In this document: piece by piece, positions 1 through 64,000 of the stretch | How positions within the stretch are numbered: position 1 is the first letter of the stretch | Layout: every line of letters starts with the position of its first letter | NCBI RefSeq assembly: GCF_021233435.1 | Contig: NZ_CP089468.1 | Coordinates: 1,364,001 to 1,428,000 of the forward strand | Source of the DNA: Halobacterium noricense | Lineage (GTDB): Archaea; Halobacteriota; Halobacteria; Halobacteriales; Halobacteriaceae | Length of the DNA: 64,000 bases | Direction: 5' to 3' | Notes under the pieces: model-generated | Seen by the model: the letters and a program-made list of their open reading frames with translations, nothing else | Database searches by the model: none | What the model was told of the DNA's origin: nothing | Translations under genes and position numbers: made by a program

Positions 1-185
1 TAGCCGCCCGCGAACGGCGCGACGACCACCCAGCCGACGACGAACGGAACGAGCACGCCGGCGTACCGCTGCGGCGTCAGTGAGCCGTGTGAGAGCGTCC
101 CCACGAGCACGAACGCGAAGATGGCCAGCAGGTCGCCCGGCAGGAATCGAACGACTGCGCGCGGGTCGGCGTCGTAGAGGTCCAT
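1..185 (-). CDS. DUF3054-like membrane protein (3' end outside window)
   Basis: The first 61 codons of a minus-strand gene are visible, beginning at the ATG complementary to 183-185 and running off the left edge. The N-terminus reads MDLYDADPRAVVRFLPGDLL and is followed by two hydrophobic stretches separated by a short polar loop. This order (short acidic head, RFLPGD-like motif, membrane helices) matches DUF3054, a small haloarchaeal membrane family of unknown function. The gene is divergent from nothing on its right: the methyltransferase at 209-802 is on the same strand and reads toward it, with 23 bases between the two, so they may be cotranscribed. The family name comes from recognition of the N-terminus only. 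Confidence 0.6.
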   Translation of the reverse strand, partial: MDLYDADPRAVVRFLPGDLLAIFAFVLVGTLSHGSLTPQRYAGVLVPFVVGWVVVAPFAGG

Positions 186-208
186 ATCGGAGCCTTCGGA
201 ACGAGGGA

Positions 209-802
209 CTATGTTGGTCCCGGTTCGACGCCGACGACGGTGTACGCGAACCCGCGGTTGAGCACGCGAGCGTCCAGTCCTGTCTTCTCCATCCGCGCGG
301 CGAGGTCGTCGGGCGCGTCGAACGACGAGTGGAACGCGACGGCGTGCTCGGCAGCGACAAGCAGGCGGCCTCGCAGCGTCTCTGGATTGAAGTCGCGGAC
401 GACGAGCACGCCACCGGGTCGAAGAACGCGCTTTGCTTCCGCGAGCGCACCGTCTCGGTCGGGGAAGTGGTGGAGCGCGTCCACGATAGTAATCGCGTCC
501 ACGCTGTCGTCGCGGTACGGGAGTGCGGCGGCGTCGCCGCGAACTGCTGGCAGTCCGCTCTCGCGGGCTTCCGCCAGCATCCGCGCGCTGGCGTCGACGA
601 CCGTGACGTCCCGTCCTGCGACCTCGGTGGTGTCCCGAGCGAGCGCACGGGCCGCGCGCCCAGTGCCACCGCCGACGTCGAGCACGCGGTCGACCGAGCG
701 TTCGGCCGCTGCCAGCCCTGCTACGAGGTCGCCGCGGTCCGCGGCCGGCATCACGAGGTCGTACACCGGCGCGAACCACTCGAAGTACTGGACGTCGTGC
801 AT
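209..802 (-). CDS. Class I SAM-dependent methyltransferase
   Basis: A 197-residue single-domain methyltransferase. Motif I is clear near residue 40 (VLDVGGGTG). A post-I acidic position follows (VTVVDAS), then a motif IV region (ITIVDALHHF) and a motif VI-like VLRPGGVLVV, the typical order of the UbiE/Methyltransf_11 group. It should bind S-adenosylmethionine and methylate a small molecule in the cytoplasm; the substrate cannot be read from the sequence. The opening MHDVQYFEWFAPVYDLVMP resembles the YD...MP opening of UbiE-like enzymes. The start is an ATG at 802. It is divergent from the acetyltransferase at 862, with a 59-bp shared promoter region. Confidence 0.8.
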   Translation of the reverse strand: MHDVQYFEWFAPVYDLVMPAADRGDLVAGLAAAERSVDRVLDVGGGTGRAARALARDTTEVAGRDVTVVDASARMLAEARESGLPAVRGDAAALPYRDDSVDAITIVDALHHFPDRDGALAEAKRVLRPGGVLVVRDFNPETLRGRLLVAAEHAVAFHSSFDAPDDLAARMEKTGLDARVLNRGFAYTVVGVEPGPT

Positions 803-861
803 ACACCTGCCTTCGGCCCGCAGGCACGCAATTCTTTGCCCTCGCCACCCAATCGTCGGGC

Positions 862-1440
862 GTGCAGTACGCGGTACTCGGTGGTCCCGACGACGGCCCG
901 ACGCTCCGCCTCGACTGGCGGGCGTTCAGCTACGCCGGGAAGTTCGTAATGTCGAACACCGGGAAAGCGATAGCGTTCGAGGGCGCGCCGCTGGCCGAGC
1001 GCGCGGACTGGCCGCCGGCGGCCCGCGACGCCGACGATCCGGTTGCGGATATTGTGGGTGCTGTCTCGTTCAACGACGACCGCACCGACTCGGGGACGGC
1101 GTGGCTGCGGTACGTCACGGTGCGCGAGGACCGCCGCAGCGACGGCATCGGCGCGCGCCTCTGCGCGTTCGCCGCGGACCACCTGCTCGCCGACCACGAG
1201 CGCGTCAAGATTGCGGTGAACAACCCCTTCGCGTACGAAGCGCTCCACAAGGCCGACTTCGGGTTCACGGGCGAGGAAACCGGCATCGCGGAGTTAGTGC
1301 TGGAGCGTCCCTGCGCGGACCGCGCGGCGCGCTATCAGGACGGCCTCGACGTCTACCGCGAACGCGACCTTTCCGAGGAAGAAGCGGCGTTCCTCGACCG
1401 GAAGGCTGGCAGCGGGCCGCCCGCGCGAATCGACTCGTAG
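862..1440 (+). CDS. GNAT family N-acetyltransferase
   Basis: A 192-residue protein with a GNAT fold. The acetyl-CoA-binding motif A is around residues 92-105 (VREDRRSDGIGARLC, an R/Q-x-x-G-x-G/A variant), preceded by a beta strand (AWLRYVTV) and followed by a helix and VKIAVNNPFAYEALHKADF, the usual motif B with the N and Y/F residues. It would transfer an acetyl group from acetyl-CoA to an amine; the acceptor is unknown. The start is a GTG at 862, shortly after the divergent methyltransferase promoter. The acidic tail (LSEEEAAFLDRKAG) after the GNAT core is not part of the family fold. Confidence 0.75.
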   Translation: MQYAVLGGPDDGPTLRLDWRAFSYAGKFVMSNTGKAIAFEGAPLAERADWPPAARDADDPVADIVGAVSFNDDRTDSGTAWLRYVTVREDRRSDGIGARLCAFAADHLLADHERVKIAVNNPFAYEALHKADFGFTGEETGIAELVLERPCADRAARYQDGLDVYRERDLSEEEAAFLDRKAGSGPPARIDS

Positions 1441-1471
1441 CTTTTTCCGGGTCCGGCTCGGACCCCATCTC

Positions 1472-1684
1472 GTGACGCTGCTCTCGACGGCCCTGCTCGC
1501 GCTCGGTGCAGTCCACCTCGCTGCTGGGATTCCACTCCTGGTCGCTCCCGGATTCGTGCGTACCAGCCTCCCGGAGCGGTACGCCGAGGCGGTTGGCGAC
1601 CGCGGCGAGTGGCGTGGCTTCGGTGCGGGTGTGACCAGTATCGGCATCTCCTTGCTCCTCGTTGGGAACGGCATCGCGTCGTAG
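1472..1684 (+). CDS. Small two-helix membrane protein
   Basis: A 70-residue protein with a GTG start. Two hydrophobic segments (residues about 3-26 and 49-68) flank a short charged loop containing [16 protein letters not shown]. It begins 31 bases after the acetyltransferase and ends 38 bases before the FEN-1 start. I do not recognise the family with certainty; the layout resembles small DUF-type haloarchaeal inner-membrane proteins. No catalytic residues are visible. Confidence 0.5.
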
Positions 1685-1722
1685 CTCAACCGTTAAATCC
1701 GGGGGCCGCCTACGGGCGCGTA

Positions 1723-2706
1723 ATGGGTAACGCGGACCTCCGGCAGCTCGCGGTCATCGAGGAGGTTCCCTTCGACGAATTGGAGGGGGACGTGGTGGCC
1801 GTGGACGCGCACAACTGGCTGTACAAGTACCTCACGACGACGGTCCAGTGGACCAGCGAGAGCATCTACACGACCAGCGAGGGCATCGAGGTCGCGAACC
1901 TGGTGGGCATCGTGCAGGGCCTGCCGAAGTTCTTCGAGAACGACCTCACGCCGATTTTCGTCTGGGACGGCGGCGTCACGGAACTCAAAGACGAGGAGGT
2001 CGAGGCGCGCCGCGAGCAGCGCGAGCGCTACGAGGAGGAACTCGAAGAAGCACGCGAAGCGGGCGAGGCAATCGAGGCCGCGCGCCTGGAAGCTCGCACG
2101 CAGCGACTCACGGAGACCATCCACGAAACCTCCCGGGAACTCCTGGACCTGCTGGACGTGCCGCAGGTCGAGGCGCCCGCGGAGGGCGAGGCGCAGGCAG
2201 CGCACATGGCGCGCGTGGACGACGACGTCGACTACGCGGGCAGCGACGACTACGACTGCCTGTTGCTCGGCGCGCCCGTGACGCTCCGCCAACTCACGAG
2301 CAAGGGTGCGCCCGAGCGCATGGACTTCGAAGCGACGCTCGACGAGCACGACCTGACGTGGGAACAACTCGTCGACGTCGGCATCCTCTGTGGCACGGAC
2401 TTCAACGAGGGCATCACGGGCTTCGGTCCGAAGACCGCGCTGAAGGCCATCCACGAGCACGGCGACCTCTGGGGCGTCCTCGATGCCGAGGGCGAGCACG
2501 TCGAGTACGCCGACCGCATCCGCGAGATGTTCTTAAACCCGGACGTCACCGACGACTACGACCTCGACCTAGAGCCGTCGCCGGACATCGACGCAGCCCG
2601 CGAGTACGTAATCGAGGAGTGGGAGGTCGACGCCGCGGAACTCGAACGTGGGTTCTCTCGCATCGAGGACAGCGTCGTCCAGACCGGCCTCGACCAGTGG
2701 ACCTGA
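1723..2706 (+). CDS. fen: Flap endonuclease FEN-1
   Basis: A 327-residue structure-specific nuclease that removes 5' flaps during Okazaki fragment maturation and repair. The N-terminal XPG domain opens with MGNADLRQL and carries the acidic metal-site motif [14 protein letters not shown] and PIFVWDGG. The internal XPG-I domain has the paired aspartates in [11 protein letters not shown], then [20 protein letters not shown] with the helix-hairpin-helix glycines. The last residues, QTGLDQWT, form a PCNA-interacting (PIP) box, so it should act at the sliding clamp. The open frame extends upstream, but the ATG at 1723 gives the conserved MGNADL start, and a TATA-like TTAAAT lies about 30 bases before it. 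Length and motif order are normal for archaeal FEN-1. Confidence 0.93.
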
Positions 2707-2752
2707 CGCCGGGACCCACGGGCTTTTCTCGCCGGCTCACCGAACTGGAGGT

Positions 2753-3010
2753 ATGGACCTGACGTTCGCGGACATCGAAGCCATCATCGAGGACGAGATT
2801 CCGGACGCCGAGGCGACTATCTCGCGGATGCGCGGCGAGCACGACGACGACCACCTCGCGGCCACCGTCGTCTCGCCCGCCTTCGAAGGCAAGCGCCTCG
2901 TCCAGCAACACCAGCTCGTCTACGACGCCCTCGACGAACACATGACCGAGGAGATTCACGCGCTGGAACTGTCGACGTACACGCCCGAGGAGTACGAAGA
3001 GCACGCCTGA
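2753..3010 (+). CDS. BolA family protein
   Basis: An 85-residue protein with the BolA/IbaG layout: an N-terminal helix (FADIEAIIEDEIPDAEATISR), a strand-rich middle with DDDHLAATVVSPAFEGKRLVQ, and a helix with HQLVYDALDEHM. The motif F-x-G-K/x-x-x-x-H-x-x-V-Y corresponds to the conserved FxGkxxvxrHRxVy segment of the family. Bacterial and eukaryotic BolA proteins pair with monothiol glutaredoxins in Fe-S or iron handling; a similar role here is inference. The ATG at 2753 lies 46 bases after the FEN-1 stop, so the two may share a transcript. Confidence 0.82.
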   Translation: MDLTFADIEAIIEDEIPDAEATISRMRGEHDDDHLAATVVSPAFEGKRLVQQHQLVYDALDEHMTEEIHALELSTYTPEEYEEHA

Positions 3011-3340
3011 GGTCGGTGACTACGCCGTCCAGCGGGACTACTTGCTCGCCGCATGCCTCCGCGCCAGTAATTGTGCGCAGGGGAACGCGCTACTGAACCA
3101 CTGTACCCGGACGACAGCTGCTTCCGAAGCGTTAGGAGGATAGGTTGATAGGGTCCGGTATGGAGACTCGACCACTCGAACCAACACGCGCGGGCACGAC
3201 GGAAATCAGGCCCGGAACCTGGAAGATGGGTGGCGACCGTCGCGACGTGGGCGAAACGCGGGTACGGACAACTTTCCGGGCGGCGACAGGTGTGGACGTC
3301 GACTTCCTCGATGCCCTCGACGTTCGCGGCAACGGGCGGG
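3011..3340. other. Intergenic stretch without a convincing gene
   Basis: The 330 bases between bolA and the DUF4013-like gene hold a 67-codon plus-strand open frame (3145-3348) with no family resemblance and no clear promoter. It overlaps the next start and is treated as chance. No terminator-like T-run or hairpin stands out. Confidence 0.4.
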
Positions 3341-4036
3341 GTGAATGAGTTGTTCGTCGACGCGCTCCGATACCCAATCCGGGACCGGACGCAGTTGGAC
3401 GGGACAGCCAAGTGTCTCGTCTGCCTCCTGCTCGCCGGAATCCTCCTCCGAATCGCGAGTCGCATCTGGCCGGACTGGGCGTTTCTGGGCCCGCTCGTGC
3501 TCGCCATCGTCCCGGCGGTTGGGTTCTTCGGCCTCGTCGGCGGTGTCCTCTCGGGAGCGGGGTTCCCCGACCTCCTGACGCGTTCGACGGCGACGTTCGC
3601 TTGGCGACTGCTCGCCGTCTCGGCCGTCTACCTCCTCCTGCCGGTGCTCGCTATCGTCGCGACGGGCTACGTCATCGGGAGCGGAGCTGTCCCCGCCGCA
3701 ATCGGCGGCATCACGGCGGCGACGCTGTCGACGGTCGCCCTACTGCTCACCATCGTCTGCAGTTACCTGCTGCCCGCGGCGGCCGTGACCGGTATCGAGG
3801 AGGGCGTCCGTGCGGGGCTCCGACGGGAAGCGCTCCGAGGGACTGCGTCGGGAGCGTACTTCCTCGCGTGGGTCGGTGCGATGGTACTCGTCGTCCTCTC
3901 GTGGAGCGTGGTCGCGACGGTGGCCGCGCGGAGTCTCGTCGCCGTCGTGGCCCTCGCGTGGTTCTCGTACGCGCACGTCGCCGCCGCGGCACTCCTCGCC
4001 GAGGGTGTCGAGCGAACGCGGTACTGGCAGCGGTGA
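3341..4036 (+). CDS. DUF4013-like multi-helix membrane protein
   Basis: A 231-residue membrane protein with five to six hydrophobic segments. It opens with VNELFVDALRYPIRDRTQLD, matching the 'ALRYP...D' head of haloarchaeal DUF4013 proteins, followed by helices at about residues 26-46, 48-70, 85-110, 116-145, 170-195 and 200-220. The open frame reaches back to 3230, but the upstream part is low in hydrophobicity and unlike the family, so the GTG at 3341 was chosen. Function is unknown. It ends 15 bases before the convergent ABC ATPase gene. The family name is by resemblance of the N-terminus and topology. Confidence 0.65.
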   Translation: MNELFVDALRYPIRDRTQLDGTAKCLVCLLLAGILLRIASRIWPDWAFLGPLVLAIVPAVGFFGLVGGVLSGAGFPDLLTRSTATFAWRLLAVSAVYLLLPVLAIVATGYVIGSGAVPAAIGGITAATLSTVALLLTIVCSYLLPAAAVTGIEEGVRAGLRREALRGTASGAYFLAWVGAMVLVVLSWSVVATVAARSLVAVVALAWFSYAHVAAAALLAEGVERTRYWQR

Positions 4037-4051
4037 ACGGGAGAAGAGCGG

Positions 4052-5197
4052 CTATTCGAGGTCGATTGTCTCGGCGTCGTCCAGCGAGCGGTTGTGCAGC
4101 GCGTCGCCGGTCGCACGGTCGAAGATGTGAATCGCGTCTTCGGGAATCCGCGCGACGACCTCGTCGCCTTCGGGGACGCGAGTGAAGCCGTCAGTCGACG
4201 CGATGAGCGTCTCGGCGTCCTCGCCGGCGTCGGGGTCGAACTGGAGGTAGACCGTGTTCTCGTCGCCCATCGGTTCGATGACGTCGACGACCGTCTCGAA
4301 GTCGTGGTCGTCGCTCGCGCTCTCGACGAGTTCGATGTCTTCGGGACGGATACCGAAGACGAGGTCGGTCGTGTCGCCGAGGTTCGCCTGCACGTCGGCA
4401 CTGATGGGGTACTCGAAGGAGTCCCCGTGCAGGACGCCGTCCTGCAGCGTCACGTCGAAGAAATTCATCGACGGTTCGCCGAGGAAGCCCGCGACGAATT
4501 TGTTCGCTGGCTTGTGGTAGCACTCCAACGGCGTGCTAATCTGCTGGAGTCGACCGTCGTTGAGGATGGCGATGCGGTCGCCCATCGTCATCGCCTCGGT
4601 CTGGTCGTGGGTCACGTAGATGGTCGTCACGCCGAGGTCGTCCTGGAGCCGCTGGAGCTCGGTGCGCATCTGCGCGCGGAGCTTCGCGTCGAGGTTCGAC
4701 AGCGGCTCGTCCATCAGGAACACTTCCGGGTCGCGCACGATTGCGCGACCGAGGGCGACGCGCTGCTGCTGGCCGCCCGAGAGTTCGCTCGGCTTTCGGT
4801 CAAGCAGCTCGGAGATGCCGAGCAGTTCGCCCGTCTCGGAGACCATCTGCTGAATCTCGTCGTCAGGAATATCGGTGGACTCCTCCAGCCCGAACGACAT
4901 GTTCTCGCGGACGGACATGTGGGGGTACAGTGCGTACGACTGGAACACCATCGCGATGTTCCGGTCCTGTGATTTCACGTCGTTGATGACGCGGTCTGCC
5001 AGCGAGAGCGTCCCGGAGGTAATCGACTCCAGGCCCGCAATCATCCGCAGCATCGTCGACTTGCCGCAGCCCGAGGGGCCGACCACGACGAGGAACTCGC
5101 CGTCGTCGACCGACGCCGAGACGTCGTCGACAGCGACGATTTCGTCGTTCCCGTCCTGGAATACCTTCGTTACCGAGTCGAGTTCAAGCGTTGCCAT
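4052..5197 (-). CDS. Carbohydrate ABC transporter ATP-binding protein (MalK/UgpC type)
   Basis: A 381-residue ATPase that drives sugar import with the two permeases upstream. Visible motifs are Walker A GPSGCGKST, Q-loop MVFQSYALYPHMSV, signature LSGGQQQR, Walker B VFLMDEPLSNLDAKLR and the switch histidine in VTHDQTEAMT. After residue about 240 comes a MalK-type C-terminal regulatory (TOBE/MOP) domain (FGIRPEDIEL). The start is the ATG at 5197 (MATLELDSVTKVF); an upstream extension from 5239 has no family similarity. It is the last gene of a minus-strand operon: binding protein, permease, permease, ATPase. MalK-like ATPases can serve several importers; here the neighbours make a dedicated pairing likely. 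Confidence 0.92.
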   Translation of the reverse strand: MATLELDSVTKVFQDGNDEIVAVDDVSASVDDGEFLVVVGPSGCGKSTMLRMIAGLESITSGTLSLADRVINDVKSQDRNIAMVFQSYALYPHMSVRENMSFGLEESTDIPDDEIQQMVSETGELLGISELLDRKPSELSGGQQQRVALGRAIVRDPEVFLMDEPLSNLDAKLRAQMRTELQRLQDDLGVTTIYVTHDQTEAMTMGDRIAILNDGRLQQISTPLECYHKPANKFVAGFLGEPSMNFFDVTLQDGVLHGDSFEYPISADVQANLGDTTDLVFGIRPEDIELVESASDDHDFETVVDVIEPMGDENTVYLQFDPDAGEDAETLIASTDGFTRVPEGDEVVARIPEDAIHIFDRATGDALHNRSLDDAETIDLE

Positions 5198-5287
5198 ATC
5201 TGTGAGTTGTGATGGAAAGGTCGTTCGCGCGCCACACACCTATCTCTTCCGCGAGGTCGCCGAAGCCGCGAGCGGCGGCGGAACGGC

Positions 5288-6229
5288 TCACGCCGCCACC
5301 CCCTCGGCGAACTCGTCGCCGAAGAAGATGTAGACCGCGAGAGTCGGCAACGCCGCGAGGAACGCTCCAGCCATCCGGAGCGCGAAGTCCTGGCCCTCCA
5401 GCGAGGACCCGAGGCCGGCGAGAATCAACACGACCGGCGCGGCCGGGCTCGACTCTGTCGCGACTAGTACCAGCGTGAACAGCAGGTCGTTCCAGATCTG
5501 CGTGAATTGGTAGATGAGGACGACCGCGAACATCGGCCCCGACAGCGGGAGCACGATGCGGCGGTAGACCCGACGGAGCGACGCCCCGTCGAGTCGCGCC
5601 GACTCGATCATCTCCTCACTCAGGTTCGTGTAGTACGTCCGGAACAGGAGCGTACACATGGGAATCCCGTACGCGACGTGCGTGACAATCAGTTCGATGA
5701 TGCCGGCGTAGTCGTTGGGGATGCCCAGCGCCCAGACGAACGACAGCAGGTTCGTGAGTCCGACCCACTGCGACCAGAACTGGGTCAGCGGCACCAGCAC
5801 GGCCTGGTACGGGATGAAGATGCCCGCGATGATGATCGCGAGCAGCGGGGCCTTGTACGCCTGCTTCCAGTTGGGAATCGTGAGCCCGTACGCCATCAGA
5901 CTCCCGACGACGGCCGAGATGACCGTCGCCGGCACGGCGTACAGCAGGCTGTTGCCCATCCCGCGCAGCAGCGCGTCGACGGACGCCTGCCACTTCGCCA
6001 GCGTGAACCCGCTCGGTCCCGGGGGAGCGAACGGCGCGGTCTCGATGACCGCAGTCCCGGTCTTGAACGAGGTGACTAGTCCGGACTCGATGGGGACGAG
6101 GTAGAAGACCGCCATCACGAGCAGCACGACGTACAGTCCGACGTCTTCTACCGTCGTCTGGTCGAGGGTCCGGCGGATTTGGGCCGCCACCGCCGCGTCG
6201 CCGTTCGTTCGAGATTCGGTGTCGCTCAT
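5288..6229 (-). CDS. Carbohydrate ABC transporter permease (MalG type)
   Basis: A 313-residue inner-membrane permease of the CUT1 family. It has six hydrophobic segments, the first at about residues 30-50. The cytoplasmic EAA loop reads EEMIESARLDGASLRRVYRRIVLP, which contacts the ATPase. The ATG start overlaps the end of the upstream permease by four bases (ATGA-type overlap), indicating translational coupling. The 90-base gap to the ATPase gene is the only break in the operon. The sugar cannot be read from the permease; the GH3 glycosidase and TrmB regulator nearby suggest an oligosaccharide or glycoside. Confidence 0.9.
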   Translation of the reverse strand: MSDTESRTNGDAAVAAQIRRTLDQTTVEDVGLYVVLLVMAVFYLVPIESGLVTSFKTGTAVIETAPFAPPGPSGFTLAKWQASVDALLRGMGNSLLYAVPATVISAVVGSLMAYGLTIPNWKQAYKAPLLAIIIAGIFIPYQAVLVPLTQFWSQWVGLTNLLSFVWALGIPNDYAGIIELIVTHVAYGIPMCTLLFRTYYTNLSEEMIESARLDGASLRRVYRRIVLPLSGPMFAVVLIYQFTQIWNDLLFTLVLVATESSPAAPVVLILAGLGSSLEGQDFALRMAGAFLAALPTLAVYIFFGDEFAEGVAA

Positions 6230-7269
6230 AGGTTGTCCCTCCGGTATTCGTAGACGAGGTACGGGCCGATGACGCTGAGCGCCATCGCGAACAGGACGAT
6301 GGCAATCGCGGACCCGTACGCCCAGTTGAGATTCGCGTACGCTTCACGAACCATCTTCGTCGCCAGAATGTCCGCACCGTTCGGCGGTCGATAGCCGCCG
6401 ACCAGCGAGTAGAGGAAGTCGAAGGCCTTCATCGCGAACACCATCAGCACGACGGCGGCGCTGATGGTCGCGCCCTTCAACTGTGGGATGATGACGCGCC
6501 AGTACATCTTCAGGGTCGACGCGCCGTCGACCTTCGCAGCCTCGTAGTGCTCGCTGGGAATCGCGCGGAGGCCCGCGAGATACACGACCATCGCGTACCC
6601 CGAGAACTGCCACATCAGCGCGAAGATGATCGCTGGGAGGACGACTGCCTGATTCCCCAACCAGCTCACTGGGCCAAACCCGAACACGCCGATGACGCTG
6701 TTGACGATACCGTTGTTGTAGTTGTACATCCACAACCAGAACTGCGCGGTCACCACGAACGAGAGGCTCATCGGCAGGAGGTAGATCGTCCGGAACGAGT
6801 TCTCGAACCGGATTCCCCTGTCGATGAGAATCGCCAGTACGAGCCCAACCGCGAGCGTCACTCCGGTGAACCCGATGAGCAGGACGAAGGTGTTGATCGC
6901 GGCGTCGACGAATCCTGGGTCACCGAGCGCCCGCGCGTACATCTCGAAGTCGAGGTTCGAGTAGTCCGGTGCGTTCGCGAACCCCTGGTAGTCGGTCAGC
7001 GAGATGAGCAGGTTCCAGATGATCGCCCCGTAGACGAACAGCGCCATCAGCAGGAACGGCAGCAGCCAGAATACGGAGGACTCGGTGAAGTCGCTACCGA
7101 AGCGGCTATTCAGGGCCTCGGTGACCCGGCCGACGGGTCCCGGGTCCGACCCCGAGTCCGGCTGCCGAGGGGATTCTTCGCTCACGACGCCGCCGTCGGG
7201 ACGGACCTCCTCGTCGGCCCGGGACGTCGGGCTGAGAGCGGCGCACAACCGACGGAGATTGTCGAACAT
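6226..7269 (-). CDS. Carbohydrate ABC transporter permease (MalF type)
   Basis: A 347-residue inner-membrane permease, the partner of the MalG-type protein downstream. A polar, acidic N-terminal 70 residues (rich in S, P, E and D) precede the first helix at about residues 72-95. The EAA loop is SEHYEAAKVDGASTLKMYWRV, with the conserved E-A-A and G residues. It begins 7 bases after the stop of the binding-protein gene, so the order binding protein, MalF-type, MalG-type, ATPase is one operon. The long polar head is common in haloarchaeal MalF-type permeases. Confidence 0.9.
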   Translation of the reverse strand: MFDNLRRLCAALSPTSRADEEVRPDGGVVSEESPRQPDSGSDPGPVGRVTEALNSRFGSDFTESSVFWLLPFLLMALFVYGAIIWNLLISLTDYQGFANAPDYSNLDFEMYARALGDPGFVDAAINTFVLLIGFTGVTLAVGLVLAILIDRGIRFENSFRTIYLLPMSLSFVVTAQFWLWMYNYNNGIVNSVIGVFGFGPVSWLGNQAVVLPAIIFALMWQFSGYAMVVYLAGLRAIPSEHYEAAKVDGASTLKMYWRVIIPQLKGATISAAVVLMVFAMKAFDFLYSLVGGYRPPNGADILATKMVREAYANLNWAYGSAIAIVLFAMALSVIGPYLVYEYRRDNL

Positions 7270-7276
7270 GCGGCGG

Positions 7277-8629
7277 TTAGTTCGATACGGCGTCCAGGAA
7301 CCCCTGCGTGGCCGCGTCGACGTTGTACGGGCCAGTGAATTCCGAGGAGATGACCTCGTTGAGTTGGCTCATCTTCTGGGACGAGACTGCGAGCCCGTGC
7401 TGGAGGGTCGGTGGCCGGTGTTCCGCGTTCGCGAAGTCCTCGGCCGTCTCCTGGAGGTACGGACCGAATTCGTCCATACTCACGTCGGTTCGGGTCGGGA
7501 TGGACCCCTTGTACTGGTTGAACGCGATCTGGGCGTCCTTGCTGCCGACGAATCCCTTCCAGATTTTCGAGGCTTCCGGGGTCGGATTGTTCGCGGGGTA
7601 GAGGAACGAATCGAAGTGGACCGTGTACATGTTCTCCGTTCCCGGGAACGTCTTGAATCCCCAGTCGTCGTCGTAGTCGAAGTTTTCGGCGTTCCGGAAC
7701 GCGCCAGCGGACCAGTTGCCCTGGTGGATGAAGGCGGCGTTGCCCTTGATGATGTTCTGATTCGACGCGGTCAGGTTGAGCGAGGCCGCGTCGTCGCTGA
7801 TGTAGTTCTCCAGGATCTCCGCGGTCGTCTCGAAGGCCGCCCGGACGGCGCTCTCTGAGCCGTTACCCTCGACGAAGTCTATGTACGGCTGGTACCCTTC
7901 CTGTCCGAGCATCACGGCGGCCCACAGCTGGGTCGTCGTCCACGTACCGGACATCGCGTGGGTCATCGGCACCGCGTCGGTCTCGGTGGCGACCGTCTCG
8001 AAGGCGTCCAGGAGCGCCGAGAGGCTGGTCAGCGAGTCCACGTCGACGCCTGCCTCTTCGACGACCGAAGTGTTGTAGAACAGGCAGTTGAGGCGGTGCG
8101 AGCCGAGCGGGACGGCTCGGTAGCTGTCGTTCATCTGGTGGAGGTCGATTGCCTCCTGAACCATCACGTCCTCGAAGTTGTTCTCCTCCCAGACGTCGTC
8201 GACGCTGCCGAGGACGCCCTCGTAGCGACGGAGGTTGGGGCCGGGCCAGTTCGCGAACGACCCGGGCGGGTCGTTGCTCTGGAGTCGGTTGGCCACGACT
8301 GCGTCGAGGTTCTGATTCCCACCGCCACCGATGGGGCTCATGTTGAGTCCGATGTCGGGATGTGCCTCTTCGAACGCGGTGGTCAACGCTTCGGCGGCAC
8401 GGGCACCGTCGCCGCCCGTCCAGCCGTGGAGCACTTCGACCGGGCCGCTAACTTCGCCACCGCTCGTCGTTCCGCTCGCGGTGCCGTCGTTCGTCGTTCC
8501 GCTCCCGCTGTCGCCGCCTCCGGTACAGCCAGCTATTCCGGCGAGAGCCGCAATACTGGCGCCTCGGATGAAGGTCCTTCTGGACCGTCCGCTGCCGCCT
8601 GACCGTTCGTCGTTGCCTTTGTGTGGCAT
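7277..8629 (-). CDS. Sugar ABC transporter substrate-binding lipoprotein
   Basis: A 450-residue extracellular binding protein (SBP_bac_1 type). The N-terminus has a Tat motif (SRRTFIRGA), a hydrophobic stretch, and the lipobox LAGIAGC, with the cysteine followed by a G/S/T-rich linker. The mature part carries the typical PVEVLHGWTGGDGARAAEAL opening and GNAAFIHQGNWSAG, seen in maltose-type binding proteins. It would be exported folded, lipid-anchored on the outer face of the membrane, and deliver sugar to the permeases. The ATG at 8629 was chosen over upstream codons because it starts directly before the Tat region. A TATA-like TTTATTAT lies about 25-30 bases upstream on the minus strand, suggesting leaderless transcription. 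Confidence 0.9.
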   Translation of the reverse strand: MPHKGNDERSGGSGRSRRTFIRGASIAALAGIAGCTGGGDSGSGTTNDGTASGTTSGGEVSGPVEVLHGWTGGDGARAAEALTTAFEEAHPDIGLNMSPIGGGGNQNLDAVVANRLQSNDPPGSFANWPGPNLRRYEGVLGSVDDVWEENNFEDVMVQEAIDLHQMNDSYRAVPLGSHRLNCLFYNTSVVEEAGVDVDSLTSLSALLDAFETVATETDAVPMTHAMSGTWTTTQLWAAVMLGQEGYQPYIDFVEGNGSESAVRAAFETTAEILENYISDDAASLNLTASNQNIIKGNAAFIHQGNWSAGAFRNAENFDYDDDWGFKTFPGTENMYTVHFDSFLYPANNPTPEASKIWKGFVGSKDAQIAFNQYKGSIPTRTDVSMDEFGPYLQETAEDFANAEHRPPTLQHGLAVSSQKMSQLNEVISSEFTGPYNVDAATQGFLDAVSN

Positions 8630-8913
8630 GCATTCACGAATTAACCACAACTATAATAAAAGTTTGGAAAACAGCGTTACTGTCAACTGGATGGGTGTAT
8701 TTAATTTAAATAGCGTGGGGTCGATTAATCCGCCAAGACCGTTGCATCATCGTCCCTTCCAAGGGGTGCAACTATAGCATTTCGCCGACCAGGACTGCTC
8801 GCCAGCGGGTTCGCCTGTTCACGGTAGACCAGAGATTTCGACCAGATCGCGCCCTCGGAGCGGTGGGAGTCGTCGTCAAACGATTCATATGCCGGTGTCA
8901 GTATTGCGGACGT
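8630..8913. promoter_or_regulatory. Divergent promoter region, ABC sugar operon / trmB
   Basis: This 284-bp AT-rich region separates the binding-protein gene (minus) and the TrmB regulator (plus). A minus-strand TATA-like box (TTTATTATAG, complement of about 8652-8662) and a plus-strand one (ATTCATATG, 8883-8891) each sit near -27 of the start codons. An AT-rich near-palindrome, ATTTAATTTAAAT (8699-8711), lies between them and is a candidate operator for the adjacent TrmB protein. The operator role is inference. Confidence 0.55.
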
Positions 8914-9987
8914 ATGGACGAAGCCGCTCTCCACCGTGCGCTCGAACGCGCCGGCCTGACGACGTACCAAGTGGAGGCGTACCTCACGCTACTGGAGGTT
9001 GGAACCGCGCCGGCCGTCGAGGTCGGGCGGAACTGCTCGGTGCCCGTCTCCCAGATCTACGACGTGCTCCGCGACCTCGAAGAGGCGGGGTACGTCGAGA
9101 CCATGGACCGGGAGAAACTGTACGCGCGCCCGACGGACCCGGACGCCATCACGGCGGACCTCCAGACGCACAGCGAGCAACTCGCGGACGCCGCCGAAAC
9201 CATCGAGGACCGCTACGAGCAACCGCAGTTGATGGACCACAAGGTGGCCGTCACCGCTCGCGCGCAGACCGCTGTCGACCACGCCGTCGACCTCGTCGAG
9301 GAAGCCGACCACGTCGTCGAAGTCGCCGCGCGGGAGGACCAGTTGGCACACCTCCAGCCCGCGCTCGAAGCCGCCCGCGAGCGCGGCGCCGTCGTCCGCG
9401 CATCGGTGTACACCGCCACGGACGCGGATTCGAGCGAGGGGTTCGACCCGAGCGGTGCCGTCTCGGAACTCCGCGGCTGCCCGATTTCCGGGCCGTTTCT
9501 CGTCGTCATCGACCGCGACCGCACGTGTTTCGCGCCGAACGCGCGCGCCGACGAGAGCTACGGCGTCCTGATTCGGGACCGCATTCTCCCCTTTATCGTC
9601 CACTGGTACTTCCTGACGTGCCTGTGGAACACTTATCCGAGTCTCTACCGCGCGGACGACACCGCGATTACGTACGTCACCGTCGAGGAGTTCATCAGGG
9701 ACTGGTACGACTACTGGACCGACGACTACCGGCTCCGGGTTGCCGTCCACGGTGTCGACGTCGACTCGCACGACGACCGGACCGTCACCGGCACGGTGTC
9801 GGGCATCCACTACCTCGGCGCGGACAGTAGGGCCTCGCCGAGGCTCGCGGACCTCGCGAGCGTCACGACCTTGAACGTCGAGACTGAGGACGGTCCGGTG
9901 TCGATCGGTGGATGGGGGGCGGTGTTCGAGGACGTCGAGTTGCGTCGCATCGACGTCCTCGACGTGACCTACGAACAGTTCGAGTAG
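8914..9987 (+). CDS. TrmB family sugar-responsive transcriptional regulator
   Basis: A 357-residue regulator. Residues 1-75 form a TrmB-type winged helix (LERAGLTTYQVEAYLTLLEVG, then VPVSQIYDVLRDLEEAGYVE). A central coiled part (about 80-115) leads to a C-terminal ligand-binding domain containing FLVVIDRDRTCFAPN. Archaeal TrmB proteins bind sugars and repress or activate ABC sugar importers. The divergent position next to the ABC operon makes that operon the likely target. The start is the ATG at 8914, with a TATA-like box about 27 bases upstream; the open frame reaches back to 8863 but through promoter sequence. It resembles the second TrmB protein at 50104-51165 in length and layout. Confidence 0.9.
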   Translation: MDEAALHRALERAGLTTYQVEAYLTLLEVGTAPAVEVGRNCSVPVSQIYDVLRDLEEAGYVETMDREKLYARPTDPDAITADLQTHSEQLADAAETIEDRYEQPQLMDHKVAVTARAQTAVDHAVDLVEEADHVVEVAAREDQLAHLQPALEAARERGAVVRASVYTATDADSSEGFDPSGAVSELRGCPISGPFLVVIDRDRTCFAPNARADESYGVLIRDRILPFIVHWYFLTCLWNTYPSLYRADDTAITYVTVEEFIRDWYDYWTDDYRLRVAVHGVDVDSHDDRTVTGTVSGIHYLGADSRASPRLADLASVTTLNVETEDGPVSIGGWGAVFEDVELRRIDVLDVTYEQFE

Positions 9988-10838
9988 GGTCGGAGCCGCG
10001 GCGCGGCGTCCGGTCTCTCAGGTCGAGTGTCGCTCTCTACCAGGGCGGTCATTCTACGACAGATGGGGGAAGACTTACCTGGCTAAGTAGGTATCTAGAG
10101 CCCTGATATATCTATTTACGCTCAGTCTATGCGAATTACGATAATAGCATCTAAAATCCTGTTATAGGCTCTATTGGTTTGTTTGAGTGGGCCTTATCAA
10201 ATTCCCTGCTTCTTGAATGGTACAGAATTGACCACGCTGGAATTTTCCGAAATAGCACGTCTGAGGGTGTTTGAGCCGAGATATTCCGATAGTGCTAAAG
10301 ACTACCGCTCCAGAATGATAGAGAATCAAATAGAAATAAATAATCGACAATATTTTGATGTAAAATACTTGGGGCTGGTGGGCTGTTATCCGATGGAATA
10401 CTGGTTGGCACGAATGATTGATGGGGTAACGAATCGAGCTTGCCAGCGCGGAGTCGGCGTTCGACCTGGAACAGAACCGACCCGCGCAGTCCACCCCCGT
10501 TCGTAACAACTGTACTCGTGTTATTCTATCCGGGCGAAGCAGCAAGGTAGCTAGTCGATGTGTCCGTATTCGTGCTCTATTCGAGAACTATTAAAAGCCG
10601 AAGGTAAATATTCAATCACATAGAATGTTTGTCTATCATACCACAAAACCAGCGTAATTGAGCAGCTATCCTGTTTAGAGACGACTTCAGTATCTGCCTA
10701 CACAACAGCTTTGGAGAGTATTTCTATATCGTAGTAGTGTGCTTACATAGAATTACTACTGGAAACGCTGTAGCAATCGTCGGAAGAACGAAGAATCGAC
10801 TCGAAAACGGGCCCGCGACCGAGACGAGGGCGAGCGGT
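9988..10838. other. AT-rich intergenic region, no supported gene
   Basis: These 850 bases between trmB and the convergent GH3 gene are markedly AT-richer than the flanks, especially 10080-10400 and 10560-10780. Short open frames exist on both strands over 10171-10545, but their composition and lack of motifs do not support a protein. The segment 10435-10540 has the GC content and codon look of a coding fragment in one plus frame (SAFDLEQNRPAQSTPVR) and may be a gene remnant. The region is a plausible site of past insertion. Confidence 0.4.
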
Positions 10839-13055
10839 TCAGTCGAGGTCGAACGAGGTCGAGAGCGAGTCGACGAACACGTGGTAGGTGCCGGCTTCGA
10901 CGACGTGGCCGCCGTGGGGCTGGTAGAACCCGAAGTGTTCGGCGGGCACGGAGAGCGCGACCTCGATGGCTTCGCCGGGGTCGACGTCGACGCGCTCGAA
11001 GCCGACGAGTTTCCGGTCGGGCTGGACGCGCGAACTCGTCTCCTGGCGCGCGAACACCTGCACCGTCTCCGTCGCGGTGCGGTCGCCCGTATTCCGGACT
11101 GTCACGGACACGTCCACGTCGCCCTCGCGTTCGGCGGCGTCGACGCGCAGGTCGTCGTACTCGAAGGACGTGTAGCTCAGGCCGTGGCCGAACTCGTACA
11201 GCGGGTCGTAGGAGTCGGGGTGCTCGTCGTCGCCGATTGGCCGGGGGTGCGCGAGGAAATTGAACCGCTGGGGGAGGTCCGCCGCGGACTCGGGCACCGA
11301 AATTGGGAGCCGGCCGCTCGGGTCGTTGTCGCCGAACAGCGTCTCCGCGACGGCGTGCCCGCCCTCAGTCCCGGGGAAGTACGCCAGCATAATTGCGGGC
11401 ACGTTGTCGTCCAGCCAGTCGACGGCGAGCGGGCGTCCCGTAATCAGCACGCCGACGACCGGCGTCCCGGTTTCGTGCACGCGGCGCGCGAGCTCCTGCT
11501 GGGCGTCGGAGAGCCCGAGTTCCGAGCGCGTCGGCCACTCACCCGTCTCGATTCCGGCCTGCGCTTGCGGCCCGAACTCGTGGAGGTACCAGCCCTCGCC
11601 GAGCGCGAGCACGGCGACGTCCGCGTCGGCGGCCTTCTCGACGGCGGCGTCGACGTCCAACGCCTCGTCGAGCGTCGCGCCCTGCTCGTAGGTGACGTCG
11701 CCGTCCGTGCGCTCCGCGACGGCGTCGAGCACCGTCTCGCCCAGCACGTTCTCGTCGTTCGCGATGCTCCAGCCACCCAGTTGGTGGACGATGTCGTCGG
11801 CGTTCGGACCGCCGACGAACACGTCCTCGTCGCCGTCCAGTGGGAGCAGGCCGTCGTTTTTCAGCAGCGTCATGCTGTCCCGTGCAGCGTCCCGAGCAGC
11901 GTCACGGTGGTCGTCGCTGCCGACCGTGTCGCGCGCGTCTGCTTCGTCGACGAACGGGTCCTCGAAGACGCCCAGCTCGAACTTGACGCCGAGCACCCGG
12001 CGGACGCTCTCGTCGAGTCGCTGCTCGTCGACGTCGCCGTCCCGCACGAGGTCGACGAGGTGTTCGGCGTGGCCGGTGTGCCCGACGGACGCGACGTCGA
12101 CGCCGGCCTCGCGGGACTGCCGGACTGCGTCGCGGCGGTCGGCCGCGGTGCTGTGGTCGTCGGGGAGGTGTCGCACGCCGTTCCAGTCGGAGACGACGTG
12201 CCCGTCGAACCCGAGTTCGTCGCGCAGGAGGTCGGTCAAGTACCCACGGGAGCCGTGGGCCGGCGCGCCGTTAATCGAGCTGTACGACGGCATGATGGAC
12301 TCGACGCCGGCGTCGATGGCCGCCTCGAACGGCGGCAGGAAGACGTTCCGGAGCGTGTACTCTGAGACGTCCACGGGGGAGGCGTCCTCGCCGCGCACGG
12401 GCTCGCCGTACGCCGGGAAGTGTTTGGCCGTCGCGACGACCGAATCCTCGTCGCCGATACCGTCGCCCTGATAGCCGCGGACCTTCGCGGCCGCCAGTTC
12501 CGCGACCAGCCGCGGGCTCTCGCCGAACGTCTCGAACGTACGGCCCCAGCGCGGGTCGCGTGCCACGTCGCAGGTCGGCGAGTAGTTCTGGTGGGCGCCG
12601 ACGCCGCGCACCTCCGTCGCAGTCACGTCCGCTGCGGCTTCGACGCCGTCCGTGTCCCACGTCGCGGCCGCGCCGAGCGCGTTCGGGAACACCGTCGACC
12701 CCGCGACGTAGGCGTTCCCGTGGACGGCGTCGACGTTCAACAGCAGCGGGATGCCGAGTCGCGTCTCCTCGATGGCGTACTCCTGGAGTTCGTTGACGGC
12801 GTCGACCACGTCGTCGAGTTGCTCGTTGAGCGCGTCACCCCACCCGAACGGCGCGGCGACGCCGACGTGGTAGTCCCGAATCATCCGCTTGACGTCCGCG
12901 AGGTCGGTCGGTTCGTCGTCGAGGTGGCCACACCACGTCCCGACGACTTGGCCGGCTTTCTCTTCGAGGGTCATCCGTTCGAGCAGGTCGGTGACGCGTT
13001 CCTCGACCGATAGCTCCGGCTGTCGGTACGGGGGTCGCTCGTCGTCGGCGTTCAT
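10839..13055 (-). CDS. Glycoside hydrolase family 3 (beta-glucosidase type), cytoplasmic
   Basis: A 738-residue GH3 enzyme that should cleave beta-linked sugars (glucosides or xylosides) inside the cell. The N-terminal TIM-barrel domain has VDAVHGNAYV near 109-117, ARDPRWGRTFETFGE near 165-179, the KH dyad at 211-212 (ATAKHFPAYGE), and the nucleophile Asp290 in HVVSDWNGVR. The alpha/beta sandwich domain starts near 400 (SMTLLKNDGLLPL), and a fibronectin III-like domain closes the protein (LRVDAAEREGDVDVSVTVRNTGDRT). No signal peptide is seen from the ATG at 13055. The open frame runs to 13277 but the extra part is unlike GH3. Its substrate is presumably supplied by the ABC importer at 4-8.6 kb. 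Confidence 0.92.
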   Translation of the reverse strand: MNADDERPPYRQPELSVEERVTDLLERMTLEEKAGQVVGTWCGHLDDEPTDLADVKRMIRDYHVGVAAPFGWGDALNEQLDDVVDAVNELQEYAIEETRLGIPLLLNVDAVHGNAYVAGSTVFPNALGAAATWDTDGVEAAADVTATEVRGVGAHQNYSPTCDVARDPRWGRTFETFGESPRLVAELAAAKVRGYQGDGIGDEDSVVATAKHFPAYGEPVRGEDASPVDVSEYTLRNVFLPPFEAAIDAGVESIMPSYSSINGAPAHGSRGYLTDLLRDELGFDGHVVSDWNGVRHLPDDHSTAADRRDAVRQSREAGVDVASVGHTGHAEHLVDLVRDGDVDEQRLDESVRRVLGVKFELGVFEDPFVDEADARDTVGSDDHRDAARDAARDSMTLLKNDGLLPLDGDEDVFVGGPNADDIVHQLGGWSIANDENVLGETVLDAVAERTDGDVTYEQGATLDEALDVDAAVEKAADADVAVLALGEGWYLHEFGPQAQAGIETGEWPTRSELGLSDAQQELARRVHETGTPVVGVLITGRPLAVDWLDDNVPAIMLAYFPGTEGGHAVAETLFGDNDPSGRLPISVPESAADLPQRFNFLAHPRPIGDDEHPDSYDPLYEFGHGLSYTSFEYDDLRVDAAEREGDVDVSVTVRNTGDRTATETVQVFARQETSSRVQPDRKLVGFERVDVDPGEAIEVALSVPAEHFGFYQPHGGHVVEAGTYHVFVDSLSTSFDLD

Positions 13056-13180
13056 CGACAACACAGTTTCCCCCTCCGCTACAAAAAACGCGGGGTCGAA
13101 GCACCGGCGGTGTTCAGATAAGCAGACGAAAGTAGCGGAGACGACGTTGCGTTTTGAACGCCCTCGGTGGTCTCGACCGT

Positions 13181-13610
13181 CGGGAGACTCGCTATGCTCG
13201 TCTCCCGTGGTCTCGTTCGTTGCACTCACGACACTCCCGCGGCTCGCTGCGCGCGTTCGCTCCCGCTGGTCGCTCACGTGCTTACTTCGTCCTCAGAACC
13301 CGTCGGGTTCTGATGGGTGGTTCGAGAGGACGAAGTCCTCTCGTCATCCCGAGAGACGCCGTCGGCGTCTCTCGGTCGACTGCGGAAGACGCGTCGCGTC
13401 TTCCGAACGCCGGGGTTCGCCGAGTGGGCGGTCGGCTGTACCGACCGCCGCAAAACGTGGCGGCGAAGCCGCCACGCGCGCCTCGCCCTTTCAATCCGCC
13501 GGAAATCCCCGATTTCCGAGGCCTCGGGAGCGCGTTGCTCTCCCGGCGACCACCAGGGAACCGGCTGATTCGCCGGCTGAAGCTGTGTTCAGATGAATCC
13601 TTATCTGAAC
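13181..13610. repeat. Block of about ten consecutive short palindromic hairpins
   Basis: This intergenic block is almost entirely perfect inverted repeats with unrelated stems. They are, as stem/stem: 13181-13188/13200-13207; 13294-13301/13305-13312 (loop GTC); 13323-13331/13335-13343 (loop GAA); 13349-13360/13364-13375 (12 bp, loop GTC); 13383-13392/13396-13405 (loop GTC); 13427-13435/13441-13449; 13456-13464/13468-13476 (loop GAA); 13500-13507/13511-13518 (loop CCC); 13525-13530/13540-13545; 13561-13565/13572-13576; and 13587-13594/13603-13610. Six of them have three-base loops, five closed by a C-G pair. The open frames crossing the block on both strands are by-products of the symmetry. 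Confidence 0.9.
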
Positions 13611-13664
13611 ACCACCGGCTGGTGATGCCCGAAGCTTATGGTGGTCGGCTGACACCGTCGGGAC

Positions 13665-14396
13665 GTGACACAGTTCGGCTTCCAACTGTACAGCCTGCAC
13701 GCCGTCGACGACCCGTTGCCGGCCGTCGTCGAACGCGTCGGCGAGACGCCCTTCGACGGCGTCGAATTCGCCGGGCTGGACGACGCGACCACTGACGAAC
13801 TGAACGCGGCCCTCGACAGCGCTGGCATCGACGCTGCTGGTGCGCACGTCGGGCTCGGCGACCTCGAAACCGACCCGGAGGGCGTCGCACAGACGTACCG
13901 GGACCTCGGCTGCGAGGCCGTCGCCGTCTCGTGGCTCGACCCCGAGCACTTCGCGTCCGACGACGCCGCGACTGTCGCGAGCGAACGGCTCGCGGCTGCC
14001 GCGGACGACCTCGCCGAGCACGGTCTGGACCTCCACTACCACAACCACGACCAGGAGTTTACCGACCTCGACGGCGCACCCGCAATCGACGCGCTCCTCG
14101 ACGCGGCCGACGGCGTCGGCTACCAAATCGACCTCGGGTGGGTCGGCGCCGCAGGCTACGAACCCCTGGACGTCTTCGAGACGTACGCCGACCGCATCGA
14201 CCTCGTGCACCTCAAGGATTACGACGCGGCCGCCGGCAAGACGGTCAAAGTCGGTGAGGGCGACCTCGACATCGCCGCGACCGTCGATGCCGTCCGGGAC
14301 GCCGACGTCGACTGGCTCGTCTACGAGGCAGAAGAGCACCCGGACTCGTACGCGACACTCGACTACGCCGCCGACGTCGTCGACACCTACTGGTAG
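13665..14396 (+). CDS. Sugar phosphate isomerase/epimerase (AP endonuclease 2-like TIM barrel)
   Basis: A 243-residue xylose isomerase-like TIM barrel. It opens with MTQFGFQLYSLHAVDDPLP and shows the family sequence of strands ending in metal ligands: LHYHNHDQEF (His and acidic residues), IDLGWVGAAGY and LVHLKDYD, and a late YEAEEHPDS with Glu and His. These enzymes isomerise or epimerise sugars or act on inositol or keto-sugar intermediates; the precise substrate is unknown. The GTG at 13665 is supported by a TATA-like CTTATGG about 27 bases upstream, a leaderless arrangement. The gene converges with its paralogue at 14400, with three bases between the stops. Confidence 0.85.
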   Translation: MTQFGFQLYSLHAVDDPLPAVVERVGETPFDGVEFAGLDDATTDELNAALDSAGIDAAGAHVGLGDLETDPEGVAQTYRDLGCEAVAVSWLDPEHFASDDAATVASERLAAAADDLAEHGLDLHYHNHDQEFTDLDGAPAIDALLDAADGVGYQIDLGWVGAAGYEPLDVFETYADRIDLVHLKDYDAAAGKTVKVGEGDLDIAATVDAVRDADVDWLVYEAEEHPDSYATLDYAADVVDTYW

Positions 14397-14399
14397 GCC

Positions 14400-15371
14400 C
14401 TATTCAGCCCAGTAGGCGTCGCCGGGCTGGGTCTCGAAGACGGCGCGCTGGAGCACGTCGACGGCCTTCTCGAGGCCCTCGCGGCTGCTCGTCAGCGCGT
14501 CCTCGTGTTCGATGGAGAGCGCGCCGTCGTAGCCCACCATCCGGAGCGTCGACACGACGTCTTTCCAGTGGTCCTCACCGTGGCCGTAGCCGATGGAGCG
14601 GAACAGCCACGAGCGCTCTTCGACCTCGTCGTAGGGCGTCGTGTCGAGGACGCCTTTGGTCCGTGCGTTCGCGTCGTACACCTTCGTGTCCTTGGCGTGG
14701 ACGTGGTGAATCGCGTCGTGCTCGCCGAGGAAGCGGATGGCTTCGAGCACGTCGACGTCCTGCCAGTAGAGGTGCGACGGGTCGAAGTTCGCGCCGATGG
14801 CGTCGCCGGTCCGCTCGCGGAGTTCGAGCATGCCGTGGGGCTCGTAGACGAGCATGTTCGGGTGCATCTCGATGGCAACGTCGACGCCGCGGTCGGTCGC
14901 GAACGCCGCAATCTCGGTCCAGTAGGGAATCGCGACGTCCTCCCACTGGTACTCGTGGGCGTCGGCGTGCTCGGTGGGCCACGGTGCCGTAATCCAGTTC
15001 GGAACCGAATCGTCGGGGCCGCCGGCCGGCAGCCCCGAGAACGTCGTCACCGTGTCCACGCCGAGTTGGGCCGCGAGCTCGATGGCTTCGCGGAGCTCTC
15101 GGTCGGCTGTTGCGGCGTGGTCGTCGTCGGGGTGGAGCGGGTTGTTGTGCGTCGCGAGCGCGGAGACGCGGAGGCCGTGGTCGTCGAGCGTCGACTGCAA
15201 CTCGGCCTGTGCGGCCTGGTCGTCGAGGTACTGCTCGCGCGGCAGGTGGGCGTCGCCGGGACTCCCGCCGCAGCCCAATTCGACTGCGTCGACCCCGAGG
15301 TCCGCAACGTAGTCGAGGGCGTCGTCGAGCGATTCGTCGTGCAACGGAACGGTGAGTACGCCGATGTCCAT
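14400..15371 (-). CDS. Sugar phosphate isomerase/epimerase (TIM barrel)
   Basis: A 323-residue xylose isomerase-like TIM barrel, longer than its neighbour at 13665. Metal-site strands are visible: VAIEMHPNMLVYEP, IGANFDPSHLYWQ, HHVHAKDTKVY and LSIEHEDALTS, the usual Glu, Asp/His, His and Glu ligands. The N-terminus MDIGVLTVPLHDESLDDAL with VDAVELGCGG fits the family. It starts at the ATG at 15371, two bases after the stop of the Gfo/Idh/MocA oxidoreductase, so the pair is an operon. Such pairs act in oxidation-epimerisation routes for inositols or 3-keto-sugars. That pathway assignment is inference. Confidence 0.88.
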   Translation of the reverse strand: MDIGVLTVPLHDESLDDALDYVADLGVDAVELGCGGSPGDAHLPREQYLDDQAAQAELQSTLDDHGLRVSALATHNNPLHPDDDHAATADRELREAIELAAQLGVDTVTTFSGLPAGGPDDSVPNWITAPWPTEHADAHEYQWEDVAIPYWTEIAAFATDRGVDVAIEMHPNMLVYEPHGMLELRERTGDAIGANFDPSHLYWQDVDVLEAIRFLGEHDAIHHVHAKDTKVYDANARTKGVLDTTPYDEVEERSWLFRSIGYGHGEDHWKDVVSTLRMVGYDGALSIEHEDALTSSREGLEKAVDVLQRAVFETQPGDAYWAE

Positions 15372-15373
15372 GA

Positions 15374-16441
15374 TTAGAGTGCTATCGCGTGTCCGGCTTC
15401 GGCCGAGCGGTAGATTGCGTCGATGACGCGCTGTACCGAAAGCGCCTGTTCGACCGTGTTGCGTTCGACCGGCTCGCTCTCCCGGACGGCGTCGAAGAAG
15501 TACTCCTGTTCGAGCGCGTGGGCGTCCTCGTCGCGCGTCTCGACGCTGGTATCGCGGAAGTGGTCCGCGCCGCCGTCGCCGACCTCGTGGAGCGTGAGGG
15601 CGTTGTCGTTCCGGTCGAAGGTCGCCCCGCCCTCCGTCCCTTCGACGACGAAGTCGTTGTTCGGCGGGCGGTTCGCCGCCCACGCCACTTCCAAGGACAG
15701 CGTCCGCCCGTCTGCGGTGCGGACGAACGCGGTCGCGTGGTCGTCGACGTCGAACGCGACCTCCTCGGCGTCGTCGCCCCACATGCTGAGGTAGGTGTAG
15801 TCCTCGCGCGTGCCGAACTCCGAGCGCGTCTGCCCAGACACCTCGACGATTTCGGGGAAGTCCAGGAAGTGCAACGCGAGGTCGATTGCGTGCACGCCGA
15901 TGTCGACCAGCGCGCCGCCGCCGGAGACGTCCTTCGTCGTGAACCAGCCGCCGCGACCGGGGACGCCGCGCCGCCGGACGTAGTTGGCTTCGACGTGGGT
16001 CACGTCGCCGAGTTGGCCGTCGTCGATGGACTCCTTGAGCACCTCGGCGGCCGGGAGGAAGCGGTTGTTGAACCCGACCATGCAGAAACCGTCGGCGTCC
16101 CGCGCGGCGTCCGCGATGCGCTCGGCGCTGTCGAGCGTGTCCGCCAGCGGCTTCTCGCAGAACACGTCCGCGCCGGCCTCCAGCGCTGCCACGGCGTACT
16201 GCTCGTGGTACGCGTTCGGCGTCGTGACGATGACTGCGTCGACGCCCGCGTCGTCGAGTTCGTCAAAGGTCTCGAACGTCGGCACACCGTACTCGTCCGC
16301 GAAGCGCTCGCGCGCCTCCTCGACGACGTCGACGCCGCCGACGAGCGTCTCGCCGAGGTCCGTCAGTCGTTCAGCGTGGTGGTGGCCGATGTTGCCGAGG
16401 CCGACGATACCGACGCGTACTGGAGAGTCACCTCTTCGCAT
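15374..16441 (-). CDS. Gfo/Idh/MocA family NAD(P)-dependent oxidoreductase
   Basis: A 355-residue dehydrogenase. The Rossmann dinucleotide motif VGIVGLGNIGHHHAERL is at residues 9-25. The catalytic EKP motif is in ADVFCEKPLADTL, and the C-terminal domain has GGALVDIGVHAIDLALHFL, with the conserved D-x-G-x-H-x-x-D. These enzymes oxidise a sugar or cyclitol hydroxyl with NAD(P). It is the first gene of a minus-strand operon with the isomerase at 14400. A TATA-like CTATTAA (complement of 16467-16473) lies near -27 of the ATG at 16441. The transposon's left end lies just upstream of this promoter. Confidence 0.9.
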   Translation of the reverse strand: MRRGDSPVRVGIVGLGNIGHHHAERLTDLGETLVGGVDVVEEARERFADEYGVPTFETFDELDDAGVDAVIVTTPNAYHEQYAVAALEAGADVFCEKPLADTLDSAERIADAARDADGFCMVGFNNRFLPAAEVLKESIDDGQLGDVTHVEANYVRRRGVPGRGGWFTTKDVSGGGALVDIGVHAIDLALHFLDFPEIVEVSGQTRSEFGTREDYTYLSMWGDDAEEVAFDVDDHATAFVRTADGRTLSLEVAWAANRPPNNDFVVEGTEGGATFDRNDNALTLHEVGDGGADHFRDTSVETRDEDAHALEQEYFFDAVRESEPVERNTVEQALSVQRVIDAIYRSAEAGHAIAL

Positions 16442-16466
16442 ACGTCATTCACTCACAACCGCGGTG

Positions 16467-16480
16467 TTAATAGTTTGGAG
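16467..16480 (-). promoter_or_regulatory. TATA/BRE of the oxidoreductase-isomerase operon
   Basis: On the minus strand CTATTAA sits about 27 bases before the ATG at 16441 and is preceded by a purine-rich candidate BRE (CCTCCAAA reads upstream of it). The TnpB-associated repeat begins within about ten bases of this promoter. Confidence 0.5.
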
Positions 16481-16487
16481 GCTAAGT

Positions 16488-16537
16488 CCCCGTCCTCAAC
16501 GAGCACCGCAGTAAACGAGGAGCGTAGTAGGGCGGGG
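16488..16537 (+). repeat. Left-end copy of the omega-RNA-like terminal hairpin
   Basis: CCCCGTCCT (16488-16496) pairs with AGGGCGGGG (16529-16537), with one G-T wobble. The interior has CAACGAGCACCGC and GAGGAGCGTAGT. The element's right end has the same plan: CCCCACCCT, then CAAGGAACGAGCCGC, then GCGAGCGAGT and AGGGTGGGG. The two sequences are clearly related but diverged, so this is not a recent duplication. Confidence 0.7.
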
Positions 16538-16597
16538 ATACAGCCGTCTGCTCAAGTAGTGATTTCCGAATCTTCAAGTTACGTATTCACGTATCGT

Positions 16598-17908
16598 GTG
16601 GTAGTGGTCGAAGAAGCGTTCCAATACGCTGCCGAACCTGCGGATGCGGCCACTGCTGAGAGTGCGTGGAGTCACATTCAGACGTGCCGTGAAGTCTACA
16701 ACCACGCACTCACACAAGTGTACAAACCCGCCTCTGACGGTGATAAACCATCGTATCGAACGATGCAGAACAAACTGCCGGACTGGAAACGGAACTGGCC
16801 GGCGTGGAGCGAGGTGTACTCGAAGTGCTTGCAGATGGCTGTCCGCCGCATCAAACACAGCGAACGTGTTCTCGACTCGCTAACGGAACGCGGCTTCGAT
16901 GTTGGTGAACTCAAGTGGAAATCGCCGCGAGAGTACCGCAGCATCACGTACAACCAGAAAGGCTTCGACGTGGATCATAACACGGGCCGGACTGACCACG
17001 CAACGGTTGCACTCTCGAAAATCGGCACATTCCACTTGACGTATCATCGGCCACTCCCAGCCGACGCCACAATCAAAGAGGTCATCCTAAAAAAGCAGAA
17101 AACGGGCGACTGGACAGTCAGCATCATGGTTGAATATGATGCCGACTACCCCGAGAAACCCGCCGTCGAAGACATCGACGTCAAAGAGACGGTTGGGATT
17201 GACCTCGGTATAACGAAGTTCATTCACGACTCAGACGGTCGAGCGTTCGCTCCCATAGATGAGCAAGCAGACCGCGAGCGTGTCGAGAAACAGCACCAGG
17301 CTGTCTCGCGGAAAGAATACGACTCAAACAATTGGAACACGGCGCGGCAGCGGTTAGCGCGAGCGTACGAACGGTTGTCGAACAGGCGGCGAGCATACCG
17401 GGAAGCGCTCGCTAACGCGTACACGCAACAGTTCGACGCAGTGTTCCTCGAAGACCTTGATGTTGGCAGCATGCTGCAGCAGACCGGGAACAGTCGGAAC
17501 ATCGCCGCGATGTCGTGGTACGAAACAATGCAAGCGTTCGAACGGTTCGGCGAGAAGAACGGCTGTCACGTTGTCCTAGTCCCACCGGAGGGAACGACGA
17601 AGCGCTGCGTGCGGTGTGGTGTGGAATCCGAGAAACCGTTGTGGGTGCGCGAGCACTCGTGTCCGTCGTGTGGATTTGAGACGGATCGTGACGAGAACGC
17701 TGCGCTTGAGGTGCAGCGACTTGGATTGCTTGAGCTGGGAGTGGTTACGGATTCTGCTGGATTAGGTCAGGAACTGGCCGAATCAACGCCTGCTGAGACT
17801 GGCGCCGCTGTGGGAACCCGTCACCGGGACGTGGTTCCTGCAAGTGCCGTCGTTGACACAGGAAGCCCCACCCTCAAGGAACGAGCCGCATCAGCGGCGA
17901 GCGAGTAG
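16598..17908 (+). CDS. tnpB: TnpB, RNA-guided nuclease of IS1341-type element
   Basis: A 436-residue TnpB (OrfB_IS605). The split RuvC site is intact: Asp202 in VGIDLGITKF, Glu285 in AVFLEDLDVGSM, and the final Asp in ETDRDENAAL (363 or 365). The zinc ribbon has Cys337/340 (CVRC) and Cys355/358 (CPSC). The N-terminal OrfB_N-type helical region has CREVYNHALTQVY. TnpB proteins are omega-RNA-guided DNA nucleases that cut next to a target-adjacent motif and help retain the transposon. Start is uncertain: GTG at 16598 or 16604; the frame is open far upstream only because it shadows the oxidoreductase gene. The last 60 residues lie over the omega-RNA scaffold and run unusually long past the RuvC domain. 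Confidence 0.88.
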   Translation: MVVVEEAFQYAAEPADAATAESAWSHIQTCREVYNHALTQVYKPASDGDKPSYRTMQNKLPDWKRNWPAWSEVYSKCLQMAVRRIKHSERVLDSLTERGFDVGELKWKSPREYRSITYNQKGFDVDHNTGRTDHATVALSKIGTFHLTYHRPLPADATIKEVILKKQKTGDWTVSIMVEYDADYPEKPAVEDIDVKETVGIDLGITKFIHDSDGRAFAPIDEQADRERVEKQHQAVSRKEYDSNNWNTARQRLARAYERLSNRRRAYREALANAYTQQFDAVFLEDLDVGSMLQQTGNSRNIAAMSWYETMQAFERFGEKNGCHVVLVPPEGTTKRCVRCGVESEKPLWVREHSCPSCGFETDRDENAALEVQRLGLLELGVVTDSAGLGQELAESTPAETGAAVGTRHRDVVPASAVVDTGSPTLKERAASAASE

Positions 17909-17925
17909 GGTGGGGTAGTTCACTG
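17780..17925 (+). ncRNA. Candidate omega-RNA / sense-overlapping RNA at the tnpB 3' end
   Basis: The terminal stem CCCCACCCT/AGGGTGGGG (17866-17874/17907-17915) encloses CAAGGAACGAGCCGC and GCGGCGAGCGAGT, which form an inner GCCGC/GCGGC helix (17885-17889 with 17894-17898). The tnpB stop TAG (17906-17908) lies inside the stem. In this transposon group the RNA scaffold overlaps the tnpB 3' end and its guide is the flanking DNA, here beginning around 17916-17925. The 5' boundary is a guess. Overlapping sense RNAs are known for haloarchaeal IS1341-type genes. Confidence 0.6.
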
Positions 17926-18451
17926 GCTTCGCTTCTGTCGGCCACGCGCACTCGATAGCGCACGCGAACCGACGTAGATTAGAGAATGAGTTTTGATGTT
18001 TCTCTGGACCTACCTAAATACAAATAGTTTCTATCGATTGCCGCACAATCGACTGCTATCACTTGGAATAGGAACGATGAAACAGCACAATATAGGGCCA
18101 TTAGGCCTACTAAAACACCGAATCACGAATGGAGAGGTTCGGTTCGAGGTGGCGTTCGAGGTTGGCTCTCGTTCTGCTACCGAACCCCCCAATAACTGAG
18201 AACTATGGCCTAATACTCGCTAAAATCCGAATATTGGGGCGTGGTGGTAGTGTCTCAACGTAGTCATCAGCATATCCGCGAATCCCGAACACATAATTTT
18301 TATATCTATTATATCAATCTGGTGATTCTCCGGTTCGTGCTGCCTGTCTCTCCGGAGAAGACTGGTCGCAGGGCACCAAAGTGACGTTCCCCGTCTACCC
18401 TGCGGAACCGATTCGGTGGGTTTTACGCGCCGGCACTTCGTCCCCCCGAGT
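17926..18451. other. Intergenic region between the TnpB element and fumC
   Basis: These 525 bases are AT-rich in 17990-18330 and contain no supported gene. A 68-codon frame at 17993-18199 has no recognisable features. A TATA-like TTTTACGC near 18420 lies about 28 bases before the fumC ATG. Confidence 0.45.
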
Positions 18452-19861
18452 ATGGGAGACGACTACCGAACCGAACGCGACAGTCTCGGCGAAATCGAAG
18501 TTCCAGCGGACGCGTACTGGGGCGCACAGACCCAGCGCGCCGTCGAGAACTTCCCCATCTCGGACGCCACGTTCGGGCGGCGCTTCGTGCGCGCGCTCGG
18601 CGTCGTGAAGAAGGCCGCCGCGCAGGCGAACAACGACCTCGGTTTGGTCGACGACGAGAAAGCCGACGCTATCGTCGAGGCCGCCGACGAAGTCATCGAG
18701 GGTGAGCACGACGACCAGTTCCCCGTCGACGTCTTCCAGACCGGAAGCGGGACGTCCTCGAACATGAACGCCAACGAGGTCATCGCGAACCGCGCAGCCG
18801 AAATTCTCGGTGAGGAAGTCGGCGCGCGCGTCGTCCACCCCAACGACCACGTCAACTACGGCCAGTCCAGCAACGACGTCATTCCGACCGCGATGCACGT
18901 CGCCGCGCTGGAAGCCGTCGAGAAGGACGTCGAGCCCGCGCTCGAACTGCTCGCCGACGCCCTCGACCAGAAGGCCGACGAGTTCGACGGCGTCGTCAAG
19001 ACCGGCCGCACGCACCTCCAGGACGCCACGCCCGTGCGCCTCGGCCAGGAGTTCGGCGGCTACCGGACGCAGGTCGAGAAAGGCATCGAGCGCGTGCGCG
19101 ACGTGAAAGCCCACCTCTCGGAGCTCGCGCTCGGCGGCACCGCGGTCGGCACCGGGCTCAACACGCACCCCGAGTTCCCCGAGAAGGCTGCCGCGTACAT
19201 CTCCGAGGAGACCGGCGTCTCCTTCCGCGAGGCCGACGACCACTTCGAGGCCCAAGCCGCCCACGACGCGATGAACGAGGCCCACGGCGCGCTCCGCACG
19301 GTCGCGGGCTCGCTGAACAAGATCGCCAACGACCTCCGCCTGCTCGCGTCCGGGCCGCGCAACGGCCTCGGGGAGATCGAGCAGCCCGAGAACCAGCCCG
19401 GCTCCTCCATCATGCCCGGGAAAATCAACCCCGTCGTGGCGGAAGCCGTCAATCAGGTCCACAAGCAGGTCGTCGGCAACGACGCCGCCGTGAACGCGGG
19501 TGCCGTCGAGGGCCAGCTCGACCTCAACCTCTACAAGCCCGTGCTGGCGCACAACTTCCTCGAATCCTCGAAGGTCATCGCGAACGCCAGCGTCGCGTTC
19601 GCGGAGAAGTTCGTGGCGAAGCTCGAAGCCAACGAGGAGTACTGCGAGGAGCAGGTCGAGCGCTCGATGGCGCTGGCGACCGCGCTCAACCCCGCCATCG
19701 GCTACGACAAGGCCAGCGAGGTCGCGAAGGCCGCGCTCAAGGAGGGGAAGTCGGTCAAGGGGGTCGTCGTCGAGAAGGGCTACCTCTCCGAGTCGGAAGC
19801 CGAGGACGTCCTCGACCCCGAGAAGATGACCCACCGCGGCATCCTCTCGGGCGACGACTGA
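18452..19861 (+). CDS. fumC: Fumarate hydratase, class II
   Basis: A 469-residue fumarase converting fumarate and water to malate in the citric acid cycle. It shows the family sequence VPADAYWGAQTQRAVENFPIS, the GSGTSSNMNANEV motif, NDHVNYGQSSNDVIPTA, GRTHLQDATP, and the signature loop GSSIMPGKINPV. The length and motif order are normal for class II (iron-independent, homotetrameric) fumarases. The ATG at 18452 gives MGDDYRTERDSLGEI; the frame is open a few codons upstream. No operon partner is apparent: the next gene is convergent. Confidence 0.96.
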   Translation: MGDDYRTERDSLGEIEVPADAYWGAQTQRAVENFPISDATFGRRFVRALGVVKKAAAQANNDLGLVDDEKADAIVEAADEVIEGEHDDQFPVDVFQTGSGTSSNMNANEVIANRAAEILGEEVGARVVHPNDHVNYGQSSNDVIPTAMHVAALEAVEKDVEPALELLADALDQKADEFDGVVKTGRTHLQDATPVRLGQEFGGYRTQVEKGIERVRDVKAHLSELALGGTAVGTGLNTHPEFPEKAAAYISEETGVSFREADDHFEAQAAHDAMNEAHGALRTVAGSLNKIANDLRLLASGPRNGLGEIEQPENQPGSSIMPGKINPVVAEAVNQVHKQVVGNDAAVNAGAVEGQLDLNLYKPVLAHNFLESSKVIANASVAFAEKFVAKLEANEEYCEEQVERSMALATALNPAIGYDKASEVAKAALKEGKSVKGVVVEKGYLSESEAEDVLDPEKMTHRGILSGDD

Positions 19862-19924
19862 CGACACGGGACGGCAGCGAACCGCGAACGAAATTTTTTC
19901 GAAGTGAGTTGGGCGGGACCCGTG

Positions 19925-20935
19925 TCAGTATTCGAGCCGCTGGGAGAGCGCGTCGCCGATGCGTTTCATGCCGTGGTCTCCGGGGTGGAGTAGGTCGGCG
20001 GCCAGCCCGGAGAGTGGCAGCAGTTCGGGACCCTCGACGAGCGAGAGGTTGTCGTGGGGTGATTCCTCGACGATGGAGCGCAACGTCTCCCGGTACGCCG
20101 TGGCGTGCTCGGCATCGCCCGATTCGGTCACGTCGTCGAAGTACGGGAACAGCGTCACGCACGTAATCGGCTTCTCGGGGTGGGCGGCCGCGATGGTGTC
20201 GACGAACGTGTCGGCGCGTTCGTGGAACTCCCCTGGAGAGAACCCACCGGAGGCCGCCATGTTCACCGAGATGGTGAGCGTCGCCACGTCCCAGTCGTCG
20301 CGGGCGGCGATGTGTTCGGCCATCGCAGTCTCGCAGTACGCGGACCCGGAGCAGCCGAGGTTCAGCGCGTCGAACCCGCAGTTCCGCGCGACGTGCGTGA
20401 CGTAGTCCGTGTGAGGGACCGACGCCGCTGCACCCTCGGTAATCGACGTTCCGTACGCGAGATACCGCTGGTCGGGGAGCTCGTCAGATGTGGGTGGCCG
20501 GCAGTCGCCGGTGACGTCGTGGACGGCGATGGCCTGGTGGCGGTCGAATCGGATGCGGCAGACGCGCGGGTCGAACCGACCCGTCTCGTCGTCGGACGCG
20601 AGTTCCCGGAGTCGCTCGGGCACGCTGAACGTCAGCGTCTCGGGCTCGGTGCCGACGTCGGTCGGCTTCCACGGCTGAAACTCCCCCCAGAACGTGTGAA
20701 TCTCGGTCGGTTCGGACGCGGACAGCGTCACCTCGACTTCGGCGTCGTCGGCGTGTGGGACGAACCTGACCTCGCTGCCGGTCGGGTGGCGAACGCGGTC
20801 GCGGGCCATGTCGTTCAAGCCGTCGCCCACCGCCGTGGGAACGCGGCAGAGGCGGTGGCCGCCGTCGGCCCACTCCGCGGGGACCGTCTCCGTGACGTTG
20901 TGCAGTGAGACGGACGGATAGTTCGCTCCCTCCAT
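19925..20935 (-). CDS. SGNH/GDSL-type hydrolase (esterase), two-domain
   Basis: A 336-residue hydrolase. The first 165 residues form a beta-rich domain (EVEVTLSASEPTEIHTFWGEF). The SGNH core follows: block I with the nucleophilic Ser in YGTSITEGAA (near 180), block II Gly in LNLGCSGSAY, block III Asn in ISVNMAASG, and block V Asp-x-x-His in ADLLHPGDHG. This plan resembles acetyl esterases acting on carbohydrates, where a jelly-roll-like domain precedes the SGNH domain. No signal peptide is seen, so it probably acts in the cytoplasm. It is convergent with fumC and divergent from the PH-domain gene pair. Confidence 0.82.
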   Translation of the reverse strand: MEGANYPSVSLHNVTETVPAEWADGGHRLCRVPTAVGDGLNDMARDRVRHPTGSEVRFVPHADDAEVEVTLSASEPTEIHTFWGEFQPWKPTDVGTEPETLTFSVPERLRELASDDETGRFDPRVCRIRFDRHQAIAVHDVTGDCRPPTSDELPDQRYLAYGTSITEGAAASVPHTDYVTHVARNCGFDALNLGCSGSAYCETAMAEHIAARDDWDVATLTISVNMAASGGFSPGEFHERADTFVDTIAAAHPEKPITCVTLFPYFDDVTESGDAEHATAYRETLRSIVEESPHDNLSLVEGPELLPLSGLAADLLHPGDHGMKRIGDALSQRLEY

Positions 20936-21034
20936 GTGGTCCTCGTCTGGAGGGGTTCACGTGAGTGTGTCGGAGTCCCGTCTCGTCGATTCGGCTCGCC
21001 CACCTTCTTGTACCCGCGTTTCGATGACCGACGC

Positions 21035-21520
21035 ATGGAACGACTCGACTCCCGCGTCCGCCTCATCTGGTTCCTCCGCGTGTTCGTCGGTTCCGTCGTC
21101 GCCGGCGCCGTCGCGGCCGTCGTGACGGGGGTCGTCGACCGCGTGGCCGTCTCGCCGCTCCTCGCCGGCGGCGGCGTGTTCGTCGCCTTCCTCGTGCTCG
21201 GTGCCGTCCACACCGTCCTCCGGTACCGAGCGTGGCGGTTCGAAGTCCGCGAGGACACCCTCTACATCGAGCGCGGCGTGCTCGTGAACGTCCGCACGGC
21301 CGTCCCGTTCGTGCGCGTCCAGCACGTCGACGCGCGCCGCGGCCCGATCGAGCGGGTGCTCGGGTTGAGTAGCGTCGTCGTCTACACCGCCGGGTCGCGC
21401 GGGGCGGACGTCTCGATTCCCGGGCTGGTCGCCGAGCGCGCCGACGACGTCCAGGAGACGTTGCGTCGCCTCGCAATCGAGAGCGAGCCCGAGACCGGCG
21501 ACGCCGGGGATGCAGTGTGA
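21035..21520 (+). CDS. PH domain-containing membrane protein (YdbS type)
   Basis: A 161-residue protein with two N-terminal transmembrane helices (about 9-33 and 36-58) followed by one bacterial-type PH (bPH2) domain. The bPH2 core is RFEVREDTLYIERGVLVN, then TAVPFVRVQHVDARRGPIERVLGLSSVVVYTAG. The ATG at 21035 was chosen because the upstream frame has no features. Its stop overlaps the GTG of the next gene by four bases, so the two products are probably made together and form a membrane complex like the YdbS-YdbT pairs of bacteria. Function is unknown. Confidence 0.85.
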   Translation: MERLDSRVRLIWFLRVFVGSVVAGAVAAVVTGVVDRVAVSPLLAGGGVFVAFLVLGAVHTVLRYRAWRFEVREDTLYIERGVLVNVRTAVPFVRVQHVDARRGPIERVLGLSSVVVYTAGSRGADVSIPGLVAERADDVQETLRRLAIESEPETGDAGDAV

Positions 21521-22983
21521 AACTCCACCCGCTGTCGATTCCCGTCCGCGTCGTCTCGCGCGCCGTCGGCATCGTGTGGGCGTTCATCTTCGCCGGCTTC
21601 GCGTTCGCGGGCGGCGATCCGGTGTTGCTCAGCGGCGTCGTCGTGCTCGCGGTCGTGGTGCTCGCCGGGCTCGCGGGCTACGAGGTGGCCTACTACCGCC
21701 GCTTCGACTACGAACTCACCGGCGAGAGCCTCGACATTTCCTCGGGGGTGTTCTCGCGGCGCGAGCGCGAGATTCCGCTGCGCCGCGTGCAGAACGTCGA
21801 CGTCACGCGGTCGTTCGTCGCGCGCCTGCTCGGCATCGCGGTGGTCGACGTGGAGACGGCGGGCGGCGGCGGCACCGAGGCGAACCTGCGGTTCGTCGGC
21901 GGCGAGGAAGCCGACCGCCTGCAGGAAGCGATTCGGGCGAAGCGCGCCGCGCTACAGCGGGAGGCGGGCGCAGAGGCCGAATCCGAGGAAGCGGAAGCCG
22001 CGGCGTCGGCGGGCGGCGAGACGCTGTTCGAGCTCTCGGACCGCGACCTCGTGCTGTACGGCGCGCTCTCGTTCGACCCGCGGCTGGCCTCGGGCGTGGT
22101 CGCGCTCGCGACGTTCCTCGCGCCCACGTTCGGGGACCGCATCTCGCTGTCCGGGCTCGGCATCGCCGCCGTCGTCGGCTTCGCTCTCGTCGCTGCGCTC
22201 GCGCTGTGGGCGGCGTCGGCGGTCGCGCGCATCGTCCAGTTCTACGGCTTCCGGCTGCGCCGCGTCGGCGACGACCTGCGCTACGAGCGCGGCCTGCTCT
22301 CGCGGCACGACGGCACTATTCCGCTGTCGAAGCTCCAGACCGTCGCCGTCGAGGAGAACGTCCTGATGCGGCGCTTCGGCTTCGCGTCGCTGGCCGTCGA
22401 GACCGCGGGCTACGCGCCCGGCAGCCAGCCCAGCGGCGGCTCGGAGGCAGCCATCCCGATTGCGCCCCGCGAGGACGTGCTCTCGCTGGCGCAGACGCTC
22501 GAACCGTTCCACGACTTCGAGGTCGAACGGCCGCCCGAGCGCGCCCGCAAGCGCTACGTCCGCCGGTACCTGCTCGTGGGTCTCGCGGTGGTCGCCGCGG
22601 GGTTCCTCGTCGACCAGTTCCTCACGAGCGTCCCGTGGTACGCCGCCAGTGTGTTGCTCCCGCTCGCGTGGCCCGCCGCGCGGCTCACGCACCGCCATCG
22701 CGGCTACGAAGTCGGCCCGGACCACGTCGTCACGCAGGGCGGATTCTGGAACCGCAGCACGCGCATCGTTCCCTACCGCCGCATCCAGACGGTCATCCGG
22801 CGACGGACCGTCTTCCAGCAGCGCTGGCGGCTCGCGACGGTCGTCTTCGACACCGCCGGCTCGCGCTCGATATCGGCGGGTGACGCCGCGGCGCTGGACC
22901 GCGACGAGGACGACGCCGACAGCATCGCGGTGGCCGTCCGCGACCGCGTCCTCGACGTCATCTACGAGCGTGACCGGGAGTAG
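21517..22983 (+). CDS. PH domain-containing membrane protein (YdbT type, multiple bPH2 domains)
   Basis: A 488-residue membrane protein with three repeated units of paired transmembrane helices plus a bPH2 domain. The PH units are at about 60-140 (YELTGESLDISSGVFSRRER, then IPLRRVQNVDVTRS), 240-320 (LRYERGLLSRHDGTIPLSKLQTV) and 400-485 (VVTQGGFWNRSTRIVPYRRIQTV). Each has the basic-R-I/V-Q-T/N-V motif. The GTG start overlaps the upstream YdbS-type stop. The partner gene order, small one-domain followed by large three-domain protein, is the classic YdbS-YdbT arrangement. The second PH unit carries a G/S-rich loop (PGSQPSGGSE). Confidence 0.87.
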   Translation: MKLHPLSIPVRVVSRAVGIVWAFIFAGFAFAGGDPVLLSGVVVLAVVVLAGLAGYEVAYYRRFDYELTGESLDISSGVFSRREREIPLRRVQNVDVTRSFVARLLGIAVVDVETAGGGGTEANLRFVGGEEADRLQEAIRAKRAALQREAGAEAESEEAEAAASAGGETLFELSDRDLVLYGALSFDPRLASGVVALATFLAPTFGDRISLSGLGIAAVVGFALVAALALWAASAVARIVQFYGFRLRRVGDDLRYERGLLSRHDGTIPLSKLQTVAVEENVLMRRFGFASLAVETAGYAPGSQPSGGSEAAIPIAPREDVLSLAQTLEPFHDFEVERPPERARKRYVRRYLLVGLAVVAAGFLVDQFLTSVPWYAASVLLPLAWPAARLTHRHRGYEVGPDHVVTQGGFWNRSTRIVPYRRIQTVIRRRTVFQQRWRLATVVFDTAGSRSISAGDAAALDRDEDDADSIAVAVRDRVLDVIYERDRE

Positions 22984-23036
22984 TCGGGACGACAGACTGA
23001 ACGGTTTTTTATCGTTCGCCCGCACACGACCACGTA

Positions 23037-24905
23037 ATGACCGAGTTCGACTACGACGAGCTGGGACTCGTCGCCGGGCTGGAAATCCACCAGCAACTGG
23101 ACACGGCGACGAAGCTGTTCTGCGAGTGCCCGACAGAGCGCCGCGAGCCCGAGGCGGCCGAGCGGACGTTCACGCGCTACCTCCACCCGACGCGCTCGGA
23201 GCTCGGGGAGATTGACGAGGCCGCCCTCGAAGAGAGCAAGGTCGAACGGGAGTTCGAGTACCTCGCGTACGACACGACGTGTCTCGTCGAGGAGGACGAC
23301 GAGCCACCCCACCGCCTCGACGAGGAAGCCCTCGGCACGGCGCTGGAAATCACGCAACTGCTGGACATGGACCCGGTCGACCGCGCGCACGTGATGCGGA
23401 AGGTCGTCATCGACGGGTCGAACACGTCGGGCTTCCAGCGGTCGACGCTGGTCGCCCACGACGGCGAAATCGAGACCAGCGAGGGCAGCGTCGGCATCGA
23501 GGACCTGATGCTCGAAGAGGAGTCCGCCCAGCGCGTCGAGGAGCGCGAGGGCGGCGTGCAGTTCTCACTGGACCGGCTGGGCATCCCCCTCGTCGAGATT
23601 GGCACGAAGCCGGACATCTCGACGCCCGAGCAGGCGCTGGAGGCCGCCGAGCGCATCGGGATGTTGCTGCGCTCGACGGGGAAGGTCAAGCGCGGGCTCG
23701 GGACGATTCGCCAGGACGTCAACGTCTCCATCGCGGAGGGCGCGCGCGTGGAAATGAAAGGCGTCCAGAGCCTCGACGACATCGACGACCTCGTGCGCGA
23801 GGAGGTCCGGCGGCAGGTCGAACTCGTGGACGTCGCCGACGAACTCCAGGACCGTGACGCCAGCGTCGGCGACACGCAGGACGTCTCCGACGTCTTCGCG
23901 GAGACGGGGTCGGGCGTCATCCGGGGTGCGCTGGACGCCGACGGCGTCGTCTACGCGGTCCCCCTGTACGGCTTCGACGGGCTGGTCGGCCGCGAACTGC
24001 AGGCGGACCGCCGGCTCGGCACGGAGTTCTCCGACCACGCCAAGCGCCACGGCGCGGGCGGCATCTTCCACACTGACGAACTCCCGGCGTACGGCGTCAC
24101 CGAGGACGAAGTCGAAGCCCTCCGCGAGGCAGTCGGCGCGGGCGAGAACGATGCGGTCGCTATCGTGGCGGACGAGCCGTCGGTGGCGACGGGCGCTATC
24201 GACGCGGTCGCGGAGCGCGCGGAGACGGCCATCGAGGGCGTCCCCGAGGAGACGCGCGGCGCGAACGACGACGGCACGTCGGAGTACCTGCGGCCGCTGC
24301 CGGGCGCGGCGCGGATGTACCCCGAGACGGACGTGCCGCCCGTCGACCCCGACCCCTCGGAGGTCGAACCGCCGGAGTTGTTGACCGAGAAGGTCGAGCG
24401 GTACCAGGAGGACTACGACCTCGATGCGGGGCTCGCCGAGCAGGTTGCGTACGGTCGGCGGTGGCCGCTGTTCGAGGAGCGGGTCGAGGCCGGCGTGGAT
24501 GCGACGCTTGCTGCGCAGACGCTGGAGTCGACGGTGACGGAGTTGCGCCGCGACGACGTACCCGTCGAGAATCTCACCGACGACCACTTCCGCGGCGTGC
24601 TCGACCTCGTGGCGGAGGGGGAACTCGCCCAGGAGGGGGTTCCGGAGCTGCTGGCGGCGCTGGCCGAGCAGCCCGACCGGGAGGCCGCCGACCTCGCCGA
24701 GGACCTCGGGCTCGGCTCCGCGGGCGAGGACGAGGTCCGCGAGGCAGTCGTGGAAGTCGTCGAGCGGAACAGCGGACAGGTCGAGGAGGAAGGAATGGGT
24801 GCGTTCTCCGGGCTGATGGGCGAGTGCATGGGCGCGCTCCGCGGGAAGGCGGACGGCGACCTCGTCAGCGAGGTGCTGCGCGAGGAGATTCAGAAGCGCG
24901 CGTAG
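23037..24905 (+). CDS. gatE: Glutamyl-tRNA(Gln) amidotransferase subunit E
   Basis: A 622-residue archaeal GatE. With GatD it converts Glu-tRNA(Gln) to Gln-tRNA(Gln), since archaea lack this synthetase route. The N-terminal GatB/E catalytic cradle opens with LGLVAGLEIHQQLDTATKLFC and has the cysteine pair in LFCECP. A PxxRxEIGTKxD-type region reads GIPLVEIGTKPDISTPEQALE. An AspRS-like insertion (about 270-410), specific to GatE, is followed by the helical and C-terminal YqeY-like tail (AALAEQPDREAADLAEDLGL). It starts at the ATG at 23037, 53 bases after the PH-domain gene, with a TTTTTTAT promoter-like stretch just upstream. gatD is not in the window. Confidence 0.95.
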   Translation: MTEFDYDELGLVAGLEIHQQLDTATKLFCECPTERREPEAAERTFTRYLHPTRSELGEIDEAALEESKVEREFEYLAYDTTCLVEEDDEPPHRLDEEALGTALEITQLLDMDPVDRAHVMRKVVIDGSNTSGFQRSTLVAHDGEIETSEGSVGIEDLMLEEESAQRVEEREGGVQFSLDRLGIPLVEIGTKPDISTPEQALEAAERIGMLLRSTGKVKRGLGTIRQDVNVSIAEGARVEMKGVQSLDDIDDLVREEVRRQVELVDVADELQDRDASVGDTQDVSDVFAETGSGVIRGALDADGVVYAVPLYGFDGLVGRELQADRRLGTEFSDHAKRHGAGGIFHTDELPAYGVTEDEVEALREAVGAGENDAVAIVADEPSVATGAIDAVAERAETAIEGVPEETRGANDDGTSEYLRPLPGAARMYPETDVPPVDPDPSEVEPPELLTEKVERYQEDYDLDAGLAEQVAYGRRWPLFEERVEAGVDATLAAQTLESTVTELRRDDVPVENLTDDHFRGVLDLVAEGELAQEGVPELLAALAEQPDREAADLAEDLGLGSAGEDEVREAVVEVVERNSGQVEEEGMGAFSGLMGECMGALRGKADGDLVSEVLREEIQKRA

Positions 24906-25391
24906 CTACTCGTCGGCTAACTCTTCGAGAAGCGTCTCCAGTTCGTAGCTCTGGAGCGGGCGCTGGGTGTCTTTCTGCCGGGCGATGACGAACGTGGAGT
25001 TCGTGCGGTCGACTTCGGGGATGGCTTCGAAGTCGGAGATGAGGCGTTCGACGTCGTCGGAGTGCGGGAGGCGTGCGAGCACCATGAAGTCGGTCTCGCC
25101 CATCGTGAAGAACGTCTGCGTGACGCCTTCGACGCCGCTGATTTTCTCGCCGACGTCCTCGTAGCTCCCCTCGTAGGAGGTCAGGACTTCGAGGACGACA
25201 GTCACGCCGAGGCCGAGTTCGTCGAGGTCGAGGTCGTAGAGGTCGTCCTCGACGATGCCTTGCTCGCGGAGATTGTTGAGGCGGTAGTGAATCGTGGAGA
25301 CGGGGATGTCGGTCTCCTCGTGGAGTTCCTCGGGGCTGCCGGTCCCGAGGTCGGAGATGGCTTTCAGGAGGCGTACGTCGCGTTCGTCCAT
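24906..25391 (-). CDS. Lrp/AsnC family transcriptional regulator
   Basis: A 161-residue feast/famine regulator with an N-terminal winged helix (MDERDVRLLKAISDLGTG, then DIPVSTIHYRLNNLREQGIV) and a C-terminal RAM/ASNC effector domain (VTVVLEVLTSYE, VTQTFFTMGETDFMVLARL). It probably senses an amino acid or related effector. The ATG at 25391 was preferred to the one at 25403 because MDERD matches the paralogue's MDEKD. It is closely related in layout to the Lrp protein at 57324 (same length, shared SP-E-H-TDIP-ST-HYRLN-LRE pattern). It sits tail to tail with gatE, with no gap between the stops. Confidence 0.88.
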   Translation of the reverse strand: MDERDVRLLKAISDLGTGSPEELHEETDIPVSTIHYRLNNLREQGIVEDDLYDLDLDELGLGVTVVLEVLTSYEGSYEDVGEKISGVEGVTQTFFTMGETDFMVLARLPHSDDVERLISDFEAIPEVDRTNSTFVIARQKDTQRPLQSYELETLLEELADE

Positions 25392-25560
25392 GCCTGTCGG
25401 CATCGACAGGCGCGAGGATAAGCCTGTGGGAGTCGGCTACAACCTCCCCGGCAGAGGTTTGACATCGACACTAATGAACGACCGTTATATTGCCTTGTAA
25501 CTCATCAACGCAGACTTCTTTGAAGAAAACTCTAATATATCTACGGCTATTTGTAGAAAC

Positions 25561-26493
25561 ATGAGCTACCGACGTCCCCGGTTGGGCGTCTCCCCTGCGG
25601 CCCTGATGTTCATCGCGCTCGCCGCCATCTGGGGGACTTCGTTCCCAGCCATCGAAATCGGGCTGCACACCGTGCCAGCCCTCTCGTTCGCCGCCATCAG
25701 GTACAGCCTCGCAGGCCTCATCATTCTCGGCTACGCCGTCTACGCCACCGACCGCTGGCGGCCCCGCGGCACCGAGGAGTGGCTCGCGGTCAGCGTCGCC
25801 GGCCTCCTCGTCATCGCCGTCTACCACGGGTTGCTGTACCTCGGCGAGCTCCGCGTCTCCGGCGCAATCGCCGCCATCGTCGTCAGCCTCTCGCCCGTCC
25901 TCACGGCCGGTCTCGCGAGCGTGCTCCTCGACAGCGACGTCGACCTCGTCGAAGGCCTCGGCCTGCTCGCCGGATTCGCCGGCGTCGTCATCGTCGCCTC
26001 CCCCGGCGGCGGTGGCACCGACCTGTTCGGCGTCGCACTCGTGTTCGGCGGTGCCGTCGCGTTCGCGCTCGGTGCCGTCCTCGCGCGCCCGCTGTCCACC
26101 GACCTCCCCGTCGAGACGATGGAAGCGTGGGCGATGCTGCTCGGCGCCGGCGTCCTCTGGATTGGCGCGGGCGCTCGCGGCGAATCCCTCGCGGGCGTCG
26201 AGTGGACGCTCCCCGCGCTCGCCAGCCTCGCGTACCTCACGCTGGTCGCGGGCTGCGTCGGCTTCCTGCTGTACTTCGAGCTGCTCGACCGCATCGGCGC
26301 GGCGGAACTCCACCTCGTCGGTTACCTCGAACCCGTCGTCGCCGCGCTGATGGCGTGGGCGCTGCTCGGGCAGGTCGTCGACTCGCAGGCGCTCGCCGGC
26401 TTCGCGGCTATCTTCCTCGGGTTCGCGCTGCTCGAACGCGACGTCCTCTTCGAAGCGGCCGTCACCACCGCCGATGCCGTCCGTTCCCACTAG
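25561..26493 (+). CDS. DMT superfamily transporter (EamA type)
   Basis: A 310-residue inner-membrane transporter with ten predicted helices in two EamA repeats. Repeat one starts LMFIALAAIWGTSFPAIEIG, the classic W-G-T/S-F motif, and repeat two near 155 (LFGVALVFGGAVAFALGAVL). The second repeat ends with GYLEPVVAALMAWALLGQVV, the standard E-P-V...A signature. It would export or import small metabolites; the substrate is unknown. It starts at the ATG at 25561 after an AT-rich promoter. The next gene starts 49 bases after the stop. Confidence 0.9.
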   Translation: MSYRRPRLGVSPAALMFIALAAIWGTSFPAIEIGLHTVPALSFAAIRYSLAGLIILGYAVYATDRWRPRGTEEWLAVSVAGLLVIAVYHGLLYLGELRVSGAIAAIVVSLSPVLTAGLASVLLDSDVDLVEGLGLLAGFAGVVIVASPGGGGTDLFGVALVFGGAVAFALGAVLARPLSTDLPVETMEAWAMLLGAGVLWIGAGARGESLAGVEWTLPALASLAYLTLVAGCVGFLLYFELLDRIGAAELHLVGYLEPVVAALMAWALLGQVVDSQALAGFAAIFLGFALLERDVLFEAAVTTADAVRSH

Positions 26494-26542
26494 CTGGCAG
26501 CGTCCCCAACAGCTAACGCGGTCCATTTCGAACCCCTCCGAC

Positions 26543-26995
26543 GTGACCGTTTACTTCGAAGACCTCGACGAGGGTGACGTCCTCGAATTCGGCACGTACG
26601 ACGTCACCGAGGACGAAATTGTGGAGTTCGCCGAGCGCTACGACCCGCAGTGGTTCCACACCCAGCCCGAGCGCGCCCGCGAAGAGTCGCATTTCGACGA
26701 CCTCGCGGCGTCTGGCTGGCACACGTGCGCGATAGCGATGCGACTCGTCGTCGACGGCCACTACGTCGACGCCGCCGGCCTCGGCGCGCTCGGCATCGAG
26801 CAACTCCGCTGGCCGAACCCCACGGTCCCGGGTGATTCGCTGTCAGTCACCGTCGAAATCCTGGAGATGCGGCGCTCCGAAAGCGACCCTACCCGTGGCC
26901 TCGTCACGCTCAACCACACCGTCACCAACCAGGCCAGCGAGGTCAAACTGGAGATGCGGCCGACCGTGATGTACGCGTGCCGGAACAGCGGGTGA
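26543..26995 (+). CDS. MaoC-like dehydratase (hot-dog fold)
   Basis: A 150-residue single hot-dog protein. The R-hydratase-like site is visible in FAERYDPQWFHTQPERA, the FAxxxDPQxxH motif with the catalytic Asp and His, followed by the hot-dog helix GWHTCAIAMRLVVDG. The sequence LRWPNPTVPGDSLSVTVEILE is the usual strand pair with the P-V-x-P-G-D turn. These proteins hydrate enoyl-CoA-type substrates or act in short acyl metabolism. The GTG at 26543 was chosen because the family begins close to VYFEDLDEGD; an upstream start at 26474 would add unrelated residues. Confidence 0.87.
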   Translation: MTVYFEDLDEGDVLEFGTYDVTEDEIVEFAERYDPQWFHTQPERAREESHFDDLAASGWHTCAIAMRLVVDGHYVDAAGLGALGIEQLRWPNPTVPGDSLSVTVEILEMRRSESDPTRGLVTLNHTVTNQASEVKLEMRPTVMYACRNSG

Positions 26996-27039
26996 CGACC
27001 GCTACAACGAAGAATAGGCGCAATATGTAGCGTAGCTAC

Positions 27040-27756
27040 CTACTCCATCTGGTTCTCGGCGCGCCGCAGCAGCCCGAGGACGGTGTTGATTTCCCGGCCC
27101 GTCGGGTGGGTGCGGCCGACCATGCGGCGGAGCATCCGCATCGCCTTGTCGCGTTTCTCCTCGGGGTAGTCGATTTCCGCGAGGAAGTCCTCGGCGTGGT
27201 CGTGGAAGCGCTCGATGGATTCTTCCTCGGCGCGGTGGCGCTCGACGTCCGGCAACTGGGTCTCGTTCATCGCGAGGTCCCGGAGTTCGTACAGCGCGAC
27301 GGTGGCGGCCTGCCCGAGGTTCATCACCGGGTAGTCGTGGGAGGCGGGAATCGACGCCACTTCGTCGATTTGCGCGAGTTCGTCGTTCGTCAGGCCGACG
27401 CGCTCGCGGCCGAACACCAGCGCCGTGTTCGACTCGACGTCCGCGAGGCTCTCGGAGAGCTCCGCGGGCGTGCGGAACGGGAACCGCACGTGCTTGGTGG
27501 CGTCCTCGTTCGTGATGGCGGTGAAGCCGACGGTGTGGAACTCCGAGGTGAGGTCCTCGAAGGAGAGTTCGCGGGCGTTCGGGAGCACGTCCTCGCGGGC
27601 CTGTCCCGCGAAGCCGTAGGCTTCCGAGTCCCGGCCGAGGTACGGCGGGTCCACGAGCAGGAGGTCCTCGAAGCCGAAATTCTTCATCGCTCGTGCGATG
27701 GTGCCGACGTTGCCGGAGGTCTTGGCGTCCACGACGGCGACGTCTGGCTTACTCAT
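27040..27756 (-). CDS. tRNA/rRNA 2'-O-methyltransferase, TrmJ-like (SPOUT)
   Basis: A 238-residue SPOUT methyltransferase of the TrmH/TrmJ group, which methylates a ribose 2'-OH in tRNA (position 32 in TrmJ). The N-terminal SPOUT domain opens with PDVAVVDAKTSGNVGTIARAM (motif 1, N and R), has LVFGRERVGLTNDEL (motif 2), and IPASHDYPVMNLGQAATVALYEL (motif 3 with the knot). The C-terminal helical part ends in RMVGRTHPTGREINTVLGLLR, the TrmJ-specific dimer tail. The ATG at 27756 lies inside the upstream gene's last codons (8-base overlap), so the two are translationally coupled. Confidence 0.9.
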   Translation of the reverse strand: MSKPDVAVVDAKTSGNVGTIARAMKNFGFEDLLLVDPPYLGRDSEAYGFAGQAREDVLPNARELSFEDLTSEFHTVGFTAITNEDATKHVRFPFRTPAELSESLADVESNTALVFGRERVGLTNDELAQIDEVASIPASHDYPVMNLGQAATVALYELRDLAMNETQLPDVERHRAEEESIERFHDHAEDFLAEIDYPEEKRDKAMRMLRRMVGRTHPTGREINTVLGLLRRAENQME

Positions 27757-28306
27757 CGCTCGTGGGGTAGTCGGCGTCCAGGTCGAGGTCGAGCTCGTCG
27801 GCGTCCTCGATTTCCGGCCGAAGGTCGATGCCGGCCTGTTCGTCCTCGGGCAACTCGACGTTGTGAATCTCGGGATCAGGGATGTCCGGATTCGGCGTCT
27901 GCTCTGGGTCGGTAGCGACGTGCTCGGGGCCGTCGTACCACTCCGGCGCGCGCTCGCCGTCCGCGAACCACTCGCGGAACGCCTCTTGGAATTCCTCGGT
28001 GCCGCGGTACTGCTCGCCGCCGGCTTCGAGGAACCAGTAGTAGAAGTCGACCTCGTGTTCGGCGCACAGCAGGACTTCCGCGCGGGGTTCGCCGTACACC
28101 GCAGCGGGCGTGTTCCGCGACGTGTCGTCGTCACCGTGGAGGAGATAGCAGGCGTCACACGGCCGGTCCATCAGCGCCGGCAGCCGCTGCAGGCGCGCGC
28201 TGGCGTCGTCGGGCATCTCGTCGAAGTCCCGGTAGTCGCCGTGCTCGTCGAAGACCTCGTCCTCGTCGAAGCGCCACCCCCGGAAGCCGATGCTCACCTT
28301 GCTCAT
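27749..28306 (-). CDS. Haloarchaeal conserved protein with Cys/His clusters
   Basis: A 185-residue acidic protein of no family known to me. It starts MSKVSIGFRGWRFDEDEVFD. A CDAC pair at about residue 50 and a C-x-x-H further on (LLCAEHEVDFYYWF) look like a small zinc-binding site. The last third is highly acidic and proline-rich (PEQTPNPDIPDPEIHNVELP), as in flexible tails. It overlaps the TrmJ-like gene by 8 bases, and the two would be produced from one message; a role linked to tRNA modification is only a guess. The start ATG at 28306 lies just before the divergent DHPS gene. Confidence 0.75.
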   Translation of the reverse strand: MSKVSIGFRGWRFDEDEVFDEHGDYRDFDEMPDDASARLQRLPALMDRPCDACYLLHGDDDTSRNTPAAVYGEPRAEVLLCAEHEVDFYYWFLEAGGEQYRGTEEFQEAFREWFADGERAPEWYDGPEHVATDPEQTPNPDIPDPEIHNVELPEDEQAGIDLRPEIEDADELDLDLDADYPTSDE

Positions 28307-28339
28307 TAGCGGCGCGTAGGCGACCGACGTACAAAAGTC

Positions 28340-28365
28340 GCCTGAAGGCTCCCGCCACGCGGGAG
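28340..28365. repeat. Short palindromic hairpins in the trmJ operon/DHPS intergenic region
   Basis: CTCCCGC (28349-28355) and GCGGGAG (28359-28365) form a perfect 7-bp stem with loop CAC. It is preceded by GCCTGAAGGC (28340-28349). It has the same build (C-G-closed, three-base loop) as the hairpins at 13.2-13.5 kb and 45.3 kb, and lies between two divergent genes. Confidence 0.7.
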
Positions 28366-28422
28366 GCGGCCGCGAGCCCCGGAACCGATTCGCCTTTGGG
28401 CGAGGGGTTCCGCCTTCGAGGC

Positions 28423-29586
28423 ATGCAGACGGTCGACGCCGCCGGGCTCCCGATTGGAGACGACCACCCGCCCCGCATTATGGGCGTGTTGAACGTCTCG
28501 AAGGAATCGCCGTACGACCCCAGCGTCTTCGACGACCCCGACGAGGCGGCCGCGTACGTCGACGAGGAGCTCGTCGGCGAGGGCGCGGACATCGTCGACG
28601 TCGGCCTCGAATCCGCGAACAAGAAGTTCGACGTGCTCTCCCCCGAGCAGGAGCTCGACCGGCTGGACACCGCCGTCGAGACCATCCAGCGCGTCGGGAG
28701 CGACGCCGTATTCTCTATCGAGACGCGGTACGCGGAGGTCGCCGACGAAGCGCTCTCGCGTGGCTTCGACATGGTCAACGACATCTGCGGGTTCGCCGAC
28801 CCCGAGATGCCCGAGGTCTGTGAGGCCCACGACGCGGCCGTCGTGAAGATGGCGAGCCCGCCGGACCTCGAACGTCCCGGTGCAATCGAGGACGTGGACT
28901 GGGCGGCGCGAAGCGCCGCCAATCCAGAGCGTAGCCGCAGCTACGCGGACGACATCTACGACGCGCTCACGCTGAACGGCTTCACGGACAAGACCATCGT
29001 CGACCCGGCGTTCGGCGGGTGGAGCGAGGACAAGACGCTCGCAGACGATCGCGAGACGTTCGACCGGCTCCGAGAGTTCCGCGGGCACGGCTACCCCATC
29101 CTCGTCTCAATCAATCGGAAGAACTTCCTCCGCGAGGTTGCCGACCGCTCCACGGAGGAGGCGCTGCCCGTCTCGCTGGCGGCGACGTCGATGGCCGTCG
29201 AGCGCGGCGCACACATCGTCCGTACGCACGACGTCGCCGAAACGCGGGACGCTGCGCTCATCGGCTACGAGTTCCGCCGCGACCGTTACGAGGCTGAGCA
29301 CGTCGAGGAATTGGACGTGACGACCGTTGCGGAGGCTGAGCGCCACGTGAAGCGGCTGGACGGCGACCTCGATGCTGCCGGCGACGCGGCCGCTCGCGCG
29401 TACGAGGTACACGGCCTCGACGGCGACGACCGCGCGGTGCTGGCGGCCAAAGGTGTCGCCGTCACGGGGGACGACCCGGCGTTCGTCGCAGCCCCTATCA
29501 GCGTGCTTCGGGCTGCCGCGGATGCGCTCGAATCCCCGGACGGCGTGCTGGGGGAACTCACAGCGGCGTGGTCGACTCGCACGTAA
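28423..29586 (+). CDS. folP: Dihydropteroate synthase-like protein with C-terminal extension
   Basis: A 387-residue protein whose first 270 residues are a pterin-binding TIM barrel: RIMGVLNVSKESPYD (the GVLNVTPDSF loop, altered), FDMVNDICGFADPEM (the VND motif), AAVVKMASPP, IVDPAFGGWSEDKT and PILVSINRKNFL. The last 110 residues are a haloarchaeal extension of unknown role. DHPS joins a pterin pyrophosphate to p-aminobenzoate or a related arylamine. The next gene, mptE, makes the pterin pyrophosphate, which supports this role. The start at 28423 follows a promoter-like stretch. Two perfect hairpins (28902-28920 and 28929-28946) lie inside the gene and encode a low-complexity WAARSAANPERSRSY segment. 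Confidence 0.83.
   Translation: MQTVDAAGLPIGDDHPPRIMGVLNVSKESPYDPSVFDDPDEAAAYVDEELVGEGADIVDVGLESANKKFDVLSPEQELDRLDTAVETIQRVGSDAVFSIETRYAEVADEALSRGFDMVNDICGFADPEMPEVCEAHDAAVVKMASPPDLERPGAIEDVDWAARSAANPERSRSYADDIYDALTLNGFTDKTIVDPAFGGWSEDKTLADDRETFDRLREFRGHGYPILVSINRKNFLREVADRSTEEALPVSLAATSMAVERGAHIVRTHDVAETRDAALIGYEFRRDRYEAEHVEELDVTTVAEAERHVKRLDGDLDAAGDAAARAYEVHGLDGDDRAVLAAKGVAVTGDDPAFVAAPISVLRAAADALESPDGVLGELTAAWSTRT
28902..28946. repeat. Two palindromes inside the DHPS coding sequence
   Basis: GGCGGCGC (28902-28909), loop GAA, GCGCCGCC (28913-28920) is a perfect 8-bp hairpin. GCGTAGC (28929-28935), loop CGCA, GCTACGC (28940-28946) is a perfect 7-bp one. They resemble the intergenic palindromes elsewhere in the window and stay in frame. 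Confidence 0.8.
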
Positions 29587-29594
29587 CGGGAAAA

Positions 29595-29690
29595 CTTATA
29601 CCGGCGGGGCCTAAATCCGAGGTTGGAAGCCGGACCCCCGCTGGGTAGGGGTACTTCGCGGGGCGTCTCGGCTCGAACCAGGAATCCTTT
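29595..29690 (+). ncRNA. Candidate small structured RNA upstream of mptE
   Basis: A TATA-like CTTATA (29595-29600) is followed at 21-27 bases by a segment that folds into one long hairpin: GGTT (29621-29624) with AACC (29676-29679), AGCCG (29628-29632) with CGGCT, GAC with GTC, and CCCCGC with GCGGGG; an outer TCC/GGA pair (29616-29618 with 29681-29683) may extend it. It ends in a T-rich run (CCTTTCATTT). The mptE gene has its own TATA-like TTTATT at 29692-29697 about 24 bases before its ATG, so this region looks like a separate short transcript rather than a leader. Confidence 0.5.
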
Positions 29691-29717
29691 CATTTATTCG
29701 ACTTCGTAGCGACAGCC

Positions 29718-30395
29718 ATGGACTTCACCGACTGGGCGCCGGTCTACGAGGAGGTACTCGCCGACTTCGGGTTCGACAGAGCCGCCGACGAGCACGCGCG
29801 AGACGTGCTCGCGGAGTACGCCGAGCCGTTCGACCTGACGCGCCTCGACTGCACGGGCCAGCGGGTCGCTATCGCCGGTGGCGCAGCGTCACTGGCCGGC
29901 GAGACCGCGGTTGCAGCCGATGCAGACGTCGTGTTCGCCGCGTCGACCGCCGTCGACGTGCTCGACGATGCGGGCGTCGACGTCGACCTGATGGTGACCG
30001 ACCTCGACAAGAACCCCGACACTGCGCGCCGGCTCACCGAATCGGGGACGCCGGTCGCGGCGCACGCCCACGGCGACAACGTTCCCGCCGTCCGCGAGCA
30101 CGTCCCGAAATTCGACCTCGCGCACGTCCTCGGCACGACGCAAGCCGAACCCGTGGACGCGGTCTACAACTTCGGGGGGTTCACGGACGGCGACCGCGCG
30201 GCGTTCCTCGCGGACCACTTCGGCGCCGCGGAACTGACCTTCCCCGGCTGGGACTTCGAGGACCCGTCGGTCGGCGACCAGAAAGCGCAGAAACTGGCGT
30301 GGGCCGAACGCCTCCTGTCCTGGCTCGAACGCCGGCGTGGCGACCGGTTCGGCGTGCTCGACGGACGACGCGACGGCATCGACGCGCTCCCGTAG
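29718..30395 (+). CDS. mptE: 6-hydroxymethylpterin pyrophosphokinase (MptE, DUF115 family)
   Basis: A 225-residue archaeal-type kinase that transfers pyrophosphate from ATP to 6-hydroxymethyl-dihydropterin, replacing the bacterial FolK. The motifs GQRVAIAGGAASLAGE, then DVVFAASTAVDVLDDAGVDVDLMVTDLDKN, and VAAHAHGDNVPAVREHV are those of the DUF115/MptE fold. HVLGTTQAEP and YNFGGFTDGDRAAFLADHFGA with FPGWDFEDPS complete it. The gene follows the DHPS-like gene in the same direction, forming a folate/pterin pair. The ATG at 29718 with the TTTATT box suggests leaderless transcription. Confidence 0.9.
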   Translation: MDFTDWAPVYEEVLADFGFDRAADEHARDVLAEYAEPFDLTRLDCTGQRVAIAGGAASLAGETAVAADADVVFAASTAVDVLDDAGVDVDLMVTDLDKNPDTARRLTESGTPVAAHAHGDNVPAVREHVPKFDLAHVLGTTQAEPVDAVYNFGGFTDGDRAAFLADHFGAAELTFPGWDFEDPSVGDQKAQKLAWAERLLSWLERRRGDRFGVLDGRRDGIDALP

Positions 30396-30758
30396 CTACC
30401 CGCCTACGGTGACGGTCGCGTCGTTGGCGATGCCGATGGAGACAGTGTCGTCGCCGGTGAACTCGTAGGTCTGCTCGGTCGTCTCCCCGTCGACGGTGAC
30501 GGCGACGACGTACTCGCCGCTCCCCTCGAACGCCGGTAGCTCCTCGTCGGTTTCGGCGTCGACAGTCACGTCCTCGCTGTACACGCTGTCGCCGTCGTTC
30601 AGCACTTCCACGGTGACGTCGTGGCTCGTCTCGTCGTTGTTGACGAGCAGGACGTTCGTCGTCGCCGAACTCCCGAATCCGAGTGCGCTACAGCCGGCGG
30701 TGGCGACGAGGACGCCGACGAGCGCGATCAGCACGACCTGCTTGCTCCGACTGTCCAT
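30396..30758 (-). CDS. Small secreted lipoprotein, unknown function
   Basis: A 120-residue lipoprotein. Residues 1-22 form a basic head (MDSRSKQ) and hydrophobic helix ending in a lipobox ATAGC. The mature part is beta-rich and acidic, with TTNVLLVNNDETSHDVTVEVLNDGDS, resembling an Ig-like/CARDB-type fold of extracellular archaeal proteins. It is convergent with mptE: the two stop codons are directly adjacent (30393-30395 and 30396-30398). The start is the ATG at 30758; an open frame further upstream on the minus strand shadows the next gene. Confidence 0.8.
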   Translation of the reverse strand: MDSRSKQVVLIALVGVLVATAGCSALGFGSSATTNVLLVNNDETSHDVTVEVLNDGDSVYSEDVTVDAETDEELPAFEGSGEYVVAVTVDGETTEQTYEFTGDDTVSIGIANDATVTVGG

Positions 30759-30837
30759 ACCCACCCCTGACAGAGTGAACGTAAAGAACGCCGGATAGCT
30801 CAAAGAACGGTCGAACTCTTCGACTGCGTGCGAGGCG

Positions 30838-31839
30838 TTATTCGGGTGCCACGGCCGCCAGCGTCTGGTCGATGACCTCGCGGTCGGCGGCGCGTGGGAA
30901 CGAGACGGCGATGGCGTCGATACCGTCGACGGCCGCGAACTTGGCGACGCGCTGGCGGACCGTCTCGGGCGTGCCGGCGGCCGCCAGCGCGTCCAGCAGG
31001 TCGTCGGAGACGCTGGCGACGGCGCGCTCGCGGTCGCCGTCCTGCCACGCGCCGTGGATGGTCTCGGCGGCGTCCTCGTAGCCCTGCCGGGCGACCGCAT
31101 CCCGGTAGAACGTCCCCATGCCGCCGACGTAGAACGCGAGATGCTGGCGCGCGAGGTCGCGGGCGGCGTCGCTGTCGGGCAGCGCACAGCACGGCAGCAT
31201 GAACGTCGTGTGGACGTCCTCGGCGTCGCGGTTGCCGAGGCTCGCGCCGCGCCGGAGGTCCGCGTAGCGGTCCTCGAAGCCCGCCTGCGTGAACATGAGC
31301 GCGTGCCAGCCGTCGGCGAACCGGCCCGCGAGTTCGACGGCTTTCGGGCCCATGCCGGTGATGTCGATTTCGGGGACGGGCTCCGGCGGGTCCTGTCGCA
31401 GCCTGAAGCCGCGGGTCTGGACGACGTCGCCGTCGTAGTCGACTTGTTCGCCCGACAGCACTTGTCGAACGGCTTCGACGTACTCGCGCGTTCGCTTCAG
31501 GGGGTTACCGAACTCTTGGCCGTGCCAGCCCTCGACGACTGCGGGGCCGCTCGGGCCGAGGCCGAGGCGGAACCGGCCACCGGACTGCTCCTGAAGTGTG
31601 GCGGCGGTCTGCCCGAGGAGCGCGGCGCTCCGGGAGTACGTGTTCACGATGCTGGTGCCGACGCCGATGGTGTCGGTGCGGTCGGCGAGCGCGGCCAGCG
31701 TGGTGACGGCGTCCCGGCCCCACGTCTCCGGGAACCAGACGCGGTCGTAGCCGAGTTCTTCGGCACGTTCGCCGATGCCGACGACGTCGGACAGCGAATC
31801 CTGTGCGGCGACCGGCAGGTGGACGGTGCGGGCGGTCAC
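30838..31839 (-). CDS. LLM class F420-dependent oxidoreductase
   Basis: A 333-residue bacterial luciferase-like (LLM) TIM barrel, expected to use coenzyme F420 for hydride transfer. It shows AEELGYDRVWFPETWGRDAVTTLAAL, GVGTSIVNTYSRSAALLGQTAATLQE, RFRLGLGPSGPAVVEGWHG and EIDITGMGPKAVELAG. These match the methylene-H4MPT reductase/F420 group and a haloarchaeal subfamily of this length. The start GTG at 31839 is preferred over the ATG at 31866 because a TATA-like TTTATG lies about 27 bases upstream of the GTG, and only 5 bases from the ATG, which fits leaderless transcription. The substrate is unknown. Confidence 0.88.
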   Translation of the reverse strand: MTARTVHLPVAAQDSLSDVVGIGERAEELGYDRVWFPETWGRDAVTTLAALADRTDTIGVGTSIVNTYSRSAALLGQTAATLQEQSGGRFRLGLGPSGPAVVEGWHGQEFGNPLKRTREYVEAVRQVLSGEQVDYDGDVVQTRGFRLRQDPPEPVPEIDITGMGPKAVELAGRFADGWHALMFTQAGFEDRYADLRRGASLGNRDAEDVHTTFMLPCCALPDSDAARDLARQHLAFYVGGMGTFYRDAVARQGYEDAAETIHGAWQDGDRERAVASVSDDLLDALAAAGTPETVRQRVAKFAAVDGIDAIAVSFPRAADREVIDQTLAAVAPE

Positions 31840-31905
31840 GACTCCGGGTTTCGCACCTCGCCGCATAAATCTGTGTCAACTCGTGACAACCCGCGGTGGG
31901 TTGGC

Positions 31906-33462
31906 CTACTCCTCGACGAGTTCGAACTTCTGGACTTTCCCCGTGGTCGTGCGCGGGAGTTCGTCCACGAACTCGACCTCGCGGGGGTGTTTGTACTCCG
32001 CGAGGCGGTCCAGACAGAACTGCTTGAGGTCGTCGGCGCTCACGTCGGCGTCCGGGGCTTTCACGACGAACGCCTTCACCGTCTCGCCGCGGCGGTCGTC
32101 CGGAATCCCGACGATAGCTACGTCGGCGACGGCGTCGTGCTCGAAGAGCAGTTCCTCGACTTCGCGGGGGTAGACGTTGTAGCCCGCCGTGTTTATCATG
32201 TGCTTCTTCCGGTCGACGACGTAGAAGTAGCCGTCCTCGTCGTGGTAGCCGAGGTCGCCCGTGTGGAACCAGCGCTTTCCCTCTGCTTCGGTGAACGCTT
32301 CTTCGTTGGCGTCCGGAAGTCCCGAGTATTCCTTCATCACGTTCGGACCAGAGACGACGAGCTCACCCGTGATGTCGTCCATCTCGACGTCATCTTCGTC
32401 TATCGGCCCTACCTCGATTGGTGGGACGTCCTCGAAGTCGGCGGTGACGATGCGCGCGTCGATGCCCTCTAATGGTTTCCCGATGGAACCGACGCGCCGC
32501 CCCCAGTTCGGGCTGTTGAAGTGGGTGACGGGGCTGGTCTCCGTGAGCCCGTACCCCTCGTAGATTTTCACCGGGTAGAGCTCTTCGAAGCGCCGCAGCA
32601 CCTCGACGGGGATGCCGGAGCCACCCACTGTACACTGGCGCAGCGAGGAGAGGTCGAACGCCTCGGCGTTGGGTTGGTTGATGACGTCGTTGTACATCGC
32701 GGGCACGCCGTCGAACAGCGTCAGGTCGGCGTCCGCGACGAGGCTCATCGCCTCCTGGGCGTCCCACGCGGGCAGCGGGTAGAACGACGCACCCGCGAAC
32801 AGCGCGGCGTTCATCCCGACGGTCATCCCGTAGATGTGGAACAGCGGGAGCACGCCGAGTTTGCGGTCCGACGGCCGCACGCCATCGGGGACGATGTCGA
32901 TGGACTGGTCGGCGTTCGACGCGAGGTTGTGGTGGGTGAGCTGGACCCCCTTCGGCTTCCCGGTGGTGCCGGAGGTGTACGGCTGGACGGCGACGTCGTC
33001 GTCCGCGCGCTCGGCGACGCTGTCGTCGCCGCTGGTGAGGAACTCCCGGAACGGCGTTCCCGTGTCGGCGTCGCCGCCGACGGTGACGACGCGCTCGACG
33101 CTCGTGTCGTCGCGTACCTGCTCGACGAACGGGACGACGTCGGCGAGCGCGACGACCGTTTCGGCCCCGGAGTCCGAGAGCAGGTGTCGGATTTCGCGGC
33201 TCTTGTACTGGGGGTTCATCGGCACGACCGTACACCCCGCGCGGAGCGCGCCGTGGAACGCGACGACGAATTGCGGGAGGTTCGGGAGGTAGATGCCGAC
33301 CGCGTCGCCGGCTTCGACACCCGCGTCGCGGAGCGCGGCGGCGAACTGCCCGGTTTGGGCCCAGAGCTCCCCGTAGGATAGCTCGGCGTCCTCGTAGACG
33401 ACGGCGGGTCGCGCTGGCTGCTCGTCGACGACGGACTCGATGTGGCGGACTAGATTCGTCAC
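31906..33462 (-). CDS. AMP-dependent acyl-CoA synthetase
   Basis: A 518-residue adenylate-forming ligase. The P-loop-like motif YTSGTTGKPKGVQLTHHNL (A3), YEGYGLTETSPVTHFN (A5), WFHTGDLGYHDEDGYFYVVDRKKHMI (A7-A8) and PRTTTGKVQKFEL (A10, catalytic Lys) are all present. It activates a carboxylic acid with ATP and loads it on CoA; the family fits medium or long-chain fatty acids, but the chain length cannot be read. The GTG start at 33462 gives VTNLVRHIES; the longer frame uses a TTG. It is divergent from the thioesterase gene, and the two may act on related acyl-CoAs. Confidence 0.92.
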   Translation of the reverse strand: MTNLVRHIESVVDEQPARPAVVYEDAELSYGELWAQTGQFAAALRDAGVEAGDAVGIYLPNLPQFVVAFHGALRAGCTVVPMNPQYKSREIRHLLSDSGAETVVALADVVPFVEQVRDDTSVERVVTVGGDADTGTPFREFLTSGDDSVAERADDDVAVQPYTSGTTGKPKGVQLTHHNLASNADQSIDIVPDGVRPSDRKLGVLPLFHIYGMTVGMNAALFAGASFYPLPAWDAQEAMSLVADADLTLFDGVPAMYNDVINQPNAEAFDLSSLRQCTVGGSGIPVEVLRRFEELYPVKIYEGYGLTETSPVTHFNSPNWGRRVGSIGKPLEGIDARIVTADFEDVPPIEVGPIDEDDVEMDDITGELVVSGPNVMKEYSGLPDANEEAFTEAEGKRWFHTGDLGYHDEDGYFYVVDRKKHMINTAGYNVYPREVEELLFEHDAVADVAIVGIPDDRRGETVKAFVVKAPDADVSADDLKQFCLDRLAEYKHPREVEFVDELPRTTTGKVQKFELVEE

Positions 33463-33562
33463 GGCTACTCCGCCCAAGGAAGTCTACCATCAATAATACT
33501 GGTGTTCGCTGGGGTCGCATCGACCCGGTGGCCTTTTGCCGGGTGACCACGCATCCGAACGC

Positions 33563-34006
33563 ATGACAGCGTTCGACGCCGAGGACGTGCAGGCGTTCAT
33601 CCAATCGTACGTCGACGACCACGGCTTCCTCTCCTTTCTGGACCTCCAGGTGGAGGCCGTCGACGACGGCGAAATGACGCTGCGCATCCCCTACGACGGG
33701 AAGCTCACCAACCACGGCGCAGGCGAAGGGAACGTCCACGGCGGCATCGCCGCGACCATCATCGACACCGCAGGCGGACTCGCCATCCGCACGACCCTCG
33801 ACGAACCCGTCACCGCTGGCGTCGCCACCATCGACCTGAACGTCTCCTACCTCCGGCCTGCCCGCGGCGACCTCGTTGCCGAAGCCGAAGTCATCCGCGT
33901 CGGCTCCACGGTCGGCGTTGCTGAGGTTACAGTCACCTGCGAAGACGACGAGGGAGAACGCGTCGAAGTTGCGGTCGGCCGCGGGTCGTTCCGCGTGTTC
34001 GAGTAG
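33563..34006 (+). CDS. PaaI family thioesterase (hot-dog fold)
   Basis: A 147-residue thioesterase with the PaaI signature: TNHGAGEGNVHGGIAATIIDTAGG, where the HGG and D pairs form the active site, and IDLNVSYLRPARGDLVAEAEVIRVG. The ATG at 33563 was chosen, since the upstream frame (33536) has no family sequence. It would hydrolyse acyl-CoA or release CoA from aromatic or fatty acyl thioesters. It lies opposite the acyl-CoA ligase in a divergent pair (100-bp shared region) and 37 bases before the photolyase. Confidence 0.88.
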   Translation: MTAFDAEDVQAFIQSYVDDHGFLSFLDLQVEAVDDGEMTLRIPYDGKLTNHGAGEGNVHGGIAATIIDTAGGLAIRTTLDEPVTAGVATIDLNVSYLRPARGDLVAEAEVIRVGSTVGVAEVTVTCEDDEGERVEVAVGRGSFRVFE

Positions 34007-34043
34007 CGGTACTTTTTCGCAGTCCCCGTCCCACGAGTCGGGC

Positions 34044-35444
34044 ATGCAGCTGTTCTGGCACCGCCGCGACCTCCGCACGGCCGACAACCGCGGGCTCGCC
34101 GCGGCCACCGATTCGGGCGAGGTCGTCCCCGTGTTCTGCTTCGACGACGTCGTCCTCGACCACGCGAGCCCGCCACGAGTGGCGTTCATGCTGGACGCGC
34201 TCGCCGACCTGCGGGCGCGCTACCGCGACCTCGGCAGCGACCTCCTCGTCCGTCGCGGCGACGCGTCGGCGGCGCTGCCCGCGCTCGCCGAGGAGTACGA
34301 TGTCGACCGCGTCGTCTGGAACCACGACTACTCGGGGCTCGCCCGCGAGCGCGACGAGGCCGTCCGCGCCGCGCTCGACGACGCTAGCGTCTCCCACGAG
34401 CAGGTCCACGACGCGGTCTTCCACGAGCCCGGCGCGATTCGCACGAACGCCGGCGACCCCTACTCCGTGTACACGTACTTCTGGAAGAAGTGGCAGGACC
34501 GCGAGAAACCGGAGCCAGTCCCCGAACCAGCCGAGGGAGACCTCGCGGACGTGTCGGGCGAGGAGTTGCCGACAGTGGCGGACCTCGGATTCGCGGAGCC
34601 CGACGCAAAACTGCCAGCCGCAGGGACGGACGCAGCTCGCGAGCGCCTCGCGGCCTTCTGCGAGGACGACATCTTCCGCTACGAGGAGGCCCGCGACTAC
34701 CCCGCGCAAGCGGCGACGTCGCGGCTCTCCCAGGACCTCAAATTCGGGACGATTGGCGTCCGCGAACTGTACGAGCGAACGGAGGACGCGATGGCCGAGG
34801 CGGACGGCGAGGCGGAGCGTGAGGGCGTCGAGGAGTATCAGGGGCAACTCGCGTGGCGGGAGTTCTACGCACAAGTACTGTACTTCAATCCGGAAGTCGT
34901 CTCGCAGAACTACAAGGAGTACGCGAACCCAATCGAGTGGCGCGACGACGATGCCGAACTCGCGGCGTGGAAGCGTGGGGAGACGGGGTACCCAATCGTC
35001 GATGCGGGAATGCGTCAACTCCGCGAGGAGGCGTACATGCACAATCGCGTGCGGATGATTGTCGCCTCGTTCCTGACGAAGGACCTCCTGGTGGATTGGC
35101 GCGAGGGGTACGACCACTTCCGCGGGCACCTCGTCGACCACGACACCGCCAACGACAACGGCGGCTGGCAGTGGGCGGCCTCCACGGGCACCGACGCACA
35201 GCCGTACTTCCGCATCTTCAATCCGACGACGCAGGGCGAGCGCTACGACCCGGACGCCGAGTACATCACCGAGTACGTCCCGGAGCTACGGGACGTGGCT
35301 GCCGAGAAGATTCACGCGTGGCCGGAGTTGGACGCCGACGAGCGCGCGGAACTCGCGCCCGACTACCCGGATCCGATTGTGGACCACGGCGAGCGCCGCG
35401 AGGAAGCAATATCGATGTTCGAGCGGGCACGCGGCGACGGCTAA
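34044..35444 (+). CDS. phr: Deoxyribodipyrimidine photolyase
   Basis: A 466-residue CPD photolyase that uses FAD and blue light to split pyrimidine dimers. The N-terminal alpha/beta antenna domain opens MQLFWHRRDLRTADNRGLAA and has VVWNHDYSG. The FAD domain begins near 270 (LAWREFYAQVLYFNP), with GYPIVDAGMRQLREEAYMHNR and DHDTANDNGGWQWAA plus TDAQPYFRIFNP, all conserved. The N-terminal sequence resembles the Halobacterium phr2 product, which supports the assignment and the genus. The ATG at 34044 is the conserved start. It is the last core gene before the repeat-bearing region to its right. Confidence 0.95.
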   Translation: MQLFWHRRDLRTADNRGLAAATDSGEVVPVFCFDDVVLDHASPPRVAFMLDALADLRARYRDLGSDLLVRRGDASAALPALAEEYDVDRVVWNHDYSGLARERDEAVRAALDDASVSHEQVHDAVFHEPGAIRTNAGDPYSVYTYFWKKWQDREKPEPVPEPAEGDLADVSGEELPTVADLGFAEPDAKLPAAGTDAARERLAAFCEDDIFRYEEARDYPAQAATSRLSQDLKFGTIGVRELYERTEDAMAEADGEAEREGVEEYQGQLAWREFYAQVLYFNPEVVSQNYKEYANPIEWRDDDAELAAWKRGETGYPIVDAGMRQLREEAYMHNRVRMIVASFLTKDLLVDWREGYDHFRGHLVDHDTANDNGGWQWAASTGTDAQPYFRIFNPTTQGERYDPDAEYITEYVPELRDVAAEKIHAWPELDADERAELAPDYPDPIVDHGERREEAISMFERARGDG

Positions 35445-35455
35445 CCGGAGTCGGA

Positions 35456-35475
35456 AATACGGTTAGTACAGACAA
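35456..35475 (+). repeat. Tail-only copy of the 85-bp array repeat
   Basis: The segment reading CGGTTAGTACAGACAAG corresponds to the 3' tail of the repeat (compare R1 and R5, CGTTAAGTGCAGACAAG). It lies between phr and the first lipoprotein gene of the array, and there is no matching 5' half. Confidence 0.5.
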
Positions 35476-35507
35476 GGCACTTACCGGAGCCGTGCGAGTG
35501 TTCAGGT

Positions 35508-36221
35508 ATGAATCGACGGCACGTTCTTCTGGGAGCGACAGCCGCCTTAGCGGGAATGGCGGGCTGTTCCTCGGGCGATAGTGCCTCTCCAACAGACTCC
35601 GATGGAATCTCTGGAACTACAACACCAGGCTCGGAGACAGCAACGGAGACGACATCACCGACAACAATTGAGCAAGCCACAATCGAAGACCTGAATCTTG
35701 GTGCAGCTGTCGTCACGCAACCATCGGAGGAATCACCGGCCGAGATAGCACTGACGCTTGCTCACACACACGATGAGTCGATATCGGTCTCCCCGGTGAG
35801 CTTGGGAACGTACGCCTTCGAGTTTCTGCAGCCACTGAGTGGGGAGCGCGGTGCCGTATTGTTGTACCCGGATTCGCCCCGTGTGAGTCTTGCGCAGGGT
35901 GAATTTCCGGAGGACCCCGTCAACGGCTGTTGGCGGGTGATTGATACGAGTGCGGAGGGTGAACGAGGCCCCTATCTCAAGGGACAGAATCTGGCAAAAG
36001 AGAAAGAAATTGCGCCAGATGAAACGTACAGTGTCCTCCACGAAGCCTATTATCGAGGGCCGGACTCCTACTGTTTCCCGGCCGACACCTATGAGACGAT
36101 GGCCGAGATAGAGTTCGGCGATCGAGAGCAGAGCGTTGAACTCACCTACACTCTCGATGTTTCCTCTGGCGGAGAGTTCGAGATTTCTGTCGAACACGAG
36201 TTGTGGGACGAATCGAATTGA
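35508..36221 (+). CDS. Tat-type secreted lipoprotein (array unit 1)
   Basis: A 237-residue lipoprotein. The N-terminus MNRRHVLLGATAALAGMAGC has the twin-arginine pair and a lipobox, followed by a 40-residue S/T/G-rich linker. The mature part contains two pairs of beta strands and a central PDSPRVSLAQGEFPEDPVNGCWRV with a lone Cys, then YCFPADTYETMAEIEFGDREQSVEL. I know no family for it. It would be folded before export and anchored on the cell surface. The codon use is visibly less GC-biased than the photolyase next to it, and a tail-only repeat precedes it. The first complete repeat begins 85 bases after its stop. Confidence 0.78.
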   Translation: MNRRHVLLGATAALAGMAGCSSGDSASPTDSDGISGTTTPGSETATETTSPTTIEQATIEDLNLGAAVVTQPSEESPAEIALTLAHTHDESISVSPVSLGTYAFEFLQPLSGERGAVLLYPDSPRVSLAQGEFPEDPVNGCWRVIDTSAEGERGPYLKGQNLAKEKEIAPDETYSVLHEAYYRGPDSYCFPADTYETMAEIEFGDREQSVELTYTLDVSSGGEFEISVEHELWDESN

Positions 36222-36305
36222 ACCGAGAAACGCGTTATACTACTATGGCAACGTCTCCTAATTGCCGTAGAGACGACGGCTGAGCTTACCCGTGCGTTAT
36301 ATTCG

Positions 36306-36392
36306 CACACCTACTGAGCGGCTGTTTCACGTCAAATCAGCTGGTGAGAACCCGCCTCGATGCGGTTCGGCGTTTCGTAAGGTACAGACAAG
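36306..36392 (+). repeat. Array repeat R1
   Basis: First full copy of the array repeat. The 5' half forms a two-tier stem: GAGCGG (36316-36321) with CCGCCTC (36352-36358, one bulged C), and inside it GTTTCAC (36324-36330) with GTGAGAAC (36344-36351, one bulged A and a G-U pair). The tail is TTTCGTAAGGTACAGACAAG. A second tail-like CGGTTAGTAC follows at 36401-36410. Confidence 0.85.
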
Positions 36393-36467
36393 CCGATTCA
36401 CGGTTAGTACAACTGCAGGCGGTCACAAAACCTATGTTTATGTTGTTGTGAAATCCTTGTAAGGAAA

Positions 36468-36683
36468 ATGAGTGAAGCGATAGAGCAATCCCGGGAGACG
36501 ATATTCCACGGATACATCGGCTGGCACGTCAGAGCGATTATCTGGACAGTTCAGGTCATTATCATCGGGGTTATCCTCCAATTCGTATTGGGAAGAATTG
36601 GTACTCTACTCACATTCCCGGTATCTGCTCTGCTGTTGTTCCGCCAGCTCCACCACCACATCATTCACGAAACAACTGAATAA
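36468..36683 (+). CDS. Small membrane protein (array unit 2)
   Basis: A 71-residue protein with one long or two short hydrophobic segments at about 20-57 (VRAIIWTVQVIIIGVILQFV, then a glycine-arginine break, then TLLTFPVSALLLF) and a histidine-rich end (LHHHIIHETTE). No family is recognised. An A-rich promoter-like sequence, CACAAAACCTATGTTTATG, precedes it, and GTAAGGAA just before the ATG may serve as a ribosome site. The gene ends 22 bases before repeat R2. Confidence 0.65.
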   Translation: MSEAIEQSRETIFHGYIGWHVRAIIWTVQVIIIGVILQFVLGRIGTLLTFPVSALLLFRQLHHHIIHETTE

Positions 36684-36705
36684 GTCGCCCCAACTTCGCG
36701 GTTTG

Positions 36706-36787
36706 CACCCCTACTGAGCGGCTATTTCACTCCGGGTTCGCTGGGAAGAATTTGCCTCGGTGTGATGCGTAGCTTCTCTAAGTACGC
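36706..36787 (+). repeat. Array repeat R2
   Basis: Shares CCCCTACTGAGCGGCT with R1. The 3' arm is TTGCCTC rather than CCGCCTC; GAGCGG can still pair with it through G-U wobbles. The middle (TCCGGGTTCGCTGG) is diverged. The tail is TGCGTAGCTTCTCTAAGTAC. Confidence 0.8.
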
Positions 36788-36845
36788 GGGATCGTGGTAT
36801 CGGTCAGTCTCGAAGTGACTTGATTGTGTTTTCTGTCTACCCACA

Positions 36846-36870
36846 AAACACTTTATTGCTGGTTTGGGAA
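36846..36870 (+). promoter_or_regulatory. Array-type promoter of unit 3
   Basis: ACAAAACACTTTATTGCTGG precedes the unit 3 ATG (36879) with the TATTG core about 27 bases upstream. Related sequence precedes unit 4 (ACAGAAAACTTATTGCTAC) and, more loosely, unit 2 (ACAAAACCTATGTTTATG). The shared ACA(A/G)AA...TTATTG pattern suggests that each unit carries its own promoter downstream of a repeat. Confidence 0.5.
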
Positions 36871-36878
36871 CTGACAGT

Positions 36879-37514
36879 ATGCGCCGTGAATTGATGGTCG
36901 TCCTCCTCGTGCTGCTCGCTGGCTGTAGCGGGCTGAACGGCGGCGCTCCCTCCACGCAACCAACAGAGACGACGTCCCCGGACCCAACAACTACGTCCAG
37001 CCCGTCGAATGCAACGCCGAGTAACACTGTCAACTACACCGAACTCTCGGACACCGAGCAACGAGCGTTCGATACCGCCCAGCAGCGACAAGTCGGGTTC
37101 GCTCCCGACGCTATCCGTGAGTCACCATACGTCAATCGAACGTACTTCCCCACTGACGCTCAGGACGTTTTCCAGAATCACGAGTACGTCCTGAAGAACG
37201 GGACGTACTATCGCCTCACGTGGCATGTCGGACCAATCGTGGCACAGCATATAATCGAGGTCTCTGAACGAGAGCAAGCACCGCCTGAGAATGCCACTGT
37301 CGTGTCTCTCGGAAATTTCACGCCGGACGTTCGAGAGGCCGTCGAAAAGGCGATTGAGAACGGACGGTACGAGACGACGTTTGGGAAATGGAATGCGTTA
37401 CCTGACGAGTTAGACGGTGTCGATTATATCCGAGACGGTGAACAATATTATGAACTAAGCATCGGATACGGTGATTACTGGGGCGAGGAAGTGCGCGCGG
37501 AGCCAGTCCAGTAG
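36879..37514 (+). CDS. Secreted lipoprotein with YY-containing repeat domain (array unit 3)
   Basis: A 211-residue lipoprotein. MRRELMVVLLVLLAGC is a short signal with lipobox LLAGC, followed by a T/S/P-rich linker. The domain has NYTELSDTEQRAFDTAQQ, then YVLKNGTYYRLTWHVG and, further on, a second degenerate unit (PDELDGVDYIRDGEQYYELS). The same pattern, an L-S/P-x-T-x-Q-x-A-F helix followed by a YY-containing strand, occurs in array unit 11, so the two are paralogous domains. No family name is known to me with confidence. It ends 23 bases before repeat R3. Confidence 0.78.
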   Translation: MRRELMVVLLVLLAGCSGLNGGAPSTQPTETTSPDPTTTSSPSNATPSNTVNYTELSDTEQRAFDTAQQRQVGFAPDAIRESPYVNRTYFPTDAQDVFQNHEYVLKNGTYYRLTWHVGPIVAQHIIEVSEREQAPPENATVVSLGNFTPDVREAVEKAIENGRYETTFGKWNALPDELDGVDYIRDGEQYYELSIGYGDYWGEEVRAEPVQ

Positions 37515-37537
37515 CAAGTCAGTACTCAATATAGATG

Positions 37538-37622
37538 CATCTCTACTGAGCATTTGTTTTACACCAAATGCAGTTGGTGAGAACCTGTCTCGAAGTGGCG
37601 AGTAGCTTCGGTATGTGCAGGG
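37538..37622 (+). repeat. Array repeat R3
   Basis: The 5' arm is GAGCA and the 3' arm TGTCTC. The consensus G-C pair is replaced by A-T, a compensatory change at the outer stem. The inner stem keeps TTTTAC with GTGAGAA. The tail is GCGAGTAGCTTCGGTATGTG. Confidence 0.8.
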
Positions 37623-37681
37623 TTCTCTAATTGTTATGTACTCACAGAAAACTTATTGCTACAACGGCAGTTATAATTAAC

Positions 37682-38209
37682 GTGAATAACCGGGTTCAAG
37701 CAGGCCTCATTACTGTGCTTACACTCGGCATCCTGTACGTTCTCGCCACAATTGAGGGGCGGCCAAATGCGACCGCCCTCTCGCCCCTCGGGTCTGCCCC
37801 AGCAATCGGAGTAACAGGAATCGTTTTTGGAGTGGCTAGTTACGTTACAATCACGGAGAAATACGGCCCAGAATCAATCCTAGAGGCCGCGAGTGTCGTC
37901 ACGCTCATGTATGGTGGAGCTGCGCTTGGACTCACTGAGTTCAGCCTGTGGTTGCTGGACAAGGAGATTCTCTTCTTAGTGTTCGGCTTGGGAACGATAC
38001 CCGCTGCAACCGGCGGAGCGCTCGCAGTAGGGTCATATAGAGATGAACTGCTGTTTGGTAGTGTATTCGTTGTGGTATCGCTAGGTTTGGCGTTCTATCT
38101 TCGCGGCGACCTGCTGAACCGAGTCGTCCTGCACACGTGGGCGATGGTTCCCGGGCTCCTCCTTGGATTTGTGTACACGAGTGCGATGAAAGCCGGCGTA
38201 TTTGAGTGA
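37682..38209 (+). CDS. Multi-helix membrane protein (array unit 4)
   Basis: A 175-residue membrane protein with five or six hydrophobic segments (from VNNRVQAGLITVLTLGILYV to VVLHTWAMVPGLLLGFVYTS). No family is recognised, and no charged catalytic cluster is visible. The GTG at 37682 is preferred over the upstream frame start (37631) because a TATA-like CTTATTG lies 27 bases before it and VNNRVQ begins the first helix. Repeat R3 ends 59 bases upstream; the gene is followed by a tail-only repeat copy at 38275. Confidence 0.7.
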   Translation: MNNRVQAGLITVLTLGILYVLATIEGRPNATALSPLGSAPAIGVTGIVFGVASYVTITEKYGPESILEAASVVTLMYGGAALGLTEFSLWLLDKEILFLVFGLGTIPAATGGALAVGSYRDELLFGSVFVVVSLGLAFYLRGDLLNRVVLHTWAMVPGLLLGFVYTSAMKAGVFE

Positions 38210-38274
38210 TCGACCGTGCCCGACTCACCTGAGAGATTCGCCCATTTGCTTTTAATTGGTATAGACACGAGAGG

Positions 38275-38289
38275 TCTCGCTAAGTACAG
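38275..38289 (+). repeat. Tail-only repeat copy between units 4 and 5
   Basis: TCTCGCTAAGTACAG matches the repeat tail of R7 (ATCGCTAAGTACAG). The 5' stem half is absent or too diverged to recognise. A TATA-like TTTATTG follows at 38293-38299. Confidence 0.5.
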
Positions 38290-38359
38290 GGCGTTTATTG
38301 AGTTTTCATCATAGTCTTCTGTAATTAGATACTTGTATGCAGATTACCATGTGTGATTT

Positions 38360-38527
38360 ATGGCACGAAAAAGAGTGATTTTTCGACTCAACCTCATCAT
38401 CTGGCTTCTATCCATCCTTATTGCGATGGAACTATGGCCAGTTCTACGCACGGGAAGGGGAATCGTAGTCATCTTAATCGTGACGCTGGCCGCCATTCTC
38501 TATTGGGGCCTTTATAAGATAGATTGA
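38360..38527 (+). CDS. Very small two-helix membrane protein (array unit 5)
   Basis: A 55-residue protein starting MARKRVIFRLNLIIWLLSIL. Two hydrophobic helices (about 7-23 and 34-50) flank a short charged turn (PVLRTGRG). It has a basic head, in keeping with the inside-positive rule. It is small and unlike any family I know, but has an ATG, a good helix pattern and a stop 4 bases before repeat R4, exactly the layout of its neighbours. A possible chance frame cannot be excluded. Confidence 0.6.
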   Translation: MARKRVIFRLNLIIWLLSILIAMELWPVLRTGRGIVVILIVTLAAILYWGLYKID

Positions 38528-38531
38528 CAGT

Positions 38532-38619
38532 CCATCTATCGACTGAGGGACTGTTCCACGCCAAATCTAGCTGGTGAGAACCCGCCTCAACGTGATGAGT
38601 AGCTCCGATACGTACAGCG
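38532..38619 (+). repeat. Array repeat R4
   Basis: Has GACTGAGGGACTGTTCCACG and AACCCGCCTC; the 5' outer arm GAGG pairs with CCTC without the bulge. CTGGTGAGAACCCGCCTC is identical to R1 in the 3' arm. The tail is GATGAGTAGCTCCGATACGT. Confidence 0.82.
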
Positions 38620-38683
38620 CCCACCATATTGTAGGCCCATCCACAAATATAATATCCCCCAACTTTTAGTTGAAACCAAACAC

Positions 38684-39112
38684 ATGAAGTCATCCTCTTC
38701 CCGCCGAAAATTCCTCTCCACCGTTACGACACTCTCTATGTTAGGTATAGCGGGATGCTCTTCCTCTCAGCAACGCACCGACGCAACGGTATACCTCTCA
38801 AATCTGTTGGATAGTAAACAGGCAGTAGTTATTCAAATTTTCGATGCTAATGATTCCAAAGTTTGGGAGCAACAAGCAGAACTACCTGCTGCACCACCTA
38901 ACGAGGCCCCATCTGTCAACACAGTAAACGCCTTACAATCCGTCGAGATAGGTTCCAAATTCCGGATTGAAGTCGATGTTGACTCAATCGAAAAAACAGC
39001 GACGAGATATATTACGATTGACTGCAAGGATAGTGAATTCGTCAGAATCCGAATTATGAAGCGATATGAAGGGGGAAAACCGGTAGTCGATTTCAGAGAG
39101 CCTTCTTGCTAG
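38684..39112 (+). CDS. Tat-type secreted lipoprotein (array unit 6)
   Basis: A 142-residue lipoprotein. SSRRKFLSTVTTLSMLGIAGC carries the twin-arginine motif (SRRKFL) and the lipobox. The mature part begins SSSQQRTDATVYLSNLLDSK and is beta-rich, with TARYITIDC-like strands (ATRYITIDCKDSEFVRIRI). No family is recognised. The ATG at 38684 follows a promoter-like AAATATAATATCC. The closest relatives by appearance are the Tat lipoproteins of units 1 and 8. It ends 50 bases before repeat R5. Confidence 0.78.
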   Translation: MKSSSSRRKFLSTVTTLSMLGIAGCSSSQQRTDATVYLSNLLDSKQAVVIQIFDANDSKVWEQQAELPAAPPNEAPSVNTVNALQSVEIGSKFRIEVDVDSIEKTATRYITIDCKDSEFVRIRIMKRYEGGKPVVDFREPSC

Positions 39113-39162
39113 ATGAAGCACGCAACAGAGCCAGAACGGAGCCACAACTTTCGAGCTTAGTT

Positions 39163-39252
39163 CACACCCCTACTGATCGACTGTTCGACGCCAAATCCAG
39201 TTCGGGAGAACCCATCCCGATGTGGTGCGGCATTTCGTTAAGTGCAGACAAG
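39163..39252 (+). repeat. Array repeat R5
   Basis: The 5' arm is GATCGA and the 3' arm CCCGATG. ATCG pairs with CGAT, where other copies have GAGCGG pairing with CCGCCTC, so both sides changed together. The tail CGTTAAGTGCAGACAAG is the longest match to the tail-only copy at 35456. Confidence 0.82.
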
Positions 39253-39282
39253 ACATTTACACGTTCGAAGGATTCTACCCGT

Positions 39283-39843
39283 ATGGCTACGACAGAGGCT
39301 AAATCACTCATCATTTTAGGACTCATCAGTAGTCTTCTTACCATCGTTGGTCTTTGGCCTGAATATGGGCCGTTAAATGCTGACCTTCCGGAATTGGCCA
39401 CTATTCTTCTCCTTCTGATTAATCTCGGATTTGTCGTAACTGGTTGGTTCTGGTTCCGAGAGTCTGCACCCGGTCAAAGTCGGTACGAGCAGGTTCCAGC
39501 GGTCGTTATTAGTCTGGTCGGTATCACGGGTATCGTCGGGAGTCTTGTCGTGTTTCAGCCGTGGCAGTACACTGGGATGGCCGCCGGTCTATTTTTCGTT
39601 TCTACTGGTCTGTTCGTTATTCCCGGTATCGGGCTAAGTCTGAGTGGCTATTTCTGGTTTCGGCAGCGGGAGATGCGGTATCCACTTGCATTGTTGGTTG
39701 GTTTACTGGCTGTCGGTCTCTTATATATCATCCGTCAGCGATTGAGTGTTATTATTGAAATTCCGCTCTTTGCGATTGTCGTTGTGGCTGTCTTCGCTCT
39801 GCCAGTTGTCGTAGTTCTCCGGGTTACTCACCATAGTCATTAG
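39283..39843 (+). CDS. Multi-helix membrane protein (array unit 7)
   Basis: A 186-residue membrane protein with six hydrophobic segments. Two pairs of helices end in an aromatic G-W/Y-F-W-F-R motif (GWFWFRESAPGQS and GYFWFRQREMRYP), an internal duplication. No family is recognised. The ATG at 39283 was chosen because the frame upstream (39106) overlaps repeat R5 and the preceding gene. It ends 13 bases before repeat R6. Confidence 0.72.
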   Translation: MATTEAKSLIILGLISSLLTIVGLWPEYGPLNADLPELATILLLLINLGFVVTGWFWFRESAPGQSRYEQVPAVVISLVGITGIVGSLVVFQPWQYTGMAAGLFFVSTGLFVIPGIGLSLSGYFWFRQREMRYPLALLVGLLAVGLLYIIRQRLSVIIEIPLFAIVVVAVFALPVVVVLRVTHHSH

Positions 39844-39856
39844 CAAAGTAACTACC

Positions 39857-39941
39857 ACCACTCTACTGAGCGGCTGTTTCACTCTGAATCAGCTGGTGAG
39901 AACCCGCCTCGATAGGTTGAGTACTTTCGTTACGTACGGGT
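39857..39941 (+). repeat. Array repeat R6
   Basis: CTCTACTGAGCGGCTGTTTC and GTGAGAACCCGCCTCGATAG match R1 almost exactly; the loop CTCTGAATCAGCTG is shared with R7. The tail TTTCGTTACGTACGG follows. It lies 10 bases before the stop codon (complement 39952-39954) of the minus-strand gene, so here the repeat is downstream of converging genes. Confidence 0.85.
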
Positions 39942-39951
39942 GTACAACTAA

Positions 39952-40488
39952 TTATTCTGAGTTAACCCTCGCGTCAAGGTCAAAGGGTGTAATATTGCTG
40001 TCAGAGACTGCCTGATTCCGGGGCTCAGTATTGTGGACTCGGAGATAGCCGAATCCATCATCTCCCCATGTGGTACTGACCGATGCGACACCACCGAGGG
40101 TAAGTTCGTTAAAGGCGGTTTGTGTGGCCGCTGTATTGACTGGGGTCTTATCTCCCTCAGTCGATTCTACATTAGCAAGATACCGCACGTCCTGGAACTG
40201 ATTTCTTAGTGCCTCGTGGAGATCGTCGGAAACGGTAACGAACCGTTCATCGATAGCAGACGCTATGTACTCCGGATCGTAGGACCCGTGGAGGATATTT
40301 TCATCCTGCTCGAAAATCACGTTGAGCAGGTCAGTCCTGACCGGGTTCCCATCAGCACTGGTCACCTCGACGTCGATTGATTTCCTCAAAACGAGTCCTG
40401 TCGTCGTGTCGGACGTACCAAGGCAGCCAATCACCCCGACAGCACTCGCAGTACTCACTCCTGCGAGAAACTTCCGGCGGGAGGGCAT
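39952..40488 (-). CDS. Tat-type secreted lipoprotein, inverted (array unit 8)
   Basis: A 178-residue lipoprotein on the minus strand. MPSRRKFLAGVSTASAVGVIGC has a twin-arginine motif and a lipobox. The mature part begins LGTSDTTTGLVLRKSIDVEV and contains a long acidic helix (ASAIDERFVTVSDDLHEALR). No family is recognised. It lies between R6 (its downstream side) and R7 (its upstream side), in opposite orientation to the repeats and to units 1-7. Confidence 0.78.
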   Translation of the reverse strand: MPSRRKFLAGVSTASAVGVIGCLGTSDTTTGLVLRKSIDVEVTSADGNPVRTDLLNVIFEQDENILHGSYDPEYIASAIDERFVTVSDDLHEALRNQFQDVRYLANVESTEGDKTPVNTAATQTAFNELTLGGVASVSTTWGDDGFGYLRVHNTEPRNQAVSDSNITPFDLDARVNSE

Positions 40489-40554
40489 ACCCTAGACATG
40501 TGGCATACCGAGAAAATATCTTGTGCCTGGTTCACTTCACCAATACTCGATATA

Positions 40555-40637
40555 CACCGCTTGGGCGGCTGTTCCACTCTGAACCAGCTGGTGAAAACCA
40601 GCTTCCTCGGTGTTCGATGAATCGCTAAGTACAGACG
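40555..40637 (+). repeat. Array repeat R7
   Basis: GGGCGGCTGTTCCACTC and GAACCAGCTGGTGAAAACC are conserved; CCAGCTGG is itself a palindrome, making the loop symmetrical. The 3' outer arm (CTTCCTCGG) differs. The tail is ATCGCTAAGTACAGACG. Confidence 0.78.
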
Positions 40638-40746
40638 ACCTACCCATCGTTGCGTACAGTGGCGGTACTGCTTCTCGAACTACTTGGGATAGTCGCGCCT
40701 GGACTACCTGTGGCCTCACTCTCTGACGGTCCGAAACGGCCGACGC

Positions 40747-40908
40747 TCAGGAGGCCAGGAAGATTGTCGCGGCGAGCAGGATGACGAAGAGCAGGAACGG
40801 AAGGAGGATCCAGACCACGCCCCACCAGCTCGACCCAGTCGAGTCGTCGTCCGAGGGTTGTAGAGACCCTGGAGGGGAATCACCCATGGCGCTACCGGGG
40901 TCATTCAT
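40747..40908 (-). CDS. Small C-terminal-anchor membrane protein, inverted (array unit 9)
   Basis: A 53-residue minus-strand protein. An acidic, serine-rich head (MNDPGSAMGDSPPGSLQPSD) is followed by one hydrophobic helix (WWGVVWILLPFLLFVILLAA) that ends the protein. It would be a tail-anchored membrane peptide. The start at 40908 or at 40887 (MGDSPPG) is uncertain. It lies between R7 and R8 and is the second inverted unit in the array. No family is known. Confidence 0.6.
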   Translation of the reverse strand: MNDPGSAMGDSPPGSLQPSDDDSTGSSWWGVVWILLPFLLFVILLAATIFLAS

Positions 40909-41010
40909 GTGTGAGTCTTTGGCGTGCCTCCCATAAATACTTCCTGTGGTAACTGTTCGGAACGATGTCGGCCAGCTCCACGTCTCTCGTTTGGGAGTGT
41001 AGCAGTCGCA

Positions 41011-41091
41011 ATCCTCTCGAGCGGCTGTTCCACGCCAAATCAAGTCCGTGAGCACATGCCTCGATGTGGTGCGTTGTTTCTGGAAGTACAG
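41011..41091 (+). repeat. Array repeat R8
   Basis: The last full copy. CGAGCGG pairs with TGCCTCG. GTTCCACGCCAAATCAAG and CGTGAGCAC keep the inner stem with a mismatch. The tail TTTCTGGAAGTACAG follows. Confidence 0.8.
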
Positions 41092-41190
41092 TTGCACCAC
41101 CACTCAGTACAGATCTCCACAAGACACTTCGCACAGTCGTTATCTAGCTTTGCTGTGAACCGGTGAAGTATTGTATTGGCTGTTTCCGGG

Positions 41191-41763
41191 GTGATTCTAC
41201 TATGGATCGCGGTTCGTATGGGAGGGCTCTCAACGGGCTATGGGCTCGGTCGAGCATCGGTACTTCTCCGCGTCGGAATAGCATACGCTGCACTCGGCAT
41301 ACTAACCGGCATCTTGCGTCCGAACACGGTACGAAAGCGGGTGTTGAACGCGATAGCGACGCTCGCCGTCGTCTTCGTCACCGGTGTCATAGTCATGTAT
41401 CTCGATTTAGGAGTTTACCCGCCCGAATATGGCACGCCCCTGACTCTCCGCCGGCTGGTCGGCACACAGATGGAACTACTGCTCGTCACGCTCCCGGTTC
41501 CAGCAGGCTACCTCGCAGGAATCCTCGTGCGAGAACGAACAAATCTCGAAGCGGCAGGCCTCTTGCTCACCGCGATGGTCGTCGGATTCGCCGGTGGAAC
41601 GTGGATTTCGTTAGCCCGAGGAAGTGCACCCGGCTTCACCCAATTCATATTCGCTGGGGCAATCCTCGCAACCACCGCATTCGCACTACTCCCCCTAGTT
41701 GTGATGGCATGGCTCGATCGAGACAGGCACAACATTTTGTGGCGCGATACGACGGGTGACTAG
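41191..41763 (+). CDS. Multi-helix membrane protein (array unit 10)
   Basis: A membrane protein of about 190 residues with six hydrophobic segments (VILLWIAVRM, VGIAYAALGILTGIL, ATLAVVFVTGVIVM, LLVTLPVPAGYLAGIL, LLLTAMVVGFAGG, ILATTAFALLPLVVM). No family is recognised. The start is uncertain: a GTG at 41191 is given here; TTG at 41176 and ATG at 41218 are in frame, and the latter would remove the first helix. It lacks a repeat on its 3' side; the next gene starts two bases after its stop. Confidence 0.65.
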   Translation: MILLWIAVRMGGLSTGYGLGRASVLLRVGIAYAALGILTGILRPNTVRKRVLNAIATLAVVFVTGVIVMYLDLGVYPPEYGTPLTLRRLVGTQMELLLVTLPVPAGYLAGILVRERTNLEAAGLLLTAMVVGFAGGTWISLARGSAPGFTQFIFAGAILATTAFALLPLVVMAWLDRDRHNILWRDTTGD

Positions 41764-41765
41764 CA

Positions 41766-42422
41766 GTGGCAGAGAATCACGCTCAGTGCTGGCCAATTCT
41801 GCTAGTCGGTATCGGCCTCGGAATGGTGGTTTTCGGTGGGCAAGCCACGCACTTTGCGAATTTGCCCGAGTTCACGTACAGTGTGGAGGCGACAACACGG
41901 GCCGCCGCAACCGAAGCCGCCCAAGCGTCAGACCCCGGCGTCGACGTCATCTACCAGTTCACAGAGCTGCCAGCAACCGCACAGGACGCCTTCCGCCAAG
42001 CACTCGAAGCCCCGGACAACAGAACCACGATTCGAGGCCTGGAACACCAAGTCACGGAATTAACGAGCGCAAGTGATACCACCGCACAGCCCGGGTACGG
42101 GCGCTACTACGTCGAGTATCAGGAGAGCTACTACGAATTCACGATTCGACAGCCGATGAACTCTGCCGCGTCGTCGTCGTTGCTCGGGTACGCGTTCGTC
42201 GTCCTCGGAGCTATCGTCGGGGTCTGGGGCAGTTTCGAACACGGGTCGACGACCCGTGCCCTACTCGCACACCTGAGTGGGGTCGTTTCCTTCCTTGCGG
42301 TGTATGGTGTGACCGGCTGGTGGGGGCTCAATACCTTCCTGTCCCTCGTCGTCGTCGGCGCTGTTTGTACGTACCTCCCGGCAGCCAGCGTGTGGTCGGT
42401 TTATGGAACACTTCGTTCCTGA
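41766..42422 (+). CDS. Membrane protein with YY-containing domain (array unit 11)
   Basis: A 218-residue protein with an N-terminal helix (about 10-24), an extracellular domain of about 110 residues, and three or four C-terminal helices (SLLGYAFVVLGAIVGVWGSF onward). The extracellular part has FTELPATAQDAFRQALEA and RYYVEYQESYYEFTIRQ, the same helix-then-YY-strand pattern as in unit 3. It begins with GTG two bases after the stop of unit 10, so the two are likely cotranscribed. It is the last gene before the convergent MFS transporter. No family is named with confidence. Confidence 0.7.
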   Translation: MAENHAQCWPILLVGIGLGMVVFGGQATHFANLPEFTYSVEATTRAAATEAAQASDPGVDVIYQFTELPATAQDAFRQALEAPDNRTTIRGLEHQVTELTSASDTTAQPGYGRYYVEYQESYYEFTIRQPMNSAASSSLLGYAFVVLGAIVGVWGSFEHGSTTRALLAHLSGVVSFLAVYGVTGWWGLNTFLSLVVVGAVCTYLPAASVWSVYGTLRS

Positions 42423-42496
42423 GTGTGTGTATCCGCGTCCCAGTTCGGTCGTTTGAATTCCGAGCACCAGTCTGAGCGAAGAAATTTCGCTAGCAA

Positions 42497-43669
42497 CTAC
42501 TCTGAAGCCTGCCGGGCGACCTGCGTCCAGACGACGATTGCCCCGATTGCCGTGACGGCGGCGGCGAGCGTCCACGCGACGTCGTAACTGAAGCCGTCGA
42601 CGACGAACCCGAACAGCGGCGGCGCGGTGATGCCGCCGAGGTTCAGCATGGTCTGGCCGCCCGCGGTGGCGGCTCCGACTTCGTCGTCGTCGACGATGGC
42701 GGTCATCGTCGCGTAGTAGACGCCGGGGAACCCGAGAATGAACAGCCCTAGCAGCGCGAACGCGACGGCCGACGTCCATGGGGTCTCCGCGACGGTGACA
42801 CCGAGGAAGCAGACGGCGGCGAGGACGCCCTGTGCGGTTAGCACGAGTGCGGGGCCGCGGGCCGGCGAGCCACCGAGCCGGTCGGAGAGTGCGCCGCCGA
42901 CGAGCCGGCCGACGCTGCCCGCGACCTGCACGCTCGCGAGCACGGCACCCGCGAAGCCGGCGGCGACGGCGACGGATTCGGTCATGTGGAGGACGACGTA
43001 GCCCGTGGTCGTGAACACCGTCGCGCCGAGGAACAGGCCGGCAACGACGAGCCCTCGGTACGCGGGGTCGTCGAGGAGCCCGCGGACGTCCGGCATCGAG
43101 AGTGTTCCGGAGCCGGCCGTTCCCTCGTAGCCGGCGGCGAACGCTGCGGCGACGACGACGGCGATGCCAGCGATGACGAGGAAGCCCGCGCGCCAGCCGA
43201 AGCGGGTGGCGGCGATGCCTGTGACGAGGAGCGCACCGAGACCGGAGCCGCCGGTGACGCCGACCTGTTTGACGTTCATCGCGAGGTTGCGGCTGCCCTT
43301 CGGGGAGACGGCGACGATGGCGCGGTTGGTTGCGGGCATCGCGGTGGCGTACGCGAATCCGAGGACGACGAGCGCGGCGAGCAACAGTGGGAACGTCGGC
43401 GCGTACGCGACGCCGATGCACCCGACGGCCATGCCGAGCAGCCCGACGATCATCACGGGGCGTTCGCCGTAGCCGTCGACCGCAGCGCCCGTTCCGAAGA
43501 GGAGGACGGTGTAGCCGAGCATGATGGCGGTGACGACGGTGCCGGTGAGCGCGCGGGAGATTCCGAAGTCGCCGCGGACGAACGCTGTCGACGCGAAGAT
43601 GGCGTAGAACGCGAGGCTCGCGGTGAACTGCCAGCCGGTCACGAGGCCGACGCCGCGCCACGAACGCAT
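42497..43669 (-). CDS. MFS transporter
   Basis: A 390-residue major facilitator with twelve helices. The first helix pair contains a GYGERPVMIVG-type loop (motif A region: GAAVDGYGERPVMIVGLLG) and the second half has a GGALSDRLGGSPARGPALVL counterpart. The middle has PATNRAIVAVSPKGSRNLAM, seen in the nitrate/sugar-type clades. The start is uncertain: ATG at 43669 (MRSWRGVGLV) or at 43708; I favour 43669 since the extra stretch is polar and not conserved. The substrate is unknown. It is convergent with the array and divergent from sod. Confidence 0.87.
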   Translation of the reverse strand: MRSWRGVGLVTGWQFTASLAFYAIFASTAFVRGDFGISRALTGTVVTAIMLGYTVLLFGTGAAVDGYGERPVMIVGLLGMAVGCIGVAYAPTFPLLLAALVVLGFAYATAMPATNRAIVAVSPKGSRNLAMNVKQVGVTGGSGLGALLVTGIAATRFGWRAGFLVIAGIAVVVAAAFAAGYEGTAGSGTLSMPDVRGLLDDPAYRGLVVAGLFLGATVFTTTGYVVLHMTESVAVAAGFAGAVLASVQVAGSVGRLVGGALSDRLGGSPARGPALVLTAQGVLAAVCFLGVTVAETPWTSAVAFALLGLFILGFPGVYYATMTAIVDDDEVGAATAGGQTMLNLGGITAPPLFGFVVDGFSYDVAWTLAAAVTAIGAIVVWTQVARQASE

Positions 43670-43819
43670 ACGCGGTGGTCGAAGCTCCGGACGTATGTGA
43701 GTGACCATCCAAACCGCGAGCAAGCGGCGTTACTCGCCGGTTTTCGTGGTGCGTGCTAGCAAAGATGCCACAAACGTTTAACACGAACCGCTACGATGGT
43801 TCTCCCGGGTGACCGCACC

Positions 43820-44422
43820 ATGAGTGACTACGAACTTCCACCGCTTCCGTACGACTACGACGCACTCGAACCGCACATCTCCGAGCAAGTGCTGACGTGG
43901 CACCACGACACGCACCACCAGGGCTACGTCAACGGCTGGAACAGCGCCGAGGAAACCCTCGAGGAAAACCGCGAGGAGGGTAACTTCTCGTCGTCGCCGG
44001 GCGCTATCGGGAACGTAACCCACAACGGCTCCGGGCACATCCTGCACTCCATCTTCTGGAACAACATGAGCCCGAACGGCGGCGGCGAACCCGCCGGCGC
44101 GCTCGCCGCGCAAATCGAGGAGGACTTCGGCTCCTACGAGGCCTGGAAGGGCGAATTCGAGGCCGCAGCCTCCGCGGCGGGTGGCTGGGCGCTGCTGGTC
44201 TACGACAGCCACTCCGAGCAGCTGCGCAACGTCGTCGTCGACAAGCACGACAAGGGCGCGCTCTGGGGCTCCCATCCGATTCTGGCCCTCGACGTCTGGG
44301 AGCACTCCTACTACTACGACTACGGTCCCGCCCGTGGCGACTTCGTCGACAACTTCTTCGACGTCGTCGACTGGGACGACGTCGCGGACCGCTACGAGGA
44401 CGTCGCTGCGCGCTTCGAGTAG
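43820..44422 (+). CDS. sod: Superoxide dismutase (Mn/Fe family)
   Basis: A 200-residue SOD that converts superoxide to oxygen and peroxide. The four metal ligands are His19 (LEPHIS), His76 (GHILHSIFW), Asp158 and His162 (LALDVWEHSYYYDY). Haloarchaeal enzymes of this family use manganese. The ATG at 43820 gives MSDYELPPLPYDYDALEPHI, the family start; an upstream in-frame ATG (43796) would add eight residues. A TTTAACA box at about 43774-43780 lies upstream. No partner gene is cotranscribed; the next gene is convergent. Confidence 0.95.
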   Translation: MSDYELPPLPYDYDALEPHISEQVLTWHHDTHHQGYVNGWNSAEETLEENREEGNFSSSPGAIGNVTHNGSGHILHSIFWNNMSPNGGGEPAGALAAQIEEDFGSYEAWKGEFEAAASAAGGWALLVYDSHSEQLRNVVVDKHDKGALWGSHPILALDVWEHSYYYDYGPARGDFVDNFFDVVDWDDVADRYEDVAARFE

Positions 44423-44450
44423 CGTTACACATCCGCCGTTTTTCTTCGCG

Positions 44451-44906
44451 CTACGCGTCGTCGGGAGCGACTGGTGCGAACGCGCCGGCACCGTACTCGT
44501 CGGCGAGGCCGTGGACGACGTCGGTGAGCGTGCCGAAGTCGTAGCTGGTGCCGTCCGAATCCAGGCCGACGACGACGCCGACCTGGGCGTCGTCGTCCGT
44601 GACGAACGTCCGGAACAGCTCCCACGTGTCGAACCCGCGGTGCGTGTACCGGAACTCCGAGTAGTGGAGGCGGTTGTACGTCTGGCGTGTGACGAAGCCG
44701 TAACGTTCGTTGTCGAGGTGTTTCTCGACAGCGACGTCTTCGATGCGTTCGGCGACGTCATCGCGGAGGTACAGCGGCTGTTGGGTGCGTTGGTCGAGTA
44801 CCCAGACGTCTCGGAGAGGGTCGCCGAGCGCGTCGTGGAGGGCGTCGACCAGCGCGGCCTTCCCGTCGTCGAGACCCGACTGGGGCTGCGTGTCGTACGT
44901 TGTCAT
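44451..44906 (-). CDS. Haloarchaeal conserved protein (DUF7522-like)
   Basis: A 151-residue soluble acidic protein with a repeated strand-helix pattern (LVDALHDALGDPLRDVWVL, then VEKHLDNERYGFVTRQTYN, then FVTDDDAQVGVVVGLDSDGTSYDF). It resembles the small DUF7522 family of unknown function, found only in haloarchaea. No catalytic residues stand out. The ATG at 44906 gives MTTYDTQPQSGLDDG; the frame extends to 45038 through a region with no similarity. It is convergent with sod (28 bases between stops) and divergent from the DUF5827-like gene. Confidence 0.6.
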   Translation of the reverse strand: MTTYDTQPQSGLDDGKAALVDALHDALGDPLRDVWVLDQRTQQPLYLRDDVAERIEDVAVEKHLDNERYGFVTRQTYNRLHYSEFRYTHRGFDTWELFRTFVTDDDAQVGVVVGLDSDGTSYDFGTLTDVVHGLADEYGAGAFAPVAPDDA

Positions 44907-45007
44907 ACGGACCGTTCGTCCGTGGTTGCGACGGACGCTCAGATAAGCGTTCCCCACGACCGGCGCGCCACCGGGGGTTTTTTCGTCGCGACGCACGCAC
45001 GTCGAGT

Positions 45008-45280
45008 ATGCCCGTTCCGAAGGACGACTTCGAGACATTCCACCCGTGTGACTTCTACACGCCGGCGGAGCTCCTCGACGAGGACGAGATGTACACCGTC
45101 TACGAGATTGCGCGCCTCCTCCAGGACTTGGCGGCCGACGCGGAACTGGACCCGAACACGGAGAACGTGCTCCTCGATTGGGCGATTCCGTGGATTATGA
45201 ACCACAGCGACGACCTCGTCGTCGCCGAACCCCGCGAGGAGGAAGAGCCCGGCTACTACGGCGTTGCGGAAGACGCCTGA
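45008..45280 (+). CDS. DUF5827-like small protein
   Basis: A 90-residue acidic protein. It has FHPCDFYTPAELLDEDEMYT, then VYEIARLLQDLAADAELDPN and NVLLDWAIPWIMNHSDDLVV, followed by an acidic tail. The layout matches DUF5827, a small haloarchaeal family. Its stop codon TGA (45278-45280) is the loop of a perfect 12-bp hairpin (45266-45277 with 45281-45292), and a second hairpin follows; together they may terminate transcription. Function is unknown. Confidence 0.65.
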   Translation: MPVPKDDFETFHPCDFYTPAELLDEDEMYTVYEIARLLQDLAADAELDPNTENVLLDWAIPWIMNHSDDLVVAEPREEEEPGYYGVAEDA

Positions 45281-45318
45281 GGCGTCTTCCGCGGCCCGTC
45301 AAAACGCGCAGCGTTTTG
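45266..45318. terminator. Hairpins at the end of the DUF5827-like gene
   Basis: GCGGAAGACGCC (45266-45277) and GGCGTCTTCCGC (45281-45292) form a 12-bp stem with the stop TGA as its loop. CAAAACGC (45300-45307) and GCGTTTTG (45311-45318) form an 8-bp stem with loop GCA. GGAAGACGC also occurs in the hairpin at 13383-13405, so the two sites share sequence. There is no U-run, so a termination role is uncertain. Confidence 0.6.
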
Positions 45319-45339
45319 CGGACCATCGATACCGAATAG

Positions 45340-45915
45340 TTACCGCTGTCGGGCGGCCCGCGCCGCCAACTCGATGTTCTCGATTGCGCCAGTCGTGACG
45401 CTCGGGCCGTGGCCTGCGTGCATCACGTCGAGGTCGTCGACGACGTCGAGCACGCGGTCGATGCTTCTCAGGAGTGTGTCACGGTCGCCACCCTCCAGGT
45501 CGGTGCGGCCGAACGCGCCGTTGGCGAACACGAGGTCCGCGGCGAACAACACGCTCGCGTCCTGCGAGTAGAAGGCCAAGTGGTGTGGCTCGTGGCCGGG
45601 TGTGTGCAGGGCCTCGTAGTCGTGGTCGCCGATAGCGACGGTGTCGCCGTCCGCGAGTTCGTGGTCGATGCCATCGTCGCTGGCGTCGAAGCCCCAGGCA
45701 TCGACGTCGAAGGCGGCTTTCACGTCGTCGAGGTTGCCGACGTGGTCGGGGTGGGGGTGTGTGACAAGTACTGCGTCGAGATCGTCGACGTGCTCGCGGA
45801 CGGGACTGCCGACATCGAAGTTCGCACCTGGGTCCACGAGCGCCGTGCGGTCGCCCTCCACGAGGAAGGCGTTGCTCGTGAACGCGTCGACGCCGGCAGC
45901 GAGATTGGTGGCCAT
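45340..45915 (-). CDS. MBL-fold metallo-hydrolase
   Basis: A 191-residue metallo-beta-lactamase-fold protein. The metal site THPHPDHVGN (HxHxDH) is at about 54-60, with further ligands in LHTPGHEPHHLAFY, FAADLVFANGAFG and MHAGHGPS. This is the short, glyoxalase II-like or persulfide dioxygenase-like layout; the true substrate is unknown. The ATG at 45915 gives MATNLAAGVDAF. It converges with the DUF5827-like gene, and 79 bases separate it from the cupin gene on the same strand. Confidence 0.87.
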   Translation of the reverse strand: MATNLAAGVDAFTSNAFLVEGDRTALVDPGANFDVGSPVREHVDDLDAVLVTHPHPDHVGNLDDVKAAFDVDAWGFDASDDGIDHELADGDTVAIGDHDYEALHTPGHEPHHLAFYSQDASVLFAADLVFANGAFGRTDLEGGDRDTLLRSIDRVLDVVDDLDVMHAGHGPSVTTGAIENIELAARAARQR

Positions 45916-45994
45916 ACGCTGGCTACGCTGTCCGACACTTAGGCGTTGGCGGGACGCGAATGCGAGGAGAAGCGTGTGCGGCGGCTGTCGGTCG

Positions 45995-46333
45995 CTAGCG
46001 CGGTGCGCCGACGAGGACGAGTTCGGAGTAGTGGTCGCGGTTGCGAATCTGGCGGGACTCCTCGGCGTCGATGCGGATGGCTTCGCGTTCGTCTAGGGAA
46101 ACAGTCGCGTCCCCGAACTCCACGTCGACACCACCCTCGACAACGTAGTAGACCTCTTCCTGGCCGGAGTCGCGGTGGTCGTGTTCCATGCCCTCGGCGT
46201 TGGGTTCCATCGTGAACAGCGTGAACGCCACCTCCTCGGTGTCGAGGGCGTCTTTCATTCGGAACATCTTCGCGCGGGCGTCGTCCGGCAGCGCCGATTC
46301 GGCGTCAGCTATCGTCGCCTTCTGGTACGGCAT
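45995..46333 (-). CDS. Cupin domain protein
   Basis: A 112-residue single-cupin protein. Motif 1 reads MEHDHRDSGQEEVYYVVEGG (H, H, E ligands) and the second half has LDEREAIRIDAEESRQIRNRD. Such proteins bind a metal and may act as small dioxygenases or isomerases, or sense a ligand. The ATG at 46333 gives MPYQKATIADAESALPDD. It is divergent from thyX, with an 88-bp shared region. Confidence 0.82.
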   Translation of the reverse strand: MPYQKATIADAESALPDDARAKMFRMKDALDTEEVAFTLFTMEPNAEGMEHDHRDSGQEEVYYVVEGGVDVEFGDATVSLDEREAIRIDAEESRQIRNRDHYSELVLVGAPR

Positions 46334-46421
46334 ACCGGGAACTGGGGCAGGCCGGTACTTCTGGTTAGTGGCCGTTGCCTTCGGAGCGCTTTTGTCCACG
46401 GCGCGAGCATCCACGTCCAAC
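46334..46421. promoter_or_regulatory. Divergent promoter region, cupin / thyX
   Basis: These 88 bases separate the two divergent starts. The stretch CGCTTTTGTCC about 30 bases before the thyX ATG is a weak TATA-like candidate; no other operator is obvious. Confidence 0.3.
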
Positions 46422-47165
46422 ATGCGAGTCCGTCTTCTCGACACGACCGACGACCCGGAAGAACTCATCTGCCGGGGCGCGCGCAACGACTACATGAGCG
46501 GCTGGGTCGCCGAACAGGACTTCGAGGAAGCGATGGACGGCGTCGAGGGCGATAATATTGAGGACCAGAAAGCGAACTTCCTCGCGAAGCTCCTCAAGCG
46601 CGGGCACTACGGGCCTTTCGAGCACCCGAGCGCGACGTTCGCCATCGAGGGGATGAGTCGGTCGTGTATGGCCCAGCTCACTCGGCATCGGCACGCGAGC
46701 TTCGACGTGCAGTCGATGCGGTACGTCGCCTTCGACGAGGTCGACCCCGCGGACGTCGAGGAGGGTGAGATGGTGGTGACGCCGCCGTCGGCGACCGACC
46801 CGGATTGGATCGGCCGCAATCAGAAGAACGCGGACGTCGACGAAGAGACTATCGAGCAGCGCGAGGAAATCTTCCAGCAGTCCGTCCGGCAGTCCGTCGA
46901 GGACTACCAGGAGTTGCTGGAACTCGGGATGCCGCCAGAGGACGCGCGATTCGTCCTGCCGATTGGGACCGAAGTGAACGTCGTCGTCACGCTGAATCCG
47001 CGGTCGCTGATGCACATCGCGGACATGCGGGCGGCCGCGGACGCCCAGTGGGAGATCCGGGACCTCACCGAGCAGCTGCTGGACCTCGCTGCGGAGTGGT
47101 GTCCGCACACGTTCGACTACTACGAAGCGGAGATGAAACACCGGAAGAACCGCCTCGCACCCTGA
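46422..47165 (+). CDS. thyX: FAD-dependent thymidylate synthase
   Basis: A 247-residue ThyX that makes dTMP from dUMP using methylene-folate and NADPH with FAD. The ThyX motif is TRHRHASFDVQSMRY (Arg88, His89, Arg90, then S-x-D where most members have S-x-N/E). FGPFEH-like YGPFEHPSATFAIEG and the late LVLP-like FVLPIGTEVNVVVTLNPRSL are also present. The ATG at 46422 is conserved (MRVRLLDTTDDPE). Folate-type cofactors would be supplied by the DHPS/MptE route at 28-30 kb. Confidence 0.95.
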   Translation: MRVRLLDTTDDPEELICRGARNDYMSGWVAEQDFEEAMDGVEGDNIEDQKANFLAKLLKRGHYGPFEHPSATFAIEGMSRSCMAQLTRHRHASFDVQSMRYVAFDEVDPADVEEGEMVVTPPSATDPDWIGRNQKNADVDEETIEQREEIFQQSVRQSVEDYQELLELGMPPEDARFVLPIGTEVNVVVTLNPRSLMHIADMRAAADAQWEIRDLTEQLLDLAAEWCPHTFDYYEAEMKHRKNRLAP

Positions 47166-47180
47166 GACTGGGTGTGGCCG

Positions 47181-49905
47181 TTAGTCGTCGTCCCGGAACC
47201 GCTGGACGACGCCCGCGGTGAACGCGACGGCTGCCGCGGCCGCGCCGAACCCAGGCGCATTACCGCCCGTCGACCCCGATGCTGTCGCTGTTTCCGACTG
47301 CGTTCCCGTCCCGCTGGTAGTGGATTCGGACTGCTGGACTGATTCTCGGAGTTCGATGCGCTCGGTCGCGCGGACGTCCCGGGAGGACGCCGCGACGGAG
47401 ACGTCGTACTCGCCGTAGTCGACGGCCCACTCGTCGGCCTCGTCGTCCCAGTACCGGAACGCCTCGCGGTCGAGTTTCACGGAAACCGTCTCGGTCTCGC
47501 CGGCGGCGACGTCGGTCTTTGCGATGCCTGCGAGTTCCTTCGGCGGTCGCTCGACGCTTGGGTCGACCGCGCCGACGTACACTTGGACGGCTTCCGCGCC
47601 GTCCCGGTCGCCGGTGTTCGTCACGTCGACGCTCACGGTCAGGCCATCCACGGGCGTCGTCGCGGCCCGCGAGACGGACGCGTTCTCGTACTCGAAGGCC
47701 GTGTAGGACTCGCCGTGCCCGAACGGGAACAGCGGCTCGATGTCGTGCTCGTCGAAGTGACGGTAGCCGACGAACACGCCCTCGTCGTAGTACGCGGTTC
47801 CGTCGATGCCCGGGTAGCCGCGCGCGCCGTTCGGTAGCGAATCAACTGCCTGCGGGAGGTAGTCGCCGAGGGACTCGGCGAACGTGACCGGCGTCTTCCC
47901 GGAGGGGTTCGTCTCCCCGAACAGGACGTTTGCGAGTGCGCGACCGCCTTCCTGGCCTGGGAACCAGAGCTGGAGGACGGCCGTCACGGCAGCCAGCCAC
48001 GGCATCGCGACCGGCGACTCCGCGTTCGAGACGACGGCGGTGTCGGCGTTGGCGTCCGCAACCGCGGAGATGACTGCGTTCTGGTTGCCGGGGAGCGCGA
48101 ACTCGTGGCGGTCGTCGCCGTAGAACGTGTCCGTCTTCGCGAGCACGATGGCTGTGTCCGCGCTCGCGGCGGCATCCGCAGCCTCCTGGACGGCCGCTGG
48201 TGGCGTCCATTCGAGGTTGACGGGCGGCGTGCCGACGGCGTCCACGCGAATTTCGTGAGACTGCCCGGCCTCCAGTTCGAGCGTGTACTCCTCGGTCTTC
48301 GGCCCCATGAAGCCGCCACCTTCGTTCGTGACGACTTCCTCACCGTCGACGTAGAGGCGACTGGGCGCTTGGCTCGTCAACGCGAGCGCGTACGTCCCCG
48401 ACTCCGACGGCGTGACGGTCCCGGTCCAGCGAACGGAGACGTTCTCGGCGTCGATGCCCGAGAGGTCGTCTTCGGTCAACGCCACGTTGTCCTCGACGCG
48501 AGTGCGCGTGGGCGACCCCGACCAATCGGCGTTCGGGTAGTACTTTGCAGTGAGGCCAGCGCCGTTCCCCGACGCCGGCGTGAACGCGTCCGGGCCGACG
48601 AGTTCGCGCGGGTCGGTCGCGACGGTGGTCACGGTGACGTCGCCGGCGACCTCTCGAATGCCGTCGGCAGGACTGATGCGTCGAATCGCGTCGATGTGGT
48701 CGCTCCCGCCGACGCTGGGCTTGAACGACTCGACGTTCGGGCCGACGAGCGCGAGTTCGTCCAGCGAGTCCGCGTCCAGCGGGAGCAGGTCGTCGTTTTT
48801 CAACAGGACGGTGCCCTCCTCGGCGACGTGTTGGGCGGTCTGGTAGTGCTCGTCGGTGCCGCGAGCGGGGTCGCTGCCGGCCTGTTCGCCGGCGAGCGCG
48901 CCGGTCTGCTGTTGGGAGTGCAGTCCTCGCTGGACCATGTCGTCGACGACCGTCGTCTCGTTGACGCGGTCGGCTTCGACGGCGTCCGCGAGCGCGTCCC
49001 CGAAGTACGTCCCGCTGGGCATCTCGACGTCGAGGCCGTTGACGGCCGCGTGGACGGTACTGTGGGTGCCGCCCCAGTCGGAGACGACGAGCCCGTCGAA
49101 CTCCCTCTTTGAGGATGTCGTCGAGCAGGTCGTCGTGCTCGCTGGAGAAGATGCCGTTGATGCGGTTGTACGCGGTCATGATTGCGCCCGCGTCGCCGTC
49201 GGCGACGGCGGCCTCGAACGGTCGGAGGTAGAGTTCGCGGAGTGCGCGTTCTCCGACGACGACGTTGTGCTCGGAGTACGAGAAGTAGTCCAGGACGTCG
49301 CCCGTCGAACTCGCCTGGTTGTAGCACGCGAAGTGCTTGGGTGTCGCGATGACGCCCTCTGATTGGACCGCGCCCGTGTAGGCGGCGGCGATGGTGGACG
49401 CGAGGAACGGGTCTTCGCCGAGCGTCTCGGCGTTGCGTGCGTGGAGGGGCACGCGGAACAGGTCCATCGAGGGGCCGAGCAGCATCTGTACGCCGCCGGA
49501 TTTCGCTTCGCGGGCGATGGCGCGGGCTTGCTCGTCCACGAGGTCCGGGTCGAAGGTGGCTGTGGCCGCAATCGGGTGCGGGAACGCGGTTGTCGGGTCG
49601 CCGAGTGAGGCTCCCGTCGGCCCGTCGGCCATCACGATGCTGGGGACGTCGAGGCGTTCGACTCCGGGGAGTGTGCCGGCGACGCCGTCCGGGCCGCCGC
49701 TGCCGCCACGGGTGCGTCGGACTTTCTCGTCGAGGGTCATCTCGGCGACGATGTCCGCGACGTCTCTGGTGTCGGTTGCTTGGGCGGCGGCGAGGTCGGT
49801 TGCTGTGAGCAGCGGGACGGCGGCGGTTCCGCCCGCGGCCTTGAGGAACATTCGTCGTGTCGCGCCAGTCGTGTGCTCACCGTTACCGTGTGTGTCGTCT
49901 GGCAT
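47181..49905 (-). pseudogene. Exported GH3 glycosidase with PA14 domain, broken by a one-base frameshift
   Basis: Read across one frameshift this is a protein of about 907 residues. The N-terminus has a Tat motif (RRMFLKAAGG) and a hydrophobic stretch. The GH3 barrel has ATPKHFACYNQ and then VVSDWGG with the nucleophile Asp. The alpha/beta domain carries a PA14 insertion (TAKYYPNADWSGSPTRT, LYVDGEEV). An Fn3-like domain follows, and the C-terminus ends in a PGF-type surface-sorting signal (APGFGAAAAAVAFT, then RFRDDD). The shift is an extra G in a GGG run (complement of 49103-49105), just before EFDGLVVSDW. The frames are otherwise intact, so the mutation is recent or a sequencing error. It is divergent from the TrmB gene. 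Confidence 0.85.
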
Positions 49906-50103
49906 CCAATCGAGAACATACACGGAATTAAATAAATGTTTGTACAGCTATTGAGTGTATTTTTGGAAATAATTTTCCACTCGTTGTGAAACATTTTCTC
50001 CCAATACAGCTACCGAGGAATACGTGGCCGCTGTGCGAGCGCCGCGAACCACACGCTGTCCCACTCCGTGCCTTCTTGAGTGGCGACATCATCGGATGGC
50101 CTA
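49906..50103. promoter_or_regulatory. Divergent promoter region, GH3 / trmB
   Basis: The region is AT-rich over 49920-50010 and holds TATA-like sequences for both directions, including TTAAATAAATG at 49927-49937 (minus gene). It separates the broken GH3 gene from a TrmB regulator, repeating the layout at 8.6-8.9 kb. The TrmB protein probably binds here. Confidence 0.5.
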
Positions 50104-51165
50104 ATGACCGACGACGCGCGCCTCGTCTCCCGGCTCCAACAGTTCGGGTTCTCCGAGAAGGAAGCCAGCGTCTACCTCGAAGCCGTCGAACGCGGCCGCG
50201 GCACGCCGAGCGACCTCGCCACGGACGCCGGCGTCTCCACCAGCTACGTCTACGACGTCTGTGACGACCTCGAACGAGAAGGACTGGTCACTGTCGACGA
50301 CCACCAGACACCCACGCAAATCCGTGCGACACCGCCCTCGGAGGCACTCGAAGAGCGCGTCCACACCATGACCGAGACGATGCGCGAACTCGACGAACAG
50401 TACGAGCGCCCCGACGACGACTTCGACACGCTCGAACTAATCCGGTCGCGCCAGACGCTACTGCGGCGCGTCCGGTCGTTCGTCGAGGCCGCCGACGACG
50501 AAGTATTCGTGACGCTCCCGGCAGACGCCTTCGACGAACTCGCGACCGTAATCCGGGGTGCCGTCGAACGGGGCTGTCTCGTCCTCGTCGCTGTCAGTGG
50601 GCTCGACGAGGCCACCTTGGACGCTCGATACGGCGACGTGGCCACTGTCGTCAAGTCGTGGTCGAAAGACGAGTCCATGTACCTCTGTATCGACCAGCAG
50701 CGTGGCGTCATCGCGCCAGCCACCCTCCTCGGCTGGGACCACGGCGACGCCAGCGCCGTCACGTTCCAGAACTACTCCACCGCGGTCGCCATCGAGAGCG
50801 CGTTCCTCGGCACCGTCTGGGCAGCCTCCGAACCGCTGTCCGTTCGCCGTCCCGCTGCGCTCCCCCACGATTACGGCGACAACTTTCGGCGCGCACTCTA
50901 CGACGCCACCCTCCTCCGCCGTGCCGGCCGTAGCGTCGATGCGATGCTGTCAGTCCGGCCGACCGAGACCAGCGAGGACCCACAGACGATTACGGGGACG
51001 ATTACCGGGACGAAACAGGGGCTCGTCGCTCCCAGGACTAGCGATTTCGGGATGGAGAACATGCTCTCCGTCGACACTGGCGACCGGTCGGTGACTGTTG
51101 GTGCGGTCGGTGCGTTCCTCGAGGACTACGAGGCGACGAACGTGGTGTTGCGGGACGGCGAGTGA
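50104..51165 (+). CDS. TrmB family transcriptional regulator
   Basis: A 353-residue TrmB protein. The N-terminal winged helix is LQQFGFSEKEASVYLEAVERG with VSTSYVYDVCDDLEREGLVTV. A coiled helix follows (EALEERVHTMTETMRELDEQ), then the phospholipase D-like half (RSRQTLLRRVRSFVEAADDEV) and the C-terminal sugar-binding beta domain (TITGTITGTKQGLVAP). It has the same plan as the regulator at 8914-9987. Lying divergent from the exported GH3 gene, it probably controls polysaccharide use. The ATG at 50104 was chosen; the frame extends a little upstream. Confidence 0.88.
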   Translation: MTDDARLVSRLQQFGFSEKEASVYLEAVERGRGTPSDLATDAGVSTSYVYDVCDDLEREGLVTVDDHQTPTQIRATPPSEALEERVHTMTETMRELDEQYERPDDDFDTLELIRSRQTLLRRVRSFVEAADDEVFVTLPADAFDELATVIRGAVERGCLVLVAVSGLDEATLDARYGDVATVVKSWSKDESMYLCIDQQRGVIAPATLLGWDHGDASAVTFQNYSTAVAIESAFLGTVWAASEPLSVRRPAALPHDYGDNFRRALYDATLLRRAGRSVDAMLSVRPTETSEDPQTITGTITGTKQGLVAPRTSDFGMENMLSVDTGDRSVTVGAVGAFLEDYEATNVVLRDGE

Positions 51166-51352
51166 GCGTGCACGCTCGGTTGCGAGTCGATTTATTGCTG
51201 TTTTGGCCTGCTCGTCGTTCAAGGGCCTTCCGGAAATATCGATTGTCACAGTTAAGTCCAGCGCAAACTTTAAGTATCACTGGCCCTTACCTATAGTTAT
51301 AGACGGGTCCCCGGGAGCCCACTGTGGCCGGCATCCCGGACCGGAATTCAAC

Positions 51353-52327
51353 ATGAGTACGAAGACAATCCAACAGTACAGCGGAACGGCACAGCACGAG
51401 ACGGACACGACCGAAACCGAACACGCGCAGACCCACACCTGCCCCGAATGTGGCGGATCCCTCGAACAGGACGAAACTCACGGCGAGACCATCTGTGTCG
51501 ACTGTGGCCTCGTCGTCGAAGAGGACGACATCGACCGCGGCCCCGAGTGGCGCGCGTTCGACTCCAGCGAGCAGGACGAGAAATCCCGCGTCGGTGCCCC
51601 CACGACGAAGCTGATGCACGACAAGGGGCTGTCGACGAACATCGGCTGGCAGGACAAAGACGCCTACGGCAACAGCCTCTCGTCCAGCCAGCGCCAGAAG
51701 ATGCAGCGCCTCCGCAAGTGGAACGAGCGCTTCCGCACCCGCGACAGCAAGGAGCGCAACCTCAAGCAGGCGCTCGCAGAAATCGAACGCATGGGGAGCG
51801 CGCTCGGCCTCCCGGAGGACGTCCGTGAGACCGCCTCGGTCATCTACCGCCGCGCCCTCAGCGACGACCTCCTCCCCGGCCGCAGCATCGAAGGCGTCGC
51901 ATCCGCGGCCATCTACGCTGCCGGCCGGCAGGCCAACCACCCGCGCAGCATCAAGGAAGTCGCGAACGTCAGCCGCGTCGACGACATGGAGTTCAAGCGG
52001 ACGTACCGCTACATCGTCCGCGAACTCGGCCTCGCCGTCAAGCCTGCCGACCCCACCAGCTACGTCGGCCGCATCGCCTCTGAGCTCGACGTCGAAGACC
52101 ACGTCGAACGCCGCGCCCGCCAGCTGCTCGACACCGCCGACGGCACGGGCGTGTTTAACGGTAAATCCCCAGTCGGCCTCGCCGCCGCAGCCATCTACGC
52201 TGCCGGCCGCCTGACCGCCACCCGCTCCACGCAGGACGACGTCGCCGCAGCCGCCGACATCAGCACGGTCACTATCCGCAACCGCTACCAGGAACTGCTC
52301 GAAGTCGCCGACACCACGTCGGCCTAA
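51353..52327 (+). CDS. tfb: Transcription initiation factor IIB (TFB)
   Basis: A 324-residue archaeal TFB, which bridges TBP at the TATA box and RNA polymerase. The N-terminal zinc ribbon is CPECGGSLEQDETHGETICV with the second pair CVDCG. The B-reader/finger region (PEWRAFDSSEQDEKSRVGAP) follows. Two cyclin-fold repeats contain YRRALSDDLLPGRSIEGVAS and, in the second, LLDTADGTGVFNGKSPVGLA. Haloarchaea carry several TFBs; which one this is cannot be told here. The ATG at 51353 gives MSTKTIQQYSGTAQHE. A TTTAAGTA box (about 51270) and TATAG lie upstream, giving a leader of about 60 bases. Confidence 0.94.
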   Translation: MSTKTIQQYSGTAQHETDTTETEHAQTHTCPECGGSLEQDETHGETICVDCGLVVEEDDIDRGPEWRAFDSSEQDEKSRVGAPTTKLMHDKGLSTNIGWQDKDAYGNSLSSSQRQKMQRLRKWNERFRTRDSKERNLKQALAEIERMGSALGLPEDVRETASVIYRRALSDDLLPGRSIEGVASAAIYAAGRQANHPRSIKEVANVSRVDDMEFKRTYRYIVRELGLAVKPADPTSYVGRIASELDVEDHVERRARQLLDTADGTGVFNGKSPVGLAAAAIYAAGRLTATRSTQDDVAAAADISTVTIRNRYQELLEVADTTSA

Positions 52328-52457
52328 CGCTCTCCGAGTAGTTCGGTAGCGTCGCCGTCCCTCGATGGATTCCCGAGACTACGTGTGTGTCACTCTCGCA
52401 GCGTGCAGCCGAGACGAAACCGTTATTTGTACACCTCGGCTACGAAAGAGTGGACGC

Positions 52458-52532
52458 GCTCCGTTGGTGTAGTCCGGCCAATCATCTTGCCCTCTCACGG
52501 CAAGGACCAGGGTTCGAATCCCTGACGGAGCA
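52458..52532 (+). tRNA. tRNA-Glu (CTC)
   Basis: A 75-nt tRNA. The acceptor stem GCTCCGT pairs with ACGGAGC (52525-52531), and the discriminator is A52532. The D-arm contains the invariant GG (TTGGTGTAGTCCGGCCAA). The anticodon stem is TTGCC/GGCAA with loop CTCTCAC, giving anticodon CTC for glutamate. The T-arm is CAGGG-TTCGAAT-CCCTG. CCA is not encoded. The bases following the tRNA carry repeated T-arm/acceptor pieces. Confidence 0.93.
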
Positions 52533-52657
52533 CTCTTCTGAGGAACGAAGTGACGAAGAAGGAAGCGCACGGAAGGGATTCGAATCCTACCAGTCGCGCG
52601 CAGCGAACGGCGTGAGCGAGCACGTCTGGGTCCGGTTCGAATCCCTGACGGAGCACT
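52511..52657 (+). repeat. tRNA-Glu 3'-end direct repeats (candidate attachment sites)
   Basis: The last 22 bases of the tRNA-Glu and the following two (52511-52534) are repeated exactly at 52634-52657. A third, partial T-arm-like piece (GGGATTCGAATCC) lies between, at about 52575-52587. Direct repeats of a tRNA 3' end mark integration by tyrosine recombinases, and two or three copies suggest successive insertions or a deletion of one element. Confidence 0.75.
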
Positions 52658-52855
52658 TCTCTACAACCCACATCGGCCAGCAACAGCCAACCGAGTGCCT
52701 CAACGCTCGACTCTGGGTGTTTTATTACAGATCGTACAACTCACGTTTGGTTCGATCAGCTTCAGGTGGTGCTGTGTGTTCGGGTTTTGTGGAGACGGCG
52801 CCCAGCCTAACTGTATAGGCATACCCTGGAAGAGGGTGGCTGGGTATTGTAGAGA
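52533..52855 (+). other. Intergenic region after tRNA-Glu
   Basis: Besides the att-like repeats (52533-52657), the rest (52658-52855) is AT-richer and contains no supported gene. A plus frame over 52387-52818 is a shadow of the tRNA repeats. Confidence 0.45.
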
Positions 52856-52867
52856 ATGGTGAATCCG

Positions 52868-53068
52868 ATGGCCAGTAAAAACGTCCAATCCGATGGAATC
52901 ACGGAAGAGTGCACAGCCTGTGGCCGCGAGCAGCCACACAGCGTTACAATCGATATTCTCACCGAAAGCGACAAAGACGAGAACGCGTCGTTCTCTCGGG
53001 AACCCTACCGAGTTGCTGAATGCCAGGCCTGCGGCACCACTACCAAAACCCGCATGAACAACGTCTAG
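52868..53068 (+). CDS. Small zinc-ribbon protein (DUF7835-like)
   Basis: A 66-residue protein. Two CxxC pairs, ECTACGREQPHSV and AECQACGTTT, make a small zinc ribbon. The middle, SDKDENASFSREPYRVAE, matches the N-A-A/S-F-S-R-E-P-Y-R segment of DUF7835, a haloarchaeal family. The start could be the ATG at 52856 (adding four residues) or the one at 52868; MASKNVQSDGITEE fits the family head better. Function is unknown, probably nucleic acid or protein binding. It lies in the accessory zone beyond the tRNA. Confidence 0.72.
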   Translation: MASKNVQSDGITEECTACGREQPHSVTIDILTESDKDENASFSREPYRVAECQACGTTTKTRMNNV

Positions 53069-53169
53069 CGTGGCCGTTTCCCACCCTCTGGAATACCCTT
53101 ACTGACCGAACGCAGTCTATTACTAGGTGATCTGATGCGTTCGTTCCGACACAGTCACGCCACCTTCGT

Positions 53170-53520
53170 TAGTCGAAGCGGAGCATTTCAACGAGACCGG
53201 CCTCGCTCGATTCGTGGTGTTCGACCTCCAGTCTCTGCTGATTCGCCAGTGCTACTACCTCTACTCCGAGGCCGTAGCGGATGTCTCGACGGCTGACCTC
53301 TGTCGTCACACGCTACTGATTGATGACGACAACCCGCCACCGCTCGTACTGTCTCCTACTGCTCAGCCACGTCGACATCGACGAGAGAGCCTCAAGACCG
53401 AGCGACGAAGTACGGCCTCGAAGACGAAATCGACGCCTTGCCCCGGTATCTCGAAACGCACGGTGGAATTGACGACGAACACCTCCCGAGTGGGACGAGT
53501 TCCAGGAGTCGGCAGCTGAC
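53170..53520 (+). pseudogene. Decayed gene remnant, helical protein
   Basis: Coding-like pieces survive in different frames: EAEHFNETGLARFVVFDLQ and LLIRQCYYLYSEAVADVS near 53175-53290, then KYGLEDEIDALPRYLETHGG near 53410-53470, and DEFQESAADYEVSLP near 53495-53538 after another shift. Frame changes and no single long frame show that the gene is broken. It precedes the DUF6036-like remnant in the same direction. The two resemble a two-gene module seen in haloarchaea; that module resemblance is from memory and unverified. Confidence 0.5.
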
Positions 53521-53529
53521 TACGAGGTG

Positions 53530-53705
53530 AGTCTACCATAAGACCAACATTCGGCTGTGAGCACATCGAGAACGAGTTCCAGCGAATTGCAGATGGGCTG
53601 TCTGATCCACTTACGGTTTGCCTGATCGGTGGTGGCGCGATGGCGGTGTGTGACCTTGTTTGCAGCCACCTTCGAGAGTTCGCTGCTGCCAGTTGGGACA
53701 AGTAG
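53530..53705 (+). pseudogene. Truncated DUF6036-like nucleotidyltransferase remnant
   Basis: A plus-frame fragment reads FGCEHIENEFQRIADGLSDP, then LTVCLIGGGAMAVCDL. The LIGGGAMA motif is the start of the nucleotidyltransferase fold used by DUF6036-type proteins. The rest of the domain, with its DxD catalytic residues, is missing: after VCDL the frame stops at 53703-53705 and cannot be continued. It therefore cannot be active. Confidence 0.55.
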
Positions 53706-53898
53706 AGGGCTCAAAGCTATCCAGCGCGAAAACCCACGGCTTTCGTCGTTGGCTGAGGTTGGGGGTGCTCTTTACGGTTTCTGATCAATTCTCTTCGACA
53801 CCCGTATTCGAACAAGGTATTCTTAATTCAGCAAAAGTCGAATATTGTCTGGGAAAAGGTTAAGTTATAGGATTTAATCCACCTACATAGAGGAGACT
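53706..53898 (+). other. Promoter region of the aminotransferase
   Basis: The last 60 bases contain the 35-bp element at 53847-53881, a TATA-like TTATAGG within it, and AGGAGAC just before the ATG at 53899, a plausible ribosome-binding site. Confidence 0.5.
53847..53881 (+). promoter_or_regulatory. 35-bp shared element, copy A (upstream of aminotransferase)
   Basis: The pattern is GTCTGGGAAAA, 13 bases, GAT-T-TAATCCA. The same 35-bp layout occurs at 57945-57979 upstream of the ABC operon. Here it overlaps the TATA region, as a repressor site would. Confidence 0.6.
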
Positions 53899-55221
53899 AT
53901 GACCCAAGAACAATCCATGCCCGCGGGAAACGCGGCAATTGAGGAGCGATACGAGCAGTACCTCATGCCAATCTGGAAAAGCCTCAACGTCCCAATTAAA
54001 CGCGCTGAAGGCTGTACCGTCGAGGACTTCGATGGCAACGAATACCTCGACGTCTTCTCCGGCATTTCCGTTACAAACGCCGGACATCGAAACGAAGCTG
54101 TCGTTGAGGCCGCCAAAGACCAGCTCGATGAATTCATCCACGGCTGTACGTACCTGCACCCACATCAACCAGCCGCGGACCTCGCCGAGAAATTAGCCGA
54201 AGTAACACCGGGGGACCTGCAGAAAACCTTCTTCGCGAATTCGGGGACAGAAGCCGTGGAAGGTGCTGTGAAACTCGCCCGGAAGTACACTGGCTCGAAG
54301 GAAGTGGTCGCCCTGGAGATGTCCTTCCACGGGCGTACGCTTGGCTCTCTATCTCTTACTGGGAACAAGGCCTACAAGGACGAGATGGCGCCGACGCTGA
54401 ATGACGTCGCACACGTAGCTCCGCCGTACAGCTACCGATGTCCACGCTGTGATGGCGACTCCTGTACGGCGGATTGCGCAAACCAGCTCGAGCGCATTAT
54501 TGAAACGCATACGTCCGGTGATCTCGCTGCCGTTATTGTCGAGCCAATCATGGGTGAGGGCGGGATTATCGTTCCGCCGGAGGGGTGGCTTGAACGAATT
54601 CAGGAAATCACACACGAGCACGGTGGCTTGCTGATCGTTGACGAGGTACAGACGGGCTACGGACGGACAGGGGAAATGTGGGCTAGCGACCATTTCGATG
54701 TTGTCCCAGACATCATGCCGCAAGCAAAAGGGATTGCAAACGGCCTGCCACTCGGCGCATTTACTGCCCGCGAGGAAATCGCCAACGCCTTCGAATCCGG
54801 CGATCACCTCTCAACATTCGGCGGGAACCCAGTTGCCTGTGCAGCAGCCCAAGCAACCATCAAGGAGTTACAGGATGGCTTAGTTGCGAATGCACGCGAA
54901 CAGGGTGCCTGGCTCGGTGATCGGTTAGCTGACCTCGAAGCAGCCTACGAGGTCGTCGGGGATACCCGAGGCCTCGGGCTGATGCAAGGCGTCGAATTAG
55001 TCGACCCATCGGAGACGGGGCCGATGGACGTTGCACCAGCACCAGACGCCAAACTCGCAAAACGCGTCGGCAACCAACTCCGTGAAGACGGGATTGTGAT
55101 GGGCGTTGGTGGGTTCTACTCGAACGTCCTCCGCTTCCAGCCCCCACTCCCGATTTCCCGAGAGCAACTCGAACGCACCGTCACCACCATCGAAGACGCG
55201 CTCGACAGAGAAACTCGCTAA
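53899..55221 (+). CDS. Class III PLP-dependent aminotransferase
   Basis: A 440-residue fold-type I, class III aminotransferase (ornithine/GABA/omega-amino acid group). It shows FANSGTEAVEGAVKLARKYT, FHGRTLGSLSLTG, LIVDEVQTGYGRTGEMWASD (Asp that contacts the PLP ring) and the PLP lysine in PQAKGIANGLPLGAF. An insertion with CPRCDGDSCTADC suggests a structural zinc site, as in AGXT2-like and omega-aminotransferases. It would move an amino group from an amino acid or amine to a keto acid, making an aldehyde or keto acid. The ATG at 53899 has AGGAGAC upstream. The neighbouring aldehyde oxidoreductase suggests the aldehyde is then oxidised. Confidence 0.9.
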   Translation: MTQEQSMPAGNAAIEERYEQYLMPIWKSLNVPIKRAEGCTVEDFDGNEYLDVFSGISVTNAGHRNEAVVEAAKDQLDEFIHGCTYLHPHQPAADLAEKLAEVTPGDLQKTFFANSGTEAVEGAVKLARKYTGSKEVVALEMSFHGRTLGSLSLTGNKAYKDEMAPTLNDVAHVAPPYSYRCPRCDGDSCTADCANQLERIIETHTSGDLAAVIVEPIMGEGGIIVPPEGWLERIQEITHEHGGLLIVDEVQTGYGRTGEMWASDHFDVVPDIMPQAKGIANGLPLGAFTAREEIANAFESGDHLSTFGGNPVACAAAQATIKELQDGLVANAREQGAWLGDRLADLEAAYEVVGDTRGLGLMQGVELVDPSETGPMDVAPAPDAKLAKRVGNQLREDGIVMGVGGFYSNVLRFQPPLPISREQLERTVTTIEDALDRETR

Positions 55222-55365
55222 CTGTCCGTTCTTTCTCCTTCCGACCGTAGAGGGTGGCGTCCACAACAGACAGTGAACTTCATCCATCCAACGAACGCGC
55301 TCCCGCTGACCACCACGAAAACGTCGCAATAGATGGGGGTGTCGTCTCTCAATTAATTCCGAAAA

Positions 55366-57051
55366 CTAGGCGTTGAGGGATCCCTTCATAGAGAGCGCAC
55401 TGTCCGGGACTGTACCGTCGTGATGCCAGCCTCTGGCGTCGTAGTAGGCGTCGAGGGCGTCCTCGAAGCCGGGGAGTTGGTCTTCGTAGGGGAGGCGGTC
55501 GTCGTCGCGGTCGAGGCCGCGCTGATTGTTGAAGTGACGCTCCAGTGTCACGATTCGACTGCCGACGTCCAGCAGTTCCTCGAAATCCGCGCCGAACAGC
55601 ATCTCGTAGCGTTCGGGAGTCATGTAGTCCCTAGAGAATTTGCAGACGACGCCGCTGTCGGTGAGCGCCATCAGGTTCTCGCGTTCGACCAGCCGCTGAG
55701 CCTTCCCGTCGAACCCACGGGGAGCCATCGCCTCGTCGTCGGGGACGAGCGGATACTCCACGGAGTAGAAGGTGGCGTACATGTGGTCCGCACCGCGATT
55801 CGAAACAGCGTAGGAGAGGCCTTGGCCGTGGAGGATGCGACCCTCGTGGGCAGCGAAATCCATATTCTTGACCGACCAATTCTCGACGCCCAACTCGTCG
55901 TGGACGCGCCCAATTCCCTCCGCGAGTTCGTCGCCGACACCCTCGCGGTGGGCGATCTGTTCGACGAGTTCCCAGACGAGGTCCTCGTTGCCGAACTCGT
56001 CGTTGGCCGCCAGGTAGGCCGCGACCGTGTTCCCCGCCGAAATCGCGTCAAGGCCGTATTCATCGCAGAGCTGGTTGGACTTCATCACGTCCACGATGTC
56101 GTCGACCCCGGAGTTGGAGCCAAAGGCCATCGCCACCTCGAACTCCGGCCCCTCGGTTTCGACGCCGCGGGCCTCGTCGCGGGTTGGGAGTTTGCAGGCG
56201 AACGCGCACGCCGAGCACGTTCCTTTCTCGTATTTTTTCTCGGCGATGGCGTCGCCGTTGATGCCTTCGACGCCCTCGAAGGACTGCTCGGAGAAATAAT
56301 AGGAAGGGAGGCCGTCCATTTCGTTGGCGAGATCCATCACGGACACCGTCCCCTGTTCTTTCATGATGTGGTCGTCGGTGGCCGCCTCGCGGTGTATTTC
56401 CATCTGGCCCGTTGGCACGTCGATGTCGGGACGGGAATCACCGTCGAAGGTGAGGGCTTTCACATTCTTCGAGCCGAGGACGGCACCGAGCCCACCACGA
56501 CCGAACGCGCGTTCCTCGGTCGTCATGACCGAGGCAAAACGGACGAGATTCTCGCCGGCCGGGCCGATACAGGCGACGTGTTCGGATTCGAGGCCGTGTT
56601 CGGCCTCGATGTGCGCGCACGTCTCCGGGACCGTCGCACCAACTAGGTCCGGCACTTCCTCGAAGGTGACGCCGTCGTCGCGGACGTGCACGATGACGAG
56701 GTTGTCGCTGGCTCCGGTGAGTTCGATAGCGCCGTAGCCCGTCTCCGCAAGGTGTCGGGACATGAATCCGCCTGCGTTCGAGGAGAGCAAGCCGTCAGTC
56801 AGCGGGGAGACGGCCGTTGCGTTCATCCGGCCGGTAAAGCTCATGTTCGAGACCTGCATCGGCCCCGTGGTGAACACGAGGCGGTTCTGCGGCCCGAGCG
56901 GGTCCGCGTCGAAGGGTGTCCGGTCGTAGACCAGTTTCGTCCCCACCCCACGCCCGCCGATGTATTGCTGGAGGGTTGCGTTGATGTCCGTTTCTGTGGT
57001 AGTCTGTTCGGTCAGGTTAGTGGTGAGGAGCGGCCCTCGGCTATGGAGCAT
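55366..57051 (-). CDS. aor: Aldehyde ferredoxin oxidoreductase (tungsten, AOR family)
   Basis: A 561-residue AOR that oxidises aldehydes to acids, passing electrons to ferredoxin. The N-terminal domain has GGRGVGTKLVYDRTP and GRMNATAVSPLTDGLLSSNAGG, which bind the tungstopterin. The 4Fe-4S site is CSACAFAC (CxxCxxxC), with the fourth Cys in DSGVVCKFSRD near 470. The middle has GRGGLGAVLGSKNVKAL. The start ATG at 57051 follows an AT-rich minus-strand promoter. It converges with the aminotransferase gene and is divergent from the Lrp regulator. The length is slightly under the usual 600 residues, but no domain is missing. Confidence 0.92.
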   Translation of the reverse strand: MLHSRGPLLTTNLTEQTTTETDINATLQQYIGGRGVGTKLVYDRTPFDADPLGPQNRLVFTTGPMQVSNMSFTGRMNATAVSPLTDGLLSSNAGGFMSRHLAETGYGAIELTGASDNLVIVHVRDDGVTFEEVPDLVGATVPETCAHIEAEHGLESEHVACIGPAGENLVRFASVMTTEERAFGRGGLGAVLGSKNVKALTFDGDSRPDIDVPTGQMEIHREAATDDHIMKEQGTVSVMDLANEMDGLPSYYFSEQSFEGVEGINGDAIAEKKYEKGTCSACAFACKLPTRDEARGVETEGPEFEVAMAFGSNSGVDDIVDVMKSNQLCDEYGLDAISAGNTVAAYLAANDEFGNEDLVWELVEQIAHREGVGDELAEGIGRVHDELGVENWSVKNMDFAAHEGRILHGQGLSYAVSNRGADHMYATFYSVEYPLVPDDEAMAPRGFDGKAQRLVERENLMALTDSGVVCKFSRDYMTPERYEMLFGADFEELLDVGSRIVTLERHFNNQRGLDRDDDRLPYEDQLPGFEDALDAYYDARGWHHDGTVPDSALSMKGSLNA

Positions 57052-57323
57052 AACTGGATACTGTTTCTCTAATACAATAAATCTTAATCAGAATTCATAA
57101 CCTTGGCGTATAGTGGTATTATGTTCAACTAATTTGGGTTGCTAGCCGGTACGCGTGTTGTTGGCGAGAGAGTGGCTGCCGCTGTTGGTACAGAAGCGCC
57201 TGTGTTGACTCCGGTTCTATATATAGGTTATTTCCTGAACACCGTTCAAGAGTTGCTAAAGATATAACAGTGAGTAGGTAGTAGTTTTCTACACCGAGCG
57301 CAGTTCGAAACACGAGGAAACCC
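57052..57323. promoter_or_regulatory. Divergent promoter region, aor / lrp
   Basis: These 272 AT-rich bases separate aor (minus) and the Lrp gene (plus). A minus-strand TATA-like GATTTATTG (complement of about 57076-57084) and a plus-strand AGATATAACAG (57259-57269) are visible. CTGAACACCGTTCAAG (57236-57251) is an imperfect inverted repeat (TGAAC/GTTCA) of the kind Lrp proteins bind. The latter role is inference. Confidence 0.5.
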
Positions 57324-57812
57324 ATGGACGAGAAAGACATCCAGATCCTGACGACAATCGCAGAAGAGGGCATCAACAGTCCGGAGAAGATCGAGAAGCA
57401 CACCGATATCCCGAAGTCGACGGTCCACTATCGGTTGAATAAACTCCGAGAGGACGGACCCCTGGAGAATGACCTGTCGGATATGAACCTTGAGGAGTTG
57501 GGCTTGTCGATCACGCTCATCAGTGAGGTGTACGCGGAATTTGGAGAAGGCTACCACGAGACGGTCGGCGAGAAACTGGCCGATATCGAGGGCGTCAATC
57601 AAGTGTATTTCACGATTGGAGACACTGATTTCATCGTGATTTCCCACGTTGTGGATCGAAAGATGGCCGAGTCGCTAATCGGAGATTACGAGGCGATCGA
57701 CGAGATCACGCGGACTAGTTCTCGATTCGCCATTACCAGAGTCAAAGACGAGTCGCATCCGATCAACGATTTCGAGTACGACACGCTTATTGACGCTCTT
57801 ATCGACGAGTAG
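57324..57812 (+). CDS. Lrp/AsnC family transcriptional regulator
   Basis: A 162-residue regulator with a winged helix (MDEKDIQILTTIAEEG, DIPKSTVHYRLNKLREDGPLE) and a RAM domain (LSITLISEVYAEFGEGYHET, VNQVYFTIGDTDFIVISHVV). It is a paralogue of the Lrp protein at 24906-25391: same length, same positions of the STxHYRLN helix, same FTxGxTDF turn. Its place next to aor, the aminotransferase and the amide ABC operon makes it their probable regulator, responding to an amino acid. Confidence 0.9.
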   Translation: MDEKDIQILTTIAEEGINSPEKIEKHTDIPKSTVHYRLNKLREDGPLENDLSDMNLEELGLSITLISEVYAEFGEGYHETVGEKLADIEGVNQVYFTIGDTDFIVISHVVDRKMAESLIGDYEAIDEITRTSSRFAITRVKDESHPINDFEYDTLIDALIDE

Positions 57813-57944
57813 GTTCTGACTCAGGGCGTTTCGGATTCGTGTTCTCGTGCGCATCCTTGTCTTGAGGGGTGAGCTTCGGCCGTGCACCTTCTCGAATTTC
57901 GCCTGGGACACGTTGTTCAATAATATATTAATGCCTTGTACAGA

Positions 57945-57979
57945 GTCTGGGAAAACCGGATTTTCATAGATGTAATCCA
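57945..57979 (+). promoter_or_regulatory. 35-bp shared element, copy B (upstream of the ABC operon)
   Basis: GTCTGGGAAAA, 13 bases, GAT-G-TAATCCA, matching the copy at 53847-53881. It lies upstream of the TATA-like TTTTATTAA at about 57994-58001. GAAAACCGGATTTTC within it is an inverted repeat. The Lrp protein encoded at 57324 is the first candidate to bind. Confidence 0.6.
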
Positions 57980-58029
57980 ACTCCTGTGCAAGGTTTTATT
58001 AACCATTAGTAAGAACGGGCATCCAGACC

Positions 58030-59301
58030 ATGAGTGATAATATCAGTCGGTCGTTCAGCCGCCGGGAGTGGCTGAAAATGACCGGCACGGCAAGCGCCCT
58101 CGGAATGGCCGGCCTCGCAGGCTGTACAGGTGACCCGGACGGAAGCTCACGCGACACGTTCAAATTTGGTGTCGTCACTTCCCTCTCCGGAAGCCTTCGC
58201 TTCGGTGGCCAAGTCACCCAACGCGGGTACGACCTCTGGAAGAACCGCATCAACGAGCAAGGCGGTATCGAAGTTGACGGCGAGCGCTACGAAGTCGAAC
58301 TCGTCTACAACGACGCCCAATCCGACCCAAGCACCGGCGCCGACGCCGCCTCACGGATGATCTCCGATGAGAACGTCGACGCACTCCTTGGGCCGTACTC
58401 CAGCAACGTCTCGCTGGCAGTTGCCCCGATTACCGAGCAAAACGAGATCCCCCACATTACTGGCAGTGCGGAGACGCCTCGGCTGTGGGAAAACCAAGAA
58501 TTTTCGTACACCTTCGGCACAGTTCCAACTGTCAGCATCATCGCCGAAGAAGCGGGTAGCCAAATTCTTTCCCTCGAGCCGGAAGCCGAATCGGTGTACA
58601 TCACTGGTGTCAGCGAGCCGTTCTCGGAATCGACGGCCGAAGCGATGCGAACGGCTGCCGAAGCCGCTGGGGTCGAAGTGGCAGGCTTCGAGCTCAACCC
58701 CTCCGACGCGGACTACACGAATATCGTCAGTAGCGCACAGTCCGCTGATCCTGACCTCCACTTCCACGGGGGGCACGTCGGCAGCCACATCAGTCTCCTC
58801 AACGCTGCGGAGCAACTCAACTACAGCCCGAACGGGTTCTACTGCCATTACGGTGTCAATACCAGCGACTTCAAGGACGGCGCCGGCGGCAACGCACAGA
58901 ACACGTTCGGAGCAACCGTCTGGCTCCCCTCGATCGAACGGGAAGGTGGCACGCTCTTCGATTCATCGGCGGACTACGTCGAGGCATCACAGAGCACGTT
59001 CGACACGATGCCGGACTACACGCAAGCGGCGTCGACGGCGGCTGGAATCGTCTACCAGGAAGCACTCGGGGAACTTGGCTCCGCGCCGCCGCTCTCCGAC
59101 GAGGACAAGCGTGAGATGGTATCCATTCTCGAAAGTGTCAACATCGATACGTTCTACGGGCCAGTGGCCTTCGAGACGGATGGTGAGTACTACCACAACA
59201 ACGCCAAAACCACGCCGCGCGCGATTCAACTGCAGGAGAATCTCGACCCCGTAATCGTGGGTGGTGAATCCGCTGGAGAAGCGAACTATCCCGTCGAATA
59301 A
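58030..59301 (+). CDS. ABC transporter substrate-binding lipoprotein (LivK type), first copy
   Basis: A 423-residue periplasmic-binding-protein-like fold type I protein. SFSRREWLKMTGTASALGMA is a Tat signal, with GLAGC as the lipobox. The mature part has FKFGVVTSLSGSLRFGGQVT, then NRINEQGGIEVDGERYEVEL and DAQSDPSTGADAASRMISDE, all shared with the binding protein at 60128. The family binds branched-chain amino acids, amides or urea. It is the first gene of the import operon that includes a nitrilase. The start follows a TATA-like TTTTATTAA. Confidence 0.9.
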   Translation: MSDNISRSFSRREWLKMTGTASALGMAGLAGCTGDPDGSSRDTFKFGVVTSLSGSLRFGGQVTQRGYDLWKNRINEQGGIEVDGERYEVELVYNDAQSDPSTGADAASRMISDENVDALLGPYSSNVSLAVAPITEQNEIPHITGSAETPRLWENQEFSYTFGTVPTVSIIAEEAGSQILSLEPEAESVYITGVSEPFSESTAEAMRTAAEAAGVEVAGFELNPSDADYTNIVSSAQSADPDLHFHGGHVGSHISLLNAAEQLNYSPNGFYCHYGVNTSDFKDGAGGNAQNTFGATVWLPSIEREGGTLFDSSADYVEASQSTFDTMPDYTQAASTAAGIVYQEALGELGSAPPLSDEDKREMVSILESVNIDTFYGPVAFETDGEYYHNNAKTTPRAIQLQENLDPVIVGGESAGEANYPVE

Positions 59302-59355
59302 CACGACGACCCTCGAGAGAAACGCTGCCCATCCGCTCCCATACCCAAGTGAGAT

Positions 59356-60123
59356 ATGAACGTCCGAACTGTCCAAGCCGACCCAGAACACGGCGCTCCG
59401 CGGGAGAACGTGCGCCAACTCGAAGCGGCCGCAGAGCGCGCTCGTGCTGCAGACGTCGATCTGCTCGTTTTCCCCGAGCTGTTCCTGACTGGGTATTATC
59501 TCGATACCGATGACGCAGCTTCGACCGTCGCCGCAGCGGAGAACGTACTTCCGCGAGTCGCCGACGCGAGCATCGGCCTCGTTCTCGTCGTCGGAACCGC
59601 CTTCGAGGGCGACGACGGCTTCGAGAACACCGCCATCCTCTACGACGATGGCGAGCGGGTGGGGACCTACCAGAAAACCCATCTCTACGACGAAGAGGCA
59701 GCCATCTTCGAGACGGGTGATACGTATCCAACATTCGATACGTCCGTCGGGACGCTCGGTGTCGAGATCTGTTACGATCTCGAATTTCCGGAGGTTGCGC
59801 GCCAACTAACCCTTAATTCTGCTGACGTGATAGTCACAATCTCGGCCAACATGCAACCGTTCGAGACGTACCACCGGACGTATCACCGCAGCCGGGCGAT
59901 GGAAAACGGCCGACCCCACGTGCTCTGCAATCGCGTCGGGAGCGAACGCGATCTCGACTTCCTGGGCAATAGCCGGATTAGTGATGCTCGCGGTAACCTG
60001 CTGGCCAGCACTGAGACTGACGCCGAGGTGGAACTCACCGCGGACATTCCGCTCGACCAATCGACGCACAAAACACTCACATATCTCGACGATCGCCGCC
60101 TCCCACTCGCAACGGAGGACTAA
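59356..60123 (+). CDS. Carbon-nitrogen hydrolase (nitrilase superfamily)
   Basis: A 255-residue nitrilase-superfamily amidase. The catalytic triad is Glu41 (VFPELFLTGY), Lys107 (YQKTHLYD) and Cys139 (GVEICYDLEFPE). NRVGSERDLDFLGNSRISDA is the usual fourth region. It hydrolyses an amide or carbamoyl group, releasing ammonia, in the cytoplasm. It lies between two copies of the binding-protein gene and 4 bases before the second, so the imported compound is most likely its substrate. Omega-amidase, beta-ureidopropionase-like and aliphatic amidase roles all fit; the sequence does not choose between them. Confidence 0.88.
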   Translation: MNVRTVQADPEHGAPRENVRQLEAAAERARAADVDLLVFPELFLTGYYLDTDDAASTVAAAENVLPRVADASIGLVLVVGTAFEGDDGFENTAILYDDGERVGTYQKTHLYDEEAAIFETGDTYPTFDTSVGTLGVEICYDLEFPEVARQLTLNSADVIVTISANMQPFETYHRTYHRSRAMENGRPHVLCNRVGSERDLDFLGNSRISDARGNLLASTETDAEVELTADIPLDQSTHKTLTYLDDRRLPLATED

Positions 60124-60127
60124 CATC

Positions 60128-61453
60128 ATGGCGAACGATAACACGAAATCCACGACTGACGACGCACAGAGCAGCCAATCGACTAGCCGGATTACACTCG
60201 GCCGGCGGAACCTACTGAAAACAGGAAGCGCCCTAGGGATGGCAAGCCTCACAGGCTGTACCGGTGGAAGTGGGTCCAACAGCGACCGGGAAACGTTCCG
60301 ATTCGGTATCGTCACGTCGCTCTCGGGCCCGCTCCGCTACGGAGGGCAAGTCACGAAGCGTGGCTACGACCTCTGGAAGAACCGCATCAACGAGGACGGC
60401 GGTATCGAAGTCAACGGCAACCGCTACGAGGTCGAGTTCACCTACGCTGACGCCCAGTCAGATCCCAGTACTGGTGCCGACGCTACCCAGAAAATGATCG
60501 ACAACGAGGATGTTGACGCGATGCTGGGCCCATACTCCAGCCAGGTCCCGTTGTCCATGGGGCCGATTCTCGACCAGAACCAGATGCCCTGTATCACGGG
60601 CAGCTCCGAGTCACCGGAGCTATGGCGCAACCAGCACGAATACTTGTTTGGCACCATCCCGTCGGTGAACGTGTTCGTCGGCGACGTCGTCGAGATGCTC
60701 CTCTCGTTCGACCCGTCCGCTGAAACGGCGTACATCACGGGCGTGAACGGGCCGTTCTCGAAGAGCGCAGCGCAAGGGATGCGGGCTGGCGCCGAAGCCG
60801 CTGGCGTCGAAGTGCTGGGCTACGAACTGTACCCGGCTGATGCTGACCGGTCGAGCATTATCAGTGAGGCGCAGTCGGCTGAACCGGATGTGCATCTGAA
60901 CTCCGGGAACATCGACAGTAATGCGACGTTCATGGCCTCCGCCCAAGAGCTATCATACGAGCCGAACGGGGTCTTCCAGCACTACGGTATCAACACACCC
61001 GGATACAAGAATGCCGGCGACGCTGCCGCGTACACCTTCGGGGCAACCCTCTGGCTGCCGCAGGCCGGTCGGTCCGGTGGTCAGCTCTGGGGGGATTCCC
61101 AGACATACGCCGACCAGTTCCAAGCAGAATACGACAAACTCCCCGAATACACCGAGGCAGCGTCCAGCGCAACCGGCGTTGTCTACCAGGAAGCACTCGC
61201 AGAACTCGGCGCCGAGCCACCACTCACCGGCGACGAACAAACGCAACTCATCAGCATCCTGGAGGAAATCACCGTGGACACGTTCTGGGGAACGATCGAC
61301 TACGAATCCGAGGGTGAAAACTACCACAACAACATCACAACGAATCCGCTCGCTATCCAGCTCAACGAAGACCTCGATCCCGAAATTGTAGCGCCCGCGG
61401 ACGTCGCCGAAACGGAACCCACGTATCCGATCCCATCGTGGAGTGATCGGTAA
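60128..61453 (+). CDS. ABC transporter substrate-binding lipoprotein (LivK type), second copy
   Basis: A 441-residue paralogue of the protein at 58030. The N-terminus has a longer leader, then LGRRNLLKTGSALGMASLTGC (Tat motif RRNLLK and lipobox). The mature sequence keeps FRFGIVTSLSGPLRYGGQVT and NRINEDGGIEVNGNRYEVEF, with DAQSDPSTGADATQKMID. It begins 4 bases after the nitrilase and ends 3 bases before the first permease. Two related binding proteins could widen substrate range through one permease set. Confidence 0.9.
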   Translation: MANDNTKSTTDDAQSSQSTSRITLGRRNLLKTGSALGMASLTGCTGGSGSNSDRETFRFGIVTSLSGPLRYGGQVTKRGYDLWKNRINEDGGIEVNGNRYEVEFTYADAQSDPSTGADATQKMIDNEDVDAMLGPYSSQVPLSMGPILDQNQMPCITGSSESPELWRNQHEYLFGTIPSVNVFVGDVVEMLLSFDPSAETAYITGVNGPFSKSAAQGMRAGAEAAGVEVLGYELYPADADRSSIISEAQSAEPDVHLNSGNIDSNATFMASAQELSYEPNGVFQHYGINTPGYKNAGDAAAYTFGATLWLPQAGRSGGQLWGDSQTYADQFQAEYDKLPEYTEAASSATGVVYQEALAELGAEPPLTGDEQTQLISILEEITVDTFWGTIDYESEGENYHNNITTNPLAIQLNEDLDPEIVAPADVAETEPTYPIPSWSDR

Positions 61454-61456
61454 GCG

Positions 61457-62347
61457 ATGGTCTCGACAGGACTACTCACGCAGACGCTGATCAACGGCCT
61501 GCTACTCGCAGGGATTTACATGGCCGTTGGCGTCGGCTTCTCGTTGATCTTCGGCGTGCTCGAGATCATCGACTTCGCCGTCGGTCAATACGTCATGGTC
61601 GGTGCTTTCGCCGGCGCGGCCTTAGCACCGATACTCGGCAGCGAAGCACTACTCGCCGTGCCATTCGTCTTCGCGGCATTCTTCGTTGTCGGTGTTTTCG
61701 TCCAACCGCTCATCCACCACGTCACGACTGGTGACCGCCCCATGCCGCTGTTGATGGGGCTCGTCTTCACGTTCGGGCTCGCGCGCTTCATCCGCGGGTC
61801 CGTCCTTACGATTGCCGGACCGAACAGTCGTGACGTACCGACGAGCATCGCTGTCGGATCGTTCTCGATCCCCTCGATCGGCACGTTCCCGATGGTTCGC
61901 GTGGCGACGGCGCTGTTCGGCGTCGCCGCGCTCGCCGGGTTCCTGTACTACCTCTACCGGACTGAGGGCGGGACGGCGATTCGTTCTGTTGCAGAGGATC
62001 GTGACATCTCCCGGCTGATGGGTGTAAACATTAATCGGTATCAATCGCTGTCCTACGGCGCATATGCGGCGATGACCGCGTCTGCAGGCGTCTTCATCGG
62101 GATGGTGTACTCGGCAAGCGTCGGCATGGGCATGCAGTATACTGGCTTCGCATTCTTCATGATCGTGCTCGCCGGAATGGGCTACCTTCCTGGAATCATC
62201 CTTAGCGGGCTCGTACTCGGTATCGTACAATCACTAACCGCGGTTTACCTGGGGTCCGAGTACGTCTTCTTCATCCTCTTCGGCCTCATCTGGGTGCTAT
62301 TGCTTGTTCGGCCGACCGGCCTTCTCGGCAAGGGAGAGGTGGCATAA
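61457..62347 (+). CDS. livH: Branched-chain-type ABC permease (LivH)
   Basis: A 296-residue permease of the LivH family with eight hydrophobic segments. It opens with LLTQTLINGLLLAGIYMAVGVGFSLIFGVLEIIDFAVGQYVMVGAF, the LivH hallmark. The cytoplasmic coupling loop has RTEGGTAIRSVAEDRDISRLM (E-x-G-x-x-x-R-A/S...). Its stop overlaps the LivM ATG by one base (TAATG). It pairs with LivM to form the channel. Confidence 0.92.
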   Translation: MVSTGLLTQTLINGLLLAGIYMAVGVGFSLIFGVLEIIDFAVGQYVMVGAFAGAALAPILGSEALLAVPFVFAAFFVVGVFVQPLIHHVTTGDRPMPLLMGLVFTFGLARFIRGSVLTIAGPNSRDVPTSIAVGSFSIPSIGTFPMVRVATALFGVAALAGFLYYLYRTEGGTAIRSVAEDRDISRLMGVNINRYQSLSYGAYAAMTASAGVFIGMVYSASVGMGMQYTGFAFFMIVLAGMGYLPGIILSGLVLGIVQSLTAVYLGSEYVFFILFGLIWVLLLVRPTGLLGKGEVA

Positions 62348-63399
62348 TGTCGGATACAGACTCCAAAACGACCCGTGATCGCTTCCGCCTGCTCCTCGAC
62401 CAAGCGAACAATCGCGTCGTCGCTGGCGGACTAATCGTCGTCCTCCTCCTCTTGCCAGCGGCGTTGAACGCCTTCTGGACGCGTATCGCCGTCGGGGCGT
62501 TGATGTGGATCGGGCTTGCCCAATCGTGGAACATGATCGGTGGCTATGCGGGCTACCTGGACTTCGGCCATGGGGCCTACTTCGGGATTGGCGCGTTCGC
62601 CGCCGGCATTACCATGACGACGTACGGATTACCGTTTATCGCCGGACTCTCCGTCGCAGCGATCGTCTGCGCCATCGTCGCACTCGGCGTCGGTATTCCC
62701 ACCCTCCGACTGAAGGGAGCGTACTTTGCGATTGCCACGTGGGCATTCGCGGAATCGATGCATGAGCTCGCACTCATCTTAGATATCACCGGCGGAACGT
62801 TCGGGATGAGCCTCCCGACTGGTGCGGACGCCATCATCCTCCCGCTCTCGGGGCCGCCCACGGAGATGTTCTTCTATTATGTGATGTTGGCCCTCGCCGT
62901 AGGAACGACGGTTCTGGCGTACGTCCTCTTCGAACGCAGCGAATTCGGATTCCGCGTGAAGGCGATCCGGGACAACGAGGACGCTGCCCAAACGCTCGGG
63001 ATTAATGCTGAGCGCATCAAGCGTCAGGTGTACGTGCTTTCCTGCTCGATTGCCGGCCTCTTCGGGGCTGCGAACGCGTTCTATATTACCTTCATTCACC
63101 CGAACGACGTGCTGGCATCCATCCTCACTGACCAGATGATCATCATGGCTTTGCTGGGTGGCCTCGGAACGATTGCCGGCCCCATCGTTGGTGGGATCTC
63201 CATCTTCATGCTTGACCGCATGTCGTCGTTGTTCCTCGGCACGTCGACGTTGTACCTGCCGATGATCGGCCTCCTGATCATGCTGACTGTCCTGTTCGCA
63301 CCCAGTGGGATTATCGGAATTCTCCGGGGTGAAGTCGGTCTAACCGAAATCAAGGACAACGTGAGTGAACTTGCTGACAAATTCAACTTCACCAGATAG
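62347..63399 (+). CDS. livM: Branched-chain-type ABC permease (LivM)
   Basis: A 350-residue permease with about nine helices. It shows MIGGYAGYLDFGHGAYFGIGAF, TLRLKGAYFAIATWAFAESM and the coupling loop FERSEFGFRVKAIRDNEDAAQ with TLGINAERIKRQVYVLSCSI, all LivM-specific. GGLGTIAGPIVGGISIFML follows. It overlaps the LivH stop by one base and ends 2 bases before LivG. The C-terminus is cytoplasmic and acidic. Confidence 0.92.
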   Translation: MSDTDSKTTRDRFRLLLDQANNRVVAGGLIVVLLLLPAALNAFWTRIAVGALMWIGLAQSWNMIGGYAGYLDFGHGAYFGIGAFAAGITMTTYGLPFIAGLSVAAIVCAIVALGVGIPTLRLKGAYFAIATWAFAESMHELALILDITGGTFGMSLPTGADAIILPLSGPPTEMFFYYVMLALAVGTTVLAYVLFERSEFGFRVKAIRDNEDAAQTLGINAERIKRQVYVLSCSIAGLFGAANAFYITFIHPNDVLASILTDQMIIMALLGGLGTIAGPIVGGISIFMLDRMSSLFLGTSTLYLPMIGLLIMLTVLFAPSGIIGILRGEVGLTEIKDNVSELADKFNFTR

Positions 63400-63401
63400 C
63401 C

Positions 63402-64000
63402 ATGCCTGAACACATTATTGAAACAGAAAGCCTGACGAAGCAGTTCGGGGCGTTGACCGCCAACGACGAGATCACACTCAGTGTTGAGCGTGGGTCCATT
63501 CATGGCATCATCGGGCCGAACGGCAGCGGCAAAACGACGTTCTTCAATACACTCACGGGAATGCACCAGCCGGACGGAGGGACGGTCACCTTCGATGGAA
63601 CGGACATTACTGGATGGAAGCCACACCGGATTGCCCGCAGGGGGCTTGGCCGGACGTTCCAGATCGTCTCCCCGTTCAAGAACATGACCGTCCGGCAAAA
63701 TCTCCTCGCCGCGAAAACAGGCGGGAACAACAAACGGGCACGAGCCGACGAAATCCTCGAGTTCCTCGAAATCGATCATCTCGCCGACGACGAAGCCAGC
63801 GACATGAGCGGCGGGCAGAAGAAACTGCTCGAACTCGGTCGTGTCCTCATGCTTGATCCGGACTGCATCCTGTTGGACGAACCGACTGCCGGCGTCAACC
63901 CGGCGCTCGAACAACGGATTCTCGATCATCTCGAAGAGATCAATAACAACGGTACGTCGTTCCTCATCGTCGAGCACGACATGAACGTCATTCGAGACGT
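63402..64000 (+). CDS. livG: Branched-chain-type ABC ATP-binding protein LivG (runs off the edge)
   Basis: The first 199 residues of LivG are visible. Walker A is GPNGSGKTT, the Q-loop region GLGRTFQIVSPFKNMTV, the signature MSGGQKKLLELGR, Walker B DCILLDEPTAGVNP and the H-switch FLIVEHDMNVIRDV. The distance between Walker A and signature is shorter than in many LivG proteins, with the insertion reduced. It begins 2 bases after LivM; livF should follow beyond the window. Confidence 0.92.
   Translation, partial: MPEHIIETESLTKQFGALTANDEITLSVERGSIHGIIGPNGSGKTTFFNTLTGMHQPDGGTVTFDGTDITGWKPHRIARRGLGRTFQIVSPFKNMTVRQNLLAAKTGGNNKRARADEILEFLEIDHLADDEASDMSGGQKKLLELGRVLMLDPDCILLDEPTAGVNPALEQRILDHLEEINNNGTSFLIVEHDMNVIRD

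Follow-up and report, generated by a model that had tools for sequence, protein, structure and literature searches.

What kind of element fills the interval between phr and an MFS gene in Halobacterium noricense, where 11 small genes share the space with eight ~85-bp repeats on the same strand? The window, by which we mean the whole stretch analysed (64,000 nucleotides of contig NZ_CP089468.1, positions 1,364,001 to 1,428,000), had earlier been interpreted from its sequence alone as holding a cassette-like array of genes mostly for membrane or secreted proteins, and that description of the cargo agrees with ours. We consider it probable, though well short of certain, that the interval consists of a series of exchangeable gene modules that functions like an integron cassette array, with a trans-acting recombinase operating at short cores. 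Related species have these gene units in different orders and locations, with joins at one short repeated sequence, and this speaks for an archaeal system, so far undescribed, in which genes are shuffled much as in bacterial integrons.

All features given below lie on the plus strand unless stated otherwise. The phr 3' end (35430–35444), the target of the array and one copy of a duplicated ~15 bp, is followed by the left end of the array, CCGGAGTCGGAAATACGG (35445–35462), which is common to strain KA-4 (G011). The right end (42468–42484) is a repeat head only, CAGTCTGAGCGAAGAAA, and is followed by what appears by eye to be a degenerate second copy of the phr 3' end (42486–42501; TTCGCTAGCAACTACT vs tCGCGCGGCGACGACT in H. 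hubeiense). In line with the sequence-only reading, all eight repeats were recovered by cmsearch in one orientation, at 36296–36395 (R1), 36696–36795 (R2), 37528–37628 (R3), 38525–38625 (R4), 39155–39255 (R5), 39848–39947 (R6), 40543–40642 (R7), and 40999–41099 (R8), with E-values of 1e-22 to 7e-29 against a model built from these same eight copies. The tail-only copies reported near 35456 and 38275 are real and hold isolated cores of the core2 type described below (T1, 35460–35471; T2, TCGCTAAGTACAG, 38277–38289). The reported repeat spacing of 400–1000 bp and the inversion of units 8 and 9 are likewise correct, and six repeats do follow plus-strand stops, at a gap of about 0 to 75 bp rather than 4–85.

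The ~85-bp repeat was found with the covariance model in 56 of 391 haloarchaeal genomes, representing 25 of 86 genera, on both plasmids and chromosomes; the model found none on viral contigs, where a single pattern match (L190) was seen. Nine more copies lie elsewhere in the same H. noricense genome, so the repeat of the window is not a product of chance. Neighbouring repeats are co-oriented 43:3 (36:3 outside the window, P=2e-8). Copies do occur beside unrelated genes across haloarchaea, a pattern which the sequence-only reading would have taken against cassettes, but they form co-oriented arrays, and unrelated neighbours therefore fit cassettes rather than refute them. The repeat had also been called structured, a description our tests do not support: base-pair counts were no higher than in shuffles, a mutual-information scan of 133 copies gave no pairing signal, and folding energies of 42 copies were near those of shuffles (mean z of -0.3 for the top and -0.5 for the bottom strand). 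A hairpin or RNA structure was rejected on these tests, and an Rfam search of the window matched a tRNA only. We conclude that the repeat is strongly conserved as sequence and not as structure.

Comparison with relatives shows that the content of the locus is variable. In three Halobacterium species nothing lies between phr and MFS (G008, G009, and G010; junction of 0–4 bp); H. hubeiense (G002) has a single VapBC-like unit at this site, and KA-4 an array of different content. Copies of 10 of the 11 units exist elsewhere, reordered or alone. The lipoprotein gene of unit 1 (35508–36221) has a 94% copy in G009:C57 in a different order, and the 71-aa membrane protein of unit 2 (36468–36683) a 94% copy on H. 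hubeiense pSTJ001. Unit 4 (membrane protein, 37631–38209; listed ORF, true start uncertain) recurs in G011 and G009, and unit 7 (membrane protein, 39283–39843) in pNRC200, G010, and G011 as 598-bp copies of 87–91% identity, in each case beside other neighbours. Lone copies were found for unit 3 (lipoprotein gene, 36888–37514; G002, G008, and G009), unit 5 (55-aa membrane protein, 38360–38527; G073), unit 8 (lipoprotein gene, 39952–40488, minus strand; G124 and G160), and unit 9 (small membrane protein, 40747–40908, minus strand; G219 and G383, with the left end at a core). The membrane protein genes of units 10 (41176–41763) and 11 (41766–42422) are joined in G009; unit 10 stands alone in G007, and a full repeat precedes unit 11 in G011. 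No relative was found for unit 6 (lipoprotein gene, 38684–39112). The order is U1, U10-U11, U4 at locus L065 and U4, U7, U11 at L064, and at one Halorubrum site an identical core is followed by different units in G219 and G214. The Halorubrum intergenic region proved too variable to yield an unambiguous unoccupied site for a lone unit.

The boundaries of the units coincide with a short core (GNTAAGTW and then C), of which there are direct copies at both edges of the repeat: core2, TTCGgTAAGTACAG, at the 3' edge and core1, GnTAARTtCGCA, at the 5' edge. The best-preserved junctions fall at GNTAAGTW^C, with DNA of 100% identity ending exactly there. This is the case for L158/L163, where a 235-bp unit plus repeat has a core at each end, for L133/L141, and for unit Y, which stands behind a different core in each of L133, L061, and L073. 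The L028/L061 junction lies at the repeat start, and the lone units of L130/L184 (95.9%) and L065/L186 (92.4%) are bounded from core2 to core1. No inverted repeats were found that would mark the ends of an insertion sequence next to unit Y. Among lone units, core2 is present at 15 of 25 left ends in non-IS cases (p≤0.02) and core1 at 11 of 30 right ends; some ends have no recognisable core. The switch points reach the repeat edge in 15 of 19 pairs. The unit boundary is the short core at both repeat ends, and gene units occur without the repeat too. Variable occupancy of one locus in sister species, altered unit order in other genomes, and junctions at repeat edges are the kinds of evidence that the sequence-only reading had called for, and they support its cassette-like interpretation. 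A unit composed of repeat middle and tail, gene, and repeat head, with crossover within the repeat, was considered and dropped in view of the exact junctions.

We suggest that each module would sit between two direct copies of the GNTAAGTW-C core, and that a recombinase acting in trans, probably of the tyrosine type and borne by plasmids or viruses, would join cores by a crossover directly 3' of GNTAAGTW. Modules could thereby be inserted, excised, and reordered, presumably via circular intermediates, with or without the adjacent ~85-bp repeat, the body of which may act as an accessory binding region that makes the core efficient. A more specific proposal, to which we give somewhat less than an even chance, is that of a new archaeal gene-capture platform on haloarchaeal plasmids and chromosomes, combining a one-armed direct core, also common to at least one other repeat family (type B), with an 85-bp double-stranded accessory repeat and a trans recombinase distinct from integron integrases and from known transposases. 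No published description of the repeat sequence or of such a system was found in the literature searched.

The sequence-only reading had looked to a tyrosine recombinase linked to such arrays elsewhere, and none is consistently linked to them. Relatives of the tested integrases occur at 7 of about 84 repeat loci within the flanks examined. A plasmid-type tyrosine recombinase (P0001, WP_010890429) adjoins one array, on pNRC100. This integrase and its close relatives are missing from several repeat-bearing species, and we rejected it as the general enzyme, since G000, G006, and G011 alone have close relatives of it and these do not adjoin arrays. Among 142 neighbour proteins (25 commonest families listed) there was no recurrent recombinase or defence gene.

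The lack of a linked enzyme would suit homologous or microhomology recombination between dispersed repeats and cores, with no dedicated recombinase. Repeat-mediated deletion and deletion-coupled insertion have been reported between Halobacterium strains (PMC10264941), and homologous recombination also contributes here, given that 4 of 19 junctions lie within repeats. As the whole explanation it is unlikely, since the youngest junctions (≥97% identity) share one position next to the core instead of lying in the 80-bp interior, and since lone units sit at degenerate cores (TCACTCAGTTCAG and ATCGTTAGATGTAG) where almost no homology is available. It also leaves the 43:3 co-orientation and the conservation of the repeat in 25 genera unexplained.

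Less likely still is that a unit is a non-autonomous, MITE-like cargo element with repeat head and tail as its ends, arrays being tandem insertions made by a DDE or HUH transposase in trans. The H. hubeiense insertion at phr, whose left end is inverted, has a ~15-bp duplication on its flanks, which agrees with this, as do isolated units with head-only right ends; the duplication shows that at least one arrival took a different route. Target duplication was not noticed at the other junctions examined, including those of lone units; the boundary is a shared direct core, units carry differing repeat copies or none, and no transposase family recurs widely among the neighbour proteins. IS200/IS605 elements insert immediately 3' of a short fixed motif and leave no duplication; they need end hairpins and TnpA. 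Cleavage of the HUH type on the 3' side of a fixed tetranucleotide would likewise give the one-sided junction seen here, but the conserved hairpin that HUH ends need was not seen in the haloarchaeal repeat, nor was a linked transposase. MITEHsal1/2 and ISH2 resemble our repeats as short, dispersed, non-coding repeats mobilised in trans and frequent on plasmids (PMC10264941), whereas MITEs end in inverted repeats, duplicate their target, and as a rule carry no cargo, in contrast to co-oriented arrays with genes between the repeats.

The sequence-only reading also offered a 3' UTR element copied with paralogous genes, and a transcript end or regulatory element moving in this way would fit the position of the six window repeats directly after plus-strand stops and a weak TATA-like bias 3' of the repeat tail. 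We regard it as very improbable: across 136 copies, 76 of 135 upstream and 74 of 134 downstream genes share the orientation of the repeat, the window proteins align only at background identity, and RNA structure was not found. Gene orientation next to repeats is random, which contradicts terminator or promoter readings.

Bacteria and some archaeal phyla are known to shuffle cassettes in the integron manner, using integron integrases. In attC sites the fold is conserved more than the sequence, and a CALIN is a cassette array without integrase, so that absence of IntI is expected there. Much of the likeness to integrons and CALIN noted earlier stands: co-oriented site repeats lie between small unrelated genes, units come and go and change their order, with exact joins at the edges of the repeat, a single crossover point is suggested, and the array lacks an integrase as a CALIN does. 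The earlier match to the attC core holds insofar as GNTAAGT is one position off GTTRRRY, with position 2 variable. Unlike integrons, the repeat has no attC fold and no covariation, core1 and core2 are direct rather than inverted as with R'', and no IntI is linked. A true integron, in the form of a CALIN with divergent attC sites, is scarcely credible despite this layout and the presence of integrons in other archaeal phyla (Ghaly et al. 2022, PMC9668308, whose main text does not mention Halobacteria), as sequence is conserved over fold, the crossover lies 3' of the box and not at G^TT after the first G, and units frequently move without the repeat.

Among other systems, XerC/D dif modules of Acinetobacter plasmids are small gene modules bounded by short sites and moved by a host recombinase in trans. 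The likeness lies in the small gene modules between short recombination sites; by inspection, dif sites are 28-bp, two-arm, and inversely oriented, whereas the haloarchaeal core has one arm, is direct, and is accompanied by an 85-bp repeat. If haloarchaea evolved their own site and enzyme for this task, modular gene capture would have been solved there independently, many orphan genes for lipoproteins and membrane proteins on haloarchaeal plasmids would be accounted for, and archaeal genetics might gain a tool. With the core position and the lone units, the proposed system is directly testable through excised circles.

All eight ~85-bp copies of the window's repeat (type A) were recovered, on one strand, by repeat finding and a covariance model from the Halobacterium chromosome (G000:C1:1364001-1428000), and the two isolated repeat tails near 35456 and 38275 proved to be real. 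Nine additional copies lie elsewhere in this genome, across all three contigs, some of them clustered. The consensus of 136 copies, [C/T]GnTAARTtCGCAcaCCtACTGAGCGGCTGTTTCACtCCgAATcaGCTGGtGAGAACCcGCCTCGATGTGGTGaGTaGcTTCGgTAAGTACAG, has a sharp 5' edge and bears a short core at its 3' edge (core2; GNTAAGTW then C) with a direct copy at its 5' edge (core1). The initial description of the repeat as structured did not hold, as pair counts were not above shuffles and folding energies were close to them; no pairing signal emerged when 133 distinct copies were scanned for mutual information, and Rfam returned no match for the repeat. What is conserved is the double-stranded sequence itself. Downstream of core2, model positions 93-107 show a conserved, though weak, TATA-like bias (AGgA...A.TTA.CG); it lies ~28 bp upstream of the start codon in some units and may be a leaderless promoter that travels with every unit.

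Comparison of sister genomes, which the sequence-only reading had proposed, showed that the content of the phr|MFS locus (gene names taken over from that reading) varies among close relatives, since empty, 916-bp, 5.7-kb and 7-kb states are seen. The two genes are immediate neighbours in G008, G009 and G010, separated by 916 bp in H. hubeiense, by a 5.7-kb array in Halobacterium sp. KA-4 and by 7 kb in the window. The H. hubeiense insert holds, by reading, a CopG/PIN-like pair and lies between duplicates of a ~15-bp stretch from the 3' end of phr. Its left end (L121, G002:C1) resembles the repeat head and middle in inverted orientation, and the right end consists of the head only; taken with the duplication, these ends look as though phr had first been reached by another mechanism.

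Whole units are common to the window and to KA-4 and CBA1126, with their order changed. Contig C57 of CBA1126 reads unit 1, units 10-11, then unit 4, and KA-4 has units 4, 7 and 11 with others interspersed. Copies of 10 of the 11 window units exist elsewhere, several of them alone in genomes without the repeat. A unit-plus-repeat beside fni (type 2 IPP isomerase; loci L073, L133, L141, L161, L162 and L061) is 99.8-100% identical across Halobacterium, Halorussus, Halohasta and two other genomes; judged by this identity, it is a very recent plasmid exchange between genera.

The best-preserved junctions of such units fall at the cores. Two 235-bp units of Halomicrobium urmianum (each made of 143 bp and a complete repeat, 99.6-100% identical) both begin after GGTCA[A/G]TACAG and stop after GGTCAGTACAG, with abrupt divergence outside both ends. 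In Halorussus litoreus and Halohasta litorea, unit and repeat are identical as far as GGTAAGTACAG and then differ, and G219 (Halorubrum by our reading) and G214 have left flank and core in common with different units behind. A further unit, Y, is found behind three different cores, one degenerate (ATCGTTAGATGTAG). For another, X, the copies on pNRC100 and on the plasmid of the window species are near-identical as far as the repeat start, where a direct second core copy lies (GGTAGATT). Lone units of high identity span core2 to core1 (L130/L184, L065/L186). By our own tally from the table, core2 stands at lone left ends in 15/25 non-IS cases (p<=0.02) and core1 at 11/30 lone right ends. Maximum-likelihood switch points extended to an edge of the repeat in 15 of the 19 pairs, not all independent, and lay in the interior in 4; homologous recombination within repeats also occurs. 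Our reading of the alignments would put the crossover 3' of GNTAAGTW, at model positions 89|90 and 8|9.

The simplest account would be that an enzyme acting in trans recombines one-armed direct cores site-specifically at a single crossover point, the repeat body probably serving as an accessory binding region. Such an array would work like one of integron cassettes, to which the initial reading had likened it in layout, yet by the features tested this is not an integron. A tyrosine recombinase adjoins the pNRC100 array; its linkage to arrays is not general, and we rejected it as the general enzyme. Among the commonest families of the 142 neighbour proteins there is no recurring recombinase. 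Archaeal integrons have been described in nine phyla, with Halobacteria unmentioned in the main text (PMC9668308), and the portion consulted of an IntegronFinder study of halophiles, which included 47 archaeal genomes, names a bacterium as the sole carrier of a cassette cluster (PMC7923331). The repeat head sequence had no match in the freely accessible journal papers searched.

The covariance-model search likewise proposed at the outset found the repeat in 56 of the 391 haloarchaeal genomes, which represent 25 of the 86 genera (E<=1e-6, E-values being rough), including 8/13 Halobacterium genomes. Consecutive copies (<2 kb apart, median spacing 596 bp) share a strand in a ratio of 43:3, or 36:3 without the window copies (P=2e-8). 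Neighbouring genes point the same way as the repeat only slightly more often than chance would give (upstream 76/135, downstream 74/134; gene calls beyond the window are approximate). By a simple hydropathy rule applied to calls from a home-made gene picker, membrane or lipobox proteins are predicted for 66% of repeat-neighbouring genes vs 38% of other genes at the same loci; few window cargo proteins have Pfam matches. ISH8- and ISH27-like elements repeatedly adjoin or interrupt plasmid arrays (L026, L057, L188, L072 and others).

A second repeat family, type B (~55 bp; ...GCGACACTACCGGCCGACAATCTACTAGTAGGCTCGGTGAAAGTGGA), also forms co-oriented arrays (L247:1293-1446, about 2018293-2018446 of G000:C1; also L263 and L074), which sit behind genes, among them a PemK/MazF-like toxin. 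G001 has both types in one array. In G000, G001 and G010 a ~160-bp B segment stops exactly at GCTAAGTACAG, the same core as in type A; its G005 counterpart is GCTAGGTATAG. Some modules between cores, in Halomicrobium (L158:5583-5818 and L163) and the window's genome (L247:1447-1640), contain internal palindromes; these modules are short and rich in GC and seem not to code for protein.
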